Source: Bdellovibrionia bacterium
GTDB lineage: Bacteria > Bdellovibrionota > Bdellovibrionia > Bdellovibrionales > JAGQZY01
Length of the DNA stretch: 64,000 nt
Direction: 5' to 3'
Assembly: GCA_030427805.1 (NCBI GenBank)
Contig: JAUICP010000003.1
Location: 579,758-643,757 of the forward strand
Positions within the stretch are counted from its first letter, which is position 1, and every line of letters starts with the position of its first letter. Below the pieces are notes generated by a model. The model ran no database searches and was not told where the DNA came from. It was given only the letters and a program-made list of their open reading frames with translations. Shown in pieces: positions 1 to 64,000 of the stretch. A program made the translations under genes and the position numbers.

Positions 1-207
1 CCCTTCCTAGCCCGTATCGGGCGTCTGAAGCCCTTTTCAGTCTAGTATTACAGTATAACACCCATTTTAGGCCCGCCTGACATTATTGCATTTGCAGCGG
101 AAATTTTAGCCCCCTGGGGACTCAATGTGAGAAAGTTCACACCTCGACATTCCCCTTGACGAAAAACCGCTAAAGACGCACATTTGCCAGGATTCGGAGG
201 TAATACG
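1..207. other. Intergenic region upstream of putA
   Basis: No gene is supported here. A small perfect hairpin (GCCCG-TAT-CGGGC, about 10-22) sits at the left edge and may belong to the end of a gene outside the window. The region must carry the putA promoter, but I cannot pick convincing -35/-10 boxes. A reverse reading frame covering part of it is an antisense shadow of putA. Confidence 0.4.
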
Positions 208-3189
208 ATGCAGGATTTTCAAAAGCAAGTTGAGAAAAAAGGCGAGCAGATTTTTTCTAATTTGGACCACTCGGGAAGTTCTATTTTCAACCGTGACTGG
301 TGGTATGGACGAATCATGGATTGGTCCATGAAAAATGCCGAATTCAAAACTCAAATGTTTCGCTTTGTCGATGTTCTGCCCTACCTCCAATCGGGCGGCG
401 AAGTCGCAAGACACCTCAAAGAGTATTTCTCACAAGGTGGCGATAAGCTTCCTTCTGTTTTCAATATCGGTCTCGGCTTTGGGTCTCTCGCACCAGGCTT
501 GATGGCTGGAGCCATTCGTAAAAACGTTACGCAAATGGCTCGCATGTTTATTACCGGTGAAAACCCAAAAGATGCCATGAGTGTTTTGAAAAAGTCTCGC
601 AAAAACGCGATCGGCTTCACAGTCGACCTCTTGGGCGAAGCTTGTTTAAGTGAAGACGAGGCCAGAGAATACCAAAGTCGATACATCGAAATGATCGACT
701 GGCTGACAAAAGATTCTTCGTCTTGGCCCGCCGTTGATGTTTTGGACACGGACTACTTTGGAGATATTCCCAGGGTTAATGTCTCCGTCAAGATCACTGC
801 CCTTTATTCGCAAATTAAAGTCGACGCTTGGGAGGAGTCAAAAGCAGCGGTCAAGGATCGCTTGCGACCCATTTTTGATCTTGCCATGGAAAAGGGTGCC
901 TTCATTAATCTCGACATGGAAAAATACGAGATCAAGGATCTCACCAAAGAGATATTCATGGAACTTCTCATGGAAGACAAGTACAAGTCCTATCGCCACT
1001 GGGGCCTTGTTGTACAGGCCTACCTTCGAGATTCATTCGAAGATGTTAAAGAACTCGTTGAGTTTTCTAAAAAGCGAGGCGTACCATTTTCGATTCGGTT
1101 GGTTAAGGGAGCTTACTGGGATTATGAAACTATTTCGGCCGAGCAACATCGCTGGCCCATTCCGGTTTACACGATCAAGGCCGAATCCGACGCCAACTAC
1201 GAGAACTGCGCAAAGCACCTTCTCGATAACTACAAAACGATTTCCCTGGCTATTGGCTCCCACAACGTGAGATCCATTGCTTCTTGCTTGGTTTACGCAG
1301 AAAAACAAGGGGTTCCTAAAAACGCCTACGAAGTTCAGATGCTTTACGGTATGGCTGACCCAATAAAGAAGTCTTTCGTGGCCCAGGGCTACCGCGTTCG
1401 GGAATACGCTCCGGTTGGGGAACTCATTCCTGGTATGGCTTACTTGGTACGACGACTCCTCGAAAACACTTCTAACGAGTCTTTCTTGAAATCAAAATTT
1501 GCCGATGAAGTCGATGATACTCAACTTATGAAAGACCCCAGTGAAGATCTAAAATCAAGTGAGTCTTTTCCCGAAACAAAAGAGGGACTTTTTTACAACC
1601 AAGCACTACTCGACTTTGCTCTGTCTGAAAATCGCGAAAAGATGCTGCAAAATTTGAAAGACTTTAGAAATAACGAATTTGGTAAAGACGTTTTGCCCAT
1701 CGTAAATGGCGAGGAAGTTACTTGTACTGATTTCATAGACAATTTGAATCCTTCAAACACTTCTGAAAACCTAGGGCGAGTGGGTTTAGCAGATAAGAAA
1801 ATGGCCGAAGATGCCATCACGGTTGCCAAAGAATACTTTCCCACTTGGTCAAATACTGATTTTGAAACTCGCGCGACTTACTTAGAAAAAATGGCCGACA
1901 TATATGTTCGCGATCGCTTTAAAATTATGGCTTGCCAAATTCTTGAGGCCGGTAAAACTTGGAAAGAAGCCGATGGTGACGTTACTGAGGCTGTCGACTT
2001 TCTCAGATACTACGCCATGGACATGCGAAAGCTTGGAAAAGGCTTCCGCGTTGGACATGCCCCCGGTGAGTTCAGTCACTTTCAATACAAAGCTCGTGGT
2101 GTGAATGTTGTAATCGCTCCTTGGAATTTTCCTCTGGCAATTTTGACCGGCATGGCGGCGGGAGCTCTCGTGACAGGTAACACGGTTATTGTAAAACCAG
2201 CCGAGCAAACATCCCTCACCGGGCGTTTTCTAATGGATGCGGCAAAAGAAGCTGGAGTTCCCGGTGGAGCTCTACACTTCCTACCCGGAAAAGGAGAGGT
2301 CGTGGGTGCTTACCTTGCTGAGCACAAAGATACTGCGCAAATTACATTTACGGGCTCTAAGGAAGTTGGACTTTCTTTGATAAGAACAGCAGCTCAACTC
2401 CAAGAAGGACAAAGGCATATTAAAAAATGTGTGGCCGAAATGGGAGGCAAGAACGCTCTCATCATCGACTCTGATGCCGACTTAGATGAAGCCGTCGCCG
2501 GCGCGATTTATTCGGCCTTTGGTTTTCAGGGGCAAAAGTGTTCGGCAGCAAGCCGAATAGTTGTACTCGACGAAATTTACGATCGATTTGTCGATCGCTT
2601 GGAGTCAGCCGTTCTTTCTCTCAAGGTCGGCCCCAGCGAAAAGCCGGAGAACTTTATGGGACCGGTTATTGATGATGAAGCCCATGCAAAGGTGAACTCT
2701 TATCTCGAGATTGGTGAGAAAGAAGGCCGAAGACTTCGCTCTATCGAAGTCCCTTCGTCCGGCCACTTTGTTGCGCCAACGGTCTTTGTTGATATCAAAC
2801 CCGAGCACCGTCTCGCGAACGAAGAAATCTTCGGCCCTATTACTGCCGTCATTCGCGCTAAAGATTTAGATCACGCCATCGAAATTACCAATTCAGTTGA
2901 GTATGGTTTAACTGCGGGCATCTTTTCTCGAAGCCCGGCCAATATTGAAATCGCCAAGGTAAAACTCGATGCCGGAAACGTATACATTAACCGTGGTATC
3001 ACTGGCGCAATGGTTGAACGCCATCCATTTGGAGGTTTTAAGCTCTCGGGTACCGGAGCAAAAACCGGAGGGCCCGAGTACCTTAAACAATTCATGGATG
3101 AGAAAGTCGTCATCGAAAATACGGTTCGCCGAGGCTTTGCTCCAATGGAAGATGAAGACAACCCAGCGAATAGACACGCTAAGAAATAA
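208..3189 (+). CDS. putA: Bifunctional proline dehydrogenase / L-glutamate gamma-semialdehyde dehydrogenase (PutA)
   Basis: Oxidises proline to glutamate in two steps: FAD-dependent proline dehydrogenase (roughly residues 80-440), then NAD-dependent semialdehyde dehydrogenase (roughly 500-970). The first domain shows RLVKGAYWD and the YAPVGELIPGMAYLVRRLLEN block that ends the PRODH barrel. The second shows PWNFPLA, EMGGKNA with general base Glu744, and FQGQKCSA with nucleophile Cys778. ATG 208 is chosen over a TTG at 184 because GGAGG (196-200) lies 7 nt before it; this gives 993 residues. There is no N-terminal ribbon-helix-helix DNA-binding domain, so this is a catalytic, non-repressor PutA. 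It stands alone, with a weak hairpin after the stop. Confidence 0.96.
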   Translation: MQDFQKQVEKKGEQIFSNLDHSGSSIFNRDWWYGRIMDWSMKNAEFKTQMFRFVDVLPYLQSGGEVARHLKEYFSQGGDKLPSVFNIGLGFGSLAPGLMAGAIRKNVTQMARMFITGENPKDAMSVLKKSRKNAIGFTVDLLGEACLSEDEAREYQSRYIEMIDWLTKDSSSWPAVDVLDTDYFGDIPRVNVSVKITALYSQIKVDAWEESKAAVKDRLRPIFDLAMEKGAFINLDMEKYEIKDLTKEIFMELLMEDKYKSYRHWGLVVQAYLRDSFEDVKELVEFSKKRGVPFSIRLVKGAYWDYETISAEQHRWPIPVYTIKAESDANYENCAKHLLDNYKTISLAIGSHNVRSIASCLVYAEKQGVPKNAYEVQMLYGMADPIKKSFVAQGYRVREYAPVGELIPGMAYLVRRLLENTSNESFLKSKFADEVDDTQLMKDPSEDLKSSESFPETKEGLFYNQALLDFALSENREKMLQNLKDFRNNEFGKDVLPIVNGEEVTCTDFIDNLNPSNTSENLGRVGLADKKMAEDAITVAKEYFPTWSNTDFETRATYLEKMADIYVRDRFKIMACQILEAGKTWKEADGDVTEAVDFLRYYAMDMRKLGKGFRVGHAPGEFSHFQYKARGVNVVIAPWNFPLAILTGMAAGALVTGNTVIVKPAEQTSLTGRFLMDAAKEAGVPGGALHFLPGKGEVVGAYLAEHKDTAQITFTGSKEVGLSLIRTAAQLQEGQRHIKKCVAEMGGKNALIIDSDADLDEAVAGAIYSAFGFQGQKCSAASRIVVLDEIYDRFVDRLESAVLSLKVGPSEKPENFMGPVIDDEAHAKVNSYLEIGEKEGRRLRSIEVPSSGHFVAPTVFVDIKPEHRLANEEIFGPITAVIRAKDLDHAIEITNSVEYGLTAGIFSRSPANIEIAKVKLDAGNVYINRGITGAMVERHPFGGFKLSGTGAKTGGPEYLKQFMDEKVVIENTVRRGFAPMEDEDNPANRHAKK

Positions 3190-3196
3190 CTAATCC

Positions 3197-3235
3197 AAGC
3201 CTCATTCATCACCGATTGAGGCTTCTTAGTTTTCC
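3197..3235 (+). terminator. Possible terminator after putA
   Basis: Eight-bp perfect inverted repeat AAGCCTCA / TGAGGCTT (3197-3204 and 3217-3224) with a 12-nt loop, followed by a broken T stretch (CTTAGTTTT). It begins a few bases after the putA stop. The T tract is poor, so intrinsic termination is plausible but not certain. Confidence 0.5.
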
Positions 3236-3420
3236 GGTTTTATAGCCGCCTATTCAGATCTCTATTTTTGTCTCAAATTGAAATGTTTAGGGAGTTTACG
3301 GGAATCAATGGTTTTACACTAGTATCTCGTAATTACTCACTTTATTCGATTCTAAGGGACGCATCCCGGAACCCAATTTGCAATTTACTCTGGTGGGGTA
3401 ATTGTAGTGGGGGATTATAG

Positions 3421-3954
3421 ATGTATTACATCTTAAAAATCATTTTCTTATTTACTTTCATTGCTACTTTATCCGCCTGTGGACAGATTGCCACTGAGTC
3501 AAATCGAGGAATGTATCAAAATGATTCAACCTCGACAGACCCGGGTTTAGACCCAGTTCCAGGACCGGGGCAAGACCCAGGAGTTGCCAGTGCTGAATTC
3601 GGCCGATGCGTGGTTGAAGAAATGAGACTGATTAACTTTCGATTCTCAAACTTTCAAACCTATTGCCTCGATTTTAAAGCCGAAATCAGTGCCAATGACG
3701 TCGATAGTTTTAGGCAAGAGGTTCAGGACCACTGTGAAATGGACTTAGATGGAGTTTTTGAAGCTTCAGAAAGTTGTGAGGATACAAATCCGGTTTCTGA
3801 TCTTATCGACTCCATGGACACAGAATTAATTATGGAAAACACCTGCATGGACGAGAGGACCCTAGCAGGGGTTACATTAATGGTTGATCACTACACGACA
3901 GACAACCGCTACGATTTACAAAAAGATCCACTTTGTGAAAGGGTGAGGGATTAA
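3421..3954 (+). CDS. Cysteine-containing lipoprotein of unknown function
   Basis: I do not recognise the family. The N-terminus is a lipoprotein signal: Lys6, a hydrophobic stretch and lipobox LSAC with the acylated Cys at about residue 20. A Pro/Gly/Asp-rich linker (PGLDPVPGPGQDPG) separates the lipid anchor from a mature domain with about seven further cysteines, suggesting disulfides and an extracytoplasmic location. It is followed after one base by a second lipoprotein of the same architecture (lipobox, Pro-rich linker, Cys-rich domain), so the two are probably co-transcribed paralogues. A GTGGGGG stretch precedes the ATG. Confidence 0.75.
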   Translation: MYYILKIIFLFTFIATLSACGQIATESNRGMYQNDSTSTDPGLDPVPGPGQDPGVASAEFGRCVVEEMRLINFRFSNFQTYCLDFKAEISANDVDSFRQEVQDHCEMDLDGVFEASESCEDTNPVSDLIDSMDTELIMENTCMDERTLAGVTLMVDHYTTDNRYDLQKDPLCERVRD

Positions 3955-3955
3955 A

Positions 3956-4540
3956 ATGTTGCAGGGGCTTGGGAAACTATTTATCGGAATTATTCTTGGC
4001 GGCTCTTTAGCTGCTTGTGGGGTCATTACTCAAGACGAAAGAGATATGACTCAAATAGAACCCCCTGCCTTTGAAGAGCCCAATGGCCCACTTGCGACAC
4101 CGACGCCGACGCCGACCCCTGAACCACAGGCACAGTTTATTGCTTCGTGCTGGGATTGCCCACAGGGTAATTGCGAACCTGATGCCGACAACATTGATAT
4201 CTGTCGTAGCTATATAACATACGAAACAGTGTCGGCCGCAGAAATATCAAAAATGGCTGACGTCATACAAGAGGCCTGCAGTAACGATCCAGACCTTCGC
4301 GCGAACTCTAAATTCTCTCTCACTGCCAATTGCAAAGACTTTCCTCATGTTATCGATGTTTCTCTCGGAGACCCTGAAACGATCGATGAACTCACATGTC
4401 AGGAAGATATCATGATCGATATCACGGGTCCCGATCGAACTCTAGCCGTCGAAGAGCAGAACTATATCGCCGAATCTGAAGGTTCATTGCTCTTTGAGAA
4501 AAATGGTGGAACTTGCACCATCGTCGATGACAACGATTAA
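3956..4540 (+). CDS. Cysteine-rich lipoprotein with Thr-Pro linker
   Basis: Unknown family. The signal peptide ends in lipobox LAAC (Cys at about residue 22). A TPTPTPTPEP linker, encoded by a short ACGCCG repeat near 4100-4115, leads into a domain with several Cys residues (for example CWDCPQGNC). The ATG starts one base after the stop of the preceding lipoprotein, so translation is probably coupled. Conserved spacing of Cys and an EA-type helix (AAEISKMADVIQEAC here, SANDVDSFRQEVQDHC in the neighbour) suggests tandem duplication followed by divergence. Likely surface or periplasmic; no enzymatic motif seen. Confidence 0.75.
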   Translation: MLQGLGKLFIGIILGGSLAACGVITQDERDMTQIEPPAFEEPNGPLATPTPTPTPEPQAQFIASCWDCPQGNCEPDADNIDICRSYITYETVSAAEISKMADVIQEACSNDPDLRANSKFSLTANCKDFPHVIDVSLGDPETIDELTCQEDIMIDITGPDRTLAVEEQNYIAESEGSLLFEKNGGTCTIVDDND

Positions 4541-4587
4541 TCGCTGCACGATCTTAATCCTTTTTTCGAGTAATTTTTAAATAGCGC

Positions 4588-5568
4588 CTAAAAGTTTCTC
4601 GAGCGCGAATGCACGAGGAGTTCATGCCCCAGTTCTTCAATGGGCTCCTTAAGACGTGGTAGACCCAGCAAGAGAGCTACTCCCATGATATAACCAGCAA
4701 GGGTACCACCAATATGGGCAGAATGGGCAATCTGGGTTCCGAAGCCGGGTACCGATTTAAAAAGACCCGCTAGATCTAACAGTAGCCAGAAGTACAAGGC
4801 CCATGCCCAAATTGGCAACCTCACAAAACCCATAAAATAGAAAAACTTAGCTTTCTTATTCAAAAGTAAGGCAAAGGCAATCCCTATGAGAGCACTAATT
4901 GAACCACTGGAACCCACGAGTGGTACAGCAGAAAGTCCTGCGTACAACCAAAAACCGTAACCGGCAAAAATTCCACCGAGCAGATAAAGGCATAAAAACA
5001 AGAGGCTTCCGAGTAAAGGCTCTAAAAGACTTCCAAAAATAAGGAGAAAGAACATATTAAAAGCGAGGTGCATTATGCCACTGTGTGAAAACTGATAACT
5101 AATTAAATGCTTGAGGTCCCTTTGAAAGTAATTAATCCCCATCATAAAAGTGGGATGCAAGAATCGCCCGCGATTGAGATCTAAGAGCTGTGATCTCCAG
5201 TTTTGAATGGCGATTTGATCCCCAGGAATTCCCTTCTTAGAGACAGACTCTATAAACTTCCCATCTTGAAAAGAAAGTTGTGTTCCTAGAATTTGCAATG
5301 CCGATCGGTCCCCTAACAAAGCCTCTTGGGCCTTGAATAGAACCATGGGACTATACTCTTTTTCATTTTCTAAAACATATCGAGCGTAAACCCGTGCCTG
5401 AGTAACCACAAAGTGTTCGTCTTTTGCAAAGGAGGAAAGATCGACTTCGTCATTTGCCTGTTCAAAGGAATTACAAAAAATAAATACAAAGATGTTTATA
5501 AATAAAAGAGTCCAGGTTACGGGCACTTTATTAGGTTTATCTATGCCTTTGAAAAATGGAATAATCAT
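4588..5568 (-). CDS. Rhomboid family intramembrane serine protease
   Basis: Polytopic membrane protease. Catalytic serine motif GSSG (residues 219-222, nucleophile Ser221) and catalytic His285 in AHIGG are both present, as is the HxxxN element (His167, Asn171) of the oxyanion region. An N-terminal TM segment (about 18-32) is followed by an unusual insert of about 110 soluble residues (35-145) before the core, which looks extracytoplasmic. The ATG overlaps the stop of the upstream RDD-protein gene by 4 nt (ATGA), so the two are translationally coupled. Substrate unknown. Confidence 0.9.
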   Translation of the reverse strand: MIIPFFKGIDKPNKVPVTWTLLFINIFVFIFCNSFEQANDEVDLSSFAKDEHFVVTQARVYARYVLENEKEYSPMVLFKAQEALLGDRSALQILGTQLSFQDGKFIESVSKKGIPGDQIAIQNWRSQLLDLNRGRFLHPTFMMGINYFQRDLKHLISYQFSHSGIMHLAFNMFFLLIFGSLLEPLLGSLLFLCLYLLGGIFAGYGFWLYAGLSAVPLVGSSGSISALIGIAFALLLNKKAKFFYFMGFVRLPIWAWALYFWLLLDLAGLFKSVPGFGTQIAHSAHIGGTLAGYIMGVALLLGLPRLKEPIEELGHELLVHSRSRNF

Positions 5569-7520
5569 TGATCAAATCTCTTTCTTAGGTCCCTTTGAAC
5601 CCGATTCCAACGCTGATCAATTGGATTATTCTTTTGCAGGGTAGACGCTGGGCTTCTGCCCGCTCCAAGCGAGGTATTTCTCTGCACCTCTAGGATTCTT
5701 TTCGAAGATTGCCAGGCACTCTTTAGTTGCCCATTCTTGTGTTCATAGATGGCCTTCACCTTGTAAGCACGCTCATTAAATGGCCGTCTTTCTACAATTT
5801 TTTGCGCTCTTTTGTAGCTACTCTCCAAGTCACCTTCTTGAAAAAGACGCTCGATCAATGCTTGACCGAGGTTTTCCCACATTTTAGTTCGCGAGTGATC
5901 TAGGTCCCACATTCCGAGAATGGTTTCGAAGTCTTTGTCCTCGTCCGTAAAATTGAGCCACTTTAGTGCCGCTTCATAGGAAAGGGGGCGAGATGAGTCC
6001 AAGCCGAGACTCACGAGTCTTCTGAGCTGTTTTAAGGCTTCTTCCTTTTTTCCTGTATTTAAGAAGTTAAGACTTTCTAAGTAATACTTGATTTCAGAAC
6101 CTTCTTCGAGCTCCTTAAGTTTAGCTAGTTCAGAGGGCACATTTTCTGAACACTCCGTCGTGCGCAAATAACTCAAAAGAATATTCTGATCATTAAGGTA
6201 ATCCCATTGATCCTTAAAGAGTTGACTGAAGTGCTGGCACGAAGATCTATAATCAGCAGAACAGCCTTTTAAGTTCGCCTCCGAGCAATACCAAGCCGCC
6301 AGACTCAGTCTCGAATCCCCTTTAAGGTTTTCGACAGAGGATTCAAAGGCTACTTGAGCCATTTCCTTCTGCCCCTTTTTAAATAGGGTCTTAGTCCGAT
6401 AACTACTCGTAAACTCGCCCAAGCTCTCTGCCCGCGGAAGACTTTCAAGAAGATCTTCAACCTCAGAAAAGTAGTACGACGTGAAGAAGTGACGAATCGC
6501 CCAAACTTTTATGAAAGACTGACTCTCAAGAATTTTTTCTTTTAGCTGACTCGTTACACTCTTCCACTTACCATCCATCCAATGACCGACGAGTTCACTT
6601 AAAAAACAACTTTGGGATTTATCATCAACCTTGCAAACTTTTTCGAGATAACGATCTGACAAACTCGGACTATCACTAAGACTAAATGCCTTTGCTAGGT
6701 AAGCGAGCGCACTCTCTTCTCCAGACCAAAGCATGAAGTCTGCCTCACGACCCAGGCACTCTTCATCTACGGCTCCAGCCGCGTAGAGAGTCATAGCTAC
6801 TTCCAAACGCCCCTCGGTTTGATCCCATTCAGGCAAATTCTGATCAACCACCTCACACAATGAAGTATTACCTGAAGGCACATGATCGAGAGTCAGATAG
6901 TTCTTATACTTGTTAAAGAGAAATGGAACGAACAAGCAAACAATAAAAAGTGCGAAAGAAAGGTAGGCACTATTGGCCAACTTCTTTTCCCATGCAGAGG
7001 GAGAATCTAAAAAGTGGGTTCGATCCGAAACAACAATTGTATCCGCAATTCGATCGTGGAGCGGGCGCCTTAACTTATCCCTAAATGCGCCAAGAAGAGG
7101 TAGGCCCATTACTGCCATTTCACCTAGAATTCCAATAGATCGCAAAACTGACTGAGAGAGTCTTAATTGAGAGTTCTCTTCGGGACAAATCACCCTCAGC
7201 CCCATAATTTTCTTTCCCGGTGTAGCTCCGAACAAGTATGGGATGACAGCGAAATACAAAATGAAGACTATTGCTAAAGTAATCACACCTAGAGCAATGT
7301 AAAAACTGGCCTGCTCTTCAAAATGAAATAAATAGGCGCGCAATGATTCTCTGTGAAAGGGAGCAAATACAATATTCACCAAGGGAAATAAAAACAATAA
7401 ATCGATAAGAAAAGCAGTTAGACGATCAAAAGGAGCCGCCAACTTGTGGGCTGACTTTTGAAACGCTCTTCTATCTTTACGCTTGGACGTATTTGGCGCA
7501 AAAGGATCCTCTAATACCAT
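5565..7520 (-). CDS. RDD-domain membrane protein with C-terminal TPR-like repeats
   Basis: The N-terminal 180 residues form an RDD domain: PFDRLTAFLIDLL at the first TM, TPGKKIMGLRV in the middle and LRRPLHDRIADTIVV at the end. A further TM segment (about 185-205) is followed by some 440 residues with alternating short helices, Cys residues and a repeat character typical of TPR-like solenoids (for example ESSYKRAQKIVERRPFNERA). RDD domains occur in small transporters and accessory membrane proteins; the added solenoid suggests a scaffold. It overlaps the downstream rhomboid gene by 4 nt, pointing to a shared membrane-proteolysis or quality-control role, which is inference. Confidence 0.8.
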   Translation of the reverse strand: MVLEDPFAPNTSKRKDRRAFQKSAHKLAAPFDRLTAFLIDLLFLFPLVNIVFAPFHRESLRAYLFHFEEQASFYIALGVITLAIVFILYFAVIPYLFGATPGKKIMGLRVICPEENSQLRLSQSVLRSIGILGEMAVMGLPLLGAFRDKLRRPLHDRIADTIVVSDRTHFLDSPSAWEKKLANSAYLSFALFIVCLFVPFLFNKYKNYLTLDHVPSGNTSLCEVVDQNLPEWDQTEGRLEVAMTLYAAGAVDEECLGREADFMLWSGEESALAYLAKAFSLSDSPSLSDRYLEKVCKVDDKSQSCFLSELVGHWMDGKWKSVTSQLKEKILESQSFIKVWAIRHFFTSYYFSEVEDLLESLPRAESLGEFTSSYRTKTLFKKGQKEMAQVAFESSVENLKGDSRLSLAAWYCSEANLKGCSADYRSSCQHFSQLFKDQWDYLNDQNILLSYLRTTECSENVPSELAKLKELEEGSEIKYYLESLNFLNTGKKEEALKQLRRLVSLGLDSSRPLSYEAALKWLNFTDEDKDFETILGMWDLDHSRTKMWENLGQALIERLFQEGDLESSYKRAQKIVERRPFNERAYKVKAIYEHKNGQLKSAWQSSKRILEVQRNTSLGAGRSPASTLQKNNPIDQRWNRVQRDLRKRFDQ

Positions 7521-7570
7521 AGATATTTATCGGTATTTTGGCCTCGTTTAATTAGGAAGTTGGGTCCAGA

Positions 7571-7604
7571 AGAAGGCTCGGGAACCAGTCCCCTAGAGCC
7601 TTCT
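7571..7604 (-). terminator. Inverted repeat, possible terminator
   Basis: AGAAGGCTC / GAGCCTTCT (7571-7579 and 7596-7604) with an inner GGGA/TCCC pairing makes a long interrupted hairpin just after the stop of the minus-strand gene at 7627. There is no clear T run on either side, so it may be a Rho-assisted terminator or mRNA-stabilising stem. Confidence 0.45.
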
Positions 7605-7626
7605 AGACTATAGAAAATAAGTCGAA

Positions 7627-8262
7627 TTAGTTAGCAGCGACTTCACTTTTGATGTTGAATACTTTCATCGAAATCAAACGACCTGAGTCATCAACTTTGA
7701 AGTGAACTTGCCCGACTCGACTGAGGTCAGAAGAAATCAAATTGAAAATTTCTACACCTTTTTCTCCAGTCGAAGGAAGAGCTTGAACACTCTCGAAGTC
7801 GACAGGCAGAAGAGTTTTATACGACTGAATAAATGACTTTCTATCGTTGATATACTTAGGACGATCACCGTTACCTTGAGCATCTGAAAACTCTAATTGA
7901 GCAAGTTTACCGGACTCTAGTCGAACGGCGTACTTTCCTTCGAGAAGACCAAAAGTTAAATTATCAAGGTCCGTCGGTCGAGAGCCAACACTTGCGGCCT
8001 TTCGAACTCTAGAAGTGACCAGTTCTCTATTAAGTTGAAATTTCATCTTCTTAATTGAAATCTCAGCAGGTGAAACACTTGCGATTCCCCGAGTCTGCTT
8101 AACATCACTTGACGCTAATGAAAGGGATGAGGCTTCGTTTTTGTCAAAAACCTTGTGATTAACTATTAATGATAATGCCAGTACAAAGAATAGGGCTGAG
8201 CCCGCTAGAATCTTTAGAATACTGTTCGCTTGTGATCCAAGTATAGAAGTGATTGATCTCAT
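7627..8262 (-). CDS. Single-pass membrane protein of unknown function
   Basis: No family recognised. The start is the ATG at 8262, preceded by GGAGG at 4 nt; a longer frame upstream lacks such a site. The 211-residue product has one TM helix at about 17-36 (hydrophobic ILAGSALFFVLALSLIV) with the rest predicted outside the cytoplasm: a helical region rich in Lys/Ser and a mixed alpha/beta C-terminal part. It could be a small periplasmic accessory or cell-envelope protein. It lies on the minus strand between the RDD operon and an S41 peptidase, with gaps on both sides, so it is probably monocistronic. Confidence 0.65.
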   Translation of the reverse strand: MRSITSILGSQANSILKILAGSALFFVLALSLIVNHKVFDKNEASSLSLASSDVKQTRGIASVSPAEISIKKMKFQLNRELVTSRVRKAASVGSRPTDLDNLTFGLLEGKYAVRLESGKLAQLEFSDAQGNGDRPKYINDRKSFIQSYKTLLPVDFESVQALPSTGEKGVEIFNLISSDLSRVGQVHFKVDDSGRLISMKVFNIKSEVAAN

Positions 8263-8482
8263 AAAGCCTCCGTACCCCTTAACATATGCGAGGATCGTGC
8301 CGTCGTAGGCTTCAATATAGGCCGAGATAGCTGTCAATCTATTGGTCGCCTGTCAATGCTGATCGAACAATTAAGGTCACTGTCTCATAATGATACAAAT
8401 ATCCAAACTGAGACTTATAGGTACTAAAACATGTTCTTTTGAGACAAAGTTACTACGTTGAATTATAAAATTTCGAAGCTCA

Positions 8483-9742
8483 TTAGAAACTCTTAAACTC
8501 TTTGAGTGCAGCCTCAATAAACGAGTCTTTAGCCTGCCTCTCGAGATCGAGATCGTAATAAATAATCTTTTCTGGCCTGACCCCTTCGCTCTCAAGGTCG
8601 ACGCCTTTGGGGCTAAAATAGCTTGCGATAGGAATATTGAGGACGTAGCCAGGACCTAAACGAAAAAGCTCTTCCCTGCGAGCAACTAAAACACTCCCTG
8701 AGGTCGGCTGTCCCATTATTTTGGTTTGCGCCCTTTCTTTTAATCCCTCGGCAAATATCTCCGAAACCGAAGCTGTTGCCGAGTCGACAAGAATAATTAG
8801 GGGCCCTCGATAGCAAGGATATCCGTCAAAACTAACCAACTTTATTTCTTGGTATTGATCAAGAGCATCCAACTGACTATAGCCATCAAGGGTATCCGGA
8901 AAATAACCTTCCGGTCGAAGATCGATTCTTCGTGGCTGAATAATCGAACCAAGGCTCTGTGGCTTACAATAGAAACTCGAAGCGGCCCTCAACATCGCCG
9001 CGAAATTCCCTCCATAGTTTTGCCTTAGGTCGACAATAACCTTCGATCGATTCTGTAACTGGCGAGCAATGCTCTTCCAATAATCCGACTCAAAGAGTCC
9101 CTTTCCTTGGTAGCGTCCTTCAAAACTGGGAATCTTTAAAACAGCGACTTCTGGACGATCTGTAAAGGTGTGGAGTTTCGGCCGATTATCAATTTGAAAT
9201 TGGGCTCCATCGACTTGCAAGTCGAATTGCTCTTTACCCGATCGAACCGTAAAAAGGCCGGGCGATCTCACATCCGAAGTAAATTGCAATTCATAGCCAT
9301 CTTTACCTAAGATTTCATCACCTTCTTTGAGCTTGGAAGTTGCCGCAGGCGAAGACTCAATAATTTCGCTGACAATAAAATGGCCGTCCACTAGGCGAAC
9401 TCGAATTCCAGTATCAGTAACCCGGTGGAAAAGAATTTCGTTTGATTCAACAGGAGGCGAAAGATAGAGGTGAGAGACTCCAAGCCCCCCAAAATAAAAG
9501 TTAACGTCTTTTACCAGGGAGTCCAGAAGAGCTTTTTTATTGAAAAACACCTCATCATTTTCTTCGGACTGCAGGTAGCAGTTTTTTATCCAGGCATTAA
9601 AATCCCTATCAACTTGAAAATAAGAATCTTCCACACTTTCACAGATATGCTTAAAAAGATCGGGGTATGAGGAGTTGAGGCTAAATAGGTAAGATGAGCC
9701 AAGTGATAAAATGAAGAGTGAAAAACCGAGGAAATATCTCAA
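8483..9742 (-). CDS. S41 family (C-terminal processing-like) periplasmic peptidase
   Basis: Exported serine protease. An N-terminal hydrophobic segment (FLGFSLFILSLGSSYLF) is followed by a PDZ-like region (SPAATSKLKEGDEILG) and the S41 core: VIVDLRQNYGGN, then ILVDSATASVSEIFAEGL with the candidate nucleophile Ser. The canonical CtpA lysine in TFGKG is absent: here the block reads GQPTSGS, closer to the S41B type. I place the start at TTG 9742, six nt after GGGG; an ATG at 9775 exists in frame but lies inside the loop-stem of a strong terminator and has no ribosome-binding site. If that ATG is used the protein is 11 residues longer. Confidence 0.85.
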   Translation of the reverse strand: MRYFLGFSLFILSLGSSYLFSLNSSYPDLFKHICESVEDSYFQVDRDFNAWIKNCYLQSEENDEVFFNKKALLDSLVKDVNFYFGGLGVSHLYLSPPVESNEILFHRVTDTGIRVRLVDGHFIVSEIIESSPAATSKLKEGDEILGKDGYELQFTSDVRSPGLFTVRSGKEQFDLQVDGAQFQIDNRPKLHTFTDRPEVAVLKIPSFEGRYQGKGLFESDYWKSIARQLQNRSKVIVDLRQNYGGNFAAMLRAASSFYCKPQSLGSIIQPRRIDLRPEGYFPDTLDGYSQLDALDQYQEIKLVSFDGYPCYRGPLIILVDSATASVSEIFAEGLKERAQTKIMGQPTSGSVLVARREELFRLGPGYVLNIPIASYFSPKGVDLESEGVRPEKIIYYDLDLERQAKDSFIEAALKEFKSF

Positions 9743-9754
9743 AGCTGTGCCCCA

Positions 9755-9790
9755 AAAAAAAGAATCGGCACTCATGCCGATTCTTTTAAT
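9755..9790 (-). terminator. Strong intrinsic terminator between the Fis-type gene and the S41 gene
   Basis: A 12-bp perfect stem AAAGAATCGGCA / TGCCGATTCTTT (9759-9770 and 9775-9786) with a 4-nt loop. On the minus strand it runs into eight T; on the plus strand into TTTAATTT, so it could work both ways. It terminates the minus-strand gene ending at 9813. Its loop contains the upstream ATG (9775) of the S41 reading frame. Confidence 0.85.
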
Positions 9791-9812
9791 TTATCAATAT
9801 TCTTTAAGGCTG

Positions 9813-10235
9813 TTAAGCAACCTTTTTTCTTCGCGCAACTGCAGGATCAATATTGTATTGCTTAACTTTTCTGTAAAGCGTTGCTCGACCAATGCCAAGT
9901 GCTTTAGCAGCTTCAGTTAAATTCCCACGGAATGCTAAAATAGCATTTTCAATCGCTCGCGCCTCAAGTTGATTGATTGATTCAACGTGGCTTCGAGCAT
10001 CCGCAGATTGCTCATTTGATCCTTGATTTCCAGGGAACTGAATTACTTTTCCACCTTCGCCAACAGTGCTTGCACCAAAAGCTAAAGCAGGAACTTCATT
10101 TCCTTGTCCACTTTTCTCACGCCATTGAGCCGTTGAGAAGACCTCAACGTTAGCACCAATTTGCTGCCCAAACTGCTGAGCTTTGTGGACTGTTACTGGA
10201 TCGTCAGAAACGACAATAAAAGTTGAACGTACCAT
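9813..10235 (-). CDS. Fis-type helix-turn-helix DNA-binding protein
   Basis: A 140-residue protein. The C-terminal 45 residues match the Fis/NtrC-type DNA-binding domain: ENAILAFRGNLTEAAKALGI followed by GRATLYRKVKQY, the classic recognition helix. The N-terminal 60 residues (FIVVSDDPVTVHKAQQFGQQ) resemble a truncated receiver-like fold, but I see no phospho-acceptor Asp triad or ATPase domain. The start ATG 10235 is preceded by GGAGG (7 nt). It is a likely stand-alone regulator or nucleoid-type protein; targets unknown. It ends in a strong terminator. Confidence 0.85.
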   Translation of the reverse strand: MVRSTFIVVSDDPVTVHKAQQFGQQIGANVEVFSTAQWREKSGQGNEVPALAFGASTVGEGGKVIQFPGNQGSNEQSADARSHVESINQLEARAIENAILAFRGNLTEAAKALGIGRATLYRKVKQYNIDPAVARRKKVA

Positions 10236-10496
10236 TACCAGACCTCCAAAAGATTCCAAGAGTCGATTTGTTTCTTTCTGTGACTCACAAGATATCTATC
10301 GGTGCATCATTCCGAGAATTTGAGCCCTTTTTTGTCATTTTTGCATCGAAATGAGCTAAGTGCTTAATATTACCTGATAATTTTTGATACATTTTTTTGG
10401 TGCCAAGGCCTCTCGAAGCCTTAATTTCTCTTAGAAGCCATCAAAATGATATTTTGCTTGCGACGAACTTCGATTCAGATGTCGTGACCTTAAACA

Positions 10497-11255
10497 TCAG
10501 TCAGCGTTGACGAAACTAATATAGGCCCACTCGTTATCGTTAGAAGACTGACTTAGAACCCCGATCACAGCCCCCGATTGTCGATGAATCGCAACTCCAC
10601 CAGAGGCACCGGGTACCGTATCGCAGGGACCAACGAACAAACCCTGTTGCGATAAAGACTGAACTCTACCTGTGAAAGGATTATCGACAAGGACTGGACA
10701 TTGACTCTTATGATATGAAAAACGACCCTCGTTACTCCTATACCAGTAAATATCAATAGGATCCCCTTGTACAAATCGAGGGGGGGCTGAAAGAAACTCG
10801 AAACGCCCAAGAACGGGCTCCCCGATTATTTCATTCGGAGCCTCTACCTCAAGGAGGGCCCAATCACTAGTAATGGCTCCCTGCTCGATTCCTTCTAAGT
10901 TCACTTTGAAAAGGATTTCTTTGCAACGAAACTGTAGACGGGCTCCCCTCAATTGAAGATGCCCACACGAAGCACCTGTCGTCATTAAAGGTGAAAGGCA
11001 ATGACTGGCTGTTAGCACCCTGTTGTTATCAAGCAAGTAGGCACTACAAACACTTGGTGCTTGTGGATCTGAATTTATGAGAGATAGGACTCGACTGGAA
11101 CAGTCTTTATCCTGACAGTCTAAAGGCATCGATTTCAAGGCAGCAAAGGACTCAGCCCTCTGATCACCCATACTACTGGGATCAGACTCCTTCTCAGCAC
11201 AGGCCACAGTCATATATATAGATAAGACAAGCATTAAAGCTCTGACTACGAGCAA
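10497..11255 (-). CDS. Trypsin-like (S1) serine protease lipoprotein
   Basis: Exported lipid-anchored protease. TTG 11255 is preferred over an internal ATG because it supplies the Arg of the signal n-region and has GGGAG upstream; the lipobox is MTVAC (Cys19). The chymotrypsin-fold triad is visible: His in VLTASHC, Asp in SDWALLEVE, Ser in VPGASGG. Paired cysteines around the His (CSAY...HC) support the fold. Length of about 250 residues is normal for a single S1 domain. The gene is divergent from the lipoprotein at 11524. No partner is evident. Confidence 0.85.
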   Translation of the reverse strand: MLVVRALMLVLSIYMTVACAEKESDPSSMGDQRAESFAALKSMPLDCQDKDCSSRVLSLINSDPQAPSVCSAYLLDNNRVLTASHCLSPLMTTGASCGHLQLRGARLQFRCKEILFKVNLEGIEQGAITSDWALLEVEAPNEIIGEPVLGRFEFLSAPPRFVQGDPIDIYWYRSNEGRFSYHKSQCPVLVDNPFTGRVQSLSQQGLFVGPCDTVPGASGGVAIHRQSGAVIGVLSQSSNDNEWAYISFVNAD

Positions 11256-11523
11256 ACCACCACTCCCAAGTTACACCCAGAGGGCAAACTATAACCAATG
11301 TTCTCCATAATCCAGAGAAGTTTGATCTTGGGTAGCATCTTCAAGGTGGAGGACAAAAATGCGCCACAAACTACTAGAATTTAGACGATCTCAAGCTCTC
11401 AATATTTTTAAAAAGAACCAACTTTCTCTTAAAAACTTAATATTTTTAGTATCTTAGTGATTGTCTCAAAATGGCCTCGGTCTTGCTCTTATACAAGGCA
11501 AAACTAATTATTTGGAGTTAACC

Positions 11524-12051
11524 ATGCGTACCTTTGTAATGATCACAACTATGATTCTTGCGGCTCTTCTAATCACTAATTGTGGAGAGAAGAAAAAAGA
11601 CGAGAGAACACTGAGTGCAGACTGTTTTTATAAACAGACAAATCAATCGGTAGGCACCCAAGTTTCAGGATGTAACTTTAATTATAGTGCTTACGAAGGT
11701 TTTGAAAACTACAGCCGAACCTACAACAACAATAACTACAACTATGGATACAACTACGGCTACAACAGTGGATACTACGACTACAGAGACGGTTGTCCTT
11801 CTAGCCACGAACTGGTTTACAGTGGCGAAAAAGGATTGGGCTGTGTAGAAGCATTTCTTCTACCCTTCGGCCAAGCCGTTCGCTATGTACTTAATGCTAA
11901 CACCGGTGAATTTACTCCGACGTACGACAACTATTCATTTAATCAAACAAGTGTCATGTGGGCTTGTGAAAACTCAGATGACTGTGAACAAGGGACTTGT
12001 CGCGGACTTAACGTGACCGTCAACCAAGGCATAGGTGTTTGCTACAGGTAA
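11524..12051 (+). CDS. Asn/Tyr-rich lipoprotein of unknown function
   Basis: A 175-residue lipoprotein: ATG 11524 has GGAG 6 nt upstream; the lipobox is ITNC with the lipidated Cys near residue 20. After a charged linker the mature protein has a low-complexity Asn/Tyr/Gly tract (NNNNYNYGYNYGYNSGYY), then a compact domain with six Cys (CPSSHELV, GLGCVEAF, WACENSDDCEQGTC, GVCYR) that likely forms disulfides. The Cys-dense C-terminus recalls small extracellular Cys-knot or EGF-like modules, but I would not assign one. Probable surface exposure. Confidence 0.75.
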   Translation: MRTFVMITTMILAALLITNCGEKKKDERTLSADCFYKQTNQSVGTQVSGCNFNYSAYEGFENYSRTYNNNNYNYGYNYGYNSGYYDYRDGCPSSHELVYSGEKGLGCVEAFLLPFGQAVRYVLNANTGEFTPTYDNYSFNQTSVMWACENSDDCEQGTCRGLNVTVNQGIGVCYR

Positions 12052-12091
12052 GAACTAGTAGAGGAGTACTCTGGGAGTCTCTTATTGGGTA

Positions 12092-12130
12092 AACAAAAAA
12101 AGCCATTCCTTCGGGAATGGCTTTTACTTT
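12092..12130. terminator. Bidirectional intrinsic terminator
   Basis: AAAAAAAGCCATTCC-TTCG-GGAATGGCTTTTACTTTTTT: a 9-bp stem with an extra-stable TTCG tetraloop, A-rich on one side and T-rich on the other. It lies between the convergent genes ending at 12051 (plus) and 12205 (minus) and can stop transcription from both. Confidence 0.9.
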
Positions 12131-12142
12131 TTTGTCTTTATA

Positions 12143-12199
12143 CTTTCGGCGAAGTGTTTCGCCTTCTTTGGATTTTCGGCAAAGTGTTTCGCCTTCTTT
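12143..12199. repeat. Two 27-bp direct repeats, 30-bp period, with internal hairpin
   Basis: Copies at 12143-12169 and 12173-12199 differ at only a few positions. Copy 1 contains a perfect hairpin GGCGAA-GTGT-TTCGCC; copy 2 has one mismatch (GGCAAA). They sit between the tetraloop terminator and the end of the minus-strand gene at 12205. On the minus strand each copy begins with AAAGAAGG, so they do not provide a T run; their role is unclear. Confidence 0.8.
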
Positions 12200-12204
12200 C
12201 GAGA

Positions 12205-12636
12205 CTAGCGACGACCTGACTTAATTTTCATTTGCATCTTTGCAATTAAATGAACGGCCATCATTTCCTGAACCTTACACATTTTTAACTCATCTTTTCT
12301 ATAAGATCTTTGACTTGGAGTTAAGGTTCCAGTTTCAAGTTCCATTTCATAATCAAGTTTATTGGCACGAATGCCTTCAAGTTCTTTTGACTGCTGCTTG
12401 AAGAGTTTAGATACACCACTTAATGGAGCGACTTCCAACCATTCTTCTTTTGCCTTATACCAGCTCACCATTCTTAAGAATCGAGCCTTGTTTTTAGCAA
12501 GTGTAAAGCGTGGATATTGTTCTTCTTCAAGCTCAAGGATATTATCAATGTCCTCGAGATTGATTGGATCTTGATCCTCTTCTTCATGGATTCGAACTTT
12601 GTTATTTAATTCTTGAGAATTCCCCGTTTCAAGCAC
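12205..12636 (-). CDS. Small acidic/helical hypothetical protein
   Basis: Unknown. GTG 12636 is preceded by AGGAGGAG at about 6 nt, which strongly supports a real start. The 143-residue product has an acidic N-terminal third (EEEDQDPINLEDIDNILELEEE) and a basic, helical C-terminal part ending KMQMKIKSGRR. No signal peptide, TM or Cys pattern, so likely cytoplasmic; predicted helices with heptad-like Leu/Met suggest a coiled-coil or a protein-binding adaptor. Adjacent repeats and a terminator lie downstream. Confidence 0.65.
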   Translation of the reverse strand: MLETGNSQELNNKVRIHEEEDQDPINLEDIDNILELEEEQYPRFTLAKNKARFLRMVSWYKAKEEWLEVAPLSGVSKLFKQQSKELEGIRANKLDYEMELETGTLTPSQRSYRKDELKMCKVQEMMAVHLIAKMQMKIKSGRR

Positions 12637-12875
12637 GAAGCTCCTCCTCTACTGGTTGAATTGCAAGACTATGTTTTATAGCACGAAGAGTACCAAAAAG
12701 TACAGCCTCGCCCCTTTGACTCACACCTTTTTACACTATTTGCCCTAAATATTCAGAATTAATTGGGTTTTTAACAATTCGCTCCACAAAACAAGGATCC
12801 ATGGGGACCATGACGGGCCGCTTATGGGCCCTTCAAGTTCGCCAAGGCGGAGCCTCTGAGCCCGATTGAGCCCCC

Positions 12876-14108
12876 TCAGGATTCTCCCTCAGCAACGATT
12901 GCCGCCCCTATGGAGTCTGACCAGACATTGACCGCTGTTCGAGTCATGTCCACAACTCGGTCTACGGCGAATATGATTCCAATGGCTTCAGATGGAAGGT
13001 TCACAGCCTCTAGAATAATGACCATCATCACGAGGCCCGCATGGGGAATTCCCGCGGCTCCAATGGACACCATTAGAGCAGTACCAAATATCGTAAGCTG
13101 CTGAAAGAAACTAAGGTCCACACCCAGCACCTGGGCGATGAAAATAACCGCGACTCCCTCATAGAGAGCCGTACCATCCATATTTACAGTCGCCCCAAGG
13201 GGAAGAACCATCGATGCCACTTTATTGGGGATCTTGGCATTATACTCAATACACTCCATAGTCAGAGGGAGGGTCGCTGCCGACGAGGCCGAAGAAAATG
13301 CCGTTAGAATTGCTGAACTCATATGCCCTAAAAAGACGTATGGATTTTTCTTGGTAAAAATGAAGTAAGCCAAAGGCAAGACCACAAAGAAGTGGAAGAG
13401 CAAAGCTCCCGTGACCGTCGCCAAATACCATAAGAGATCACCAAAGATTTTAGGATCACTTTCTGCGACCAACTTTCCCATTAAAAAGAGAACGGCTACT
13501 GGAGCCAAGCGAATGACGAAATCAACAATTTTAACCATGACTTCGAATACGGCTTCCATAAAACCAGAAATAGTTTTGAGATGCTTCTTATCAACTTGTA
13601 GAGCAAATACGGCAAACATCAGAGTGAAAAAGATTAAACCCAACATGTCAGGAGGACTGGCAGCCATAGATTCAAGCGGGTTTGTGGGAACGATGCGTGT
13701 TATCAGATCTACAGGGTCGGTCGACGCCTTCATAAATTTATTAACATTGAATTCGCCAAGGCTCAGACTCGCACCGACTCCCGGTTTAATGATATTGACG
13801 AAAGTCATTCCTACAGCAATGGCAAACAGGCTCGAACAGATATAGTATATGCCCGTCTTAGTACCCAATCGCCCCAAGCCTTGCATGCTGGATATATTGG
13901 TAATCCCCATAAACAATGAAGAAACCACTAGGGGGACGACAAGCATTTTAAGAAGTCTCAGAAAGATCGTGGCACCAGCATCAAAGAATTCTATGATGGG
14001 TGGTCGCACACCAGCCAAGGCATCAAAACGAAGTACCCAACCGGCAATTATTCCCAAAATCAGCCCAATTACGATTTGTGCCCACAAAGGCATCCTTTGT
14101 CCTTGCAC
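12876..14108 (-). CDS. Dicarboxylate/amino acid:cation symporter (DAACS family)
   Basis: Sodium- or proton-coupled uptake of glutamate/aspartate or C4-dicarboxylates through a trimeric elevator carrier. Family signatures: a Ser-rich re-entrant loop (TAFSSASSAATLP), the NMDGTALYEG motif in TM7 and the DRVVDMTRTAVNVWSD block near the end. Eight or so TM segments and a length of 410 residues fit GltP/DctA. GTG 14108 has GGGAGG five nt upstream; an internal ATG at 14093 is a second option. I cannot separate glutamate from dicarboxylate specificity by eye. Confidence 0.92.
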   Translation of the reverse strand: MQGQRMPLWAQIVIGLILGIIAGWVLRFDALAGVRPPIIEFFDAGATIFLRLLKMLVVPLVVSSLFMGITNISSMQGLGRLGTKTGIYYICSSLFAIAVGMTFVNIIKPGVGASLSLGEFNVNKFMKASTDPVDLITRIVPTNPLESMAASPPDMLGLIFFTLMFAVFALQVDKKHLKTISGFMEAVFEVMVKIVDFVIRLAPVAVLFLMGKLVAESDPKIFGDLLWYLATVTGALLFHFFVVLPLAYFIFTKKNPYVFLGHMSSAILTAFSSASSAATLPLTMECIEYNAKIPNKVASMVLPLGATVNMDGTALYEGVAVIFIAQVLGVDLSFFQQLTIFGTALMVSIGAAGIPHAGLVMMVIILEAVNLPSEAIGIIFAVDRVVDMTRTAVNVWSDSIGAAIVAEGES

Positions 14109-14221
14109 TCAGTCCTCCCATGACAAAAACAGATACTTTAAACCAAATCATGTTTTAACAGCGCAATCAACGATTTGCATGACAAAGCCAAATAAGATTG
14201 ATGGAATTTAGAGTGAAATAT

Positions 14222-14252
14222 GATTTCCAGCTCAAAGAAAGAGCTGGAAATT
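14222..14252. terminator. Hairpin after argS
   Basis: Perfect 10-bp inverted repeat TTTCCAGCTC / GAGCTGGAAA (14224-14233 and 14241-14250) with a 7-nt loop, immediately downstream of the argS stop on the minus strand. It lacks a clear T run, so it may act as an mRNA 3' stabiliser or weak terminator. Confidence 0.6.
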
Positions 14253-14256
14253 TAAC

Positions 14257-15990
14257 TTACATGCGCTCTGGCAAAGGAACACCCAATAAACTGAGGCCAC
14301 TCTCTAGAATTTCTCTAGTTTGCTCAACGAGAGCGAGTCGGGCTGTTCTCAAATCAGGGTCATCGACAATGACTTTGTGATCCTTGTAAAAGGCATTAAA
14401 CTTTTTAGTTAAATCCAACAGGTAAGTCGCCAAAATGGAGGGTTTATTTTGCTCAACAACGCGGTCAAGTTGGTGAGAAAACCAAGATAAATGCTTAACC
14501 AGTTGAACTTCAGCGTCTTCGGTGAGCTTTTTGAGGCAAGGGTCATTGGCTTGAACCGGCAGTGGCCAGTCGCTCAACTGCTCTTTTGCCTTGCGAAGGA
14601 TGCTTAAACAGCGAGTGTAGGAGTATTGAATATAGGGCCCGGTCTCCCCTTGAAAACTAACCACTTTATCGACATCAAACTCCACGTTTTTAGAAGGGTC
14701 GACGCTCAAGTCATAGAATACAACGGCCCCAATGGCGATCGCTTCAGCATTTTTATCAATGATTGAGAGATCCGCTCCTTCGCGAGACTTCATTATTTCA
14801 ATCACTTTTTCTTTAGCGAGTTCAATGACTTCTTCGAGGGTCACGTAATTGCCCTTACGGGTCGACATTTTCAATCCCTTGAATCGATAAAGTCCAAAAG
14901 CCAAATGCTCCATCTTTTCAGCCCAGGGATAGGCCATCTTACGAACCACATCTTTGACTTGCTGAAAGTGGAGTTTTTGCTCCTGGCCAGTCACCCAAGT
15001 GAGTCTGACGAATTCAAACTCTCGATAACGATAAAGACAAGCTGCCACATCTCGAGTCGCATAAATAGTAGAGCCGTCGGCTTTGATCATTATTGCCGGT
15101 GGAATTTCTTTACCCTTATCATCGGTGACTCGAACAACTTGAGCCCCTTCACTTTCCTCGAGAAGGCTTTTCTCCTTCAATTCGGCGATCACTTTGGGAA
15201 CTTCATCAAGGTAGTGGCTTTCTCCCCAATAGTGTTCAAATTCAACATTCATTCTCTTGTAAACTCTTTTAAATTCACTCAGCGAAATATCTCGAGCTTT
15301 ACGCCAAAGCTCTAAAATTTTTTCGTCACCTTGCTCGAGTTTTACAAAAGCAGCACGCCCCTGATCCTCGAGACTCGGGTCCTTTTCTGCTTCTTGGTGA
15401 AACTTTACATAGAGGTCCGTTAAATCCTTGATACCAGGGTTCTCAGGGAGGTCACCGCCAAATTTCTCGATGGCAACCGCTAACTTTCCGTACTGAGTCC
15501 CCCAGTCACCAATATGATTAATTCCGATGGTGTTGTATCCACGAAACCGACCGACACGGGCCATAGCTCCACCAATGGCGGTAGATCTCAAAGTCGATAC
15601 AAGAATCGGTTTTGCCACGTTTGGTGAACTGTAATCGAGAACCCAGTTCCCTTTTGAGTTTGGAGTCTCCTGTCCCCACTTTAGACCTTCTCGAATACTA
15701 CTCGCAAAAACTGTTGCTGCAGCTACCTCGGGCTTCAAAGTGAAGTTAACGTAGGGGCCCTCCGCACTCACAGCGATGTCCGAACCTAAAACACCTGATT
15801 TTTCGATTTCTGAGGCCAGCTCACCAGCGAGAACCTTCGGGGCTTTTCGCAGCTCTTTAGCAAAACGAAAACACGGAAAGGCAATATCTCCCAACTCAGG
15901 ATTGGGAGGAAATCCAAAGTCGCTGCGGGTGGCTTTAAATCCCTCAACAGAGTTAACAGCATTTTCGGCAATTTCGAGTAGTGCTTCCAT
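14257..15990 (-). CDS. argS: Arginyl-tRNA synthetase with altered HIGH motif
   Basis: Charges tRNA-Arg with arginine. Order: N-terminal Add-1 tRNA-binding domain (1-100), class I catalytic core, DALR anticodon-binding helix bundle (about 460-577). Core signatures are kept: DYSSPNVAKP, then NHIGDWGTQYG, and the ArgRS KMSKS variant KMSTRKGN. The ATP-binding HIGH element that normally follows SPNVAKP(M/F) is replaced: residues 130-133 read LVST instead of HVGH, while flanking LRST is intact. The frame is clean, so this is substitution, not a frameshift. Full length argues it is expressed. A tRNA-Arg(TCG) gene is at 24137. Confidence 0.93.
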   Translation of the reverse strand: MEALLEIAENAVNSVEGFKATRSDFGFPPNPELGDIAFPCFRFAKELRKAPKVLAGELASEIEKSGVLGSDIAVSAEGPYVNFTLKPEVAAATVFASSIREGLKWGQETPNSKGNWVLDYSSPNVAKPILVSTLRSTAIGGAMARVGRFRGYNTIGINHIGDWGTQYGKLAVAIEKFGGDLPENPGIKDLTDLYVKFHQEAEKDPSLEDQGRAAFVKLEQGDEKILELWRKARDISLSEFKRVYKRMNVEFEHYWGESHYLDEVPKVIAELKEKSLLEESEGAQVVRVTDDKGKEIPPAIMIKADGSTIYATRDVAACLYRYREFEFVRLTWVTGQEQKLHFQQVKDVVRKMAYPWAEKMEHLAFGLYRFKGLKMSTRKGNYVTLEEVIELAKEKVIEIMKSREGADLSIIDKNAEAIAIGAVVFYDLSVDPSKNVEFDVDKVVSFQGETGPYIQYSYTRCLSILRKAKEQLSDWPLPVQANDPCLKKLTEDAEVQLVKHLSWFSHQLDRVVEQNKPSILATYLLDLTKKFNAFYKDHKVIVDDPDLRTARLALVEQTREILESGLSLLGVPLPERM

Positions 15991-16094
15991 AATAGGCCCT
16001 CAAGACAATTAGCAATAGACTATGTCTACCATAGCTGAGGCGCCCTTTCGAGCAGATTTTTGGCTTAGGAGGCAATTAGGAGCTAAAAACCATC

Positions 16095-16337
16095 TCAATA
16101 GCCGAAAAATACAGGGTCAATGAAATGGTAAGATCTCTCAGGGTCCGAATCAATTTCAACCAGCTCCAACGGACTATTATCATCTTTGAATCTCAACTGT
16201 CCGTGTTTATTTGCACTGATTCGCACTGCTTCTCTATAATAGTCCAAGCTGGATCTATAAAACTCAGATCCCTCATCCAGGGACTCATAATTTATTTTGC
16301 TCTTCAATTTACTAAAAGGTTGATGTGTTAATTCCAT
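16095..16337 (-). CDS. Small hypothetical protein (80 aa)
   Basis: No family recognised. The ATG has a textbook AGGAG 7 nt upstream, which is why I accept it. The protein has no signal or TM segment and is rich in Ser, Glu, Asp and aromatic residues (SLDYYREAVRISANKHGQLRF, ending in HFIDPVFFGY). It lies directly downstream of the terminator that closes the pentapeptide-repeat gene, so its transcription may depend on read-through or on a promoter inside the hairpin region. Confidence 0.55.
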   Translation of the reverse strand: MELTHQPFSKLKSKINYESLDEGSEFYRSSLDYYREAVRISANKHGQLRFKDDNSPLELVEIDSDPERSYHFIDPVFFGY

Positions 16338-16345
16338 AATTTTCT

Positions 16346-16408
16346 CCTAAAAAATTAGGGGGCTCCTGAAACTAGAAGGGTGAAACTGTTTAAAAAACCA
16401 GGAGCCCC
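16346..16408 (-). terminator. Terminator-like inverted repeat
   Basis: GGGGCTCCTG / CAGGAGCCCC (16359-16368 and 16399-16408), a perfect 10-bp stem with a 30-nt loop, followed on the minus strand by CTAATTTTTT. It sits between the pentapeptide gene (stop at 16416) and the 80-residue gene. The loop is long for an intrinsic terminator, and the T stretch runs into the ribosome-binding site of the next gene, so attenuation is possible. Confidence 0.65.
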
Positions 16409-16415
16409 GAGGATG

Positions 16416-17288
16416 CTAAGCGGCCTGCTTCATGCCAAGTCTGATTGCCTTTTTTCGACCGAAAGGCAAAATTGACTTAGAACTAAAGATTGCATTTTCC
16501 CATTGAACTCCTTTCACATTACATTTCTTAATAACGACTCCTCTCAAATCAGCCTCAGAAAAGTCAACTTTTCGCAAGTCACATTTTTCAAAAAAACTTC
16601 CGTTGAGGCGAGTCTTCGAGAAGCTACTCTTTTTTAAATTACATTTTCTAAAATCAGTTGATACCAATCGAGAATTCAAAAAATGAGTTCCTACTCCAAG
16701 ACAAGACTCAAATCGTGACCAGGATAAAATAGAGGCGAAAAACTCTAAATACGACATATTCATGTCGACAAATACCGAATTCGAAACGATCGACTTGAGT
16801 ACCGTAGCCCTATTTAAGTCACTATCAATGAAATTGGATCGCGAGGCCCTGACACAAAAAAGTTGGCTTTTGCTCAAATTAGTGTCTCTAAAATCAGTCT
16901 CTTTTAAATTCGAAAACTCGATCTTACTTCGCCTAAGATCTGAACCCCTAAAATTGCTACCAGACAACTTTGACCTGAGGACAACAAAATTTGGAATGAA
17001 TAGATAACTCAAATCAGTTTTTGAAATGAGTCGATTTTTTATGTGCACATCTTTATCCTTAGACATTTTTTTTTGTTCAGCCAGACGGTTATTAAAACGT
17101 GATTTAAAGTCGCCAAAGTGGATCGATTGCAATAAAAAGTACGGTGAAAATAAAGCCAGTAGAGCGAAAAAACCGATGAATATAAGAAAGGGCAAGGCAA
17201 AACCAATAGTACATAAACCTAAAGTTGCCAAAATTAGAATAAAAAAACCCTTTAAACTTTCGAAAACAAAAAACATCCTATTCTCCAT
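16416..17288 (-). CDS. Membrane-anchored pentapeptide-repeat protein
   Basis: Two hydrophobic segments (about 10-30 and 33-55) are followed by a cytoplasmic part with A(D/N)LXX-type pentapeptide repeats from about residue 105 to 265 (for example SGSNFRGSDLRRSKIEFSNL). Such repeats fold into a right-handed quadrilateral beta-helix and often serve as protein-interaction surfaces or DNA mimics. The C-terminal tail (LPFGRKKAIRLGMKQ) matches the tail of the soluble pentapeptide protein at 19517 (LPFTKDRAIELGMIL), so the two genes are related. Function unknown. Codon and base use is more A+T-rich than the flanking housekeeping genes. Confidence 0.85.
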   Translation of the reverse strand: MENRMFFVFESLKGFFILILATLGLCTIGFALPFLIFIGFFALLALFSPYFLLQSIHFGDFKSRFNNRLAEQKKMSKDKDVHIKNRLISKTDLSYLFIPNFVVLRSKLSGSNFRGSDLRRSKIEFSNLKETDFRDTNLSKSQLFCVRASRSNFIDSDLNRATVLKSIVSNSVFVDMNMSYLEFFASILSWSRFESCLGVGTHFLNSRLVSTDFRKCNLKKSSFSKTRLNGSFFEKCDLRKVDFSEADLRGVVIKKCNVKGVQWENAIFSSKSILPFGRKKAIRLGMKQAA

Positions 17289-17296
17289 TTCAAAAA

Positions 17297-17698
17297 TTAA
17301 TTTAAGTATCTAAGGCTAGAATTAACCTCTGATAATCTATATGAAAGAACTAGTAAGAGGGCTCTTACTAGTCGACTCGGCTGAATATCTCTTCTACTCA
17401 AAAGTCGCTTAATCTTGTCTACGTTTAAATCGAAGACAGAAATAAAATGCTTTTTAAACTCATAGAAGTCTTCGAAATGGCCTACAGAGGTCGTCTCTAT
17501 TTTTCTTCTTAGACTCATCAACCCCTTAGGCCATAGAGCACTCGTTAACAAACGTTCAATATCCTTATTAATTGCGCCTAATAATTGTCTTTGACTCTCA
17601 AGTGCCGATATTCGTATTTGATCTTGCGTTCGAAATATTTCTCTAAGTATCGAAATTCGACACTGTTCAATAGAAGTCTTTATGCGAATTAAACACAT
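17297..17698 (-). CDS. Hypothetical helical protein (133 aa)
   Basis: Unknown. All-alpha character, basic (many Arg), no signal peptide. ATG 17698 has no ribosome-binding site of its own, but it lies inside the end of the 51-residue ORF upstream (10-nt overlap), so it is probably translated by coupling. Followed after 8 nt by the pentapeptide-repeat gene, forming a three-gene unit. C-terminal helices (LVRALLLVLSYRLSEVN) are amphipathic. Confidence 0.55.
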   Translation of the reverse strand: MCLIRIKTSIEQCRISILREIFRTQDQIRISALESQRQLLGAINKDIERLLTSALWPKGLMSLRRKIETTSVGHFEDFYEFKKHFISVFDLNVDKIKRLLSRRDIQPSRLVRALLLVLSYRLSEVNSSLRYLN

Positions 17699-17844
17699 AT
17701 TAATTGTGACAATACTATCAAGATCCGAAATACTACTGCTTTTAGAATTCTTAAGCTCGAGTTTTTCACTCGAACATCCTTGAAGTTTCCACTTTTTTCT
17801 AATCGATCTTTATATCGATCAATTTCAATAATCTTTTCAATCAT
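17689..17844 (-). CDS. Small ORF, 51 aa, likely translated leader of the hypothetical/pentapeptide unit
   Basis: Starts at ATG 17844, five nt after AAGGAG, and ends at TAA 17689. The product begins MIEKIIEIDRYKDRLEKSGN and ends in a hydrophobic run (AVVFRILIVLSQLICV), so it could be a small membrane-active peptide or a translational leader. Its last 10 nt overlap the start of the next gene, which lacks a Shine-Dalgarno of its own. The strong ribosome-binding site is the main evidence; no homologue is known to me. Confidence 0.55.
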   Translation of the reverse strand: MIEKIIEIDRYKDRLEKSGNFKDVRVKNSSLRILKAVVFRILIVLSQLICV

Positions 17845-17950
17845 ACAAACTCCTTTTTGTATTTCTCAACAAAAAGTAGAACCCATAATAAACTAAAAAA
17901 ATAATTGATTATTTAGAAATTCCGAATCGAAAAAAACAAATTATTTTTAT

Positions 17951-18838
17951 TTAGTGCATTGAAAACCTTCGACTAAATTTTTTGAAAATATTTTGATATT
18001 TGGTTTTCGAAATATCTATTTCAGGCAAAGTCATCCAATAGCTCAAAAGAATGTCATTAATTTTCCCTAAGACGCGAACTTCGCCCTCTCTTTCCCTCTC
18101 ACAAAGACTTAGTTCAGGGACAATAGAAAAACAGGGGTTTCGACTTATAATTTCTAAAATCTGATCATCTGAGTCCATAGAGCCAATAACATCGGGATTT
18201 AAGCCGTGGATTTCAAAAAAGAAGTCTGTCTCTTTTCTAATTTGACTCCCCAGACTAAAACTGACGAAAGGCAAACGATCCAAAGACGATGGAAAATCGT
18301 CTGACCCTACGTTCAGATCGGGATGACATACCGCTATCATTGGTTCAGACCGCATCAGAGAAGAGTGGTAGGAACTACGCCCTAATGGTTGATCAGAGAT
18401 AGCAACATCAACTTTATCCTCTTCAAGGTATTGATTAAGTTGATAAGGTTGACCAAAGAAGAAGTGAGTAGAAATTTCTGCATCCACCCAAAGAAAGTCC
18501 GTTAGGCTCGCAATAAGATTCTTGGGAAGTACATTTTGAAATCCAAACCGCAACTGGATTCTTTTAGACTCGGGCTCACTGGGCTCAATTTCGATCAATT
18601 CCTCTCCGAGTCTAAATATTTTATTAGCCTTAAAAAGTACTTCTTTGCCATAGGCGTTTAGTACTAACTTCTTATTGTTTCTATCGAACAAATCATTGCC
18701 CAAATTTTCCTCAAGAGTCCGTATCTGACCACTCACGGTAGATTGACTAAGATTGAGTTTTTTACAGGCTTTTTTTATCGACCCCTCGTGTGAAACTACA
18801 TAAAAATAGTAGAGCTGATTGTAATTTAAATCTGTCAT
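17951..18838 (-). CDS. LysR-type transcriptional regulator, NhaR-like
   Basis: Winged-HTH N-terminus followed by an effector-binding domain. The N-terminal block (LNYNQLYYFYVVSHEGSI, then KLNLSQSTVSGQIRTLEENLG) is closest in style to NhaR rather than to ordinary LysR proteins, which usually start with L..F. ATG 18838 is chosen because GGGGGGAG lies 4 nt upstream; a longer frame has no such site. NhaR activates sodium/proton antiporter genes, but no antiporter gene is in this window. Target genes are probably adjacent: the hypothetical gene upstream or the unit downstream. Confidence 0.87.
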   Translation of the reverse strand: MTDLNYNQLYYFYVVSHEGSIKKACKKLNLSQSTVSGQIRTLEENLGNDLFDRNNKKLVLNAYGKEVLFKANKIFRLGEELIEIEPSEPESKRIQLRFGFQNVLPKNLIASLTDFLWVDAEISTHFFFGQPYQLNQYLEEDKVDVAISDQPLGRSSYHSSLMRSEPMIAVCHPDLNVGSDDFPSSLDRLPFVSFSLGSQIRKETDFFFEIHGLNPDVIGSMDSDDQILEIISRNPCFSIVPELSLCEREREGEVRVLGKINDILLSYWMTLPEIDISKTKYQNIFKKFSRRFSMH

Positions 18839-18922
18839 TTTCTCCCCCCCCAAAGAAAGACCAGACTCCAACAAATGAACTTTAACATTCGCGAGAACCA
18901 CAGTGATCAGCACCTTAGCATA

Positions 18923-19468
18923 TCATTCATAATTGAGTTGGGACTGCGCAGAAACTTCTTTCAATAGTTTAACTGCCTCTAAACTCTCAGGCATTAAAGA
19001 GTTAAGAATGGTCATTTTTATCTCTACGGGAGAATCGTATTCAATCAGAGCGGAATTTAAAAATATCAAATAATCTTCTAAATAGTTCACAGTTCCATCA
19101 ACCGAAACCTTATTATCACAAATGATTTTCCTTCGATATTCTGAATAACCCTGTAGATCTATTTTCTTAAGTTTCCATGACCTCATTAAACTTAAGATAG
19201 TTTGCATTTTTTTATTCTTATGATCCATTAGCTTTGAATTTAAATGTGCGCCAGAACTTGCCTTCAAAAGTTCTTTATACTGCTGATATAATTCATATTC
19301 ATATTCGAGAATCGGCTCAATCTTATTCACTTCGTCGAACAATATAACATCAGTTTCATAAGAACCAAATGTTTTCGAAAAGAACAAACAAAAAAGTCTA
19401 TAGATCGCAGAGAACGAAAAATGCGAACTAATGACATTCAATTTTTCGATTTTACTAAAACCAATCAT
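18923..19468 (-). CDS. Hypothetical protein (181 aa)
   Basis: Unknown. Mostly helical, charged, no export signal; contains a cluster LFDEVNKIEPILEYEYELYQQYKELL typical of a helical hairpin. AGGAG immediately abuts the ATG at 19468, so the true start may lie slightly downstream (a TTG codon follows within 10 residues). The gene is divergent from the soluble pentapeptide gene at 19517, whose promoter must lie in the short gap. Confidence 0.5.
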   Translation of the reverse strand: MIGFSKIEKLNVISSHFSFSAIYRLFCLFFSKTFGSYETDVILFDEVNKIEPILEYEYELYQQYKELLKASSGAHLNSKLMDHKNKKMQTILSLMRSWKLKKIDLQGYSEYRRKIICDNKVSVDGTVNYLEDYLIFLNSALIEYDSPVEIKMTILNSLMPESLEAVKLLKEVSAQSQLNYE

Positions 19469-19516
19469 CTCCTATTTACTAACAATGAAAAAAGGTCATT
19501 AAATGAGAGGATCAGA

Positions 19517-19876
19517 ATGAATATACCAAAGCAACTCAGCAAGAAACGAGCTTGCCCTTATCTCATCTTCGAATACAGAAATTTTTTTGGGATAAACCTA
19601 TCGTTCAGAAACCTACCAAAAAGTGATTTAAGTCACCTCATTTTCTCTTCGTGTTCACTCAAACACTCTAATCTTAAGTCTTCGGTTCTCTATGATATCG
19701 ATTTGAGCTACGCCGATTTAGAAGGCGCTAACCTCACGCATTGTGATTTACGGGGAGCTAACCTATTTAAAGCAAATTTGAAACGGACGATCCTAAAAGA
19801 CGCGTTCTTTGATAAAGAAACTCGTCTCCCGTTCACTAAGGATCGAGCTATCGAGTTGGGAATGATCTTAGTTTAA
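19517..19876 (+). CDS. Soluble pentapeptide-repeat protein
   Basis: A 119-residue protein without a TM segment. ATG 19517 is preceded by GAGAGG (6 nt), so I trim the longer in-frame extension. About ten pentapeptide units are clear (LSYADLEGANLTHCDLRGAN and neighbours). The C-terminal tail LPFTKDRAIELGMIL repeats that of the membrane-anchored protein at 16416, implying a shared docking element. Possible interaction or DNA-mimic role; no gyrase-protection claim can be made from sequence alone. Confidence 0.85.
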   Translation: MNIPKQLSKKRACPYLIFEYRNFFGINLSFRNLPKSDLSHLIFSSCSLKHSNLKSSVLYDIDLSYADLEGANLTHCDLRGANLFKANLKRTILKDAFFDKETRLPFTKDRAIELGMILV

Positions 19877-19916
19877 TATAAAAAGGGCCCCTCTGATTCA
19901 ACATGGGGCCCTTCTC
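19876..19916 (-). terminator. Strong terminator between convergent genes
   Basis: AAGGGCCCC / GGGGCCCTT (19883-19891 and 19905-19913), a 9-bp G+C-rich stem with a 13-nt loop. On the minus strand it continues into CCTTTTTATATTAAAC, a good U tract for the CBS-domain gene. On the plus strand the U tract is short, so it may also weakly stop the pentapeptide gene. Confidence 0.85.
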
Positions 19917-19927
19917 AGAAGGAGAAT

Positions 19928-20341
19928 TCACTGACAAATACTACTCATGGTACTAAACACAAGACTCTCATCATAGTTATACCTAGCGAGGTCTCCTAAG
20001 CTGAGTATTCCAACCAGCCTTTTGTCTGAGTTCAAAACTGGTAAGCGACGGAGACGATTGTGACTCATCATTTCTCCGACCTCATCCAGCTTTTGATAAT
20101 CAAAACAATACTTTATACCTTCGGTCATAATACCCTCTACACTCTCAGTCATCGAGTTCATTCCTAATGTCACAGCTCGAATAGCTATATCCCTGTCTGT
20201 AATCATTCCGACCAATCTGTCTCCACTCTCAACAGGTATCGAGCCACAGTCGGCATCTTTCATCATAGTGGCCGCTTCCTTTATAGACTTGCCTTTGTTA
20301 ATGACTTTCACATCTTTACTCATTACTTCGCGAACTATCAT
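19928..20341 (-). CDS. CBS-pair domain protein
   Basis: Two CBS motifs fill the 137 residues: VREVMSKDVKVINKGKSIKEAATMM and ESVEGIMTEGIKYCFDYQKL, each followed by the typical MITDRDIAIR or SLGDLAR block. CBS pairs bind adenosine-type nucleotides and regulate partner proteins. The ATG overlaps the stop of the PRC-barrel gene by 4 nt (ATGA) with GGAGG upstream, so it is translationally coupled to it. This two-gene pairing suggests a shared stress or energy-sensing role. Confidence 0.9.
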   Translation of the reverse strand: MIVREVMSKDVKVINKGKSIKEAATMMKDADCGSIPVESGDRLVGMITDRDIAIRAVTLGMNSMTESVEGIMTEGIKYCFDYQKLDEVGEMMSHNRLRRLPVLNSDKRLVGILSLGDLARYNYDESLVFSTMSSICQ

Positions 20342-21117
20342 AATACCTCCTGCCTTCTTTGCTCATGACTTAGCTTCTGAGTTTCCCAATACTTAGGACG
20401 CCCATAGTAATCATATAATTGAAGTTCATAGACTTTATTAATTGGCTCACGACTATTAAACTTAGGAGAATTTACAATTTCTCTTTTAGTAAGATTGAAA
20501 TCCATCTGTCTGTTTGGCCAATCAATATTTTCCACCCAATCTGGCGAAATAAGAACTTTTTCACCTGGAATCCATCGATGGGTTTCAACAACAATATACC
20601 TGATAGCCCAGTTCTGACTGTCGACAATGAAGTCACTAACTTGACCAAACTCATCCTCTTTACAAGAAAGTTTATATCCATTTACTTCACGTATTGACCT
20701 TAAGAATCTTTGATTGTCTTCAGGACTATTTTCCTCCTTCAATTGAATAAGTAGGTCTCTAGGAGTATTCGTCGGCCCCCATAGTGCACCTCCTTTGTAA
20801 TAGGGAGGCCACCCAAAGTGAGAGTAGTACTTATCCTCCCAATATTTAGAAACAGGAGCATCATCTTCCAAATTGGGAGCCTCTTCTATCTCTTTAGCCA
20901 TTAAAGACGTCTTAATAATTTGATTTACATGATTTGGTTCCTGTAAACTCAGGGGTGAAAGTAGAACTCTTCGCCCAGGGAGCCACGTTCCTGTATCAAC
21001 ATCAATATATCGAGTTGTCCATTTTTGATCGTCAAAAATAACATCCTTACATTTTCCAATTCTCGACTGACCTGAGTACACCAAGTACCCTATGATTTCA
21101 CTCAAACTTCTCAGCAT
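20338..21117 (-). CDS. Tandem PRC-barrel domain protein
   Basis: Two PRC-barrel modules: residues about 5-60 (EIIGYLVYSGQSRIGKCKDV and TRYIDVDTGTWLPGRRVLLSP) and about 150-200 (INGYKLSC, EDEFGQVSDFIVDSQNWAIR, YIVVETHRWIPGEKVLISP). These small beta-barrels mediate protein-protein contact, as in RimM and photosynthetic reaction-centre H subunits. Soluble, no TM. The gene overlaps the CBS gene downstream. Proteins of this architecture are common in environmental proteobacteria but rarely characterised. Confidence 0.85.
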   Translation of the reverse strand: MLRSLSEIIGYLVYSGQSRIGKCKDVIFDDQKWTTRYIDVDTGTWLPGRRVLLSPLSLQEPNHVNQIIKTSLMAKEIEEAPNLEDDAPVSKYWEDKYYSHFGWPPYYKGGALWGPTNTPRDLLIQLKEENSPEDNQRFLRSIREVNGYKLSCKEDEFGQVSDFIVDSQNWAIRYIVVETHRWIPGEKVLISPDWVENIDWPNRQMDFNLTKREIVNSPKFNSREPINKVYELQLYDYYGRPKYWETQKLSHEQRRQEVL

Positions 21118-21228
21118 TTAATCTCCTTCCAATCAACAAGGTAAATTGTAGGAGTTAATTAACTATCTGAAAAATTGAAATAGTAGCTAGATCATCATCG
21201 GAATTTTCGATGATACTAGGCACCTGGC

Positions 21229-24027
21229 TTAGGAGGCTTTTGCCAAGGCTGCAGCAGGGACTTGCTCTTCTGAATCAGCTAAATTGAGAAGCAGGTGACC
21301 AAGAGCTTCATCAGAAAAGGGCTTGTAGATGTATCCGTCGATTTTATCTTTAAATTCGTTACTCGGGTCCTCAAAATCGATATTTGTCCCGCCCGTTATG
21401 AAAACAAAATACTTATAGGAGTTTCGGTGCTTGGTTCGAAGCTCATCGAGAAACTGTCCGCCGCTCATGACTGGCATTTTCACATCCGAGATGACGAAGT
21501 CGTACTGTAGACCACCACTTTCTATGGACTCAAGAGCTTCCGCCCCGGTTGCGAATCCGTAAACTTCAAATCCCATGTTTTCAAGCTGGAACCCTACGAT
21601 TTCTCTTATGTCTTCTTCATCATCCAGAAGTAAAACTCGATACTTCCGTTCTTCATTGCTCGAGTTAGGCCCGCTGTCAGGTGAGAGGTCCGGCGCAAGA
21701 GTATTTTTGATATGCTGCGGAAGTCGTAAGTAAAAATCGGTTCCTTCACCTTCGACTGATTGGAAGTCAATCGATCCTGAGTTATGCCCCGCTAATCGTT
21801 GAGCCATTGAAAGCCCGATACCTGTTCCACGATTGACTTCTTTAGTTGTAAAGAAGGGTTCAAATATCTTCTTGGCTATGGCAGAGGGAATCCCCTTACC
21901 ATTGTCAGAAACCTTAAGAACATGTTGATCCCCTTCTGTAAATAGGGAAATCTCTACTTTTCTATTCTCACGCCCCTCACTGGCATCCTTGGCGTTGGCA
22001 ATGAGGTTAAGAATAATTTGCTGGAGTTGCCCTCGAACCGCCAAGACACAAAAGTCATCTTTCGATCCAGAGAGATCGAGAGAAACATGAACACCCTCGC
22101 TCAGGTAAATTTCCCTCAGCATGTCGACTGACTCTTCAATAACTTCTTTTAAACTAAACTCCGAGGTTTCATTGTCGATCGCACGACTAAAATTCCGAAG
22201 ACCTTTGACAATATTTTTTATTCGCTCAGACGCCTGTCCAATTTTATGGGTCAATTCACTGACCTTTTCGTCTTTTGCTGCAGCCTCGACAATACGGCGT
22301 TCGAGCATTTTTAGATACCCGTTAATAATCGAAAGGGGGTTATTGATTTCGTGCCCAACTCCGGCCGCTAATTCACCGATCGAAGCGAGTTTGGCTTGGT
22401 GAATGTCCACTTCTTTTTTGCGTTCCAGTTCTTTTTCAGCGATATACTGAGCGGTGATATCCATATTGAGCCCGGTCATAAAGAGCGGCTCACCTTTTCC
22501 GTTTCGCTCTATTTTCGCGACTCCTCGAATATACTTGGGACTATCATTGGATGTCTTAACTCTAAAGACCGTGTCGAATCCCCCACTCCCCTGAAGAGCA
22601 TCCTGAACGTCTTGTTGGGCCCGTTCAGTCCAATCGGGGTGAAGGCAACTGGCCCAAGCCTCATAGGCATTTCCGAAATCTTTTTCATCAACACCAAAAA
22701 CTTTAAAATTATTAGCATCCCACTCTACATGGTTATTTACAATATCCCATTTGAAAGTACCGATTTTAAATTCAGAAAAAATATGATCTCTTTCACGCTT
22801 GAGTGACTCCACTTCGGTAATATCCATGTGGGTTCCCGTAAAACGAGTGGGGTTCCCATCAGCATCCCAATCAGAAATTCTTCCACGATCGAGAATGTAA
22901 ACCCAATGACCTTCGGCGTGCTTCATCCGGTGAACGTTCTCATAATATTCCGTTTTTCCATCGAGATAGGCTTTAATATCTGAATAACAGGATTCAAGAT
23001 CATCGGGATGAACTCGAGACTCCCAAGTGCTTAGTTCCATAGGAATTTCTTTAACGTCAAGACCAAGCATCTGGCACCAACGAGCATCAAACTCGACACT
23101 ATTATCTTTGAGGTACCAATCCCATACCCCGAGGTTCGCACCTTGCATGGCGAGACTGAAGTATGTTTTAGACTCCCTGAGCTCTTCTTCTCTTTTGACC
23201 TGTTCAGAGACATCTTGAAACGTACCCTCAAGGTGAGTAATCTCACCACTCTTAGCATAAACGGGCAGACCAATTGAGCGAACCCATTTCAAGGTCCCTT
23301 CCGCATCTTTAAACTCGAAGGTATCGTCAAAAGGAATTCCCTTGGCGCACTTATCGAGTAAATCGAGCAATTTCGGGCGCTCATGTTCTAGGTAAAATTC
23401 AATTGCTTTAGACTTTTCAAAAGATCGGTTCGGATCAACTTTGTGAATTTCATAGGTATGTGAAGTCCACTGAACATCGCCTGTTTTTAAATTTAACTTT
23501 CAACCACCGATGTTACCAACCGATTGCAGGCGTTCATTCATGGATTGAATTTCTTCCTTTTCTTGCTCCAAATTCTTGTAAGCACTCACATCTTGGCATG
23601 TGCCCTGAAGGCCAATGACTTTGCCTGAATGATCGAGAGTTCCCTTGCCAAGAGCACGGACCCAAACCACTTTTCCGTCGGGGTGACAGGCACGAAAATC
23701 CATTTGGTAAGGCTTTCCATCTCGCGAACATTTTTGAACAACCGATTGCCAATAGTCTCTATCTTCTTCATGGATGGTTGAACGGTGCCTTTCAAAATCG
23801 GGTTCACCCTTTTCTTTGGACTCCGGAAAAATTTCGAACATCTGATCACTCCAAGAAATCCTGCCGCTGGAAAGGTCATAGGACCACGTCCCTACCTCAC
23901 CAATCGATTCGATGATCTTGAGGTGTTCAGAAAGTTTTGTAGCCTCTTCACCCGACTTCTTAGAACTCATAGAAAATTTATCGGTATTAACCTCTGTTTT
24001 TTTTATTAAGCTTAGGCTAATTTGCAC
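21229..24027 (-). pseudogene. Multi-PAS hybrid histidine kinase interrupted by one in-frame TGA
   Basis: A single open reading frame of 933 codons, including its end stop, is broken only by TGA at 23500-23502 (codon 176). Domain order: PAS (about 35-160), PAS (about 165-285, contains the stop), two further PAS/PAC units, HisKA with phospho-His559 (GHEINNP), HATPase (DNGKGIP, GTGIGLSM) and a C-terminal receiver with Asp848 (ISDVKMP). The stop occupies the place of the Trp that PAS-3 folds carry in G-x-W; the first PAS has EVGTW at the matching place. So TGG to TGA is the simplest account. Downstream sequence is undamaged, so decay is recent, or the stop is read through, or it is a sequencing error. 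The start (GTG 24027 or ATG 23970) is weakly supported. Confidence 0.8.
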
Positions 24028-24136
24028 AACTTTAAGCTTGGCAACTAGAAATGAGATTCAAGAATATAGGGTACTTTTAGACACAATTTCAGAATGAAAC
24101 ACTGTGGGCCTTCGAACATTCAGAGAGGCAAGAAAA

Positions 24137-24213
24137 TGGCCCACCGGGGAAGGTTCGAACTCCCAACCCCCTGATCCGAAGTCAGGTACTCTATCCAGTT
24201 GAGCTACCGGTGG
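24137..24213 (-). tRNA. tRNA-Arg, anticodon TCG
   Basis: A 77-nt cloverleaf with encoded CCA (24137-24139). Acceptor CCACCGG pairs with CCGGTGG; D arm GCTC...GAG; anticodon stem CCTGA/TCAGG with loop CTTCGGA giving anticodon TCG at 24177-24179; T arm GGGAG-TTCGAAC-CTTCC. It reads CGA-family arginine codons. It sits between the histidine kinase and the NYN-domain gene, both on the same strand. Confidence 0.96.
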
Positions 24214-24272
24214 ACGAAGAATATTTGTAGACAAAAGCAAGGGTGATGGCAAGAAAGATTTACGGCAATAAC

Positions 24273-24845
24273 CTAGCTCGAAGACTTCGTCGTTTTCTTC
24301 TTGCTCTGACTGCTTTTATTTTGGCTACTTCCCCGCTTATTCGATTTCGTTTTCTTCTGATTACTTTTGGCTGAAACGGTAAATTCCGTGGTCAGTGGAA
24401 AGTAAAAGTCCGCCGCCTCTTGAATTTCAGGCGAGGTCGACTCGGGCCAAGACCAAATCTCGACGCGACAACCGCGGGATTTTAAAAACCAAATTAATGG
24501 GAGGAAATCCTTGTCTCCGCCCAGCAGTATGACCACATCTAACTTGTCCGCCATTGTAACGGCATCAATCACGATGAATGAATCAGCATTCTTAGTCGGA
24601 CGCTTAATCTCTCCACCGAGACCATGCCAGAAGCTTGTAAACTCGGGGGAAATTTCTTTGTACTCGGGTTTGTAGTAGAGAATTCGCGTGATCTCTCGAT
24701 CACCAATCTTCTCGATAATCATTTTATAGTCAGTTCGAACATCGTGATGTTTTAAACCGCTCATTTCTATGTTTTCAGCATCGATAAAAACACCGACTTT
24801 TTGAAAGAGCAGATTTTTATGAACTTCAGAAGCATGTCTCTTCAT
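24273..24845 (-). CDS. NYN-domain (PIN-like) putative RNase with basic tail
   Basis: The NYN fold of the PIN superfamily covers about residues 15-135. Acidic residues expected for metal binding are present: VFIDAENIEM near the N-terminus and ILLGGDKDFLPLIWFLKSRG in the middle. The last 40 residues are a Lys/Ser-rich tail (KSNQKKTKSNKRGSSQNK) suited to RNA binding. Some bacterial NYN proteins process tRNA or rRNA; a specific substrate cannot be read from sequence. Next to tRNA-Arg, which may be chance. Confidence 0.85.
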   Translation of the reverse strand: MKRHASEVHKNLLFQKVGVFIDAENIEMSGLKHHDVRTDYKMIIEKIGDREITRILYYKPEYKEISPEFTSFWHGLGGEIKRPTKNADSFIVIDAVTMADKLDVVILLGGDKDFLPLIWFLKSRGCRVEIWSWPESTSPEIQEAADFYFPLTTEFTVSAKSNQKKTKSNKRGSSQNKSSQSKKKTTKSSS

Positions 24846-24941
24846 GGGGCATCCAAGTCAAAAGCAATAGACACTTCAAGCTCGCAGTAAAACCCTTGAA
24901 TGACAAGAGAATTTGTAGACCCTCTGGTTCAGACTTTTATG

Positions 24942-24960
24942 AACTTGAGAATCATTATCA
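24942..24960. promoter_or_regulatory. Candidate Fur box upstream of fur
   Basis: GAACTTGAGAATCATTATC: the right half (AATCATTATC) matches the classical Fur consensus exactly, the left half partly. A second ATTCTCATT-type element follows about 25 nt later (24974-24985). The location, about 130 nt before the fur start, fits autoregulation, a common design in this family. Confidence 0.6.
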
Positions 24961-25089
24961 AAATAATTGACTTTCATTCTCATTTAGATCAATCTAGCAA
25001 AAACTCTCGGACCTTGAAATTCAATGGCTCCCCGGAGTTCGATCTCAAGAACTCCCACACTTGATGGGACCTTCGAAAAAGGAATTACG

Positions 25090-25599
25090 ATGAGTGACAT
25101 ACCGCTTCTCCCCAATCATCAATCGGGCCCCAAAAAGCTCACTCCAGAACAAGAAAACCAACAGCTCAAAAAAATCATCCGCGAGCTCGGTTTAAAGGTC
25201 ACCCAGCAACGAATGGATATTCTTCGCATCGTTAAAGCCGGAGATCGCCACTTTACCGCTCAGGATATTTTTGAAGCCGTTTCTGAAACCAATACATCCA
25301 TTGGTTTTGCCACGGTCTATCGCTTCCTGAAAGCACTCTCCGCTAAGGCCTTTGTTACGGAGGTGCGCATGGGGGGAATGCCCGCGCGCTACGAGTGGTC
25401 AAGCCAAGAACACCACGACCACCTTACCTGCACGGTTTGTGGCAAAGTCGTTGAATTTGAAAACGATGAAATAGAAAAGCTGCAAGAAGAAGTGGCAAAG
25501 AGTTTGGGCTTTGTTCTGACGGATCACATTTTAGAACTTTTTGGTGTCTGTAGTAGTAGTCACTGTCAAAAAGTTTACAAATCCGCACCCGAGTCTTAG
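25090..25599 (+). CDS. fur: Fur-family ferric uptake regulator
   Basis: Metal-dependent repressor of iron-acquisition genes. The 169-residue product starts at ATG 25090 with AAGGA upstream; the longer frame from 25024 is rejected. DNA-binding region: GLKVTQQRMDILRIV, HFTAQDIFEAV and TSIGFATVYRFLKAL. Metal region: the HHDHLTCTVCGKVVEF block and a C-terminal GVCSSSHC, giving the Cys4-type zinc site plus the His-rich regulatory site. I cannot distinguish Fur from Zur or PerR with certainty, but the upstream Fur-box-like site favours Fur. The next gene starts directly after its stop (TAG-ATG). Confidence 0.9.
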   Translation: MSDIPLLPNHQSGPKKLTPEQENQQLKKIIRELGLKVTQQRMDILRIVKAGDRHFTAQDIFEAVSETNTSIGFATVYRFLKALSAKAFVTEVRMGGMPARYEWSSQEHHDHLTCTVCGKVVEFENDEIEKLQEEVAKSLGFVLTDHILELFGVCSSSHCQKVYKSAPES

Positions 25600-27159
25600 A
25601 TGATTTTTTGCCTCAAGCCTGCGGGCATCAATAGCCATCGGGTCTCGGATAAAAAAAACCGCGGCTTCATTGAATTTGTCAAAGAAGCTCAGCCTGACCT
25701 TACTCCACTCCATCGCCTCGATCGAGAGACGAGCGGGCTTATGGCTTTTGCCGAAAATAAAGAAGAACTCAACACACTTGGGAAACAGTTTGCCGATCAC
25801 CAGGTCGAAAAAACTTATCTTTTTATAAGCCAATGTGAGAATCCAGTTCTTGCAAAAACAGATCACAGCAGTTTTATTGAAAAGCAAAAGGGCGAATGGA
25901 TATCCGATTCTGGGCAAGAAGCCAATGCATGGACTGAGTTGACTTACCTGGAATCATTTAAAAACTTTCACCTTTATTCAGCCAAACCAAAATCGGGAAA
26001 GACCCACCAAGTTCGCCTCCACGCCAAAGACCTGGGAATACCAATCCTCGGTGATTCAACCTACGGAGGAGAACCCTTTCACCGCCTCTGCCTTCATTGC
26101 AAAGAGATGACTTTTAAAGGCGTTGAAGGGGCATTCATCCTGGAGGGGGATAAAAAAGAAAAGCAAACTCCAGAAAAAATTAGTAAGGCAATCCCCGAGT
26201 TTTTTAAAAACCTAAAACTCTTGGAAAATCCGTTTCTCTGTCAGGTCATCGACTGCATCCTTCGTCGCAACTACCTCTATCCGCAGTATTTTAGCAAAAA
26301 TCAAAGTATACGACTCAGCCATAAGGATGGAGACCCCCTGCGCATCGATAAGCTCGGAGAAGTTCTTTGGATGGGTTGGTGGCAGGATGAGCCACCTACC
26401 AAGGGAGAACTCCAAGAAATCGTTGAATATCTCACAGAATTTCACTCTTCTAAAATTTTACTTCAACATCGAACTAATCGAGAAAAACATTCAACCAATC
26501 CCGTGCTGTTTGAGCGCGACGTTTCCGAGCAGTGGCTGATCCATGAAAATTCCATGATATTTGAAATGCGAAAAAACCAGGGATTTTCACCGGGTCTTTT
26601 TCTTGACCAACGGGCCAATCGAAATTTTGTGAAAGAACACAGTAAAGACAAAAAAGTTCTCAACCTTTTTAGTTACACCGGAGGCTTTAGTTTAGCAGCT
26701 GCTCTTGGTGGAGCCAAAGAAACTTGGAGTGTGGACACGAGTAAAACCTATATTAATTGGTCCAAGTCGAATTTTGAGTACAACCAACTCAACATCGAAG
26801 ACCATAAATTTTATCAGTTTGATAGCCAAGACTTTTTAAATTGGGCCCATAAAAAGAACCTTAAGTTTGATTTTATCATTTGTGATCCTCCTTCATTTGG
26901 TAGGTCCGGTAAAAAGGTTTTTAAGTTAAACAAAGATTGGGAAACCTTGGCAGAGGAGATGGCCCAAATTCTTGCCCCAGATGGAATGATTTTATTTTCA
27001 TGCAATCTTGAATCTTGGAAAAAAGAAAACTTTATTAATGACTGGGCCCAGTTCGCAAACAAACACGGATTTCAAATTAAAGAACTCCCCCTCCCCGACT
27101 TAGATTTCGAACAAATCGACGAAGAACCTAACTTAAAGTCCATACTCCTTAAAAAATAG
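25600..27159 (+). CDS. Fusion of RluA-type pseudouridine synthase and RlmI-type methyltransferase
   Basis: Residues 1-190 are a RluA/RsuA-class pseudouridine synthase: HRLDRETSGL contains catalytic Asp41, followed by KTYLF, GKTHQVRLHA and LGDSTYGG. Residues about 300-519 are a Rossmann-fold SAM-dependent rRNA methyltransferase of the RlmI/RlmK type: GLFLDQRANR, LFSYTGGFS (about 356-364) and the CDPPSF catalytic block (Asp429). A linker of about 110 residues connects them; the PUA domain of RlmI is not obvious. Predicted role: two modifications on the same RNA. The ATG touches the fur stop, so it is co-translated with fur. Confidence 0.9.
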   Translation: MIFCLKPAGINSHRVSDKKNRGFIEFVKEAQPDLTPLHRLDRETSGLMAFAENKEELNTLGKQFADHQVEKTYLFISQCENPVLAKTDHSSFIEKQKGEWISDSGQEANAWTELTYLESFKNFHLYSAKPKSGKTHQVRLHAKDLGIPILGDSTYGGEPFHRLCLHCKEMTFKGVEGAFILEGDKKEKQTPEKISKAIPEFFKNLKLLENPFLCQVIDCILRRNYLYPQYFSKNQSIRLSHKDGDPLRIDKLGEVLWMGWWQDEPPTKGELQEIVEYLTEFHSSKILLQHRTNREKHSTNPVLFERDVSEQWLIHENSMIFEMRKNQGFSPGLFLDQRANRNFVKEHSKDKKVLNLFSYTGGFSLAAALGGAKETWSVDTSKTYINWSKSNFEYNQLNIEDHKFYQFDSQDFLNWAHKKNLKFDFIICDPPSFGRSGKKVFKLNKDWETLAEEMAQILAPDGMILFSCNLESWKKENFINDWAQFANKHGFQIKELPLPDLDFEQIDEEPNLKSILLKK

Positions 27160-27224
27160 GACATAACATTTAACTCTTTCATTTACTTTGACTATTCTAT
27201 AGGTCAATCAATTGAGGCCCAACT

Positions 27225-28274
27225 ATGAAACACCAGAAAATCGAAAAGTTCTTCGCACGAGTCGGACTCATTTTAACTTCTGTAATTATTCTTGCGGTTC
27301 TTCTAGAAACCTTAACTCGAATCATTTTTACTTTTGTCCCCTATAGAGAAGTCACCGAAATTCGAGACTGGTACCACATGCCTCGCCCCTACGTCATGGC
27401 TGTTTCGGATGCCGGCGTTCCTGGCATTAATGACCTCGGCTACAAAGGAGACCTTCCGCCCCGACCGAAACCGAAGGATGAGTTCCGAATCATTGTTCTG
27501 GGTGGATCAACAGTTTTTGGCTGGAGTCCCGAAATAGAAACCGCCGAAGGCTTTAAGGATATCGTTGCTCTCTCCGAGCAATACCTGCACGAATTGGGAC
27601 ATACCCAGGTTCAAGTTTACAATTTTGGAGTGACATCAACCGTGGCCCTACAAGAGTTGGTGCGCGTGATTGTCGACGCTGTTGAATATGAGCCTGATCT
27701 GATTATTTCATATGGCTCAGGCAACGATTTTATTAACGACCTTAAGCGAATTGGCTACCCTCACCGGTTTTTTATTTATGAAACCAACCCACTTTGGAAC
27801 AAAAAGCATGAAGAGTACCCTTGGCTGCAACTAACGGCCTTCGGGAGCCGCTTTGCTCGACTCTTTTTAAAAGACTACTTTGCTGATTACTTTCTTAATT
27901 ACCGAGAAAACTATTATTACAAAGACGATAGCAATCCTATTTTTTCAGATCAGGTTGCCAATTATACGCGAGCCATTCAAAAGATGCATATCGTGAGCAA
28001 AGCTTTTGGCAGCGAATTTCTTGCCGTCATTCAACCCCTGCGAATTTACTCACAGGGAGAGGGGCCTCATCACGAAGATCATGTCATCGACGAGCAGCAA
28101 AAGGCTATCGAAATTTTAGAGAGTCTACCTGAAAAAATTAACGTTATCGACCTGCGGTACAATCTAGCGGATCAACCCCTGGAGTGTTGGATGGATCCGA
28201 TCCACCTCACTTTCGAAGGTGAGAAGTATATCGGCCGCGCTTTGGCCGACCAAATAGAACCTTATATAAAGTAA
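27225..28274 (+). CDS. Membrane-anchored SGNH-family hydrolase
   Basis: An N-terminal TM helix (about 10-32) is followed by an SGNH/GDSL fold: block I is GGST (Ser in IVLGGSTVFGW), block III GSGND, block V DPIHLT with the Asp-His pair near the C-terminus. A serine hydrolase or acetyltransferase-like esterase acting on extracytoplasmic substrates, such as O-acetylated polysaccharide, is expected. It lies upstream and opposite to the heptose/surface-glycan operon, which makes a glycan substrate plausible. GAGG precedes the ATG. Confidence 0.82.
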   Translation: MKHQKIEKFFARVGLILTSVIILAVLLETLTRIIFTFVPYREVTEIRDWYHMPRPYVMAVSDAGVPGINDLGYKGDLPPRPKPKDEFRIIVLGGSTVFGWSPEIETAEGFKDIVALSEQYLHELGHTQVQVYNFGVTSTVALQELVRVIVDAVEYEPDLIISYGSGNDFINDLKRIGYPHRFFIYETNPLWNKKHEEYPWLQLTAFGSRFARLFLKDYFADYFLNYRENYYYKDDSNPIFSDQVANYTRAIQKMHIVSKAFGSEFLAVIQPLRIYSQGEGPHHEDHVIDEQQKAIEILESLPEKINVIDLRYNLADQPLECWMDPIHLTFEGEKYIGRALADQIEPYIK

Positions 28275-28285
28275 TTACTAACAAC

Positions 28286-28666
28286 TTACTCTTTAGAATG
28301 GGTCGCAGTTACAGTTGTTTTAATATTTCCGCGGACATTGAAGTCACCGTGAACCGTGATCGACCACGGATCGAGAAGCTTGACGAGGTCATCCATTATG
28401 TTGTTGGTGACGTCCTCGTGGAAAACTTTTTCGTTTCGAAAACCATTGATATATAGCTTTAGGGATTTCAACTCGACACAATACTTGTCGGGCCAATATT
28501 CAATTTTAATGGTAGCAAAATCAGGAAAGCCGCTTCGCGGACAAATACAAGTAAACTCAGGAATCTCAAAGTTCACTTTGTACTTACGAACTTGAGTGCG
28601 ATTTTCAAAACGCTCTAATTGATTTTCTTCAATGGCTTTTTCACCGTAAAGTTTTTCTTCTGACAT
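28286..28666 (-). CDS. queF: NADPH-dependent preQ0 reductase (QueF, short type)
   Basis: Reduces 7-cyano-7-deazaguanine to preQ1 in queuosine synthesis. Catalytic Cys in FTCICPRSGFPDFA and the QueF signature ELKSLKLYINGFRNEKVFHED are present. Length of 126 residues fits the unimodular subfamily. The gene begins 11 nt after the gmhA stop, so it may be read from that operon. No other queuosine gene is in the window. Confidence 0.93.
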   Translation of the reverse strand: MSEEKLYGEKAIEENQLERFENRTQVRKYKVNFEIPEFTCICPRSGFPDFATIKIEYWPDKYCVELKSLKLYINGFRNEKVFHEDVTNNIMDDLVKLLDPWSITVHGDFNVRGNIKTTVTATHSKE

Positions 28667-28677
28667 TCTTACCTCAC

Positions 28678-29253
28678 CTAAGAGTTTTCAATAAAGTGGC
28701 GCAGATATTGGCTTGAAAGATGCGAAAACATCAACTGGGCATCTTCTACTGATCCATAGTTTTCCGATTGGAAGTGAATGGAGACGGAACAAATCTCTTT
28801 GAGCTTTCCTCCTGAAAAGCCAAGAAGCCCAACCGCTTGACCTCCATTATCTTCAGCATAACGAGCGGCTCGAACCACATTTTCGGAATTACCCGAAGCC
28901 GAAATAGCCAATAAAAGATCACCGGGATTCCAAAGGTTTTTCAACTGTTCCTCAAAAATGGTCTCATACCCACAATCATTGGCATAAGCTGTAAGAAGAC
29001 TCATGTTGTCCGCAAGGCCAATGACCTTCAACCGCTTTTTATCAGCGACAGCCGTTCCTTTACTCAGGTCATTCACCATGTGGTTACTGGTTCCAGCCGA
29101 GCCACCATTCCCACAAATGAATATCTGATTTCCCTGTTGATAGGCTTTGATCATTAGATCCATCACCTGCACAAATTCCGGCTCTTCATAGACCCGCAAA
29201 AGTGGCAAAGTGTGCTCTAAGTAGCTTTTCGCAAATTCGTTAGCAGTCTGCAT
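28678..29253 (-). CDS. gmhA: Sedoheptulose-7-phosphate isomerase (GmhA)
   Basis: SIS-domain enzyme that turns sedoheptulose 7-phosphate into D-glycero-D-manno-heptose 7-phosphate. Signatures FICGNGGSAGTSNHMVNDLSKG and LAISASGNSENVVRAA are intact; 191 residues is the usual size. It is downstream of hddA, hddC, an epimerase and a glycosyltransferase, the GDP-heptose route. GAGA-type Shine-Dalgarno upstream of ATG 29253. Confidence 0.93.
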   Translation of the reverse strand: MQTANEFAKSYLEHTLPLLRVYEEPEFVQVMDLMIKAYQQGNQIFICGNGGSAGTSNHMVNDLSKGTAVADKKRLKVIGLADNMSLLTAYANDCGYETIFEEQLKNLWNPGDLLLAISASGNSENVVRAARYAEDNGGQAVGLLGFSGGKLKEICSVSIHFQSENYGSVEDAQLMFSHLSSQYLRHFIENS

Positions 29254-29331
29254 AAAATCCTCTCAAACCTATCTATACAAAGATCATTTCATTAGAAACA
29301 AGTATTTCCATCCATGATTTATTTTCATGGC

Positions 29332-30330
29332 CTAACCGACAAATATAACCTTACTTCCCCAGCTATCCAATCCCACCGGAACCGGTCGAAGGTCACTGAG
29401 TTCACTGATAATCGCATCCTTTTTATCTGGTGGAGCCATCATCATTAAAAATCCACCACCGCCAGCACCGAGTACTTTACCACCCCAGGCTCCGGCCTCT
29501 CGTGCTCGAGAATACCAATCATCGATCTCGGGAAGACTCACACCAGAGGCTACAGTTTTTTTCAACTCCCAGCCTCTGTGCAAAAGCTCTCCAAACTGGC
29601 TTAGAGGCTTATCCTCTTCGAGGAGTTTTCGCAAATCATAGGCCATATCGCGCATGGCCCGAAGGGCTTCGCGATTTTGACCACTCGAGGTTTTCTTTTT
29701 TTGATCCGAAAGAACCTCCGAGGCCGAACGCCTTTTACCCGTGTAAAACATGAGCAACGAGGCTTCCAACTCGCGCTTTTGCCGGGCCCGAAAAACCACA
29801 GGATCCACCGATACCTCTCCCGTTGGTAAAAAGCGGATAAAGCGCATCCCTCCGTAGGCTGCAGCGTACTGATCTTGCTTTCCGATCGGCTCACCAAGGT
29901 CTTCGATTTCTATTCGAGAGGCTTCACTGGCCAGATCTTCTGCCTTTGGGTAAAGACCCAAGTGCGCTTTCATAGCGTGGAGAAGTCCAACCGTAAAACT
30001 TGAGCTACTTCCAAGACCCGTTCCCGAAGGAATATCTGCCATGGAGATCATCTCGAGACCGCAGCCCTGGCTTCTTTCTAAAGCTTGTTTTGAATAAAGC
30101 TCAAGGATTCTCTTAAATATGGGATGTTGTACATCTTCGACTCGATTACAGATTTCGGTCTTGCTATAACTCAATCGATAGGTTTCATCGAAACGATCGT
30201 TGAGTGTTATATACATATATTTATCGATACTCGTAGAAATGACGGCCCCTTCCTCTTCTTGATAAAAAGAGGGTAAATCGGTACCGCCTCCTAAAAAACT
30301 AATGCGAAAAGGTGTCCTAGAAATAATCAC
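29332..30330 (-). CDS. hddA: D-glycero-alpha-D-manno-heptose-7-phosphate kinase (HddA-like GHMP kinase)
   Basis: GHMP-fold kinase: N-terminal ISRTPFRISFLGGGTDLPSF, ATP loop PSGTGLGSSSSFTVG, C-terminal GKVLGAGGGGFLMM. Phosphorylates heptose-7-P at C1. GTG 30330 is preceded by AAGGAG (6 nt). It overlaps hddC by 14 nt. The position between gmhA and hddC in one transcript supports the HddA identity over galactokinase or mevalonate kinase. Confidence 0.9.
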   Translation of the reverse strand: MIISRTPFRISFLGGGTDLPSFYQEEEGAVISTSIDKYMYITLNDRFDETYRLSYSKTEICNRVEDVQHPIFKRILELYSKQALERSQGCGLEMISMADIPSGTGLGSSSSFTVGLLHAMKAHLGLYPKAEDLASEASRIEIEDLGEPIGKQDQYAAAYGGMRFIRFLPTGEVSVDPVVFRARQKRELEASLLMFYTGKRRSASEVLSDQKKKTSSGQNREALRAMRDMAYDLRKLLEEDKPLSQFGELLHRGWELKKTVASGVSLPEIDDWYSRAREAGAWGGKVLGAGGGGFLMMMAPPDKKDAIISELSDLRPVPVGLDSWGSKVIFVG

Positions 30331-31015
30331 GAATCACTCCTTCAAATTCGGCTAATCGTTCGGGAGTCCCAATATCATAAAAACGTTGGTCCACAGAAAA
30401 AGCTCCCAATTGGCCTTTGATAATGAGGCTCGGCCAAAGATCTTCAATCACAAAGTGATCCTCCGGATGGCTAACAAATAATGACTTGCGGAAGAAGTAA
30501 ACTCCCGAGTCCACCTGCAGGTACCCCTCTTGTTGCCCGCCACCTTTTTTATAGGCAATGACTTTTTCGCCATCCAATTTTAAGTTTCCAGGAACAGGAA
30601 CCTCATCCAGTCTTTGAAAGTAGCTCATGGCTGCAAAAAACGAAGTACTAGCAAAATGCTTGGACCATTTTTCGATATCAAGGGGCAAAAAACTATCCCC
30701 ATTGATGACCACAAAGTAGTCCTCGAGCTGAGCTAAAGCATTCTTTATGGCCCCCCCAGTACCGAGAGGCGTTTCTTCTTTGCAGTATTCAATTTCGAGT
30801 CCAAACCGACTACCATCACCAAAGTAAGTTTGGATTTGTTCTCCGAGATAGGCGATTAACAGCAGAACCTTTTTGACCCCTTGCCTTTTGAGGTCCATCA
30901 ACTGCCATTCAAGAAAGGGCTTACCGCCCACTTCAACCAAAGGTTTTGGTATTTTCTCAGTGATCGGCTTTAAGCGAGTTCCCAAGCCTCCGGCTAATAC
31001 CACTACCTGGCTCAC
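30317..31015 (-). CDS. hddC: D-glycero-alpha-D-manno-heptose-1-phosphate guanylyltransferase (HddC-like)
   Basis: Nucleotidyltransferase with the signature VVLAGGLGTRLKPITEKIPKPLVEVGGKP at its N-terminus and the metal site VINGDSF. In this operon it would make GDP-D-glycero-alpha-D-manno-heptose. Without context it could be called a mannose- or glucose-1-phosphate nucleotidyltransferase, so identity rests on the neighbours. GTG start, one base after the epimerase stop. Confidence 0.85.
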   Translation of the reverse strand: MSQVVVLAGGLGTRLKPITEKIPKPLVEVGGKPFLEWQLMDLKRQGVKKVLLLIAYLGEQIQTYFGDGSRFGLEIEYCKEETPLGTGGAIKNALAQLEDYFVVINGDSFLPLDIEKWSKHFASTSFFAAMSYFQRLDEVPVPGNLKLDGEKVIAYKKGGGQQEGYLQVDSGVYFFRKSLFVSHPEDHFVIEDLWPSLIIKGQLGAFSVDQRFYDIGTPERLAEFEGVIRDYF

Positions 31016-31016
31016 C

Positions 31017-31973
31017 CTAACTCCCCATCCGTTCTTTAACGATTTGCTCTACGGCCCAGCGAACCGCTTCGTTGGAATCCTTGGCCGCATTCCAGCCCTT
31101 AGAGGTCAAAAGTGAACCATCGAGCCAGGTATAGGGAACATCCCCTTTCCAGCCCCGGTTTCCTTGGCCATACTGAATGCGCGCTTTATTTTTTGAATAG
31201 GGAGCCATTGCTTCAACCACCATTTCGGCAATATCCGAAACCTGGGTGACTCCCTGGCTTGCCAAATTAAAGCACTGAAAGGGATCATTACAATTCTCGT
31301 AGGCGTGATACATTCCCGCGATGCAATCCTCGACAGAGAGATAGGATTTCTTCTGGCTGCCATCGCCAAGAACTTCTAGGACATCTGGCGTTTTCTTGAG
31401 CTTACTAATGAAATCGTAAATCACTCCATGGGTCGCTCGGGGGCCCACGATATTGGCAAAGCGAAACATCCAAACTTGAATATCAAAATTATGAGAAAAG
31501 GCACTACAAAGGGCTTCGCAAGCCAACTTACTACTCCCGTAGAGTGAAATCGGAAAAAGAGGACCGTAGTCCTCTGGTGTTGGCTTCACACTCGCTTCTC
31601 CGTAAAGTGCCGAAGTCGATGCAAAAATAATTTTGGGTACCGAGTTGAGGCGCATGGATTCGAGAACATTATAGGTGGCAAGCGTTCCGTTTTTTAAGTC
31701 GATATCCGTGTACTTCGCCCCTTGGGAGATATCAGAGTTGGCTGCCATATGCCAGACACACTCAACTCCTGCCATGGATTTATTCAATCGATCGGTATCG
31801 AGTAGATCCGCTTCGACAAATTGAAAGCGATCGGATTTTAGGGCCGAAGAGAGAAACTCTTTCTTACCCAAACTCAAGTTATCATAGGCGATAACTTCAT
31901 TACCCTTTTCGAGAAGGAAGTCACAGAGTCGACTTCCAATAAATCCGGCGCCACCGGTTACTAAAATTTTCAC
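31017..31973 (-). CDS. NAD-dependent epimerase/dehydratase (extended SDR)
   Basis: GxxGxxG dinucleotide site (TGGAGFIGSRL), catalytic YGSSK, and Ser in FASTSALYG. Extended SDR of 318 residues acting on a nucleotide sugar, probably GDP-heptose or UDP-hexose, in surface-glycan synthesis. The start is GTG 31973, sharing one base with the stop of the glycosyltransferase gene (TAGTG), so translation is coupled. Confidence 0.85.
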   Translation of the reverse strand: MKILVTGGAGFIGSRLCDFLLEKGNEVIAYDNLSLGKKEFLSSALKSDRFQFVEADLLDTDRLNKSMAGVECVWHMAANSDISQGAKYTDIDLKNGTLATYNVLESMRLNSVPKIIFASTSALYGEASVKPTPEDYGPLFPISLYGSSKLACEALCSAFSHNFDIQVWMFRFANIVGPRATHGVIYDFISKLKKTPDVLEVLGDGSQKKSYLSVEDCIAGMYHAYENCNDPFQCFNLASQGVTQVSDIAEMVVEAMAPYSKNKARIQYGQGNRGWKGDVPYTWLDGSLLTSKGWNAAKDSNEAVRWAVEQIVKERMGS

Positions 31974-32974
31974 TAGATTTTCCCAGTTAAACTTAGTTGG
32001 AGTCTATTTTTAAGACTCGGTTTATAGAGGTACTTAACCGAAGACGGATCGAAATTATAGCGAGGCTGATGATCAAGCTCGCCATCCTGTAGAATTTTTT
32101 CAAACATAGAAAGGTAGTCATCAGACATCCTCCCCAGAGAAAAAAAGCTTTCGATTGATTCGCGACAATCTTTGGGTCGAATGGTTTCCACGTCCTTGGC
32201 CGCCTGAAGTAGCTGATCGTAATTTTCACAGAGAATTCCCGTACCCGGTCTCACAAGCTCAGGCATACACCCGTTGATCGATGAAATGACAGGGGTCCCG
32301 CAAGCTAGAGCTTCAAGGGGTGCCGCCGCACAGGGTTCATCCCAGTTTGTCGGATAAATCAAAGCCTTGGCCCTCGAAAGAAGTTTTAACTTTTCTTCTT
32401 CATCAACCAAGCCATTGTAGTGAATATCTCCTCGAGAGACTCCACTTCCTCCCATGATCTCAAGCTTTAAGCCCAAGTCTTTGGCCCACACTAAAGCTGT
32501 CTTAAGGTTTTTCACTCGCCAGGTCGTCCTCGCCAAGAAAACGAAATAATCGTCCTTATTTTCAACAAAGGGGTAGTGACCCGGATCAACTCCATTGTAA
32601 ATGAAGTGCTTGGCATTGTGGTTTCGCGCGTGGCTTTGACTTAGAAAATTAGTATTGGGCCAGTAGTGTTCCTCGGGATGCCCATTGCCATGAATGGTCA
32701 CCAAAAATGGAAATTTTCCCGGCTTTTCGCGCAGGGGCTGATGGCTGTGAATGAAATCCACATCAGCCGGTAGTAAATGACTTATATCCTCCCCTTTATA
32801 GGGTGAGGGTAATTGGATACATTCATAGTTTGAGACGGATGTTCCTTGTCTCGAGAGAATCAATACCTCATGCCCTCGGGCCGTATATTCCTTGGCCAGA
32901 GTCATAACAATGCGTTCGATTCCACCGTAGTTTTTAGGGGGAAGAACAGAGTCGTGAAGAAGCGCTATTTTCAT
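31973..32974 (-). CDS. Glycosyltransferase family 4
   Basis: GT-B fold retaining glycosyltransferase. N-terminal MKIALLHDSVLPPKNYGGIE binds the acceptor, FLARTTWRVKNL starts the donor domain, and EPCAAAPLEALACGTPVI carries the conserved E-x7-E. First gene of the heptose operon in its reading direction. Probably transfers a sugar, possibly heptose, during lipopolysaccharide or capsule assembly. Confidence 0.88.
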   Translation of the reverse strand: MKIALLHDSVLPPKNYGGIERIVMTLAKEYTARGHEVLILSRQGTSVSNYECIQLPSPYKGEDISHLLPADVDFIHSHQPLREKPGKFPFLVTIHGNGHPEEHYWPNTNFLSQSHARNHNAKHFIYNGVDPGHYPFVENKDDYFVFLARTTWRVKNLKTALVWAKDLGLKLEIMGGSGVSRGDIHYNGLVDEEEKLKLLSRAKALIYPTNWDEPCAAAPLEALACGTPVISSINGCMPELVRPGTGILCENYDQLLQAAKDVETIRPKDCRESIESFFSLGRMSDDYLSMFEKILQDGELDHQPRYNFDPSSVKYLYKPSLKNRLQLSLTGKI

Positions 32975-33139
32975 GCAATCAACTTCCTACGGAATGGGAA
33001 TAAATTCAACCGGCATTCAAGGACTTAGGGAGCCCGCCCATGGCCCCTGCCGCCGCGCAATATGTCGCCCAAATGTATATTTTCTGTATTGATTCTAGCG
33101 CCAATAATTTGTACCTAAAGAGAAGTTCTGAAGGGGACA

Positions 33140-33682
33140 ATGTTGAAACACTCTTTAAAAATCGGTTTTTTGCTATTAATTCTCTGGTCCCTGACTCATT
33201 GTGTAAGTACTCCATTTGATACTGACTGTCCTCCGCGGGACTGGTTCGAGCTGGGCCGCCAAGATGGGAGCCAAGGCAAGCCCCTCAAGGTTTTTGATAG
33301 TCATGTGGCCCAATGTGGAGACAGTGAAAACCCACCCAATAAAGTTCTATACACTAATGGCCGCAACTCGGGCTTGATCGGATATTGCCAGGCCAGCAGT
33401 GGTTTTGAAGTGGGTCGAAGTGGCGAGCGTTACAACAGTGTCTGCCCCGATTACCTCGAAACAGAATTCATCGAAGCCTTTAAAAAAGGGCGCAAAATTT
33501 TAGAGCTTCAATTGGCCAAGGCGAAGGTAGAAAAAGAAGCGGAAACTCTATTTCAACAACTGACTGGTCAAGTTCTAGCCAGTGAACAGCGTTTGGTTTT
33601 AGAGCGACAGCTCGCCAAGCTGAAAGCTCAAGAGTCTAAGTTTTCCCAAGAAATTCAAAGTATCGAAGGCTCCGTCAATTAG
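33140..33682 (+). CDS. DUF2799-type lipoprotein
   Basis: Signal peptide with lipobox LTHC. The mature part shows the DUF2799 pattern: CPPRDWFELGRQDGSQG, then NGRNSGLIGYCQ, then FEVGRSGERYNSVCP and a YLETEFIEAFKKGR helix, ending in a coiled-coil-like segment rich in Leu and Glu (residues 130-178). An outer-membrane or periplasmic protein of unknown function. AAGGGG precedes the ATG. Its 3' end overlaps the convergent trmH gene by 8 nt. Confidence 0.85.
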   Translation: MLKHSLKIGFLLLILWSLTHCVSTPFDTDCPPRDWFELGRQDGSQGKPLKVFDSHVAQCGDSENPPNKVLYTNGRNSGLIGYCQASSGFEVGRSGERYNSVCPDYLETEFIEAFKKGRKILELQLAKAKVEKEAETLFQQLTGQVLASEQRLVLERQLAKLKAQESKFSQEIQSIEGSVN

Positions 33683-34391
33683 CTCGAAGTTCTTTGATCG
33701 TGGCAAAGATCGATGCCGGATTGACATGGGCCCGAACCATTAATTGTGCGCCCAGGTTGTATCGCTCCTCTTCGGTCAATAGGGCGTTTTTAAAATCCCT
33801 AATTTGGTGGCGAGCAAAAGATAGGCACAGGGCCGCAGCCACTGAAATATTAAAACTCTGAACAAAACCGTACATGGGTATCTTAACTTTACCATCACAG
33901 GCCTCTAAAAGCTCGGGACTCACCCCATCTTTTTCATTGCCAAAAACAAAGGCTGTAGGTTTCGAGTAATCGATATCGGCAATTGAATTCTGAGTATCTA
34001 AAGAAGTGGCAAAGACTTGATAGCCACGAGCCTTTAGAGAGTTTAAACAACTACTACTATTCTGCCACTTGTGAATATCTAACCATTTATCCGCCCCTTT
34101 TGTAACTCGGGCCGATTCTTTAAATCGATCAGAGAGTTCAACGACATGGAGCTCTCCATATCCCATGGCCTCAGTACTTCGCATGACTGCACTGATGTTG
34201 CCCTGGTCGTAAAGCCCTTCGAGAATTGGCAAAAAATGAAAGCTTCTTTGTGCAACAACCTCTTTAATTCGTTCGAACCGTTCGGGGGTTACCGACTCTG
34301 AAAAAGCACGATAGACGTCATTGGCAGAGTAACTCTTTTCTTCAAACTCGATTAAGTCTGAAATCTGGTAGTGTTTTACTGATTCGGCCAC
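33675..34391 (-). CDS. trmH: tRNA (guanosine-18)-2'-O-methyltransferase (TrmH-type SPOUT)
   Basis: SPOUT methyltransferase. Motif 1 NISAVMRSTEAMG, motif 2 FVFGNEKDGVS, motif 3 IPMYGFVQSFNISVAAALC are all present, the latter forming the SAM-binding knot. TrmH makes Gm18 in the D loop of tRNAs. The usual TrmH C-terminal extension is short. GTG 34391 overlaps the speE end by 16 nt. A generic SpoU 23S methyltransferase is an alternative. Confidence 0.87.
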   Translation of the reverse strand: MAESVKHYQISDLIEFEEKSYSANDVYRAFSESVTPERFERIKEVVAQRSFHFLPILEGLYDQGNISAVMRSTEAMGYGELHVVELSDRFKESARVTKGADKWLDIHKWQNSSSCLNSLKARGYQVFATSLDTQNSIADIDYSKPTAFVFGNEKDGVSPELLEACDGKVKIPMYGFVQSFNISVAAALCLSFARHQIRDFKNALLTEEERYNLGAQLMVRAHVNPASIFATIKELRAN

Positions 34392-35242
34392 GGACTGAGG
34401 TACTCCGAAATTTGTTTCAATTGGAAATTTGGAATTTGAAAGGCTCCAAAGTGAATTTGATCATTATAGTATTCAAAATCACCTCCGAGTTCTTTATATC
34501 GATCTCTATTGAAATCCTTCAGAGGATCACATTTTTTTGAAGCAAAAGAAAATGACCACATCCCACCGGGATAGCTCAAGTTCGTATAATTGGCCATGCG
34601 AACAATGTTGAATAATTCGCTTTTTATTTTAGCAATGGTTTTTTGCATTTCTATCTCATAATAAGGTGACTCACACTGGCTAACAACGATGCCGTCATCT
34701 TCGAGAACATTGTAAACACCTTGATAGAAATCTTTGTTAAAAAGAGGAGTCGCTGGCCCAATGGGATCAGAACTATCAACAATGACTACATCGAATTTTT
34801 CTTTAGTGTCAGCTACGTACTTAACCCCGTCTTCAAATCTGAGTTCAACTCTTGGGTCGCTTAGTTTCGAACTCGTCTGCGGAATATGATCCTTACAAGC
34901 CTGTGTGACCATCTCATCGATTTCTACCATCACCACTTTTTCTACACTTTTATATTTAAGGACCTCGCGAACGGTTCCACCATCGCCTCCACCAATGACA
35001 AGTATCTTCTTGGGGTTCGGGTGAGTCATCATTGCTGGATGAACGATCATATCATGATATACAAACTCATCTCTTTCGGTCACCATCAGCATGCCGTCAT
35101 TAAGAAGGGCCTTGCCATGGCCATAGGTATCGACGACGAGAACTTTTTGAAAAGGACTTTGTCCTTGGAACAAAATTTCTTTTACTCGAAATCTTAATCC
35201 AATGACATCTTTGAACACTTCCTCGACCCAAATATTTTCCAT
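34376..35242 (-). CDS. speE: Spermidine synthase
   Basis: Transfers aminopropyl from decarboxylated SAM to putrescine. The GGGDGGTVREVLK SAM-binding loop, VEIDEMVTQACKDHI, and VIVDSSDPIGPATPLF catalytic block are standard, as is QCESPYYE. Length of 288 residues is typical. The gene is followed by trmH and preceded by speD at 23 nt, making a spermidine operon. Confidence 0.95.
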   Translation of the reverse strand: MENIWVEEVFKDVIGLRFRVKEILFQGQSPFQKVLVVDTYGHGKALLNDGMLMVTERDEFVYHDMIVHPAMMTHPNPKKILVIGGGDGGTVREVLKYKSVEKVVMVEIDEMVTQACKDHIPQTSSKLSDPRVELRFEDGVKYVADTKEKFDVVIVDSSDPIGPATPLFNKDFYQGVYNVLEDDGIVVSQCESPYYEIEMQKTIAKIKSELFNIVRMANYTNLSYPGGMWSFSFASKKCDPLKDFNRDRYKELGGDFEYYNDQIHFGAFQIPNFQLKQISEYLSPWPNQ

Positions 35243-35265
35243 TCTAAAATTCCTTCCCAGTAATT

Positions 35266-36207
35266 CTACTTGTACTCAAAGGCCGCTTCGGCTTCAGGCT
35301 GCGGCTGAAAAAATGAATTAAATTGTACTTTAAAGCCACACTCTAAATCGGCCCGATACTGACTTTTTTGCACATAAGTATCTAAGGTCAATCTGTCACC
35401 ATGGGACTCATCGAAGACGAAAATATCGAATGATTTTGGTTTAAAGACAGAAAGTAGAGTCTCCAACCAGTTCTTGCGAACTTCTTGAGGAGCGGCATTG
35501 GTTTCAAAGCTTATATAACTTCCAACCGCTTCTGGCGTAACATGAATGGTGACATAGTAATCATCTTTTAGAGCATTTAGCGAATAACCACAGGGTTGAA
35601 AGACAAAGTCATCGACGATATAGCCATCGAGAATACTGGAGAGCCCTATGCGCTCGCGAAGCTCCTCACCAGACATTTTTTTGTTTGAAAGAAAAATATC
35701 TCGAGCCGGCCCCTGAAGTCCGTTCATCAGAACTTCCTGAGTGCAGTCAGAAGCTTTGGGTTTAAATTTCGAATTTGTCGCGAACAGGTATATATGGTGT
35801 TCACTTTCCTCGCCAAAGCGATAGGCCTTACCATCGACATACTTTTTCAAAACTTCCACATCATCAAAAAAATGACTGGGCTGATAGTGCCCAAATATTT
35901 CATTTTTTCTTTCGTAAAAAACGGCTTCAACTTGGTCGCTCGGAAACTTTTGTAAAAATAATTCAGCCGCTCGAACCAATTGCGTGGTCCCGCAGGTAAT
36001 CATCGTAAAGGTCGACTCGTAAACAAAAAGACTCGATTCTGAAAGCAAGAAAGCGTCGCAGGACTCGTTACTAATCGATGAGAGAATCTGGGCATTCACA
36101 GATTCCACCATTTGCTTCCAATAATCTCTGCCCAATTGACGCAAATTCACCTGACACTCAGGCCGTAAATAGATTTCTAACTTTTTTTCTGCGCCCTCAA
36201 AGTACAT
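35266..36207 (-). CDS. speD: S-adenosylmethionine decarboxylase, eukaryote-type proenzyme
   Basis: Self-processing pyruvoyl enzyme that makes decarboxylated SAM for SpeE. It follows the eukaryotic (class 2) plan, not the short bacterial SpeD: LLSESSLFV with cleavage between Glu57 and Ser58, TCGTT with Cys72, and TIHVTPEAVGSYISFETN with the processing His and Ser. At 313 residues it has the full two-subunit length of eukaryotic homologues. ATG 36207 is preferred because GGAGG lies 8 nt upstream; the longer frame is not used. Close pairing with speE supports function. Confidence 0.93.
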   Translation of the reverse strand: MYFEGAEKKLEIYLRPECQVNLRQLGRDYWKQMVESVNAQILSSISNESCDAFLLSESSLFVYESTFTMITCGTTQLVRAAELFLQKFPSDQVEAVFYERKNEIFGHYQPSHFFDDVEVLKKYVDGKAYRFGEESEHHIYLFATNSKFKPKASDCTQEVLMNGLQGPARDIFLSNKKMSGEELRERIGLSSILDGYIVDDFVFQPCGYSLNALKDDYYVTIHVTPEAVGSYISFETNAAPQEVRKNWLETLLSVFKPKSFDIFVFDESHGDRLTLDTYVQKSQYRADLECGFKVQFNSFFQPQPEAEAAFEYK

Positions 36208-36292
36208 GGCGAGCCTCCACCTTAAAAGAGGGCAATCTAAGCTCACTAATGCATTTAGTCAAGCACTCTACTTGCTCCGTAAGAGCTCCTGA

Positions 36293-37150
36293 ATGAAAGT
36301 AGCGCCGATGAAGCCCCTTTTTAGCGTAATTATTCCTAGCTTTAACCGAGCTTGGGCCCTGCCCCGCTCCATTGAGTCTGTGCTTTGCCAGACCCTTGAG
36401 GATTTCGAGCTCATCCTTGTCGATGACGGATCGACCGACGAAACCCCGCAGGTTTTGAATTCCTACGCCCGTTCAGATGATCGTATTAAGATTATTACGT
36501 CTAAAAATCACGGGGTCAGTCGCGCGCGGAATTGCGGCATCACATCTGCCAAGGGACAGTGGTTGGCCTTTCTCGACAGTGACGATGAGTGGCTGGAAGA
36601 TAAATTAGAACTCCAATTATCTGAGTTGATTACATCGAAGACCCTCTGGTGCCATGGCAGCGAAATCTGGATCCGTGAGGGCAAGGAACTCAAACAAAAA
36701 AAGAAACATCGTAGGGGCAGTGGAGACCAATTTGAACGCTCATTAGAGCTTTGTTGTATCTCTCCATCCACGGTTGTTATTCAAAAAGAACTTCTTAATG
36801 AACATAAGTTTCGAGAAGATTTTCCTGTTTGCGAGGATTACGACCTCTGGCTTCGCCTGACTTCTCAACATAGAATTTCTTATGTCGAAAAACCTATAAT
36901 AAAGAAATATGGGGGACATGAAGACCAATTATCCCATCGTTTTCACTCCATGGACTATTGGCGATTAAAATCTATTTTCCTCACCTATAAAGAATCTTTC
37001 CTAAACGACCAGCAAACTCAACTGAGTCGAACTGAATTTGCAAAAAAACTTCACCACTATTCCCGTGGACTAGAAAAGTACGCTAACAACAAAGAAAACA
37101 TTTCGCGACTCAACGAAGTCCGACAGTGGGAATCAGAACTTTTGAATTAA
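36293..37150 (+). CDS. Glycosyltransferase family 2
   Basis: GT-A inverting glycosyltransferase: FSVIIPSFNRAWALPRSIES, VDDGSTDETPQVL, GVSRARNCGI and the FLDSDDEW metal site. About 285 residues with no TM segment. ATG 36293 or ATG 36308 may be the start; neither has a clear ribosome-binding site. Acceptor and donor unknown. Its end overlaps the convergent CinA-like gene by 18 nt. Confidence 0.87.
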   Translation: MKVAPMKPLFSVIIPSFNRAWALPRSIESVLCQTLEDFELILVDDGSTDETPQVLNSYARSDDRIKIITSKNHGVSRARNCGITSAKGQWLAFLDSDDEWLEDKLELQLSELITSKTLWCHGSEIWIREGKELKQKKKHRRGSGDQFERSLELCCISPSTVVIQKELLNEHKFREDFPVCEDYDLWLRLTSQHRISYVEKPIIKKYGGHEDQLSHRFHSMDYWRLKSIFLTYKESFLNDQQTQLSRTEFAKKLHHYSRGLEKYANNKENISRLNEVRQWESELLN

Positions 37151-38284
37151 ATCTTTAAAAAGAGAGTGAATGGCGTAAGCCGTAAAGGAATGAGAAGGGG
37201 CCTTCTTCTGTTTTTTTGAAAAACTCAAAGTCTCTTCCTGACCATTGAGCCGGTAATCTATCTGAATAGCATCGTCAGTGTCCTCAATTTTGACAATGAG
37301 GTGCGACGATCCAGCCGCAGTTTTAATGGATTCAAAGAGGTTCCTATGCTTTGTATAGTTGAGTTTCTTATCCGGCATCCGCAGACGAGAACGACCTCTA
37401 ATAATTTGCTCGAGTCCAAGTAGGTCACTGGTAGTATCGAGAATTGAGATTTCCTGAATCTGCGACAATGCACTTTCGATTCGCAATTCGTAGTCAACAA
37501 TCGAAGCACCAATGCGGTGGTCAGAAAAATGGTCGGAGAACTGTCGCCACTGGTCTACAAAGACCTCAAACTCTGCCTTTGTACACTTTAACTTGACCTC
37601 TACAAAAGGAGAACTGGCTCTATAGGCCAAAAAGTCGCTGGCTTCTGACATATTCTCTTCGAGATACTGTGCTAACTGCGACTCCCCTACACCCAAAAAA
37701 CAATGACTTTCAAAAATTAACTCGACTTCTGTTTTTAAGAAGTCCTTTAAATACTCTTGCAAACCATTTTCAAGACAAGACTTGATCTCTCGAGGAGGAC
37801 CTGGGAGCGCCAAAACAATTTTATTGGCAGAAAAAGGGACAACGAAGCTATTAGCGGTACCTTTTTTATTTTCAAAAATAAGGGCACCTTCAGGAAAGTC
37901 GGCCTGCCTTTTGTGCCCCTCTAGGAGCCTCATTCCCCGTGACGTTATAGCCTCAGTTATTTTGTTGAGCGAAGCCTCGTCTCTTTTTAATTTTTGGCCA
38001 CAGAATTTGCTAATCAAATCTCTAGAGCGATCATCGGTCGTGGGCCCCAGTCCGCCCATTGTAATAATGAGGTCCACTTTAGCTTGGGCAAAATTCAATA
38101 GCTCCTCAATATGACTATCAATATCTGAACAGCCCAAATTGAAATCGACCTGACCAAAAAACTCGGTAATTAAACGGGATAAAAACTGAGAATTCGTATC
38201 GAGGATCTGACCATCGAGAAGTTCAGAACCAATCGGAATGATCGCTACTTTTTTCTTTTTGGCTTTTTCAGCGACTGAGCTCAG
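37133..38284 (-). CDS. CinA-like protein (MoaB/Mog-type N-domain), CTG start
   Basis: N-terminal CinA/MoCF domain: VAIIPIGSELLDGQILDTNSQ, then ITMGGLGPTTDDRSRDLISK and VLALPGPPREIKSCLENG. This conserved N-terminus lies upstream of the first ATG/GTG/TTG codon of the frame (TTG 38137). The only plausible start is CTG 38284, five nt after AGGGGGG and overlapping the preceding gene stop as CTGA, giving 383 residues. The nicotinamide-nucleotide amidohydrolase (PncC) C-domain of full CinA is not recognisable; the last 110 residues are diverged. Third gene of the GbsR-epimerase-CinA unit. Confidence 0.8.
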   Translation of the reverse strand: MSSVAEKAKKKKVAIIPIGSELLDGQILDTNSQFLSRLITEFFGQVDFNLGCSDIDSHIEELLNFAQAKVDLIITMGGLGPTTDDRSRDLISKFCGQKLKRDEASLNKITEAITSRGMRLLEGHKRQADFPEGALIFENKKGTANSFVVPFSANKIVLALPGPPREIKSCLENGLQEYLKDFLKTEVELIFESHCFLGVGESQLAQYLEENMSEASDFLAYRASSPFVEVKLKCTKAEFEVFVDQWRQFSDHFSDHRIGASIVDYELRIESALSQIQEISILDTTSDLLGLEQIIRGRSRLRMPDKKLNYTKHRNLFESIKTAAGSSHLIVKIEDTDDAIQIDYRLNGQEETLSFSKKQKKAPSHSFTAYAIHSLFKDLIQKF

Positions 38285-39216
38285 GGCTTCCCCCCTTGAT
38301 TTTCAATGATATTCTTCATCGCCGATTCAATATCTGGATATAGAAACCGAAACTCCAATTCATTAAGTTTCTTAGGCACAACCTTTTGACCTTGAATTAA
38401 TACCTCAGACATTTTTCCGAAGGCTAATTTAAGGGCGACTCTGGGCACAGGGAGAAAACTTCTTTTCCCGAGGGCCTTCATCAACTGCTGGGTCAGATCC
38501 CTATTGCTTACCGGGTGAGGGCTTACCCCATTGATGACTGATTTATAATTATCGTCTTCAAGGGCCTTAACAAATATCCCAACGAGATCATCAATATGAA
38601 TCCAACTCATCATTTGTCGGCCATCTCCGATCGGACCCAGCACCCCATTCTTCGCCAATGGAAGCATTTTCTCCAGAGCTCCTCCATCGGGCGCAAGTAC
38701 GACTCCGATACGAATCTGCACACTTCGTATTTGCGTTGAACCTGAATTTACTTCTCGAGCCTCTTTCTCCCACTTTCGACAAACCTCTGCTAAAAAGTGG
38801 TCCCCCGACTTAGAGTTTTCATCGAATTGTTCATGATCTGAATAGGGATAGTAGCCGATGGCCGAAGCGCTGATAAAAATCTTGGTTTTTTTACTTGAAC
38901 TCGAAATACTCTGGACGATGTGCCTCGTCCCCAAAACTCGGGAGTCTAAAATCTTCTTTTGAACGGCTTGAGTCCATCTTTGATCAGCGATGGGATGGCC
39001 CGCGAGATGAATAATGGCGTCAGCCTGTTCAATAGCCTCTAAAGGGACTTCCCCTTCGTACAAATCCCAAGGGAAAAACTGGGCATCAAATGGAAGTTCC
39101 TTCCTTGCCCTGTCTGGGGATCTTGAAAGGCCCAAAATATCATGGCCTTTTTCTTTCAGTGCTTTCCCGAGGGTCCTACCGATCAGACCCGTCAGACCTG
39201 TGATTAAGACCTTCAA
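38281..39216 (-). CDS. TIGR01777-family NAD(P)-dependent epimerase (SDR39U1-like)
   Basis: Extended SDR: MKVLITGLTGLIGRTLGKAL at the NAD site, HLAGHPIADQRWT, and SASAIGYYPYSD carry the family signature. Homologues are linked to cell division or nucleotide-sugar metabolism, but the substrate is unknown. Start TTG 39216 overlaps the upstream regulator gene stop as TTGA. Its own stop overlaps the CTG start of the CinA-like gene. Confidence 0.9.
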   Translation of the reverse strand: MKVLITGLTGLIGRTLGKALKEKGHDILGLSRSPDRARKELPFDAQFFPWDLYEGEVPLEAIEQADAIIHLAGHPIADQRWTQAVQKKILDSRVLGTRHIVQSISSSSKKTKIFISASAIGYYPYSDHEQFDENSKSGDHFLAEVCRKWEKEAREVNSGSTQIRSVQIRIGVVLAPDGGALEKMLPLAKNGVLGPIGDGRQMMSWIHIDDLVGIFVKALEDDNYKSVINGVSPHPVSNRDLTQQLMKALGKRSFLPVPRVALKLAFGKMSEVLIQGQKVVPKKLNELEFRFLYPDIESAMKNIIENQGGKP

Positions 39217-39755
39217 TTGACTTCCTCAGCCTCAACTAGGGGCTGACTCATCGCTAACTGTGACCAAAAACTCATGTCCACATCTGAAAGAGACAAGATC
39301 GCGGAAAGACCCATTTGCGCATGGGATACAATTTCGGTCAGCTTTTTTACCTGCTGGGTATCGATCTGCATACTGTCTTTGTCTTGCTGATTCAGATCAC
39401 TGACCAGGCGACAGGCGGCATCCACCTGAGATAACATCTGTCGCTCTCTGCGCCGAAGGACATTAGTGATGACTTTGGTTATGTCTTTATTGGCAGTGTA
39501 GATTAAAGTATTCTTCGGACCTTTGCCACACTCTGAGATGACATCGTAATTTGCAAGTTCTGCAAGAGACATTGATATCAAAGCTTTCGATACACCTAAT
39601 CTCTTTATGAGCTCACCGGCATCAATAGGCTCGGTAGACAAATAAAGGTGAGTCCAAATTTGTCCGTGGATTCTTTTAAATCCCCAATACTGTATAAACT
39701 CCCCAACACTCCTGGCGAGTTGCTCTACTTCTGGTAAAACTGAAGTTTGAGTCAT
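39213..39755 (-). CDS. GbsR/MarR-family transcriptional regulator
   Basis: Winged-HTH protein of 180 residues. The ELIKRLGVSKALISMSLAELANYDVI helix-turn-helix is typical of GbsR, which in Bacillus senses choline. First gene of a three-gene operon with TTGA overlap to the next. The upstream region carries palindromes (39921-39934, 39945-39964) that could be its operators. Confidence 0.85.
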   Translation of the reverse strand: MTQTSVLPEVEQLARSVGEFIQYWGFKRIHGQIWTHLYLSTEPIDAGELIKRLGVSKALISMSLAELANYDVISECGKGPKNTLIYTANKDITKVITNVLRRRERQMLSQVDAACRLVSDLNQQDKDSMQIDTQQVKKLTEIVSHAQMGLSAILSLSDVDMSFWSQLAMSQPLVEAEEVN

Positions 39756-40072
39756 AAGCGGTCATCCCCATTCAAGCTAGACTAAACAATTACTCCTATT
39801 ATTCAATAGGTTCAAGCTTTGGTAAACATTTCTAAAAAGCACGGGCACAATGTCCCAAAAAAGGTCAAAAATACAAGCTTTCTTAAACACATTGTATCAT
39901 ATATTAATATGTATATACAGATACTTATAAGTATTTTCTCATTTTGTTCAAAATATATTGAACAGAGTAATAAGCTCTGATAGATTTATCTTAAGAAGTT
40001 AAGGGTTTACTGACGTAAGCTTGAGACTCTCTCGATATTTTGGTTAAGAGACCAATAGATCAATGCCCTTTG
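39756..40072. other. Long A+T-rich intergenic region with palindromes
   Basis: No gene found over about 300 bases. It contains a perfect 14-bp palindrome ATACTTATAAGTAT (39921-39934) and an inverted repeat TGTTCAA-ATATAT-TTGAACA (39945-39964). It must hold the promoter of the GbsR operon (minus strand) and whatever starts the transcript ending at the plus-strand terminator below. Confidence 0.5.
39921..39964. promoter_or_regulatory. Candidate operator palindromes for the GbsR-type regulator
   Basis: ATACTTATAAGTAT is a perfect palindrome and TGTTCAA/TTGAACA is a 7-bp inverted repeat with a 6-bp spacer, both about 165-210 bp upstream of the GbsR-type gene. MarR-type regulators bind such sites. 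The link is inferred from position. Confidence 0.4.
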
Positions 40073-40104
40073 AACTGCGACAGTGCCCCTGTCGCAGTTT
40101 TTTT
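40073..40104 (+). terminator. Orphan plus-strand terminator (possible sRNA or leader)
   Basis: An 11-bp perfect stem AACTGCGACAG / CTGTCGCAGTT (40073-40083 and 40089-40099) with a 5-nt loop and a T tail. It faces plus-strand transcription, but no plus-strand gene lies upstream for over 2 kb. It ends about 50 nt before the SDR gene at 40154. It may end a small RNA starting in 39800-40000, or act as a leader attenuator of the SDR gene. Confidence 0.8.
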
Positions 40105-40153
40105 ATAAGACTTGTGACTTGAACTCACACCGGCCTGAGATTATTTTGAACCC

Positions 40154-41176
40154 ATGATTCTAAAGTCTCTCGCCGAAAATCTTATCTCGAGAAGTCCGAT
40201 TATTTCTTATGGAAAAATCGGATACTTAGGTCGAAAACACTTTTGGCAAAACGAAATCAAATTAAATGGAAAGATCGTCCTAGTTACAGGCGCAACTTCC
40301 GGAATCGGTCGCTCCGCTTCTGAGTTATTCGCTAAGAAGGGTGCTCAACTTATTCTCGTAGCAAGAAATCAAGCTCGACTCGAAGAATTCTCCGAAAAGC
40401 TTCACAAGAAATACTCTTCAATTGTTCAGATTTACAAATGTGACCTCAGCGAACCAAAACTCGTTCGCTCCTTGGCAAAAAAGATTAGCAAAACCTATCA
40501 GCGCATCGACGTTCTAGTAAATAATGCCGGATCAATGTACGAAGACAAACGCCTGAATTCTTTAGACCAAGAGATGAGTTTTGCGACAAATGTCCTCAGT
40601 GGTTTTATACTTAGCAACCAATTGATTCCCCTCCTTCATAATTCCGGCTCTGGTAGAATTATTCACGTTTCCTCAGGAGGAATGTACCTTCACCACCTCG
40701 AACCCGACGACCTCTATTTTAAGAGACGAAAGTATACTGACCTCGCTGCCTACGCCCAGTCCAAAAGAGCTCAAGTGATTCTCAACGAACTCCTTGCGGA
40801 AAAACTCAAGGGCTTAAAGGTAGTTAGTGAGTGTATGCATCCGGGGTGGGTCGATACTCCAGGCCTTAAAGATTCCATGCCTCGATTTGCTAAGGTGATG
40901 TCGCCAGTTTTGCGCGAACCATCCCAAGGAGCGGATACCATTCTTTGGCTCGCCGGACGCCATCTAGAGAATTTTGAATCCGGTCAATTTTGGTTCGACC
41001 GACAACCAAGGCAAACCCACCTATCAAACAAGACAAAAAATACAATGCCAGAGAGACAGGCCCTCTGGCATTTTTGTGTTCAACAATCTGGCTGTGACTT
41101 TCCCTATGAATTTCTAGATCGTATCCAAAGGGAAAATTCCATCGGACCTAATTCCTCAGAACGGAATCATCCTTAG
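40154..41176 (+). CDS. Short-chain dehydrogenase/reductase, retinol-dehydrogenase-like
   Basis: Classical SDR: TGATSGIG cofactor loop, NNAGSM, Ser in HVSSGGMY and the YAQSK catalytic pair. A short N-terminal extension of about 35 residues precedes the Rossmann fold. The style (LARNQARLEE, VNNAG, HPGWVDTPGL) resembles DHRS12 or retinol dehydrogenases. The gene overlaps the convergent acyl-CoA dehydrogenase by 29 nt. No ribosome-binding site is obvious at the ATG. Confidence 0.85.
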   Translation: MILKSLAENLISRSPIISYGKIGYLGRKHFWQNEIKLNGKIVLVTGATSGIGRSASELFAKKGAQLILVARNQARLEEFSEKLHKKYSSIVQIYKCDLSEPKLVRSLAKKISKTYQRIDVLVNNAGSMYEDKRLNSLDQEMSFATNVLSGFILSNQLIPLLHNSGSGRIIHVSSGGMYLHHLEPDDLYFKRRKYTDLAAYAQSKRAQVILNELLAEKLKGLKVVSECMHPGWVDTPGLKDSMPRFAKVMSPVLREPSQGADTILWLAGRHLENFESGQFWFDRQPRQTHLSNKTKNTMPERQALWHFCVQQSGCDFPYEFLDRIQRENSIGPNSSERNHP

Positions 41177-42353
41177 CGAGATCTCGAGTAATATTCTTCT
41201 GATGAGCCTCAAGAGTTCCCCCTCCAATTTCTAGGAGCTTAGAATCTCGCCACAGGCGTTCAACCACATATTCACCAACATATCCGTAACCACCGAGGAC
41301 CTGAATAGCTCTGTCCGCAATATTCTTAGCCAAGGTCGTCGTGATTAACTTTACGCCATCTGAGTCGAGCCTTTGACCATGGCTGTGAATATCCAGTTTT
41401 CTTGCGGTATCGTAAACATAGCTTTGGCAGGCGCGATACTCAGCATAGCTTTCGCCAATATGCCGTTGAATTTGACCGAAGCGATTCAAGGACTGCCCAA
41501 ATGCACTTCGTTCAGAACTATATTTATTCATAATTTCTAAAGAGCGTCTCGCAATTCCAAGGCTCATTGCCGCAAGAGTCACCCTTTCGATTTCGAGGTT
41601 TCTCATCATATGCTTCATCGACTCGCCCTCTTTACCAACGAGTCCATCCGGCCCAAGTCTCACATTATCGAAAACCATTTCAGCCGTGTTCGAAGCTCGC
41701 ATGCCCGTTTTATCCATGATCTTTTGTCCGACAGAAAAACCTTCCGTCCCCTTCTCGACAATAAAAGTCGATATCTCTGGACGACCATTAACCTCACCAG
41801 TCTTGGCGTAAACCCAACAGACATCGCAAGGGGTTTTATTTTCATCAATAGTCCCGTTGGTGATCCACATTTTGCGGCCATTGAGAACCCAGGAGTCACC
41901 ATCTTTAACGGCAGTTGTTTCCATACCCAAGACATCGGTTCCATAGTTGGGCTCCGACATTGCCATTGCACCGACAAGCTCACCGGATGATAAACCCGGA
42001 AGGTATTTTGCCTTTTGCTCTTGAGAGCCATTGATATAGAGGTTGTTAACACAAAGCATTGAGTGAGCGAGATAGGCCAAACAAAGCCCCGGATCCGAAG
42101 CGGACAACTCTTCGTGAACAATCACTGTCGACAGGGCATCCATTCCTGAACCACCGAACTCTTCAGAAACAGTAATCCCCAGTAGACCCAATTCCCCCAG
42201 CTTTCTGAATAATGGAAGATTGAACTCTTCCTTACGATCAAACTCATGGGCCTGGGGCTCGACTTCCTCCTGAACGAACTGCCTTATGGTGTCCCGCAGC
42301 ATTTTATGCTCTTCAGTGGGATTCATTAAATCAAATTGTGCGAAGTTTTCCAC
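41148..42353 (-). CDS. Acyl-CoA dehydrogenase, isovaleryl-CoA-like
   Basis: FAD enzyme of beta-oxidation or branched-chain catabolism. FDLMNPTEEHKMLRDTIRQF, MAMSEPNYGTDV, WITNG and LGGYGYVGEYVVERLWRDSK are family blocks. Catalytic Glu in NLEIER occupies the isovaleryl-CoA dehydrogenase position rather than the usual site near the end. GTG 42353 is favoured: AAAGGG lies 6 nt upstream; an earlier TTG 42380 lacks one. No partner ETF gene in the window. Confidence 0.87.
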   Translation of the reverse strand: MENFAQFDLMNPTEEHKMLRDTIRQFVQEEVEPQAHEFDRKEEFNLPLFRKLGELGLLGITVSEEFGGSGMDALSTVIVHEELSASDPGLCLAYLAHSMLCVNNLYINGSQEQKAKYLPGLSSGELVGAMAMSEPNYGTDVLGMETTAVKDGDSWVLNGRKMWITNGTIDENKTPCDVCWVYAKTGEVNGRPEISTFIVEKGTEGFSVGQKIMDKTGMRASNTAEMVFDNVRLGPDGLVGKEGESMKHMMRNLEIERVTLAAMSLGIARRSLEIMNKYSSERSAFGQSLNRFGQIQRHIGESYAEYRACQSYVYDTARKLDIHSHGQRLDSDGVKLITTTLAKNIADRAIQVLGGYGYVGEYVVERLWRDSKLLEIGGGTLEAHQKNITRDLAKDDSVLRN

Positions 42354-42531
42354 GGGATACCCTTTCCCTTTGTAGTTCAAGCTATCTTGAACCGCCTGAG
42401 TCTTTTTTACTCATTTGGGCTTAAATGCCCTTAAGTAATAAAACTTTGACTCTCTGATGGCAATTCAATAGCTTTTGAACTGGTAGTTTTAAAGCACCAT
42501 TGTTTTATACAAGATCTCGGGGGAGGACAAG

Positions 42532-43713
42532 ATCGAAATTTCAGAGAAAAATTCGATCCAGATTGCGATAGTTGGTGGAGGCCTGGCCGGTGGTCTAGCT
42601 CTACATTGCATTCGCAAGAACTACCCCAAGATCAAAGTTCATTTGTATGAGGCGAATGAAAAATTGGCGGGGAACCACACTTGGTGTTTTCACCGCTCTG
42701 ATTTATCGACCGAAGAAATGTCGCTTCTACAAGACCTTGTTAGTCACTGCTGGAATTCTTATCACGTCGCCTTTCCCCAGCATCTACGCCATTTCACTTC
42801 GGACTACATGGCCATAGAGAGCCAAGACTTCGCAAAAAAACTCATGGCGATGTATCTCGATTCAATTTCACTCAACCAAACCATCGAAGTGAACAAAAAA
42901 ACTGGGGATCTCACTCTCAATGGAAATTTGATCGAGACCGATTTAACAATTGATGCCCGGGGCTGGTGCGATGAAAAGATCTCCGCTCATCGAGCTTATC
43001 AGAAGTTTGTTGGCTGGGAGGTAGAATTCTCTCGAGACATTGATAGTAGTTCGGTGTTTTTGATGGATGCAAAGGTGGAGCAAATCGATGGGTATCGATT
43101 CATGTACACACTCCCCTATTCTCCGAAGCGCTTTTTAGTGGAAGACACCTACTACAGCAACGATGGCGAAATAAACTTTTCAGCAATCGAAGAACGCTTG
43201 AAAAAATATATAGGTACCAACTACGATGAAGACTTTAAAATTCTAAGAAAAGAATACGGAAGTCTTCCGCTAGAATTGGGTGAACCCATACCCCCACTTG
43301 CAAACTACAATTCTCGGTACATTGCGATTGGGACCCAGGCCGGCATAGCCCACCCGACAACGGGCTACAGCCTTCCGTCTTTGTTACAACAACTCACCGC
43401 TCTTGGGCTCACAGAAAAAGGCTTCAAGATCGATGAAGCTGCCCATAGGAATTTCAATCACCTTGTGGTTAGTAAAAATCAACAATCTTTCTTTCGCTTA
43501 CTCAACCGTATGTTGTTTCTCGCTTCTGAACCCGAGCAGAGAGTTCAGATCATGGATCGATTCTACACCCTACCGGAGTCTCTCATTCAGAATTTTTATC
43601 GCGGAAAACTCTCGGGTTTAGAAAAATTTAAAATACTCGCATTAAAACCACCCGTCCCCTTGCTTAAAGCGATGAGGTGTCTTTCAGAAAGGACTCAGCT
43701 ACATTATGGATAA
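42532..43713 (+). CDS. crtY: Lycopene beta-cyclase (CrtY type), non-canonical ATC start
   Basis: Makes beta-carotene from lycopene. FAD motif IAIVGGGLAGGLALH at the N-terminus, AGNHTWCFH, FLMDAKVEQIDGYRFMYTLP and GYSLPSLLQQL are CrtY signatures. These first 37 residues lie upstream of the first canonical start codon (TTG 42643), and a TAA at 42484-42495 region closes the frame above. The best start is ATC 42532, five nt after GGAGG, a layout matching the TonB receptor gene (GGAGGACAAC-ATG). ATT 42538 is second choice. The 393-residue length is normal. First gene of the carotenoid operon. Confidence 0.87.
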   Translation: MEISEKNSIQIAIVGGGLAGGLALHCIRKNYPKIKVHLYEANEKLAGNHTWCFHRSDLSTEEMSLLQDLVSHCWNSYHVAFPQHLRHFTSDYMAIESQDFAKKLMAMYLDSISLNQTIEVNKKTGDLTLNGNLIETDLTIDARGWCDEKISAHRAYQKFVGWEVEFSRDIDSSSVFLMDAKVEQIDGYRFMYTLPYSPKRFLVEDTYYSNDGEINFSAIEERLKKYIGTNYDEDFKILRKEYGSLPLELGEPIPPLANYNSRYIAIGTQAGIAHPTTGYSLPSLLQQLTALGLTEKGFKIDEAAHRNFNHLVVSKNQQSFFRLLNRMLFLASEPEQRVQIMDRFYTLPESLIQNFYRGKLSGLEKFKILALKPPVPLLKAMRCLSERTQLHYG

Positions 43714-44719
43714 TGTGCAAACTGACTTTCATACCGATTTAAACATCAACAAGGTCAATCGCGTCGTCGATAGAAACCTTTTGTCGCCAGTTAATGAGCT
43801 ACTTAAAAAACCCGGAAAGAGAATTCGCGAACAAGTTGTCAGACTCGGATTTTTATTGGCGCGCGAAGATCGCGAAATTGAGCCAAATGAAAATCAAGAA
43901 AAACTGATACAAGCCTTATCAGAGGTCGTAGAATCCATTCACCTCGGATCTCTCGTCGTCGATGATATTCAGGATCAAAGCCTGTCGCGAAGGGGCGAAC
44001 CTTCGCTGCATAGAAAGATAGGAGAACCCCTAGCAATTAATAGTGGTAACTTTCTTTATTTTTGGCCCATGAAATGGATCGAAGGCTTAAAACTTTCCGA
44101 AAAGCAACACCTCGAAATTTACCGAAGTTACTTTAATATGATGACCCACTCACACATGGGTCAGGCAATCGATTTAGGTACGCGAATCGACCAAGTTGAA
44201 TCCTTTGATGTTCCATCTTTGTGCCTAAAAAGCCTTGAATTGAAAACTGGAGAACTCATGGCTATGGCTATTGAGTTTGGAGCGATCGTCGCTGAGGCTT
44301 CTAAGGAGCGAAAGAGCTTTCTAAGGGAATTTGGCAAAAAATTTGGAGTCGCCCTCCAATGTTACGACGACATCGGCAATCTTCTGAAAAAGGGTGAAGA
44401 AAAGTATCTAGAGGATCTTGCATTAAGTCGACCCAGTTTTGTTTGGATCGCTGCCTCCAACCTTTGTTCAGCCTCACAATATGCCAAACTAAGAAGCCTC
44501 ACTTCGGAACTTGGCGTCGATAAAAATTCGACTACGATTCAAGAGATTGAAAACTGGTTAGAACGAAATAACTTTGTATCTTCTGCCACAAAAGAAGCAG
44601 ACGAAATATGCGCGGATGCCTTTCGAATACTCGAAAAAAAGGCGCGAGCCTCAACATTTACTAAATCACATTCTACAGCTCAATCCCTATGTGAAAGGAT
44701 CAAAAATGCTTACAGATAA
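43706..44719 (+). CDS. crtE: Geranylgeranyl diphosphate synthase (CrtE)
   Basis: Trans-isoprenyl diphosphate synthase. First Asp-rich motif DDIQD (residues 86-90), with RRGEPSLHRKIG after it; the second motif reads DDIGN and so has Asn in place of the last Asp. KPGKRIREQVVRLG binds the diphosphate. GGPP is the likely product, given the operon. ATG 43706 overlaps the crtY stop by 8 nt. Confidence 0.9.
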   Translation: MDNVQTDFHTDLNINKVNRVVDRNLLSPVNELLKKPGKRIREQVVRLGFLLAREDREIEPNENQEKLIQALSEVVESIHLGSLVVDDIQDQSLSRRGEPSLHRKIGEPLAINSGNFLYFWPMKWIEGLKLSEKQHLEIYRSYFNMMTHSHMGQAIDLGTRIDQVESFDVPSLCLKSLELKTGELMAMAIEFGAIVAEASKERKSFLREFGKKFGVALQCYDDIGNLLKKGEEKYLEDLALSRPSFVWIAASNLCSASQYAKLRSLTSELGVDKNSTTIQEIENWLERNNFVSSATKEADEICADAFRILEKKARASTFTKSHSTAQSLCERIKNAYR

Positions 44720-46271
44720 AAAACGTGTTGCTGTCATTGGTTCTGGATTCGGAGGCCTCTCAACGGCGATCCGTCTTCAATCGGCTGGCTATCAAGTTCA
44801 TATTTTCGAAAAGCGTGATCTTCCTGGTGGGCGAGCTTACGTCTATAAAGACAAAGGCTTTACCTTTGATGCCGGCCCCACAGTGATCACTGCTCCCCAC
44901 TGCCTTGAAGAGCTATTTGAAGTCAGCGGAACTCGCATGGATAAGTACGTTGAACTTCTTCCCGTCTTTCCGTTTTACAAACTACTTTGGGATGACGGGT
45001 ATTCGTTCGACTACTCCAACAACTTGGATGAATTGACTTCACAGATTAAAGAGAAATCACCGCAAGATCTCAAGGGCTACTTTGAATTCGTCGAATATTC
45101 AAAAAAGGTTTTCGATGAGGGCTACACTAAACTTGCCGACAAACCCTTTTTAAAGTTTTGGGATATGGTTAAGGTGGCACCGCAACTGGCGAGCCTTCGC
45201 GCTGACAGGAGTGTTTACAAAACAGTCGGTCGATTTATGAAGGATGAACACTTGCGCGAAGCCTTTAGTTTCCACTCACTTCTTGTTGGAGGGAATCCCT
45301 TTGCGACTTCTTCCATTTACACCTTGATCCACTACTTAGAGAGAAACTGGGGCGTGACCTTTCCAAAAGGAGGGACCGGCGCCCTCGTTCAGGGCCTCGT
45401 TAGACTTTTCAAGGACCTTGGAGGTTCAATTTCTCTCAACGAAGGTGTAGAGCAAATAGTTTGTGATAATGGAGTGGTCACCGCGATTCGCAGTGAGAGC
45501 GGACAAATTTATAATTGTGATGCCGTTGTATCCAATGCAGATGTGTACCATACCTACAAAAACCTTCTCAAAAGTGAAAAAAGGGTCGAGAAAACACGAA
45601 AGAAACTGGAGAAATCAAAGTACAGCATGAGCCTGTTTCTTATTTACTTTGGAACCAATAAAAAATTCGACAATCTCGCTCATCACAATGTTTTGTTTGG
45701 CCCGCGCTACAAGGGCCTCCTTGACGATATTTTTTACAAAGGCAAACTTCCAGAGGATTTCTCACTCTACCTCCACCGCCCTTCTCTGACGGACCCACAA
45801 ATGGCTCCGGAAGGTTGCGATGCCTGGTACGTACTTTCTCCTGTTGCACATAAGGGTCTTCTCGATGTGGATTGGAAAACTGAAGGCCCCAAGTATGCGC
45901 AAAAAATTATGCAGTACATGGAAGACAAGTACATGCCGGGACTTCAAGAAAGTGTCGTAACACAAAGAATTTTTACCCCCGATGACTTCGAAACCGAACT
46001 CAACAGTCACCTTGGAGCTGCCTTCTCCTTAGAGCCACGCCTCACGCAAAGTGCCTACTTTAGAACCCACAATAGAGATGACAACATTCCGAACCTCTAT
46101 TTTTCGGGAGCAGGCACCCACCCGGGAGCAGGTGTTCCGGGCGTCGTGAATTCAGGCAAGGCAACAGCCGATCTTTTGATCAGTGATCTCGGCGGAAACT
46201 ATGGCATCAACCAAGTTAATGAAACCGAGAAAATCGTTATTAACCGACAAAACCCAGAAGCTCAGCTTTAG
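44706..46271 (+). CDS. crtI: Phytoene desaturase (CrtI)
   Basis: FAD-dependent desaturase taking phytoene to lycopene. VAVIGSGFGGLSTAIRLQSAG, DLPGGRAYVYKDKGFTFDAGPTVI at the N-terminus and SGAGTHPGAGVPGVVNSGKA at the C-terminus are diagnostic. ATG 44706 (AAGGA 7 nt upstream) trims a spurious extension and gives 521 residues, the usual length. It overlaps the crtE end by 14 nt. Confidence 0.95.
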   Translation: MLTDKKRVAVIGSGFGGLSTAIRLQSAGYQVHIFEKRDLPGGRAYVYKDKGFTFDAGPTVITAPHCLEELFEVSGTRMDKYVELLPVFPFYKLLWDDGYSFDYSNNLDELTSQIKEKSPQDLKGYFEFVEYSKKVFDEGYTKLADKPFLKFWDMVKVAPQLASLRADRSVYKTVGRFMKDEHLREAFSFHSLLVGGNPFATSSIYTLIHYLERNWGVTFPKGGTGALVQGLVRLFKDLGGSISLNEGVEQIVCDNGVVTAIRSESGQIYNCDAVVSNADVYHTYKNLLKSEKRVEKTRKKLEKSKYSMSLFLIYFGTNKKFDNLAHHNVLFGPRYKGLLDDIFYKGKLPEDFSLYLHRPSLTDPQMAPEGCDAWYVLSPVAHKGLLDVDWKTEGPKYAQKIMQYMEDKYMPGLQESVVTQRIFTPDDFETELNSHLGAAFSLEPRLTQSAYFRTHNRDDNIPNLYFSGAGTHPGAGVPGVVNSGKATADLLISDLGGNYGINQVNETEKIVINRQNPEAQL

Positions 46272-46288
46272 TAGAAAGTGATCAATCC

Positions 46289-47224
46289 TTGGAAATAAGC
46301 CGATCTGATTATGAAAATTCTCTCGCTCATTGTGAGCAGACTATGAACAAAGCAGCAAAAAGTTTTTCTTTTGCTGCTGTTCTGTTTGGAAAAGAGCAAC
46401 TCGAGGGTTCGCAACTTCTCTACGGCTGGTGTCGACACTGTGATGATGCCGTCGACGAAGCCCCCAACCAAGAGTTGGCCAGCAATGAACTCGATCGTCT
46501 GAAAGAAATGACTGAGCTATCAATTAACACGAAAGAAAAATTGCATGAAAACTCTTTTATAGCGCTCAGACACTTGGCCACTAAATACCATATTCCATCC
46601 CAGTACCCCAAAGACTTAATCGCTGGCATGGAGATGGATGTAAAGGGTTTTAATTACATTGACCAAAATGACTTAGAACTCTATTGCTATCGCGTAGCAG
46701 GGGTCGTCGGCTTGATGATGTCCCATATTACCGGCCTTAAGAGAGAAAACGCTCTCAATCAAGCGGTGGCAGCGGGTATGGCCATGCAGATGACAAATAT
46801 TTCAAGAGACATTGTCGAAGACTACGAACGTGGACGAATCTACCTTCCGCAATCCTGGTTTGAGCAAGCAAATTTAAATTATCCACCACGTGACGCCGAA
46901 GAACTAAAGCAAAGTGCTGCTCACTTAATGCCTCGACTCCTCGATCGCGCCGATGAACTCTATAGTCTTGGAAGACAAGGACTCATATACCTTCCTATTC
47001 GCGCCGCACTTGCGGTCTCTGTAGCGATTGAGATTTACTCGGAAATCGGTAACGAAGTCCTCAAGAAAAAAGAACAGGCCTGGGAGGAACGTTGCTACGT
47101 TCCCAAGTGGAAAAAATATCTTTTGGCCGGCATTGGCGTGACTCGAGTACTTTCTACAATTCCTAAACGACTTATCCAAAAAAGAAAGCCCCAGGCCATT
47201 AAGACAGTTTGGAGGTTCCAATGA
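46289..47224 (+). CDS. crtB: Phytoene synthase (CrtB)
   Basis: Condenses two GGPP to phytoene. First Asp-rich motif DDAVDE (residues 52-57) and second QMTNISRDIVEDYERGRIYLP are conserved. TTG 46289 is the start in frame, 17 nt after crtI; no strong ribosome-binding site is seen. The stop overlaps the next gene as ATGA. Confidence 0.94.
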   Translation: MEISRSDYENSLAHCEQTMNKAAKSFSFAAVLFGKEQLEGSQLLYGWCRHCDDAVDEAPNQELASNELDRLKEMTELSINTKEKLHENSFIALRHLATKYHIPSQYPKDLIAGMEMDVKGFNYIDQNDLELYCYRVAGVVGLMMSHITGLKRENALNQAVAAGMAMQMTNISRDIVEDYERGRIYLPQSWFEQANLNYPPRDAEELKQSAAHLMPRLLDRADELYSLGRQGLIYLPIRAALAVSVAIEIYSEIGNEVLKKKEQAWEERCYVPKWKKYLLAGIGVTRVLSTIPKRLIQKRKPQAIKTVWRFQ

Positions 47225-47943
47225 CTGAATTTGAAAAGCAACTTCACAGCAAATCAACTTTTAAAAAAGAGAAGAAACTCCCCTCTACCAATGAAGTTCC
47301 TCTGCAAAATACGCGCGCCCCTCAAAAAAGCATCTTTGATGACCTTACAAATACCTCTTTAGACGGCAATACATACTGGCAAGATTTTAAAATCTATGTG
47401 GGTCGAATTCGCCAATTCACGAAGCATGACTGGATTATTTATAGCCTCTGGGTCGGCATGATGCTCGGACTCTTCTTTAGTCTTGCGACCTTTGTAAGTG
47501 TGGGAAGGTTTAATGACTCGGGCCTTCCATTTTTTACATGGAATATACCCATTGGCGCACTTATTTTCACAACTGCCATCGCCATCGATACCATCGGCCA
47601 TCGCACAATCTATCGCGAAGAACTGCGAAAGGGAGAATCTCTCGTCCACGGTGTTACGATTTTTTGTGGTGTAACAAGTATTATGTTTCTTTGTTTCGCA
47701 AAGGACTACCCCGAGACCTTTCGCTACCCAGCCTTGTCTCTACTTATTCTCAGCTTTTTTTACAGTGCTATTGATGAAGCCCTCCATTGGGTGAGATACT
47801 TTAAACACAAATCGGATCGAATTGAAATGTGGAGCCATTTTGGTATTTTTCTGGGCCACTCAATCATGAGCCTGAGTTGGTGGTTTTGGTTTGACCAAGG
47901 TTACCTGGGCGTAGAAGAAACATTCGATCTGCTTAAAATGTAG
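47221..47943 (+). CDS. Unassigned polytopic membrane protein of the carotenoid operon
   Basis: A 240-residue protein starting at ATG 47221 with GGAGG five nt upstream and an ATGA overlap with crtB, so it is a true operon member. A hydrophilic N-terminus (about 70 residues) is followed by 4-6 TM helices. Polar residues typical of metal sites lie in or near the membrane: His127 with Tyr131, Glu133, Glu134 (DTIGHRTIYREE), His143, Glu186-x-x-His189 (DEALHW), His206 and His213. There is no match to CrtZ or CrtW histidine boxes that I can see. It may be a carotenoid hydroxylase or ketolase acting before the glycosyltransferase, but this is inference. Confidence 0.75.
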   Translation: MTEFEKQLHSKSTFKKEKKLPSTNEVPLQNTRAPQKSIFDDLTNTSLDGNTYWQDFKIYVGRIRQFTKHDWIIYSLWVGMMLGLFFSLATFVSVGRFNDSGLPFFTWNIPIGALIFTTAIAIDTIGHRTIYREELRKGESLVHGVTIFCGVTSIMFLCFAKDYPETFRYPALSLLILSFFYSAIDEALHWVRYFKHKSDRIEMWSHFGIFLGHSIMSLSWWFWFDQGYLGVEETFDLLKM

Positions 47944-47955
47944 ATTTGGATTAAA

Positions 47956-49104
47956 GTGTTAGCGAACATCAGTTACATCTTAATGGCACTCGGGACGTGT
48001 ATTTTTATAATACGACTGTCCCCTCAACTCTTGGATTTTATTCCTGGATTCGGCGTACCTAGCGATCCTGGTGCAGGCGTTCAACCGTTTAAAAAACTTC
48101 CCAGTGTTTCTATTATAATTCCCGTACGCAACGAAGAGAAGAACATTCTCGGTATTCTGAGTTCTATGACTCAGTTAACTTACAAAGATTACGAGGTCAT
48201 CGTCGTCGACGATAATTCAACCGATAATACGGTCGAAATTATCAGAACAATTCCCATGGATAAAATTCGTTTAGTGGAGGCAGGAGAGAAGCCTTCTAGC
48301 TGGATTGGAAAAAGTTGGGCGTGCCATGTTGGAGCCGGAGAAGCTCAGGGGGAGTATCTCCTTTTTACAGATGCCGATACAGTCCATTACAAAAAATCCC
48401 TGGATCGTGCCATTTCTTTTATGACAAAAAGAAACTTGGACATGATTTCGGCTCTTCCCTATCACATCACTGAAGAGAGCTGGGAAGAACTGATGGGCCC
48501 CTTTCATATGCTCGTATTGGCGGTCACCTCTCCTTTCACAATTCCAACCCCACAAAGACTCTTTGCCATTGGACAGTATCTCCTCTTGAGAAGAGAAGCC
48601 TATGACAAAATTGGAGGCCACGCAGAGGTAAAAGCTGAATTGGCCGAAGATATTGCACTCGCTAGAAATATCCTAAAAGCAGATTTGAGTTACTTGGTCT
48701 ACCCAGAGGCCAAACTTTATCAAGTTCGAATGTTTGATAGCATTTTTAATTTTTTCAAGGGATGGAGAAGGTTGAATGCCATTGGCTTTGGCTACTCCGA
48801 TTGGAAAACCGGCATAGAAAGCTTCCTTATGGTTGCTGCCTTTATTAATTCTTTTTTTATGTTTGAGTCTTGGGTCAACGTAGTCACACTTCTTGTGCTC
48901 GCGACATTTGTGAGTCTCAACCAAAGAAAATATGGTAATTTCTTAGTTTTCGGATCAACACTATTCTTGCCATTCTCGATACTCATGTTTGTAGCAACTG
49001 CCATCGGTGGAATGGTAGATCGCTTTATCACCAAAAAAGTAGAGTGGCGGGGTCGTAAATACGAATTCGATGATGAAAAAACCACCGCTGCTCGTCTCGA
49101 GTAG
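47956..49104 (+). CDS. Membrane glycosyltransferase family 2, probably carotenoid-specific
   Basis: GT-A domain SIIIPVRNEEKNI, VVDDNSTDNT, LLFTDADT with an N-terminal TM helix and two C-terminal TM helices (about 290-350), and a FFKGWRRLN processive-type block. This layout matches CrtQ/CruC-like carotenoid glycosyltransferases. Last gene of the crt operon, 12 nt after the membrane protein, GTG start. Glycosylation requires a hydroxyl, which the preceding gene would have to install. Confidence 0.82.
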   Translation: MLANISYILMALGTCIFIIRLSPQLLDFIPGFGVPSDPGAGVQPFKKLPSVSIIIPVRNEEKNILGILSSMTQLTYKDYEVIVVDDNSTDNTVEIIRTIPMDKIRLVEAGEKPSSWIGKSWACHVGAGEAQGEYLLFTDADTVHYKKSLDRAISFMTKRNLDMISALPYHITEESWEELMGPFHMLVLAVTSPFTIPTPQRLFAIGQYLLLRREAYDKIGGHAEVKAELAEDIALARNILKADLSYLVYPEAKLYQVRMFDSIFNFFKGWRRLNAIGFGYSDWKTGIESFLMVAAFINSFFMFESWVNVVTLLVLATFVSLNQRKYGNFLVFGSTLFLPFSILMFVATAIGGMVDRFITKKVEWRGRKYEFDDEKTTAARLE

Positions 49105-49106
49105 CC

Positions 49107-50480
49107 TTATTCCTCTTTCTTGACCGTTATCACGCGAGTTTGAGTAAACTGTCGATGGCCTTGAGCACTGTGGTGAAAACCAAAACCGCTTTGCTTGGCT
49201 CCTACCCAAGGAGTGTCTTTCACTCCACTGACACCTCGATTAATTCCAACCATTCCCGTTTCTAATTTTCGGGCGATTTCCATGGATTCGTTTTCTTCGC
49301 CAAAAATAGCGGCTCCGAGCCCATACTTAGACTGATTAATCGAAGTGACCACTTCTTCAACTTCCTTGAATTTATCGATATAGACCACCGGACCAAAGGT
49401 CTCACCATCTCTGATTTCCATGTGCTCATCCACTTTTAATAAGGCAATCGGACGAACATAGTTAGCATCGTCATCAAGGCTTCCAAAATAGATCTCCGCC
49501 CCTTTGGCCACGGCATCCTTAACTTGGTCTAAAACCTTTTCTTTTTGTTTTTTATGAATCATTGGCCCTAGATTTACATCTTTATCTAGGCCATTTCCGA
49601 TCTTTAGTTTCTCAGACCGTTCTTTAAAGGTTGCTAAAAATTCATCAAAGACTTTTTCGTGAACCAAAATCCTTTCGGTACTCACACAAACCTGACCACA
49701 ATTTCTAAATGAGTTTTGAACGGCAAAGCTCACAGCAGCTTCTAGATCCGCCGAAGGCAGCACGACAAGGGGGTCCTTACCACCAAGCTCTAGGATGACT
49801 CTTTTCAACTGAGCACTCGATTGCTCCATAATCTTAGATCCCACATCACGACTTCCCGTAAAAACAGTGAGCTGAATGTTTTGATCGATGAGCTCTTGGC
49901 CCTGACGACCATCCCCAACTACGTACTGAAGAACGTCCTCAGGCAAAAGTGATTGGATTAACTTTAAGTATTCAATTGCCGTGAGTGTGGTTTCCTCAGA
50001 AGGTTTAATAACGACAGCATTTCCCGCCAACATAGCTGGAATAATATGCCAATGGGGCATCAATATAGGAAAATTCCACGGAGTAATTGAAACAACAACA
50101 CCGAGAGGATCATAAACAATTTTGGAGTGATCACTTCCGTTGACCTTCTCCTCCACTTGCAAAGCCTTTTCGATCGACTCAAACTCACCTTTTAAACTAT
50201 TGGCGCAAGCTTTGACCTCTCCAATCGACATAAAAAGAGGTTTGCCCTGCTCTTTGGTCATTAGTTCACTCAGGCGCTCGCAGTTTTCCATGAGCAAATC
50301 TTCTAGGGGTTCTAAATGCTTAATTCTTTCTTTAATACTGAGCCTGGCCCAAGACTTCTGCGCCTTGTGAGCTCGCTCTACTTTTTCAATAATCTGCTCA
50401 GTAGAGTCAACTTCAATTCGCCCAAGCTCTTCCTCTGTCGCCGGGTTCAATGATACGAGTGTCTCTTTATCAAATGGCAT
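49107..50480 (-). CDS. NAD(P)-dependent aldehyde dehydrogenase, succinate-semialdehyde type
   Basis: ALDH superfamily. Glu in ILELGGKDPLVVL, Cys in FRNCGQVCVSTER, and TPWNFP near residue 130 are the catalytic and binding blocks. At 457 residues, slightly shorter than usual, it resembles succinate-semialdehyde dehydrogenase (GabD) or a related enzyme. AAGGA before ATG 50480. Convergent with the carotenoid operon, only two bases apart at the stops. Confidence 0.87.
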   Translation of the reverse strand: MPFDKETLVSLNPATEEELGRIEVDSTEQIIEKVERAHKAQKSWARLSIKERIKHLEPLEDLLMENCERLSELMTKEQGKPLFMSIGEVKACANSLKGEFESIEKALQVEEKVNGSDHSKIVYDPLGVVVSITPWNFPILMPHWHIIPAMLAGNAVVIKPSEETTLTAIEYLKLIQSLLPEDVLQYVVGDGRQGQELIDQNIQLTVFTGSRDVGSKIMEQSSAQLKRVILELGGKDPLVVLPSADLEAAVSFAVQNSFRNCGQVCVSTERILVHEKVFDEFLATFKERSEKLKIGNGLDKDVNLGPMIHKKQKEKVLDQVKDAVAKGAEIYFGSLDDDANYVRPIALLKVDEHMEIRDGETFGPVVYIDKFKEVEEVVTSINQSKYGLGAAIFGEENESMEIARKLETGMVGINRGVSGVKDTPWVGAKQSGFGFHHSAQGHRQFTQTRVITVKKEE

Positions 50481-50544
50481 TGGTTATCCTTTTTTAAGCA
50501 CACCTCTATAGTGATATTCTCTCGATAAATTGCAAGGCCTAAAC

Positions 50545-52905
50545 TTAGCTACAGCCCTCAGATTGGCCACAATTCAAACATTTGAAACACGAGCCACTTC
50601 GTATAGTTTTGAAACCACAGACACTGCATTGCGGTGAATCACTTTGATATGTTGGGGCCTCCTGGTCTGCCGGAACTTCAATTTTTTGACTGAGGGGCTG
50701 ACTCAGCTTGGAGCCATCCCTATAGAAGGCAACAGCTTTAGTTCCCACTTCCCATGCATAAAGAAACAGGCTCTTAATTTCTTCTACATCGGTCTTGTTA
50801 GGTAGATTGACAGTCTTAGAAATGGCCCCACTTATAAATGGTTGAATGGCCGCCATCATTTCGATGTGCCCCTTTGGTGCGATAAAACGAGACCCTTTGG
50901 GCCCGCAGGTATTTGCACAATCGAAAATCGGAACATGCTCTTTTTTTAACTGCGGAGCATTTTCGATATTTTCATTATATAAAACGTACTGGGTAATTTC
51001 TTCGATGACGTTCTGATCGTAACCAAGGTTTTCTAAGCTACGGCCCAAGCTCTTGTTTACGATCTTGAAGTTCCCTCCCCCAGACAGTTTCTTGTATTTA
51101 ACAATTGAGTAGTCGGGTTCGACACCCGTTGTATCACAATCCATTAATAAGCCAATCGTTCCAGTCGGAGCAACTACACTGGCCTGGGCATTCCTCAACC
51201 CATACTTTTGCACTTCCTGACTGAGCTTCTGCCAAAGCTCTTTTGAACACTCTAAAAGATTGGAGTAGCAAGAATCACTTTTTAGGCGCTCTAAAGATTG
51301 GGTATGTAAGTTCAAAACCTCCAGACAGGATTCTTTGTTCTTATCGTACTCTACAAAAGCACCTTTTACTGCCGCTAACTCGGTGCTGGTTAGATAAGCC
51401 TGAGCAGTCAGTATCGAGCTCACAAGTCCTGCCAAGTTACGGGCTTCATCAGAATCGTAGGGATATTTAGAAACCATTAAAAAAGCTCCGAGATTCGAGA
51501 AACCTAAACCCAGAGGACGAAACCGATTACTATTTTCTGCGATCTCTTGAGTTGGATAGCTTGAAAAACCCACAAGGATTTCTTGGGCGATAAACATGAT
51601 TCGACAGGAGTGTAAAAAATCATCGATAAGAAACCGATTACCCTCGTCAAGAAATTTGAGAAGATTCAGCGACGCCAAATTACAAGCTGAATTATCTAAA
51701 AACATGTATTCGGAACAGGGGTTGCTAGAATTAATTCTTCCAGAACTCTTACACGTATGCCATTTTTGAATGGTACTATCAAATTGCAGACCGGGATCTG
51801 CACACTCCCATGTGGCCTGAGCGATTTCACTCCAGAGTTCTTCAGCAGGAATCTTGCGAGCCTCCTTTTTCCCGAGACGATAATAAGTAGACCACATGCC
51901 TTTATTCCTAAGAGTTTCCATAAACTCATCGGGTACTCTCACCGAGTTATTCGAGTTTTGTCCAGAAACAGTTCCGTAGGCCTCTCCATTGAAATCAGAA
52001 TCGAAACCGGCGGCAATAAGTACTTGAGCCTTCTTTTCTTCTTTGGCTTTCCATTGAATGAATTCGACTATTTCAGGGTGATCAATATCCAAACAAACCA
52101 TCTTTGCTGACCTTCGGGTAATTCCACCCGATCGAGTTGCTCCTGCGCCAGCATCGAGAACTTTTAGAAAACTCAATAGACCTGAACTCCTACCTCCGCC
52201 AGAAATAGGCTCGTCCTTAGATCGTATGGCGCTAAAGTTTGTTCCAGAACCCGACCCATATTTAAAAATGAGAGCTTCCTGTTTAGCCAACTGAAAAATT
52301 GAATCCATACTGTCGTCAACACTTTGGATAAAACAAGCCGAGCACTGAGGGTTCTTATAAGCCTCCTCAGTTTTTTGAATTTCATCGTCAATAAGCGCAT
52401 AGTGGCTTGAGTTTCCTCGAATTCCATAACTTTGAGAGAGTCCACAATTAAACCAAACCGGACTATTGAATGCTGCTTTTTGCTGAATTAAAATATGTAT
52501 GAGTTCATTAGCAAAGGTATCGGCATCTTTTTCACTTTTAAAGTATGACTGCTTCACACCCTCGTCACGAATAGACTTCGCTATCCTCAGGACCACCTGT
52601 TTCAGAGAAGTCTCCGGTCCTGTTTTAATATCCCCCTCAAACGGTTGACCTTTCTTCATTTCAGAAAAACTAACCTGCGGCACACCTGATTTGCGCAGAT
52701 ACTTGCTGGCCAAAATATCCGTGGCCAGTTGACTCCAGAACTCAGGAACTTCTACATTTTTAAACTCGTAGACAGTTTGTCCCCGGAAATCCTTAATGCA
52801 ACTATCCCTGTGCACCCATTGAACCTGAGAAAAGGGATCCTCTCCTTCACCCACAAAACAACTTCCAATTTCTAATCCAGGCAGCTTTCCTTGGACTTTA
52901 GCCAT
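50545..52905 (-). CDS. nrdJ: Class II (B12-dependent) ribonucleotide reductase
   Basis: Reduces ribonucleotides with adenosylcobalamin. CFIQSVDDSMDSIF, the GSGSGTNFSAIR loop, SGGGRSSGLLSFLKVLD, NPCSEYMFLDNSACNLASLN active-site block and C-terminal zinc-binding Cys cluster (CSVCGFKTIRSGSCFKCLNC) are diagnostic. 786 residues. AGGAGG lies five nt before ATG 52905. This implies a need for cobalamin; no other B12 gene is in the window. Confidence 0.95.
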   Translation of the reverse strand: MAKVQGKLPGLEIGSCFVGEGEDPFSQVQWVHRDSCIKDFRGQTVYEFKNVEVPEFWSQLATDILASKYLRKSGVPQVSFSEMKKGQPFEGDIKTGPETSLKQVVLRIAKSIRDEGVKQSYFKSEKDADTFANELIHILIQQKAAFNSPVWFNCGLSQSYGIRGNSSHYALIDDEIQKTEEAYKNPQCSACFIQSVDDSMDSIFQLAKQEALIFKYGSGSGTNFSAIRSKDEPISGGGRSSGLLSFLKVLDAGAGATRSGGITRRSAKMVCLDIDHPEIVEFIQWKAKEEKKAQVLIAAGFDSDFNGEAYGTVSGQNSNNSVRVPDEFMETLRNKGMWSTYYRLGKKEARKIPAEELWSEIAQATWECADPGLQFDSTIQKWHTCKSSGRINSSNPCSEYMFLDNSACNLASLNLLKFLDEGNRFLIDDFLHSCRIMFIAQEILVGFSSYPTQEIAENSNRFRPLGLGFSNLGAFLMVSKYPYDSDEARNLAGLVSSILTAQAYLTSTELAAVKGAFVEYDKNKESCLEVLNLHTQSLERLKSDSCYSNLLECSKELWQKLSQEVQKYGLRNAQASVVAPTGTIGLLMDCDTTGVEPDYSIVKYKKLSGGGNFKIVNKSLGRSLENLGYDQNVIEEITQYVLYNENIENAPQLKKEHVPIFDCANTCGPKGSRFIAPKGHIEMMAAIQPFISGAISKTVNLPNKTDVEEIKSLFLYAWEVGTKAVAFYRDGSKLSQPLSQKIEVPADQEAPTYQSDSPQCSVCGFKTIRSGSCFKCLNCGQSEGCS

Positions 52906-53147
52906 GAGGGCCTCCTAAGAGTATTTTACTTGCGCTGTCTGATCTTGTAAAAATGAGGGATAAAAACAGGACACCATTAGAATTGGTTTCTAAATTGCTG
53001 TATATAGTCCTAACTAGACTTTTATGAGCTAGGAACTATGCTGAAACCCTATCTATTGCTGGGTCACCCATGGGCTCGACTTTTTACCCTTAAAAAGTGA
53101 CTCATTTTGTAGATATGCCCAGATTTTGTTCAATTCGAGGAGGACAA

Positions 53148-54332
53148 TTGAGCCAGCTGAATACAGGACTCTATTTTGACTACCACGCTACAACTCCCGT
53201 AGATCCGAAGGTTTTTGCGGCTATGAAGCCTTTTTTAGAGAATGAATTTGGCAACCCCTCATCAGCTCAGCATCGATGGGGATGGAAGGCCGAAGGTGCT
53301 TGTGAAGCAGCCAGAGCCTATGTGGCCAAGGCCCTCAACGCAAAGTCGAAAGAAATTGTATTTACTAGCGGAGCGACCGAAAGTATTTACTCGGCGATCC
53401 TTGGGGCCCTCGAAGGCTCCAATGACGAGCCATTTGAAATTTTATCCTCTCCGATTGAGCACAAAGCCACACTCCACGCCCTGAAAAAAGCAGAAAAACG
53501 TGGGGCCCGCGTTAAGTGGATTCAACCGAATTCTTTTGGTCAAATCGGTCTTCAAGAAATTAGTGCTAGTATTGGTCCCGAAACTAAAATGATTTCTCTG
53601 CTCCACGGACACAATGAAATTGGAACACTCAACCCAATTCACGAAATTGGCCCCTTCTGCCGTGAAAGAGGTATTATCTTTCATGTAGACGCCGCCCAAA
53701 GCTTCGCAAAGAAGATTATCGATGCTCCTTCCTGGGGAATCGATTTTGTTTCGATCAGTGGTCACAAAGTCTATGGGCCTAAAGGAGTTGGAGCTCTTTT
53801 TATCAATTCAGCAACAAAACCACCTTTTGAACCTCTGTTTACCGGTGGCGGACAAGAACGAGGACTGCGGGGTGGTACTCACAATGTTCCGGGTATTGTT
53901 GGTCTTGGTCAGGCTGCTCGAATTGCTTTCGAACAACACGAAGCCGAGAGCCAAAGAATGCGATCTTTTCGCGAACAATTGCTTTCTGGTATTAGCGACT
54001 TTGCGGACCAATTTGTTCTCAATGGTCATCCCACTGAAAGACTCGATCACAATATCAATATTTCTCTGATTGGCGTATCACCATCGGCAATAATTAATCG
54101 TTTTAAAGATATTGCCTTTAGTTCTAGTTCAGCCTGCAGTAGCGGCGTGGCTGGAAGCCATGTTTTAGAATCTCTCAATGTCCCTCAAGAGTTAATTCGA
54201 ACGACGATGAGAATTGGCTTTGGCAGAATGACTAAAGAAGAGGATTTCAATGAACTTCTGAGTCGCCTTCAATCCCTGCTCGCCGAAAACCAGACAAATA
54301 AATCAAAGCCAGAAGCCAGCCAAAGCCTCTAA
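53148..54332 (+). CDS. Cysteine desulfurase (IscS/NifS family)
   Basis: PLP enzyme giving sulfur for Fe-S clusters. GLYFDYHATTPVDPKV at the N-terminus, SISGHKVYGPKG with PLP Lys207, and SSSSACSSG with catalytic Cys330. TTG 53148 has GAGGAGG about four nt upstream and is favoured over an upstream GTG (53097). 394 residues. An A-type Fe-S carrier follows 177 nt later; no IscU/SufE scaffold is present. Confidence 0.92.
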   Translation: MSQLNTGLYFDYHATTPVDPKVFAAMKPFLENEFGNPSSAQHRWGWKAEGACEAARAYVAKALNAKSKEIVFTSGATESIYSAILGALEGSNDEPFEILSSPIEHKATLHALKKAEKRGARVKWIQPNSFGQIGLQEISASIGPETKMISLLHGHNEIGTLNPIHEIGPFCRERGIIFHVDAAQSFAKKIIDAPSWGIDFVSISGHKVYGPKGVGALFINSATKPPFEPLFTGGGQERGLRGGTHNVPGIVGLGQAARIAFEQHEAESQRMRSFREQLLSGISDFADQFVLNGHPTERLDHNINISLIGVSPSAIINRFKDIAFSSSSACSSGVAGSHVLESLNVPQELIRTTMRIGFGRMTKEEDFNELLSRLQSLLAENQTNKSKPEASQSL

Positions 54333-54508
54333 TTTGCCCTCCAGAAGCCGTACCCGAGGACTCCTTTTTTAAGGCCTCAAGGAATGGACTTTTTTTAATT
54401 AAGACTTTTTTAGCCTGATTTTTCCTGACGAATTTCAATCAGTTAGCTAAGCCACTAAAATGCTTAACTTTTTCGATGATATCGACTATATTAATAAGTG
54501 GAGGATGG

Positions 54509-54838
54509 ATGATCAATATTACCGAAACTGCAGCAAAACAAATTCAGAATCTCAAGTCGCAGGATTCTAATGCCCAGGACGACTCATTTCTTCGAGTGAG
54601 TGTTGCTCAGGGTGGTTGTTCAGGAATGTCATACAAACTTGATTTTGCGAGCAATCAATCCGACTCCGACAAAGTTTTCGAAGAACACGGAACTAAACTC
54701 GTGATCGACGTGAATAGCTACCTCTACCTCGCCGGTATGACTCTTGATTTTGAAGGTGGACTCAATGGCAAGGGATTTATTTTTTCTAATCCAAACGCAT
54801 CCAGAACCTGCGGATGTGGCTCTTCTTTCGGGGTTTAG
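54509..54838 (+). CDS. A-type iron-sulfur carrier (IscA/ErpA family)
   Basis: 109 residues with the three conserved Cys: GGCSGMSY and the C-terminal TCGCGSSF. Carries or transfers Fe-S clusters after assembly. ATG 54509 is preferred to an upstream start because GGAGG lies four nt before it. It follows the cysteine desulfurase, consistent with a minimal Fe-S operon. Confidence 0.93.
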   Translation: MINITETAAKQIQNLKSQDSNAQDDSFLRVSVAQGGCSGMSYKLDFASNQSDSDKVFEEHGTKLVIDVNSYLYLAGMTLDFEGGLNGKGFIFSNPNASRTCGCGSSFGV

Positions 54839-54892
54839 TCTTAAACAGTCTTCACAGATACTGACCGCTAACTTTTAAACGTATAAGTTTTA

Positions 54893-55588
54893 TTAACCGT
54901 TTTCAGACTTTTGCTTGGGCTTTGGTCGTCGACGTCTTCTTTTCTTGCGATGGGTCCCGGATTTCTCGTTTGAACTTGAGGCAGACTGCCCCCCTTCGCC
55001 CTGTTTGTTTTTATTTTTATTCCGCCGATTCCGGTTTCGATTACGATTTCGATCCTTACTCTGCTTTTCTTTACCGAGTTTTTCGAGCTGGTCGTAAAAA
55101 CCAGATTTTTCTTTTTCCTTCTTCTTTTTGCGCTCTTCTTCTGGAAGGTCGAGAACCTCTTCGTCCTCAAATTCAGAGAGGTCGAACTCTTCGTCTAAGA
55201 CTAACGAACCCATGACAGCCCGAGACTCCTCTTCGAGTCGCTCCATATCGTCATCTCGAATAACACGGCCACGAGGCTTTTTAGCCGCGTGCTCTTCCTT
55301 TTCGATTTGCTCAGTTAAATCTACCGTAATGTCGCCAAAACATCTCAACTGACAAGAAAGTCTTCGACTATCAACAAAGTAAGCCGTACCGATGAGAGCT
55401 TTTTCGGTACTGGAGGGTTGAATCACATTGTGTTCGCCCTCGACAATTTTTACTCGGCATTCTGCACAGGATGGAATTCCCTTACAAACCGACTGGATAT
55501 GAATTCCATGGTTGTGAGCCAAGTGTAAGACTGTTTCATTATTCTTGATTTCGTACTCTTCTCCCGAAGGAAGAAACTTTACTTTCAT
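54893..55588 (-). CDS. [2Fe-2S] ferredoxin with long acidic/basic tail
   Basis: Residues 1-100 are a plant-type ferredoxin: Cys35-x5-Cys41-x2-Cys44 and Cys79 ligand pattern (SVCKGIPSCAEC, SCQLRC). The remaining 130 residues are unusual: an acidic stretch (EFDLSEFEDEEVLDLPEEE), then Lys/Arg/Asn repeats (RNRNRNRNRRNKNKNK) and HRKKRRRRRRPKPK at the end. Such tails bind RNA or ribosomes. Last gene of the zapA-fcl-rny-tyrS operon, two bases after tyrS. GGGGAG precedes the ATG. Confidence 0.88.
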   Translation of the reverse strand: MKVKFLPSGEEYEIKNNETVLHLAHNHGIHIQSVCKGIPSCAECRVKIVEGEHNVIQPSSTEKALIGTAYFVDSRRLSCQLRCFGDITVDLTEQIEKEEHAAKKPRGRVIRDDDMERLEEESRAVMGSLVLDEEFDLSEFEDEEVLDLPEEERKKKKEKEKSGFYDQLEKLGKEKQSKDRNRNRNRNRRNKNKNKQGEGGQSASSSNEKSGTHRKKRRRRRPKPKQKSENG

Positions 55589-55590
55589 CT

Positions 55591-56844
55591 CTACTCCCCG
55601 ACTGATAGTCGAGCAAATTTTTTCTTCCCTACTTTTAAAATGTGGGAATTACCCGGCTTAAACTCGATGGCATGCTTAGGGTTCTTTACTTTTACTGAAT
55701 CAATCGAAACTGCATTAGACTTAATAAGTCTCCGCGCCTCTGAAGTACTTGCCGCCATGCCAAGGTCTTTAATCAAGAGGCTCACCTCTAACTCGCCATC
55801 GACATAAATACTCTCGGAATACCCTTTTATACTAAATGGGTGTTCCGGCATATCGTCTGGTAGCCCCTTGTCCTTAAACATACGATTAAATTCATCTTCA
55901 GCCTTATTGGCAGCCTCATCATCGTAGAAACGAGACACCAATGTTTTTGCCAAATTAACTTTTACTTCCTTTGGGTGCCTCTTCCCCGACTTTACATCTT
56001 CTTTTAACTGATTAAGATCGCTAACACTGATATCTGTCAGCAACTCGTAATATCGAATCATTAACTCATCAGAAACGCGCATGGTTTTGCCAAAAATATC
56101 TTTTGGCGATTCATCGATTCCAATGTAATTATCGTGACTTTTCGACATTTTAACGACGCCATCAAGCCCCTCTAAAATAGGCACTGTTAAAATACATTGT
56201 TGCGCCACAGAGTAGGACTTTTGCAAGTCACGACCGACGAGAAGATTAAACTTTTGATCGGTCCCTCCCAGTTCCACATCGGCCTTCAGGGCGACCGAGT
56301 CGTATCCTTGAACCAAGGGGTAAAGGAATTCATGTATCGAAATACTCACTCCCGACTTAAACCTCTTTTCAAAGTCATCCCTTTCGATCATTCGAGCAAC
56401 CGTGTATTGAGCCGATAACTTGATAAAGTCCGATGGAGTAAACTTCTCCATCCACTCTGAATTATAGCGAACTGTAGTCTTCTCTGGGTCGAGTATTTTA
56501 AAGACTTGATCAGAATAGGTCTTTGCATATTCTTTGATTTCTTCTTTTGTGAGGGCCGGACGAGTCTCATTCTTGCCCGTTGGATCGCCAATCATCGCGG
56601 TGAAGTCACCAATTAAAAATACAACTTTGTGGCCCAAGTCTTGGAACTGCTTCATCTTATTAATAAGGACCGTATGACCTAAATGAAGGTCAGGTCGTGT
56701 CGGATCAAAACCGGTTTTAATAAGAAGAGGGGTGTTGGTTTCGTAACTCTTTTTTAACTTCTTTAGAAGCTCTTCTTCAGAAACGAGATCAACAATCCCC
56801 TTTTTTAATTCTTTAAGTTGTTCCTCAGGTGCCTTAAAACTCAT
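55591..56844 (-). CDS. tyrS: Tyrosyl-tRNA synthetase
   Basis: Class I synthetase: [16 protein letters not shown] with the HIGH-type HLGH at residues 54-57 and [11 protein letters not shown] as KMSKS. C-terminal S4-like domain ([20 protein letters not shown]). Full length of 417 residues. AGGACG before ATG. Unlike argS, its HIGH and KMSKS are both intact. Confidence 0.96.
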
Positions 56845-56851
56845 GTTCGTC

Positions 56852-58432
56852 CTACCTAGCGTGCTCCACCGCTCGAGTCTCTCTCACCACAGAAATTCGA
56901 ATCTGTCCCGGGTAGTTTAACTCTCTTTCAATTTTTCTAGCGATATCTTTACTGAGCATCAGTGACTGTTCATCGGTGACTTTAGCGGCATCGACAATGA
57001 CGCGAATTTCGCGACCTGCTTGCACAGCGAAGGTTCTCTCAACACCATCAAAACTATTACCAATAGACTCTAAATCTTCTAAGCGTTGCACATAGGTTTC
57101 CATCATCGAACGGCGAGCGCCCGGCCTAGCACTAGATATGGCATCCGCAGCTTGAGTGAGATAAGCAAGCATTGTTCTCGGCTTCTCATCTTCGTGGTGA
57201 GATCGTATAGCATGACAAACCACTTCTCTTTCACCATTTCTTTTGGCGAAATCAGCACCGATAACCGCGTGTGATCCTTCAACACTGTGGTCAAGAGCCT
57301 TACCGATATCGTGAAGTAAGCCAGCTCGACGAGCCGCTTTAACGTCAGCACCCAGTTCAACAGCCATAAGACCCGCTAAAAATCCTACTTCAATTGAGTG
57401 GGTGTAGTTATTTTGAGTGTATGAAGTCCTATATTTTAATGATCCGAGGAGCTTAACGATTTCGGCATTCACACCGACGATTCCAAGCTCCATACATGCC
57501 TTGTCGCCATCCTCTTTAATGGACTTAAAGAGTTCTCTTTTGGTCTTTTCAATAGTTTCTTCAATACGAGCCGGATGAATTCGGCCGTCTTCCATTAAGC
57601 GCTCAAGAGAACGTTTTGCAACCTCTCTTCGGACGGGATCAAATCCACTGATAACAACAGCTTCAGGAGTATCATCAATAATCAAGTCCACTCCACAAAG
57701 ACCTTCGATCGTTCGAATATTTCGTCCTTCGCGACCAATAATCTTTCCTTTGAGCTCATCACTTGGAAGACTCACGACACTGACAGTTCTCTCTGTCGTG
57801 TATTCACCTGCGTAACGAGCAATTGCCATACTGATGATTCGCTTGGCCCGCTTTTCGGCCTGAGCTTTAGCTTCGTCTTCAAGTAGGATGATTTTTTTAG
57901 AAGCTTCGGTTTTAGCTTCTTCTTCCATGGCTTGAATGATCTCTTGTTTAGCTTGATCTGGCGTGAATTGCGCAACCCCAGCCAACTTTTCAGTGAGTTC
58001 TTCTTTTTTAACAAGAATTTCTTTTTCTTGATCTTTAGCACGCTTCTCGGCGATTTGAGCTTTTTCATCGAGAGCTTTGATATCGCGCTCTCGCTTTTCT
58101 AAATCGCTTTCCTTCTTTTTGTACTCACTATCGAGGCGACGTTCCTTATCTTTATACTTATTCTCTTGCTTCTCTAGGCGGTTTTTCTGTTCTTGAATAT
58201 CCTTTTCAGCATTTTTGCGCGCACGGGATTCAAAATCTTTAGCTTTATGCTTAGAATCCTTTTCGATTTTTTTAGCTTCTGATTTTGCGCGATTAATTAT
58301 TCGCTCAGCCTCAAGTTTCGCCGTCTTCTTGCGTTTGTCGTCTTGCATTTTCTTAACTAAGTAAACGACAAAGCCACCCAAAGCAAAGCATCCAATCGCA
58401 ATAAGCGCCATATATATAGTCATAGTATTCAT
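56852..58432 (-). CDS. rny: Ribonuclease Y
   Basis: Membrane-anchored endoribonuclease that starts mRNA decay. Order: N-terminal TM (about 4-24), long coiled coil (about 30-200, rich in Lys/Glu), KH domain ([17 protein letters not shown]), HD domain ([11 protein letters not shown]). ATG 58432 is chosen with GAGAGGA 8 nt upstream; 526 residues is normal. Directly follows the folate gene stop. Confidence 0.96.
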
Positions 58433-58433
58433 T

Positions 58434-59024
58434 TTATGATGTCCTCTCTGAATCATTACTCTTTTGGAGACCGTACTGGGTTCGAATCATACCTTGTTCC
58501 GACACCAGGTAATCCACCAAAACATCGTGATTTTCACGGGGAATAGGTTCATTTAATATTTGTAAGGAGTAACAGACACCTATTTTCGGCACCTGTATGT
58601 CCTCTAAAAATCGATCGTAGTAGCCACCGCCTTTGCCCAATCTTGAGCCATCAACATGAAAGGCCAAGCCGGGAACGAGAATCCCTCTCAAACTTGATTT
58701 TTCGACAACTCGCTGGTCTGTCAAAGTCGGCTCTAAAATTCCGAGCTCTTGATTAAGAATAAGCTCGTCCTTTGAACAGTTCACAAAGTCCATTTCTCTA
58801 TCCATCGTACGCGGAAATACAAATTGCAGATCAAATGATTCTGCAAAAACAGGAGAAATGAGTGGCTCAGTTTTCATGGGATAAAACACTGCCCAGTTCC
58901 CTTGCTCGAAGGCAAAGAACTGTTTGAGTATTCGAATGATTTCATCACTCCACTCACGGGCCTCATGGGGGTTCACCCCCTTGAGCTTGGCTCGCATGGC
59001 CTGGCGGTATTCAGATTTGTTCAA
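58434..59024 (-). CDS. 5-formyltetrahydrofolate cyclo-ligase
   Basis: Makes 5,10-methenyl-THF from 5-formyl-THF using ATP. The GKGGGYYDRFLED loop and IPRENHDVLVDYLV motif near the end are diagnostic; 196 residues is typical. It lies between zapA and rny. Position next to zapA is common in proteobacteria. Confidence 0.93.
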   Translation of the reverse strand: MNKSEYRQAMRAKLKGVNPHEAREWSDEIIRILKQFFAFEQGNWAVFYPMKTEPLISPVFAESFDLQFVFPRTMDREMDFVNCSKDELILNQELGILEPTLTDQRVVEKSSLRGILVPGLAFHVDGSRLGKGGGYYDRFLEDIQVPKIGVCYSLQILNEPIPRENHDVLVDYLVSEQGMIRTQYGLQKSNDSERTS

Positions 59025-59119
59025 AATAGGCTCCTTCTACAGTCGAGAAGAAATCTTTGATCCTTAGCTATGGTGGCACAAATGGCCTCAATTAGAAAAT
59101 CGGGCTAATGATTCAGGTT

Positions 59120-59437
59120 TTAAGATTCCTTTTCAACTTCTTGAGAAGCTTCTAGACCGGATACAATTCGTTCCGTCATCATTTCAAGACGATCAAGTTC
59201 TTTGCGCGTGTTGCGCTTCAGAGATAAATATTCCTCGGCCAAATTCAGAGCAGCTAATATGGCTGCATTTTGAATAGAACCGGTTCGCGTTAGTTTTAAT
59301 GCTTCATATATTTTTTGATCAACAAGCTCTACTAGCTCATTAACCACTGTCTCGTCTTGTGAGGATCGCAATCGTAGAGGCACACCAGCTATTTTCACTT
59401 CATAAGCTGTATTCGTTTCGTTTTGCAGGCTTTCCAC
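59120..59437 (-). CDS. zapA: Cell-division protein ZapA
   Basis: 105-residue FtsZ-ring stabiliser: YEVKIAGVPLRLRSSQDE followed by AAILAALNLAEEYL and a C-terminal coiled coil. GTG 59437 has AGGAGG five nt upstream. First gene of the operon fcl-rny-tyrS-ferredoxin. The 95-nt gap to the next gene is too short for a 6S RNA. Confidence 0.9.
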   Translation of the reverse strand: MESLQNETNTAYEVKIAGVPLRLRSSQDETVVNELVELVDQKIYEALKLTRTGSIQNAAILAALNLAEEYLSLKRNTRKELDRLEMMTERIVSGLEASQEVEKES

Positions 59438-59660
59438 CTGGGCCTCCTGATCTAGAAATTTCTCAGTATTATTAATAGTCTAAGCGATTTCCCAGGTCAA
59501 TTAAACCAATTTCTGACATCAAGTAGCAGAAGGAGCCACTTTGAAAAACCTATTTATTTCAATCACTTAGATTAGGGCCGAATGTCAAAACGACTCAAGC
59601 CTACCCTGAGGAATGCGTGAATAGTGGCCAAGTACCCTTCAGAAAAGAGGTGTCTCCTAA
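59438..59660. other. Intergenic, zapA promoter region
   Basis: No gene. Part of a gap of about 300 bases between zapA and the TonB receptor gene; besides the terminator and hairpins listed separately, it only seems to hold the zapA operon promoter, which I cannot place with confidence. Confidence 0.5.
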
Positions 59661-59690
59661 TAAAAAAGCCCCTCCAGAAGAGAGGGGCCT
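59661..59690 (-). terminator. Terminator of the TonB receptor gene
   Basis: GCCCCTC / GAGGGGC stem (59668-59674 and 59682-59688) with 7-nt loop, followed on the minus strand by six T. It lies some 55 nt after the receptor stop and closes that gene. Confidence 0.88.
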
Positions 59691-59708
59691 TTGTAGAGTT
59701 TCTTGTAA

Positions 59709-59745
59709 TTTCGGGGCTTCGCATCCCCGAAAGGTACTTGGTACC
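59709..59745 (-). repeat. Two adjacent hairpins at the receptor 3' end
   Basis: TTTCGGGG / CCCCGAAA (59709-59716 and 59725-59732, 8-nt loop) followed by GGTAC-TTG-GTACC (59733-59745), the second touching the stop codon. They have no T run and may protect the mRNA 3' end. Confidence 0.75.
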
Positions 59746-61694
59746 TAGAAGTTTCTGATAAATGAAGCGTAAAACTGAGTTCCAGCAGTGTAAGGAAGGG
59801 TATTAACCGCTTTTCTGTTGAAATCAGCTACGAAGATATCTTCGCCACCGAGGTTGGTTGCATATAACTCGAAGAAACTGTTTTCAAGACCAGCCATCTT
59901 ATTTAAGTCCGCTCTTAGGTTAAGAGTCAGGTAATGGCTATCCTTAGTCGTCGGGTTAGTCACTGTCGGATCATTTGTTTCAAGATTCAATTTACTATTG
60001 TAAACGTCTTGAAGACCGAGAGTTAAACCAAAGTCAAAGATGTACGAAACACCAAGCTTAATCTGAGTATTCGGTGAAAACGCCGCATCTTTAGTTTTTA
60101 CACCAGATACTTCATCTTCATTTTCTTGAATAAGAAGACCAAGGTTAACAATGGTGTTGAGATTAGGAACCCACTTACCATCAAGCTCAAAACCACTGAT
60201 TGTTCGATCCGCTACATTGTCATAACAGTTAGATGCGATTCCACTTGGGCAAAGTCCACCGGGAAGAGTTGCCGAAGGAACTCGACCGAGTAAGTCTTTG
60301 TAGTCTGACATAAAGTAGGTCAGAGCAAGATTGATATCATCCATTTGCGTAGAAACCTGCACATCAAGAGTTGTCACAGTTTCTGACTTAAGGTCCTCTG
60401 TACCCTGAACCGCTGGACCCGCATTTAAGAAACGCTCAGCTGCAGCCGGCGTTCTAAAGGCTCCACCGTAGAGAACCTTCGCCCCCCACTTGTTATCTTG
60501 GTTGTAAATCACACCAACACGAGGAACGACTTCCATATCATCTTGGAAGTAAACCTTATTTCCCTGGGCACCGGCAAAAAGAGCCAATGAATCCATTGGT
60601 TGGTACTTCAAAGAAAGGTAGAGGTTATATGCTTCGACATCGAGAGCTTTTCTAAAAAGCGTGCCGACAGCCTTTTGCTTTTCTACAATACCACCGACTG
60701 TTAATTCAAGGTTGTCTGCAAGCTTGAAGAATTGAGTTGTTTCCCAAAGAAGGTCAATCGACTCAATATCATCATCACCAGGACCAGCACCTTCGAAGTC
60801 GAAGTCAGTATTGTGATAGTTATAGGTAAAGTAATAGTTGGCGTAATCAGTATCTGAATACTCAGACTTGTAGTTCACGTCCACAAAGACTCTTCGATTG
60901 TGAAAATCTTTCGGCGGCAAACTTTGAATCGCACCAAGGTTTTGCTCCTTCGAAGTACCGGCAAACAAAGAAACGCTGAGATTCTTTTCATTAATCTGAG
61001 TGAACGCTCCCACGTCACGGTTTCCAAAACGATGCTTCCCTTGAGTTCCGTATTGGTCTTCAAACTCAAGAGTGTCACCGTCAGTCACCATATGTTGGAT
61101 ACCAAAAACTGATTTATCCGTACCCGAAGCTGCTCTTGCAAGGTAAGTATTATCAGAACCGATACCACCACGAGCCATCGTCTTGATTTTCTTCTTAGTG
61201 ATAATGTTGAAAACCCCAGAGTAGGCGTTCGTTCCGTACAGAACTGAACCAGGACCACGAACAAGCTCGACTCGCTCAATCACATCAACGGGGAATGCTC
61301 TTAGCATCGACGAATCTGCTCCACCAAATCCACTTTCTCGGAAAGGTCGACCGTTGATCAAAATCAAAGAGTGGATGTTGTAGTGAATACTAAGGTCACC
61401 ACGAATGGCGATTGGCTGGTTTCTGAAGACTCCAGACCCTGTCAGGTAAACACCGTTAAGGCGATTTATAACATCCTTAAGGTTATTAGCACCGAAACGT
61501 CTAATTTCTTCAGCCGTAATCGTCGTAATGATACCGGGAGCATCCATCGTTGATTCGGCTTTAATTTTAGAAGTTGTTAAAACTTCCATACCCATGAGAT
61601 CAGCCAGAGTCATATCCTCTAGTTCATCCTGACCATAAGACACGGAAGTAACCAATAGTAGTAGTGACGTTAGCAAAACCTTGCTGAGTCTCAT
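59745..61694 (-). CDS. TonB-dependent outer-membrane receptor
   Basis: 649 residues with a signal peptide (LLTSLLLLVTSVSYGQ), plug domain (APGIITTITAEEIRRFGANNLKDVINRLNGVYL, IERVELVRGPGSVLYGTNAYSGVFNIITKK) and a 22-strand barrel ending in the aromatic FYASFIRNF. GGAGG five nt before ATG 61694. Substrate unknown; colicin-I or vitamin-like styles are possible. No Fur box seen upstream. Hairpins and a terminator follow. Confidence 0.93.
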   Translation of the reverse strand: MRLSKVLLTSLLLLVTSVSYGQDELEDMTLADLMGMEVLTTSKIKAESTMDAPGIITTITAEEIRRFGANNLKDVINRLNGVYLTGSGVFRNQPIAIRGDLSIHYNIHSLILINGRPFRESGFGGADSSMLRAFPVDVIERVELVRGPGSVLYGTNAYSGVFNIITKKKIKTMARGGIGSDNTYLARAASGTDKSVFGIQHMVTDGDTLEFEDQYGTQGKHRFGNRDVGAFTQINEKNLSVSLFAGTSKEQNLGAIQSLPPKDFHNRRVFVDVNYKSEYSDTDYANYYFTYNYHNTDFDFEGAGPGDDDIESIDLLWETTQFFKLADNLELTVGGIVEKQKAVGTLFRKALDVEAYNLYLSLKYQPMDSLALFAGAQGNKVYFQDDMEVVPRVGVIYNQDNKWGAKVLYGGAFRTPAAAERFLNAGPAVQGTEDLKSETVTTLDVQVSTQMDDINLALTYFMSDYKDLLGRVPSATLPGGLCPSGIASNCYDNVADRTISGFELDGKWVPNLNTIVNLGLLIQENEDEVSGVKTKDAAFSPNTQIKLGVSYIFDFGLTLGLQDVYNSKLNLETNDPTVTNPTTKDSHYLTLNLRADLNKMAGLENSFFELYATNLGGEDIFVADFNRKAVNTLPYTAGTQFYASFIRNF

Positions 61695-61960
61695 GTTGTC
61701 CTCCAATGAAAACGTCTAGTTAAAGATCATTTCTTAAATCTGTAACTACTACGGTATTAAAGAACGTTTTTTTTTCAAGACAAAATATGAAAATTAGTTG
61801 ATAAACAGTGGATTTATTTACTGAAAATCCCAACTGAATGCCAAGCCGAGTGGCTTAAGTTCTAATCGATTTGTATTTACTCAAAGCTAGGAAAAACCAA
61901 ATGCATAGATTTTAAACAAAGCTATTTGAGCCAAAGCTAATAACTCGCACCTTGGTCTAG
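61695..61960. other. Intergenic, upstream of the receptor
   Basis: About 265 bases, A+T-rich (a run of nine T near 61768). It carries the receptor promoter on the minus strand and the end of the metalloprotease gene. A small AAGCC-GAGT-GGCTT hairpin lies near 61842. I see no Fur box and no gene. Confidence 0.5.
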
Positions 61961-62938
61961 TTACCCCATATACACAACGGGGTTATCCTGTTTTTTACAC
62001 TCTTCTTTGAGTATCTCTTTGAAGTTTTGAAAGAACTCTGATTTTTGATCTCGAGGAACAAGTTTAAAGGCGCGGATCTTCTGGACCATTTGCTGGTAAA
62101 CTTCGTGGACTATGTATTCTGGACGATTGGATTCATCTTGGACCTGCTTGCAAATCTGCTCTCTTCGCTGGTTAAGGTCTTTTACGAAGGCCTGTCGCTC
62201 GTCTCGCAATGCAACCTGCTTCTCCGTAATTTTATGAAGAGCTCTAAAACGGTAGAGCCCAAGAGCCCTTCTTCGATGCTCATAATAAGCTCTGAGGCTT
62301 CGATGATCTAATTCAAAAGCTTCGACTCGCCTTTTATTCTCAATCAATTGCTTCTGCCCTCGAATGGCACGCATACACGCATCCATCCAAATCAGTTTTT
62401 CAAAAGCCTTGGGCTTGTTTTCATACCTGTTCTGCCAGTTGGAGTCAGGGTCTAACCACACTGCAAAAGTTTCAGCAAAATCTTCGTCTGGGTGACTACT
62501 TCCATAGGTCAATCCGAGATTGTCGACGTGTTTGCGAGAAATTCGATAGGTATAGGATTCTGGGTATTCTTCTTTAGAGCTACCAAACAGAATTTTCCGG
62601 CCGATTCGGTTTCGCAATTTAAAGGCATTGTCTAGCGCGTGCCCCGTTTCGTGGCGTAAATAGCGCATAAAAGAAGATTCAGTAATAGCTTCGCAATCGC
62701 CCAACTCTTCTCTCTCGATGGATTGAAGCTCTCTATTTAATAGATAAAACGGAATCGCAAACCCCGGCACTCCATCGGGGCAAAACCAATCATTGGAAAT
62801 CCAAATATGGGGTCGAAAATGAATCCCCTTATCTTCGAGCTCAGCGTAGAGCTGCTGAATCAAGGGTTCAACCCATGATCCTTCTATAGAAATATTAAGA
62901 CTGGAAATCTTGTTGCTCAGTAGAATTGGATTTTTCAA
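61961..62938 (-). CDS. Putative zinc metalloprotease (HExxH type)
   Basis: About 325 residues, cytoplasmic in appearance. HETGH in RYLRHETGHALDNAF is a gluzincin-like zinc site; DEDFAETFAVW, about 70 residues later, may supply the third ligand Glu. C-terminal region is basic and coiled-coil-like. Start TTG 62938 follows GAGGAGG at 6 nt; an upstream GTG lies before that site and is rejected. Substrate unknown; not a recognised toxin family. Confidence 0.75.
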   Translation of the reverse strand: MKNPILLSNKISSLNISIEGSWVEPLIQQLYAELEDKGIHFRPHIWISNDWFCPDGVPGFAIPFYLLNRELQSIEREELGDCEAITESSFMRYLRHETGHALDNAFKLRNRIGRKILFGSSKEEYPESYTYRISRKHVDNLGLTYGSSHPDEDFAETFAVWLDPDSNWQNRYENKPKAFEKLIWMDACMRAIRGQKQLIENKRRVEAFELDHRSLRAYYEHRRRALGLYRFRALHKITEKQVALRDERQAFVKDLNQRREQICKQVQDESNRPEYIVHEVYQQMVQKIRAFKLVPRDQKSEFFQNFKEILKEECKKQDNPVVYMG

Positions 62939-63113
62939 TGAAGGCCTCCTCACACTTGCTTACCTTTTACTAAGGCAAAAGGCGGACCAACCAAATACTC
63001 AAGAATCTCAATATGATACACTTTACCAAAGTCAGTTTTTAGGCAAAACCGGACTCATTCCCCGATAGATTCGCTGTTATCATAAATAGGAACTTCAACG
63101 AAGGAATCTAATA

Positions 63114-63785
63114 ATGAGAATATTCCTAAAGACACTGATTGTCAGCACCCTGATCATAAGCTTTACAGTAAATAACAGTGAGGCCCAAACGCCAGGATCG
63201 GGATTTCGCTTCCAAGACATCAAAGGCTCAGCTGGCTTTGGGATTATCGAATACACCGTAACTGAGCCGAGTACCGCTTTTCGCCTTGATGATGGGATAT
63301 TCACAGCCCTGCAAGGGGAGGCTCCCTTTGGCTTTTTAGCTATGACTGTTTCCCTTAACTATCTTAAGACCGAGGGACGATCTAATTATGACTACTCGAC
63401 ACTGGCACAAAACTACACCGCGACGGATTTGGCTTTTGATTCGACTTCTTTCCAACTGGGACTCGGTTTAAAACTTCCACTTTTACCCGCTCCTTTAAGT
63501 CCCTATGTCGAAGGCGGTGGAATTCTTGGCTACCACACGATTAAGTACAAAGGTGACCTCAGCCAACTCACTGCTCAAGGATCTGATTTTAAAAGAGAGG
63601 ATAGCCTCACCGAACTTGGTTATTACGCTGAAGCTGGCTTAGAAGTGACTTTCAGTGAGAGTTTCGCCATAAGAGCTGCCTATCGATATATAAAAATGGA
63701 AAGTCGTCCGTTCTCTACCCTTGGGGATCAAAAGATTATTTTTGATGCCCGAGTGATACACGCCGCCGTTCTTAAGCAGTTCTAA
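63114..63785 (+). CDS. Outer-membrane beta-barrel protein
   Basis: Signal peptide (LKTLIVSTLIISFTVNNSEAQ) and 200 residues of alternating strands, ending in F (AAVLKQF), typical of OmpA/OmpX/OmpW-like 8-strand barrels. Runs such as SFQLGLGLKLPLLPAPLSPYVEGGG support strands. AAGGA before ATG. Function unknown; may be a porin-like or surface-adhesion barrel. Confidence 0.8.
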   Translation: MRIFLKTLIVSTLIISFTVNNSEAQTPGSGFRFQDIKGSAGFGIIEYTVTEPSTAFRLDDGIFTALQGEAPFGFLAMTVSLNYLKTEGRSNYDYSTLAQNYTATDLAFDSTSFQLGLGLKLPLLPAPLSPYVEGGGILGYHTIKYKGDLSQLTAQGSDFKREDSLTELGYYAEAGLEVTFSESFAIRAAYRYIKMESRPFSTLGDQKIIFDARVIHAAVLKQF

Positions 63786-63791
63786 AAAAAA

Positions 63792-64000
63792 TTATTTTTC
63801 GTAAAGAAATCGAATGGCCTCAAGTTCACCAACTTGGGGAGCCTTGTAAATTGAAGGTCCTTGGTTTTCAAAACCACATTTTTCCATAAGGCGAATCATT
63901 CTTTGATTCGTTGCCTTGGGCTCAATTATGACTCGACTAACTCCATGGGCATCCATCAGTATCTCGAGTGCATTTTTAAATAGAATTTTCCCCAAGCCCT
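63792..64000 (-). CDS. GNAT acetyltransferase, partial (5' end outside window)
   Basis: C-terminal part of a GNAT fold: KILFKNALEILMDAHG, then VSRVIIEPKATNQRMIRLMEKCGFENQG, which contain the acetyl-CoA-binding loop and the final strands. The frame runs to the window edge, so start and length are unknown. The N-x-R-x-I-R-x-x-E-K-x-G-F pattern fits siderophore- or amino-group acetyltransferases. Confidence 0.75.
   Translation of the reverse strand, partial: GLGKILFKNALEILMDAHGVSRVIIEPKATNQRMIRLMEKCGFENQGPSIYKAPQVGELEAIRFLYEK

Follow-up and report, generated by a model that had tools for sequence, protein, structure and literature searches.

A conserved membrane protein that appears to stand in for CrtZ in carotenoid operons of Bdellovibrionota is a candidate beta-ring hydroxylase

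A carotenoid operon of a Bdellovibrionia bacterium carries, directly after crtB, a gene (here called X) for a conserved membrane protein that acts, on the genomic evidence, as a functional stand-in for CrtZ: the two genes are exchanged for one another from genome to genome and at the position that follows crtB. With fair confidence, we take X to be a carotenoid end-group oxygenase embedded in the membrane, and most likely one that hydroxylates beta-rings in place of CrtZ; it would then carry out a known reaction and probably represents a new protein family of carotenoid ring hydroxylase.

The operon lies in a window of 64,000 nucleotides (the whole stretch of DNA analysed here) and consists of crtY, GGPP synthase, crtI, crtB, X and a GT2 glycosyltransferase gene, in that order, packed compactly on the plus strand (Table 1). 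Translation and the sequence confirm X as the ATGA-coupled open reading frame of the initial annotation: it runs from an ATG at 47221 to a TAG at 47941-47943, encodes 240 amino acids, and its start codon overlaps the crtB stop (ATGA, 47221-47224); 12 bases separate the end of X from the start of the downstream glycosyltransferase gene. The description of the operon as of beta-carotene type, without CrtZ or CrtW, also holds, as CrtY scores 294 bits against a TIGR01789 cut-off of 215 and homology searches found neither CrtZ nor CrtW in the operon or elsewhere in the host genome; other host proteins of the candidate superfamilies comprise two more FA_hydroxylase and eight FA_desaturase proteins. 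At the 5' end of crtY (window 42500-42580), the stretch leading up to the FAD-binding motif contains no ATG, GTG or TTG, and a strong Shine-Dalgarno sequence (GGGGGAGG) precedes an in-frame ATC, an arrangement repeated in the sister genome (L036); a non-canonical start codon is probable from these sequences.

Table 1. Genes of the carotenoid operon, with their positions in the window and the basis of assignment.
Feature	Position	Strand	Basis
crtY, lycopene beta-cyclase; start uncertain	42532..43713	+	TIGR01789 1.4e-87, above cut-off
GGPP synthase (crtE-like polyprenyl synthetase)	43706..44719	+	PF00348 2.8e-43
crtI, phytoene desaturase	44706..46271	+	TIGR02734 1.2e-200
crtB, phytoene synthase	46289..47224	+	PF00494 2.5e-61; NF042419 5.8e-66
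X, predicted cytosol-facing (di-)metal carotenoid beta-ring hydroxylase, 5-TM	47221..47943	+	translation, conservation, models, positive-inside, displacement by CrtZ
GT2 glycosyltransferase, HpnB/CruG-like, GTG start	47956..49104	+	PF00535 8.1e-28; TIGR03469/NF045692 below cut-off

The relatives of X number at least 58 distinct sequences and come from Bdellovibrionota, Myxococcota and a small number of other groups. Homologues occur in 47 of 369 Bdellovibrionota genomes (E <= 1e-4), a profile search among these genomes adding only two marginal matches, and we collected 57 X loci from GTDB species genomes, including Polyangiaceae and Kofleriaceae (Myxococcota) and one Sericytochromatia MAG. The family is sharply bounded, at about 45-60 per cent identity and without distant paralogues; plasmid and viral collections held no relatives, and a literature search found no paper on X or on Bdellovibrio CrtZ. 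The profile search proposed in the initial annotation gave no match to any family, and so none to a non-enzymatic one: comparison with Pfam, NCBIfam and PDB sequences turned up no relative. One match to Frizzled (E 0.018) was rejected as chance, having been seen in one of 52 members.

The His and Glu residues that had looked conserved in the single sequence are truly so over the 58 homologues. They fall into four motifs, D123xxxH127, E139xxxH143, D185-E186xxH189W and D199xxE202xxxH206...H213. D70, D123, H127, E139, H143, D185 and E186 never vary among the 58 distinct sequences, nor do R192, E202, S205, H206 and H213, whereas H189 varies once (Gln in L075) and is thus not strictly needed; R128 and W204 are not invariant across the enlarged homologue set. 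The first 50 residues are genus-specific, most homologues beginning near residue 48.

Two AlphaFold models of the family agree on an amphipathic helix followed by five long helices (the second, for a homologue and with 45 sequences, reached pLDDT 95.6 and pTM 0.89), residues 1-50 of X being poorly predicted. The models place the conserved acid and His residues on one face of the membrane, where four of the helices end or begin: D123/H127 at the end of TM2, E139/H143 at the start of TM3, D185-E186/H189 at the end of TM4, and D199/E202/H206/H213 at the start of TM5. Loops on the motif face carry about 3 Lys plus Arg each, as against 0.4-0.8 on the other side, and by the positive-inside rule the site is therefore predicted to be cytosolic, as are the metal sites of CrtZ-type and desaturase-type enzymes. 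The residue pattern, as read from sequence and model, fits a cytosolic metal site, and of the two kinds of site first suggested for X, di-iron or heme, a di-metal centre is the likelier, since there are four carboxylate/His pairs plus D185 and H213.

The second model is a confident one, and comparison with known structures gave no convincing known fold or match to any oxygenase: Foldseek searches of the models against the PDB and BFVD returned nothing significant. The top VIA-align match was TSPO (Z 9.3 over 140 residues, rmsd 4.1), a five-TM protein historically tied to carotenoid operons, and this match would suit X as a non-catalytic, TSPO-like membrane protein that serves the crt enzymes as scaffold, chaperone or carotenoid carrier. 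We regard such a role as very unlikely: Z values below about 13 are common for helical bundles, TspO is not among the Pfam matches listed for 52 members, the clustering of nine invariant acid/His residues at one face points to catalysis or metal binding, and one would not expect CrtZ to take the place of a scaffold, as it does of X (see below). The VIA matches to TSPO, PhoU and TMEM120 all score too low to be informative.

X might also be a lipocone-type (Wok/DUF2238-like) enzyme acting on phosphate-linked isoprenoid lipids, a possibility raised by motif resemblance and by a report of a Wok subfamily coupled to, or next to, carotenoid genes (PMC12419801). Like Wok/DUF2238 proteins (YjdF, PF09997), X carries acid/His motifs where successive TM helices end, with a lipocone-like His-Glu-acid pattern; compared by eye, its ExxxH, ExxHW and DxxExxxH resemble the YjdF-type DRxxH, ExxEW and DxxDxxxD in order and spacing, and H143, E186 and E202/H206 are compatible with a lipocone active site of His on H2, Glu on H3 and Asp on H4. 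However, profile comparison was not significant (hhalign of X against 10 DUF2238 sequences, P = 0.14), and a three-block profile scored no better than decoys, in a test made slightly conservative by the few X sequences in the decoy set. DUF2238 is absent among the 25 most-matched Pfam families listed for 52 X members (E <= 10), and the DUF2238 protein that the host does possess is encoded by another gene. The predicted orientation is also opposite, the site of X facing the cytosol while an outward opening is predicted for 14 of 17 membrane lipocone families (PMC12419801), and lipocone chemistry would leave the exclusion of CrtZ unexplained. We regard a lipocone-type function, too, as very unlikely.

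In several phyla X is nearly always found within a crt operon. On almost every contig with enough flank among the 57 loci, crtB lies directly 5' of X. The usual gene order is GGPPS-crtI-crtB-X, in many cases with crtB and X sharing the four bases ATGA, and CrtY lies upstream or nearby. One locus (L075) holds only CrtY, X and a glycosyltransferase together, which places X after cyclisation. Across the 369 Bdellovibrionota genomes, X is present in 47, CrtY in 66 and both in 45 (Fisher p 5e-39). Several other genes were noted around these pathways. Next to X, on its 3' side, the permease and ATPase of a conserved ABC-2 type transporter are encoded in L038, L042, L048, L049, L059, L065 and L090, possibly for pigment export. 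A second, divergent CrtY-like protein (24-30% identical) is encoded outside crt operons in L178, L179, L180, L181, L182, L183, L184 and L186, and the X-negative genome G156 has a microbial rhodopsin gene near its crt genes (L176:2272-3081).

Inspection of the CrtY-positive genomes that lack X turned up a CrtZ protein in G318, and with it as query we searched all 68 genomes with CrtY or X, leaving out one match in G335 to a 378-aa FA_hydroxylase relative. CrtZ was present in 10 of 21 X-negative, CrtY-positive genomes and in 1 of 47 X-positive genomes (p 1.1e-5); the corresponding counts for intact crt operons only are 8 of 10 and 1 of 47 (p 2.4e-7). The genomes compared are mostly MAGs; the exclusion persists in high-quality genomes only (p 2.8e-5) and when counted by genus (p 3.3e-4). 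X and CrtZ are exchanged within families f4, f8 and f10 and within genus g105, so the pattern does not reflect a single lineage. In G215 the operon reads GGPPS-CrtI-CrtB-CrtZ (L207), with CrtZ in the slot of X directly after crtB, and in G318 CrtZ abuts crtB convergently (L170). The sole genome with both genes, G353, has an X interrupted by an in-frame stop and a frameshift (N-terminal part, L079:8880-9519); as this genome is a MAG, an assembly error is possible, but if the two genes are redundant, X would be expected to decay where CrtZ is present. Taken with the crt linkage and the co-occurrence with CrtY, this mutual exclusion strongly supports X as the prime candidate for an undescribed carotenoid-modifying step, as first proposed.

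Exclusion could, on the other hand, mean that the two proteins lead to different end products and do not share a reaction. X might be another end-group enzyme (a C4 ketolase, 2-hydroxylase, epoxidase, desaturase or psi-end hydratase), with the X and CrtZ lineages making different final pigments, and the linkage and co-occurrence data would fit this as well. The host has a lone CruF homologue (PF04240, E 1.2e-43; L187:7597-8448) with no carotenoid gene around it, and another CruF homologue adjoins X in L061; the product may therefore be a monocyclic glycoside, with X acting on ring or tail. We nevertheless hold another end-group activity to be unlikely, as X occurs with CrtW in three genomes and, when intact, never with CrtZ, and as CrtZ fills its slot after crtB in G215. 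The three genomes with X and CrtW are G322, G224 and G353, whereas CrtW in X-negative genomes always adjoins CrtZ (G024, G240, G147). Coexisting with CrtW, which elsewhere pairs with CrtZ, X thus behaves like CrtZ and not like CrtW.

CruF also bears on the glycosyltransferase. The name "beta-carotene glycoside operon" given at first stands as to the GT2 gene, which does follow X; the glycoside is not established, the enzyme matching HpnB/CruG at family level only and a CruF homologue lying elsewhere in the genome, so that the GT might instead glycosylate a CruF hydroxyl. A GT homologue adjoins X in 12 loci, most X operons having none adjacent, and the best GT homologues of the X-negative genomes G042 and G024 lie beside CrtZ or CrtW-CrtZ. 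The CrtW loci of G322, G224 and G353 carry, as assigned from sequence, CruF, an acyltransferase and a GT; we had considered that in G322 and G224 this GT depends on the hydroxyl made by X, and dropped the idea because CruF lies beside the same GT. These CrtW-CruF-acyltransferase-GT clusters (L215:7225-11516, L216:2098-5485, L211:6718-10709) lie apart from the X operon that each of these genomes also has, and appear salinixanthin-like, for a putative acyl-glycoside; the L215 cluster additionally holds a Blh-like retinal-forming dioxygenase.

An OlsE-like FA_hydroxylase gene (FAH8) was likewise considered as an alternative to X. It is near X in 8 of the 57 loci (L038, L042, L046, L049, L059, L069, L079, L090) and with CrtZ in 2, and it lies directly after crtB in the X-negative genomes G029 and G240 (L172:3754-4536, L185:3093-3854). 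Since these two genomes also have CrtZ, and since FAH8 coexists with X elsewhere, we rejected it as an alternative and regard it as an add-on function that may act on carotenoid or lipid.

CrtZ, CrtW/CrtR and CruF do not account for X by homology. CrtZ (the bacterial beta-carotene 3-hydroxylase, PF04116) is, like X, a small membrane protein of beta-carotene operons with conserved His-rich motifs, yet the two have no sequence match: PF04116 gave none at E <= 1 and is not one of the 25 listed families that matched across 52 homologues (E <= 10). X has five predicted TM helices and D/ExxxH pairs on four of them, and lacks the HxxxH...HxxHH His boxes of CrtZ. CrtW and CrtR, ring oxygenases of the FA_desaturase superfamily (PF00487), are also membrane proteins of carotenoid metabolism; PF00487 matched 3 of 52 members of the X family (best E 2.4), and the FA_desaturase histidine boxes are absent. 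CruF shares with X its membrane nature and a GT2 partner of the same broad family as the neighbour of X, and PF04240 gave no match to X at E <= 1 and is absent among the families listed for 52 members (E <= 10); the host CruF is a true PF04240 protein, separate from X.

Returning to a CrtZ-replacing hydroxylase, the most economical mechanism for X is that of a non-heme (di-)iron, O2-activating hydroxylase of beta-rings. Four TM helices would gather D123-H127, E139-H143, E186-H189 and E202-H206, plus D185 and H213, on the cytosolic face, where they may form the ligands of a di-metal centre, either non-heme di-iron or another. Using electrons supplied by a redox partner in the cytosol, this centre would activate O2 and place a hydroxyl, most likely at C3, on the beta-rings of beta-carotene, the product of CrtY; cryptoxanthin- or zeaxanthin-type products would result; in operons with an adjacent GT2, including that of the host, this hydroxyl could then be glycosylated. 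We see about an even chance that X forms a new structural class of membrane di-metal oxygenase, built of four helices with one carboxylate/His pair each, unrelated to CrtZ/BCH, CrtR, CrtW, P450 and other known carotenoid hydroxylases, and exchanged with CrtZ several times in Bdellovibrionota.

If X is indeed such a hydroxylase, it would be a new enzyme, unrelated in sequence, for a reaction on which xanthophyll biosynthesis and the commercial production of zeaxanthin and astaxanthin depend, as well as a compact membrane protein of high conservation that may carry a new di-metal site. It would also explain how Bdellovibrionota and some Myxococcota might produce hydroxylated carotenoids in the absence of CrtZ.
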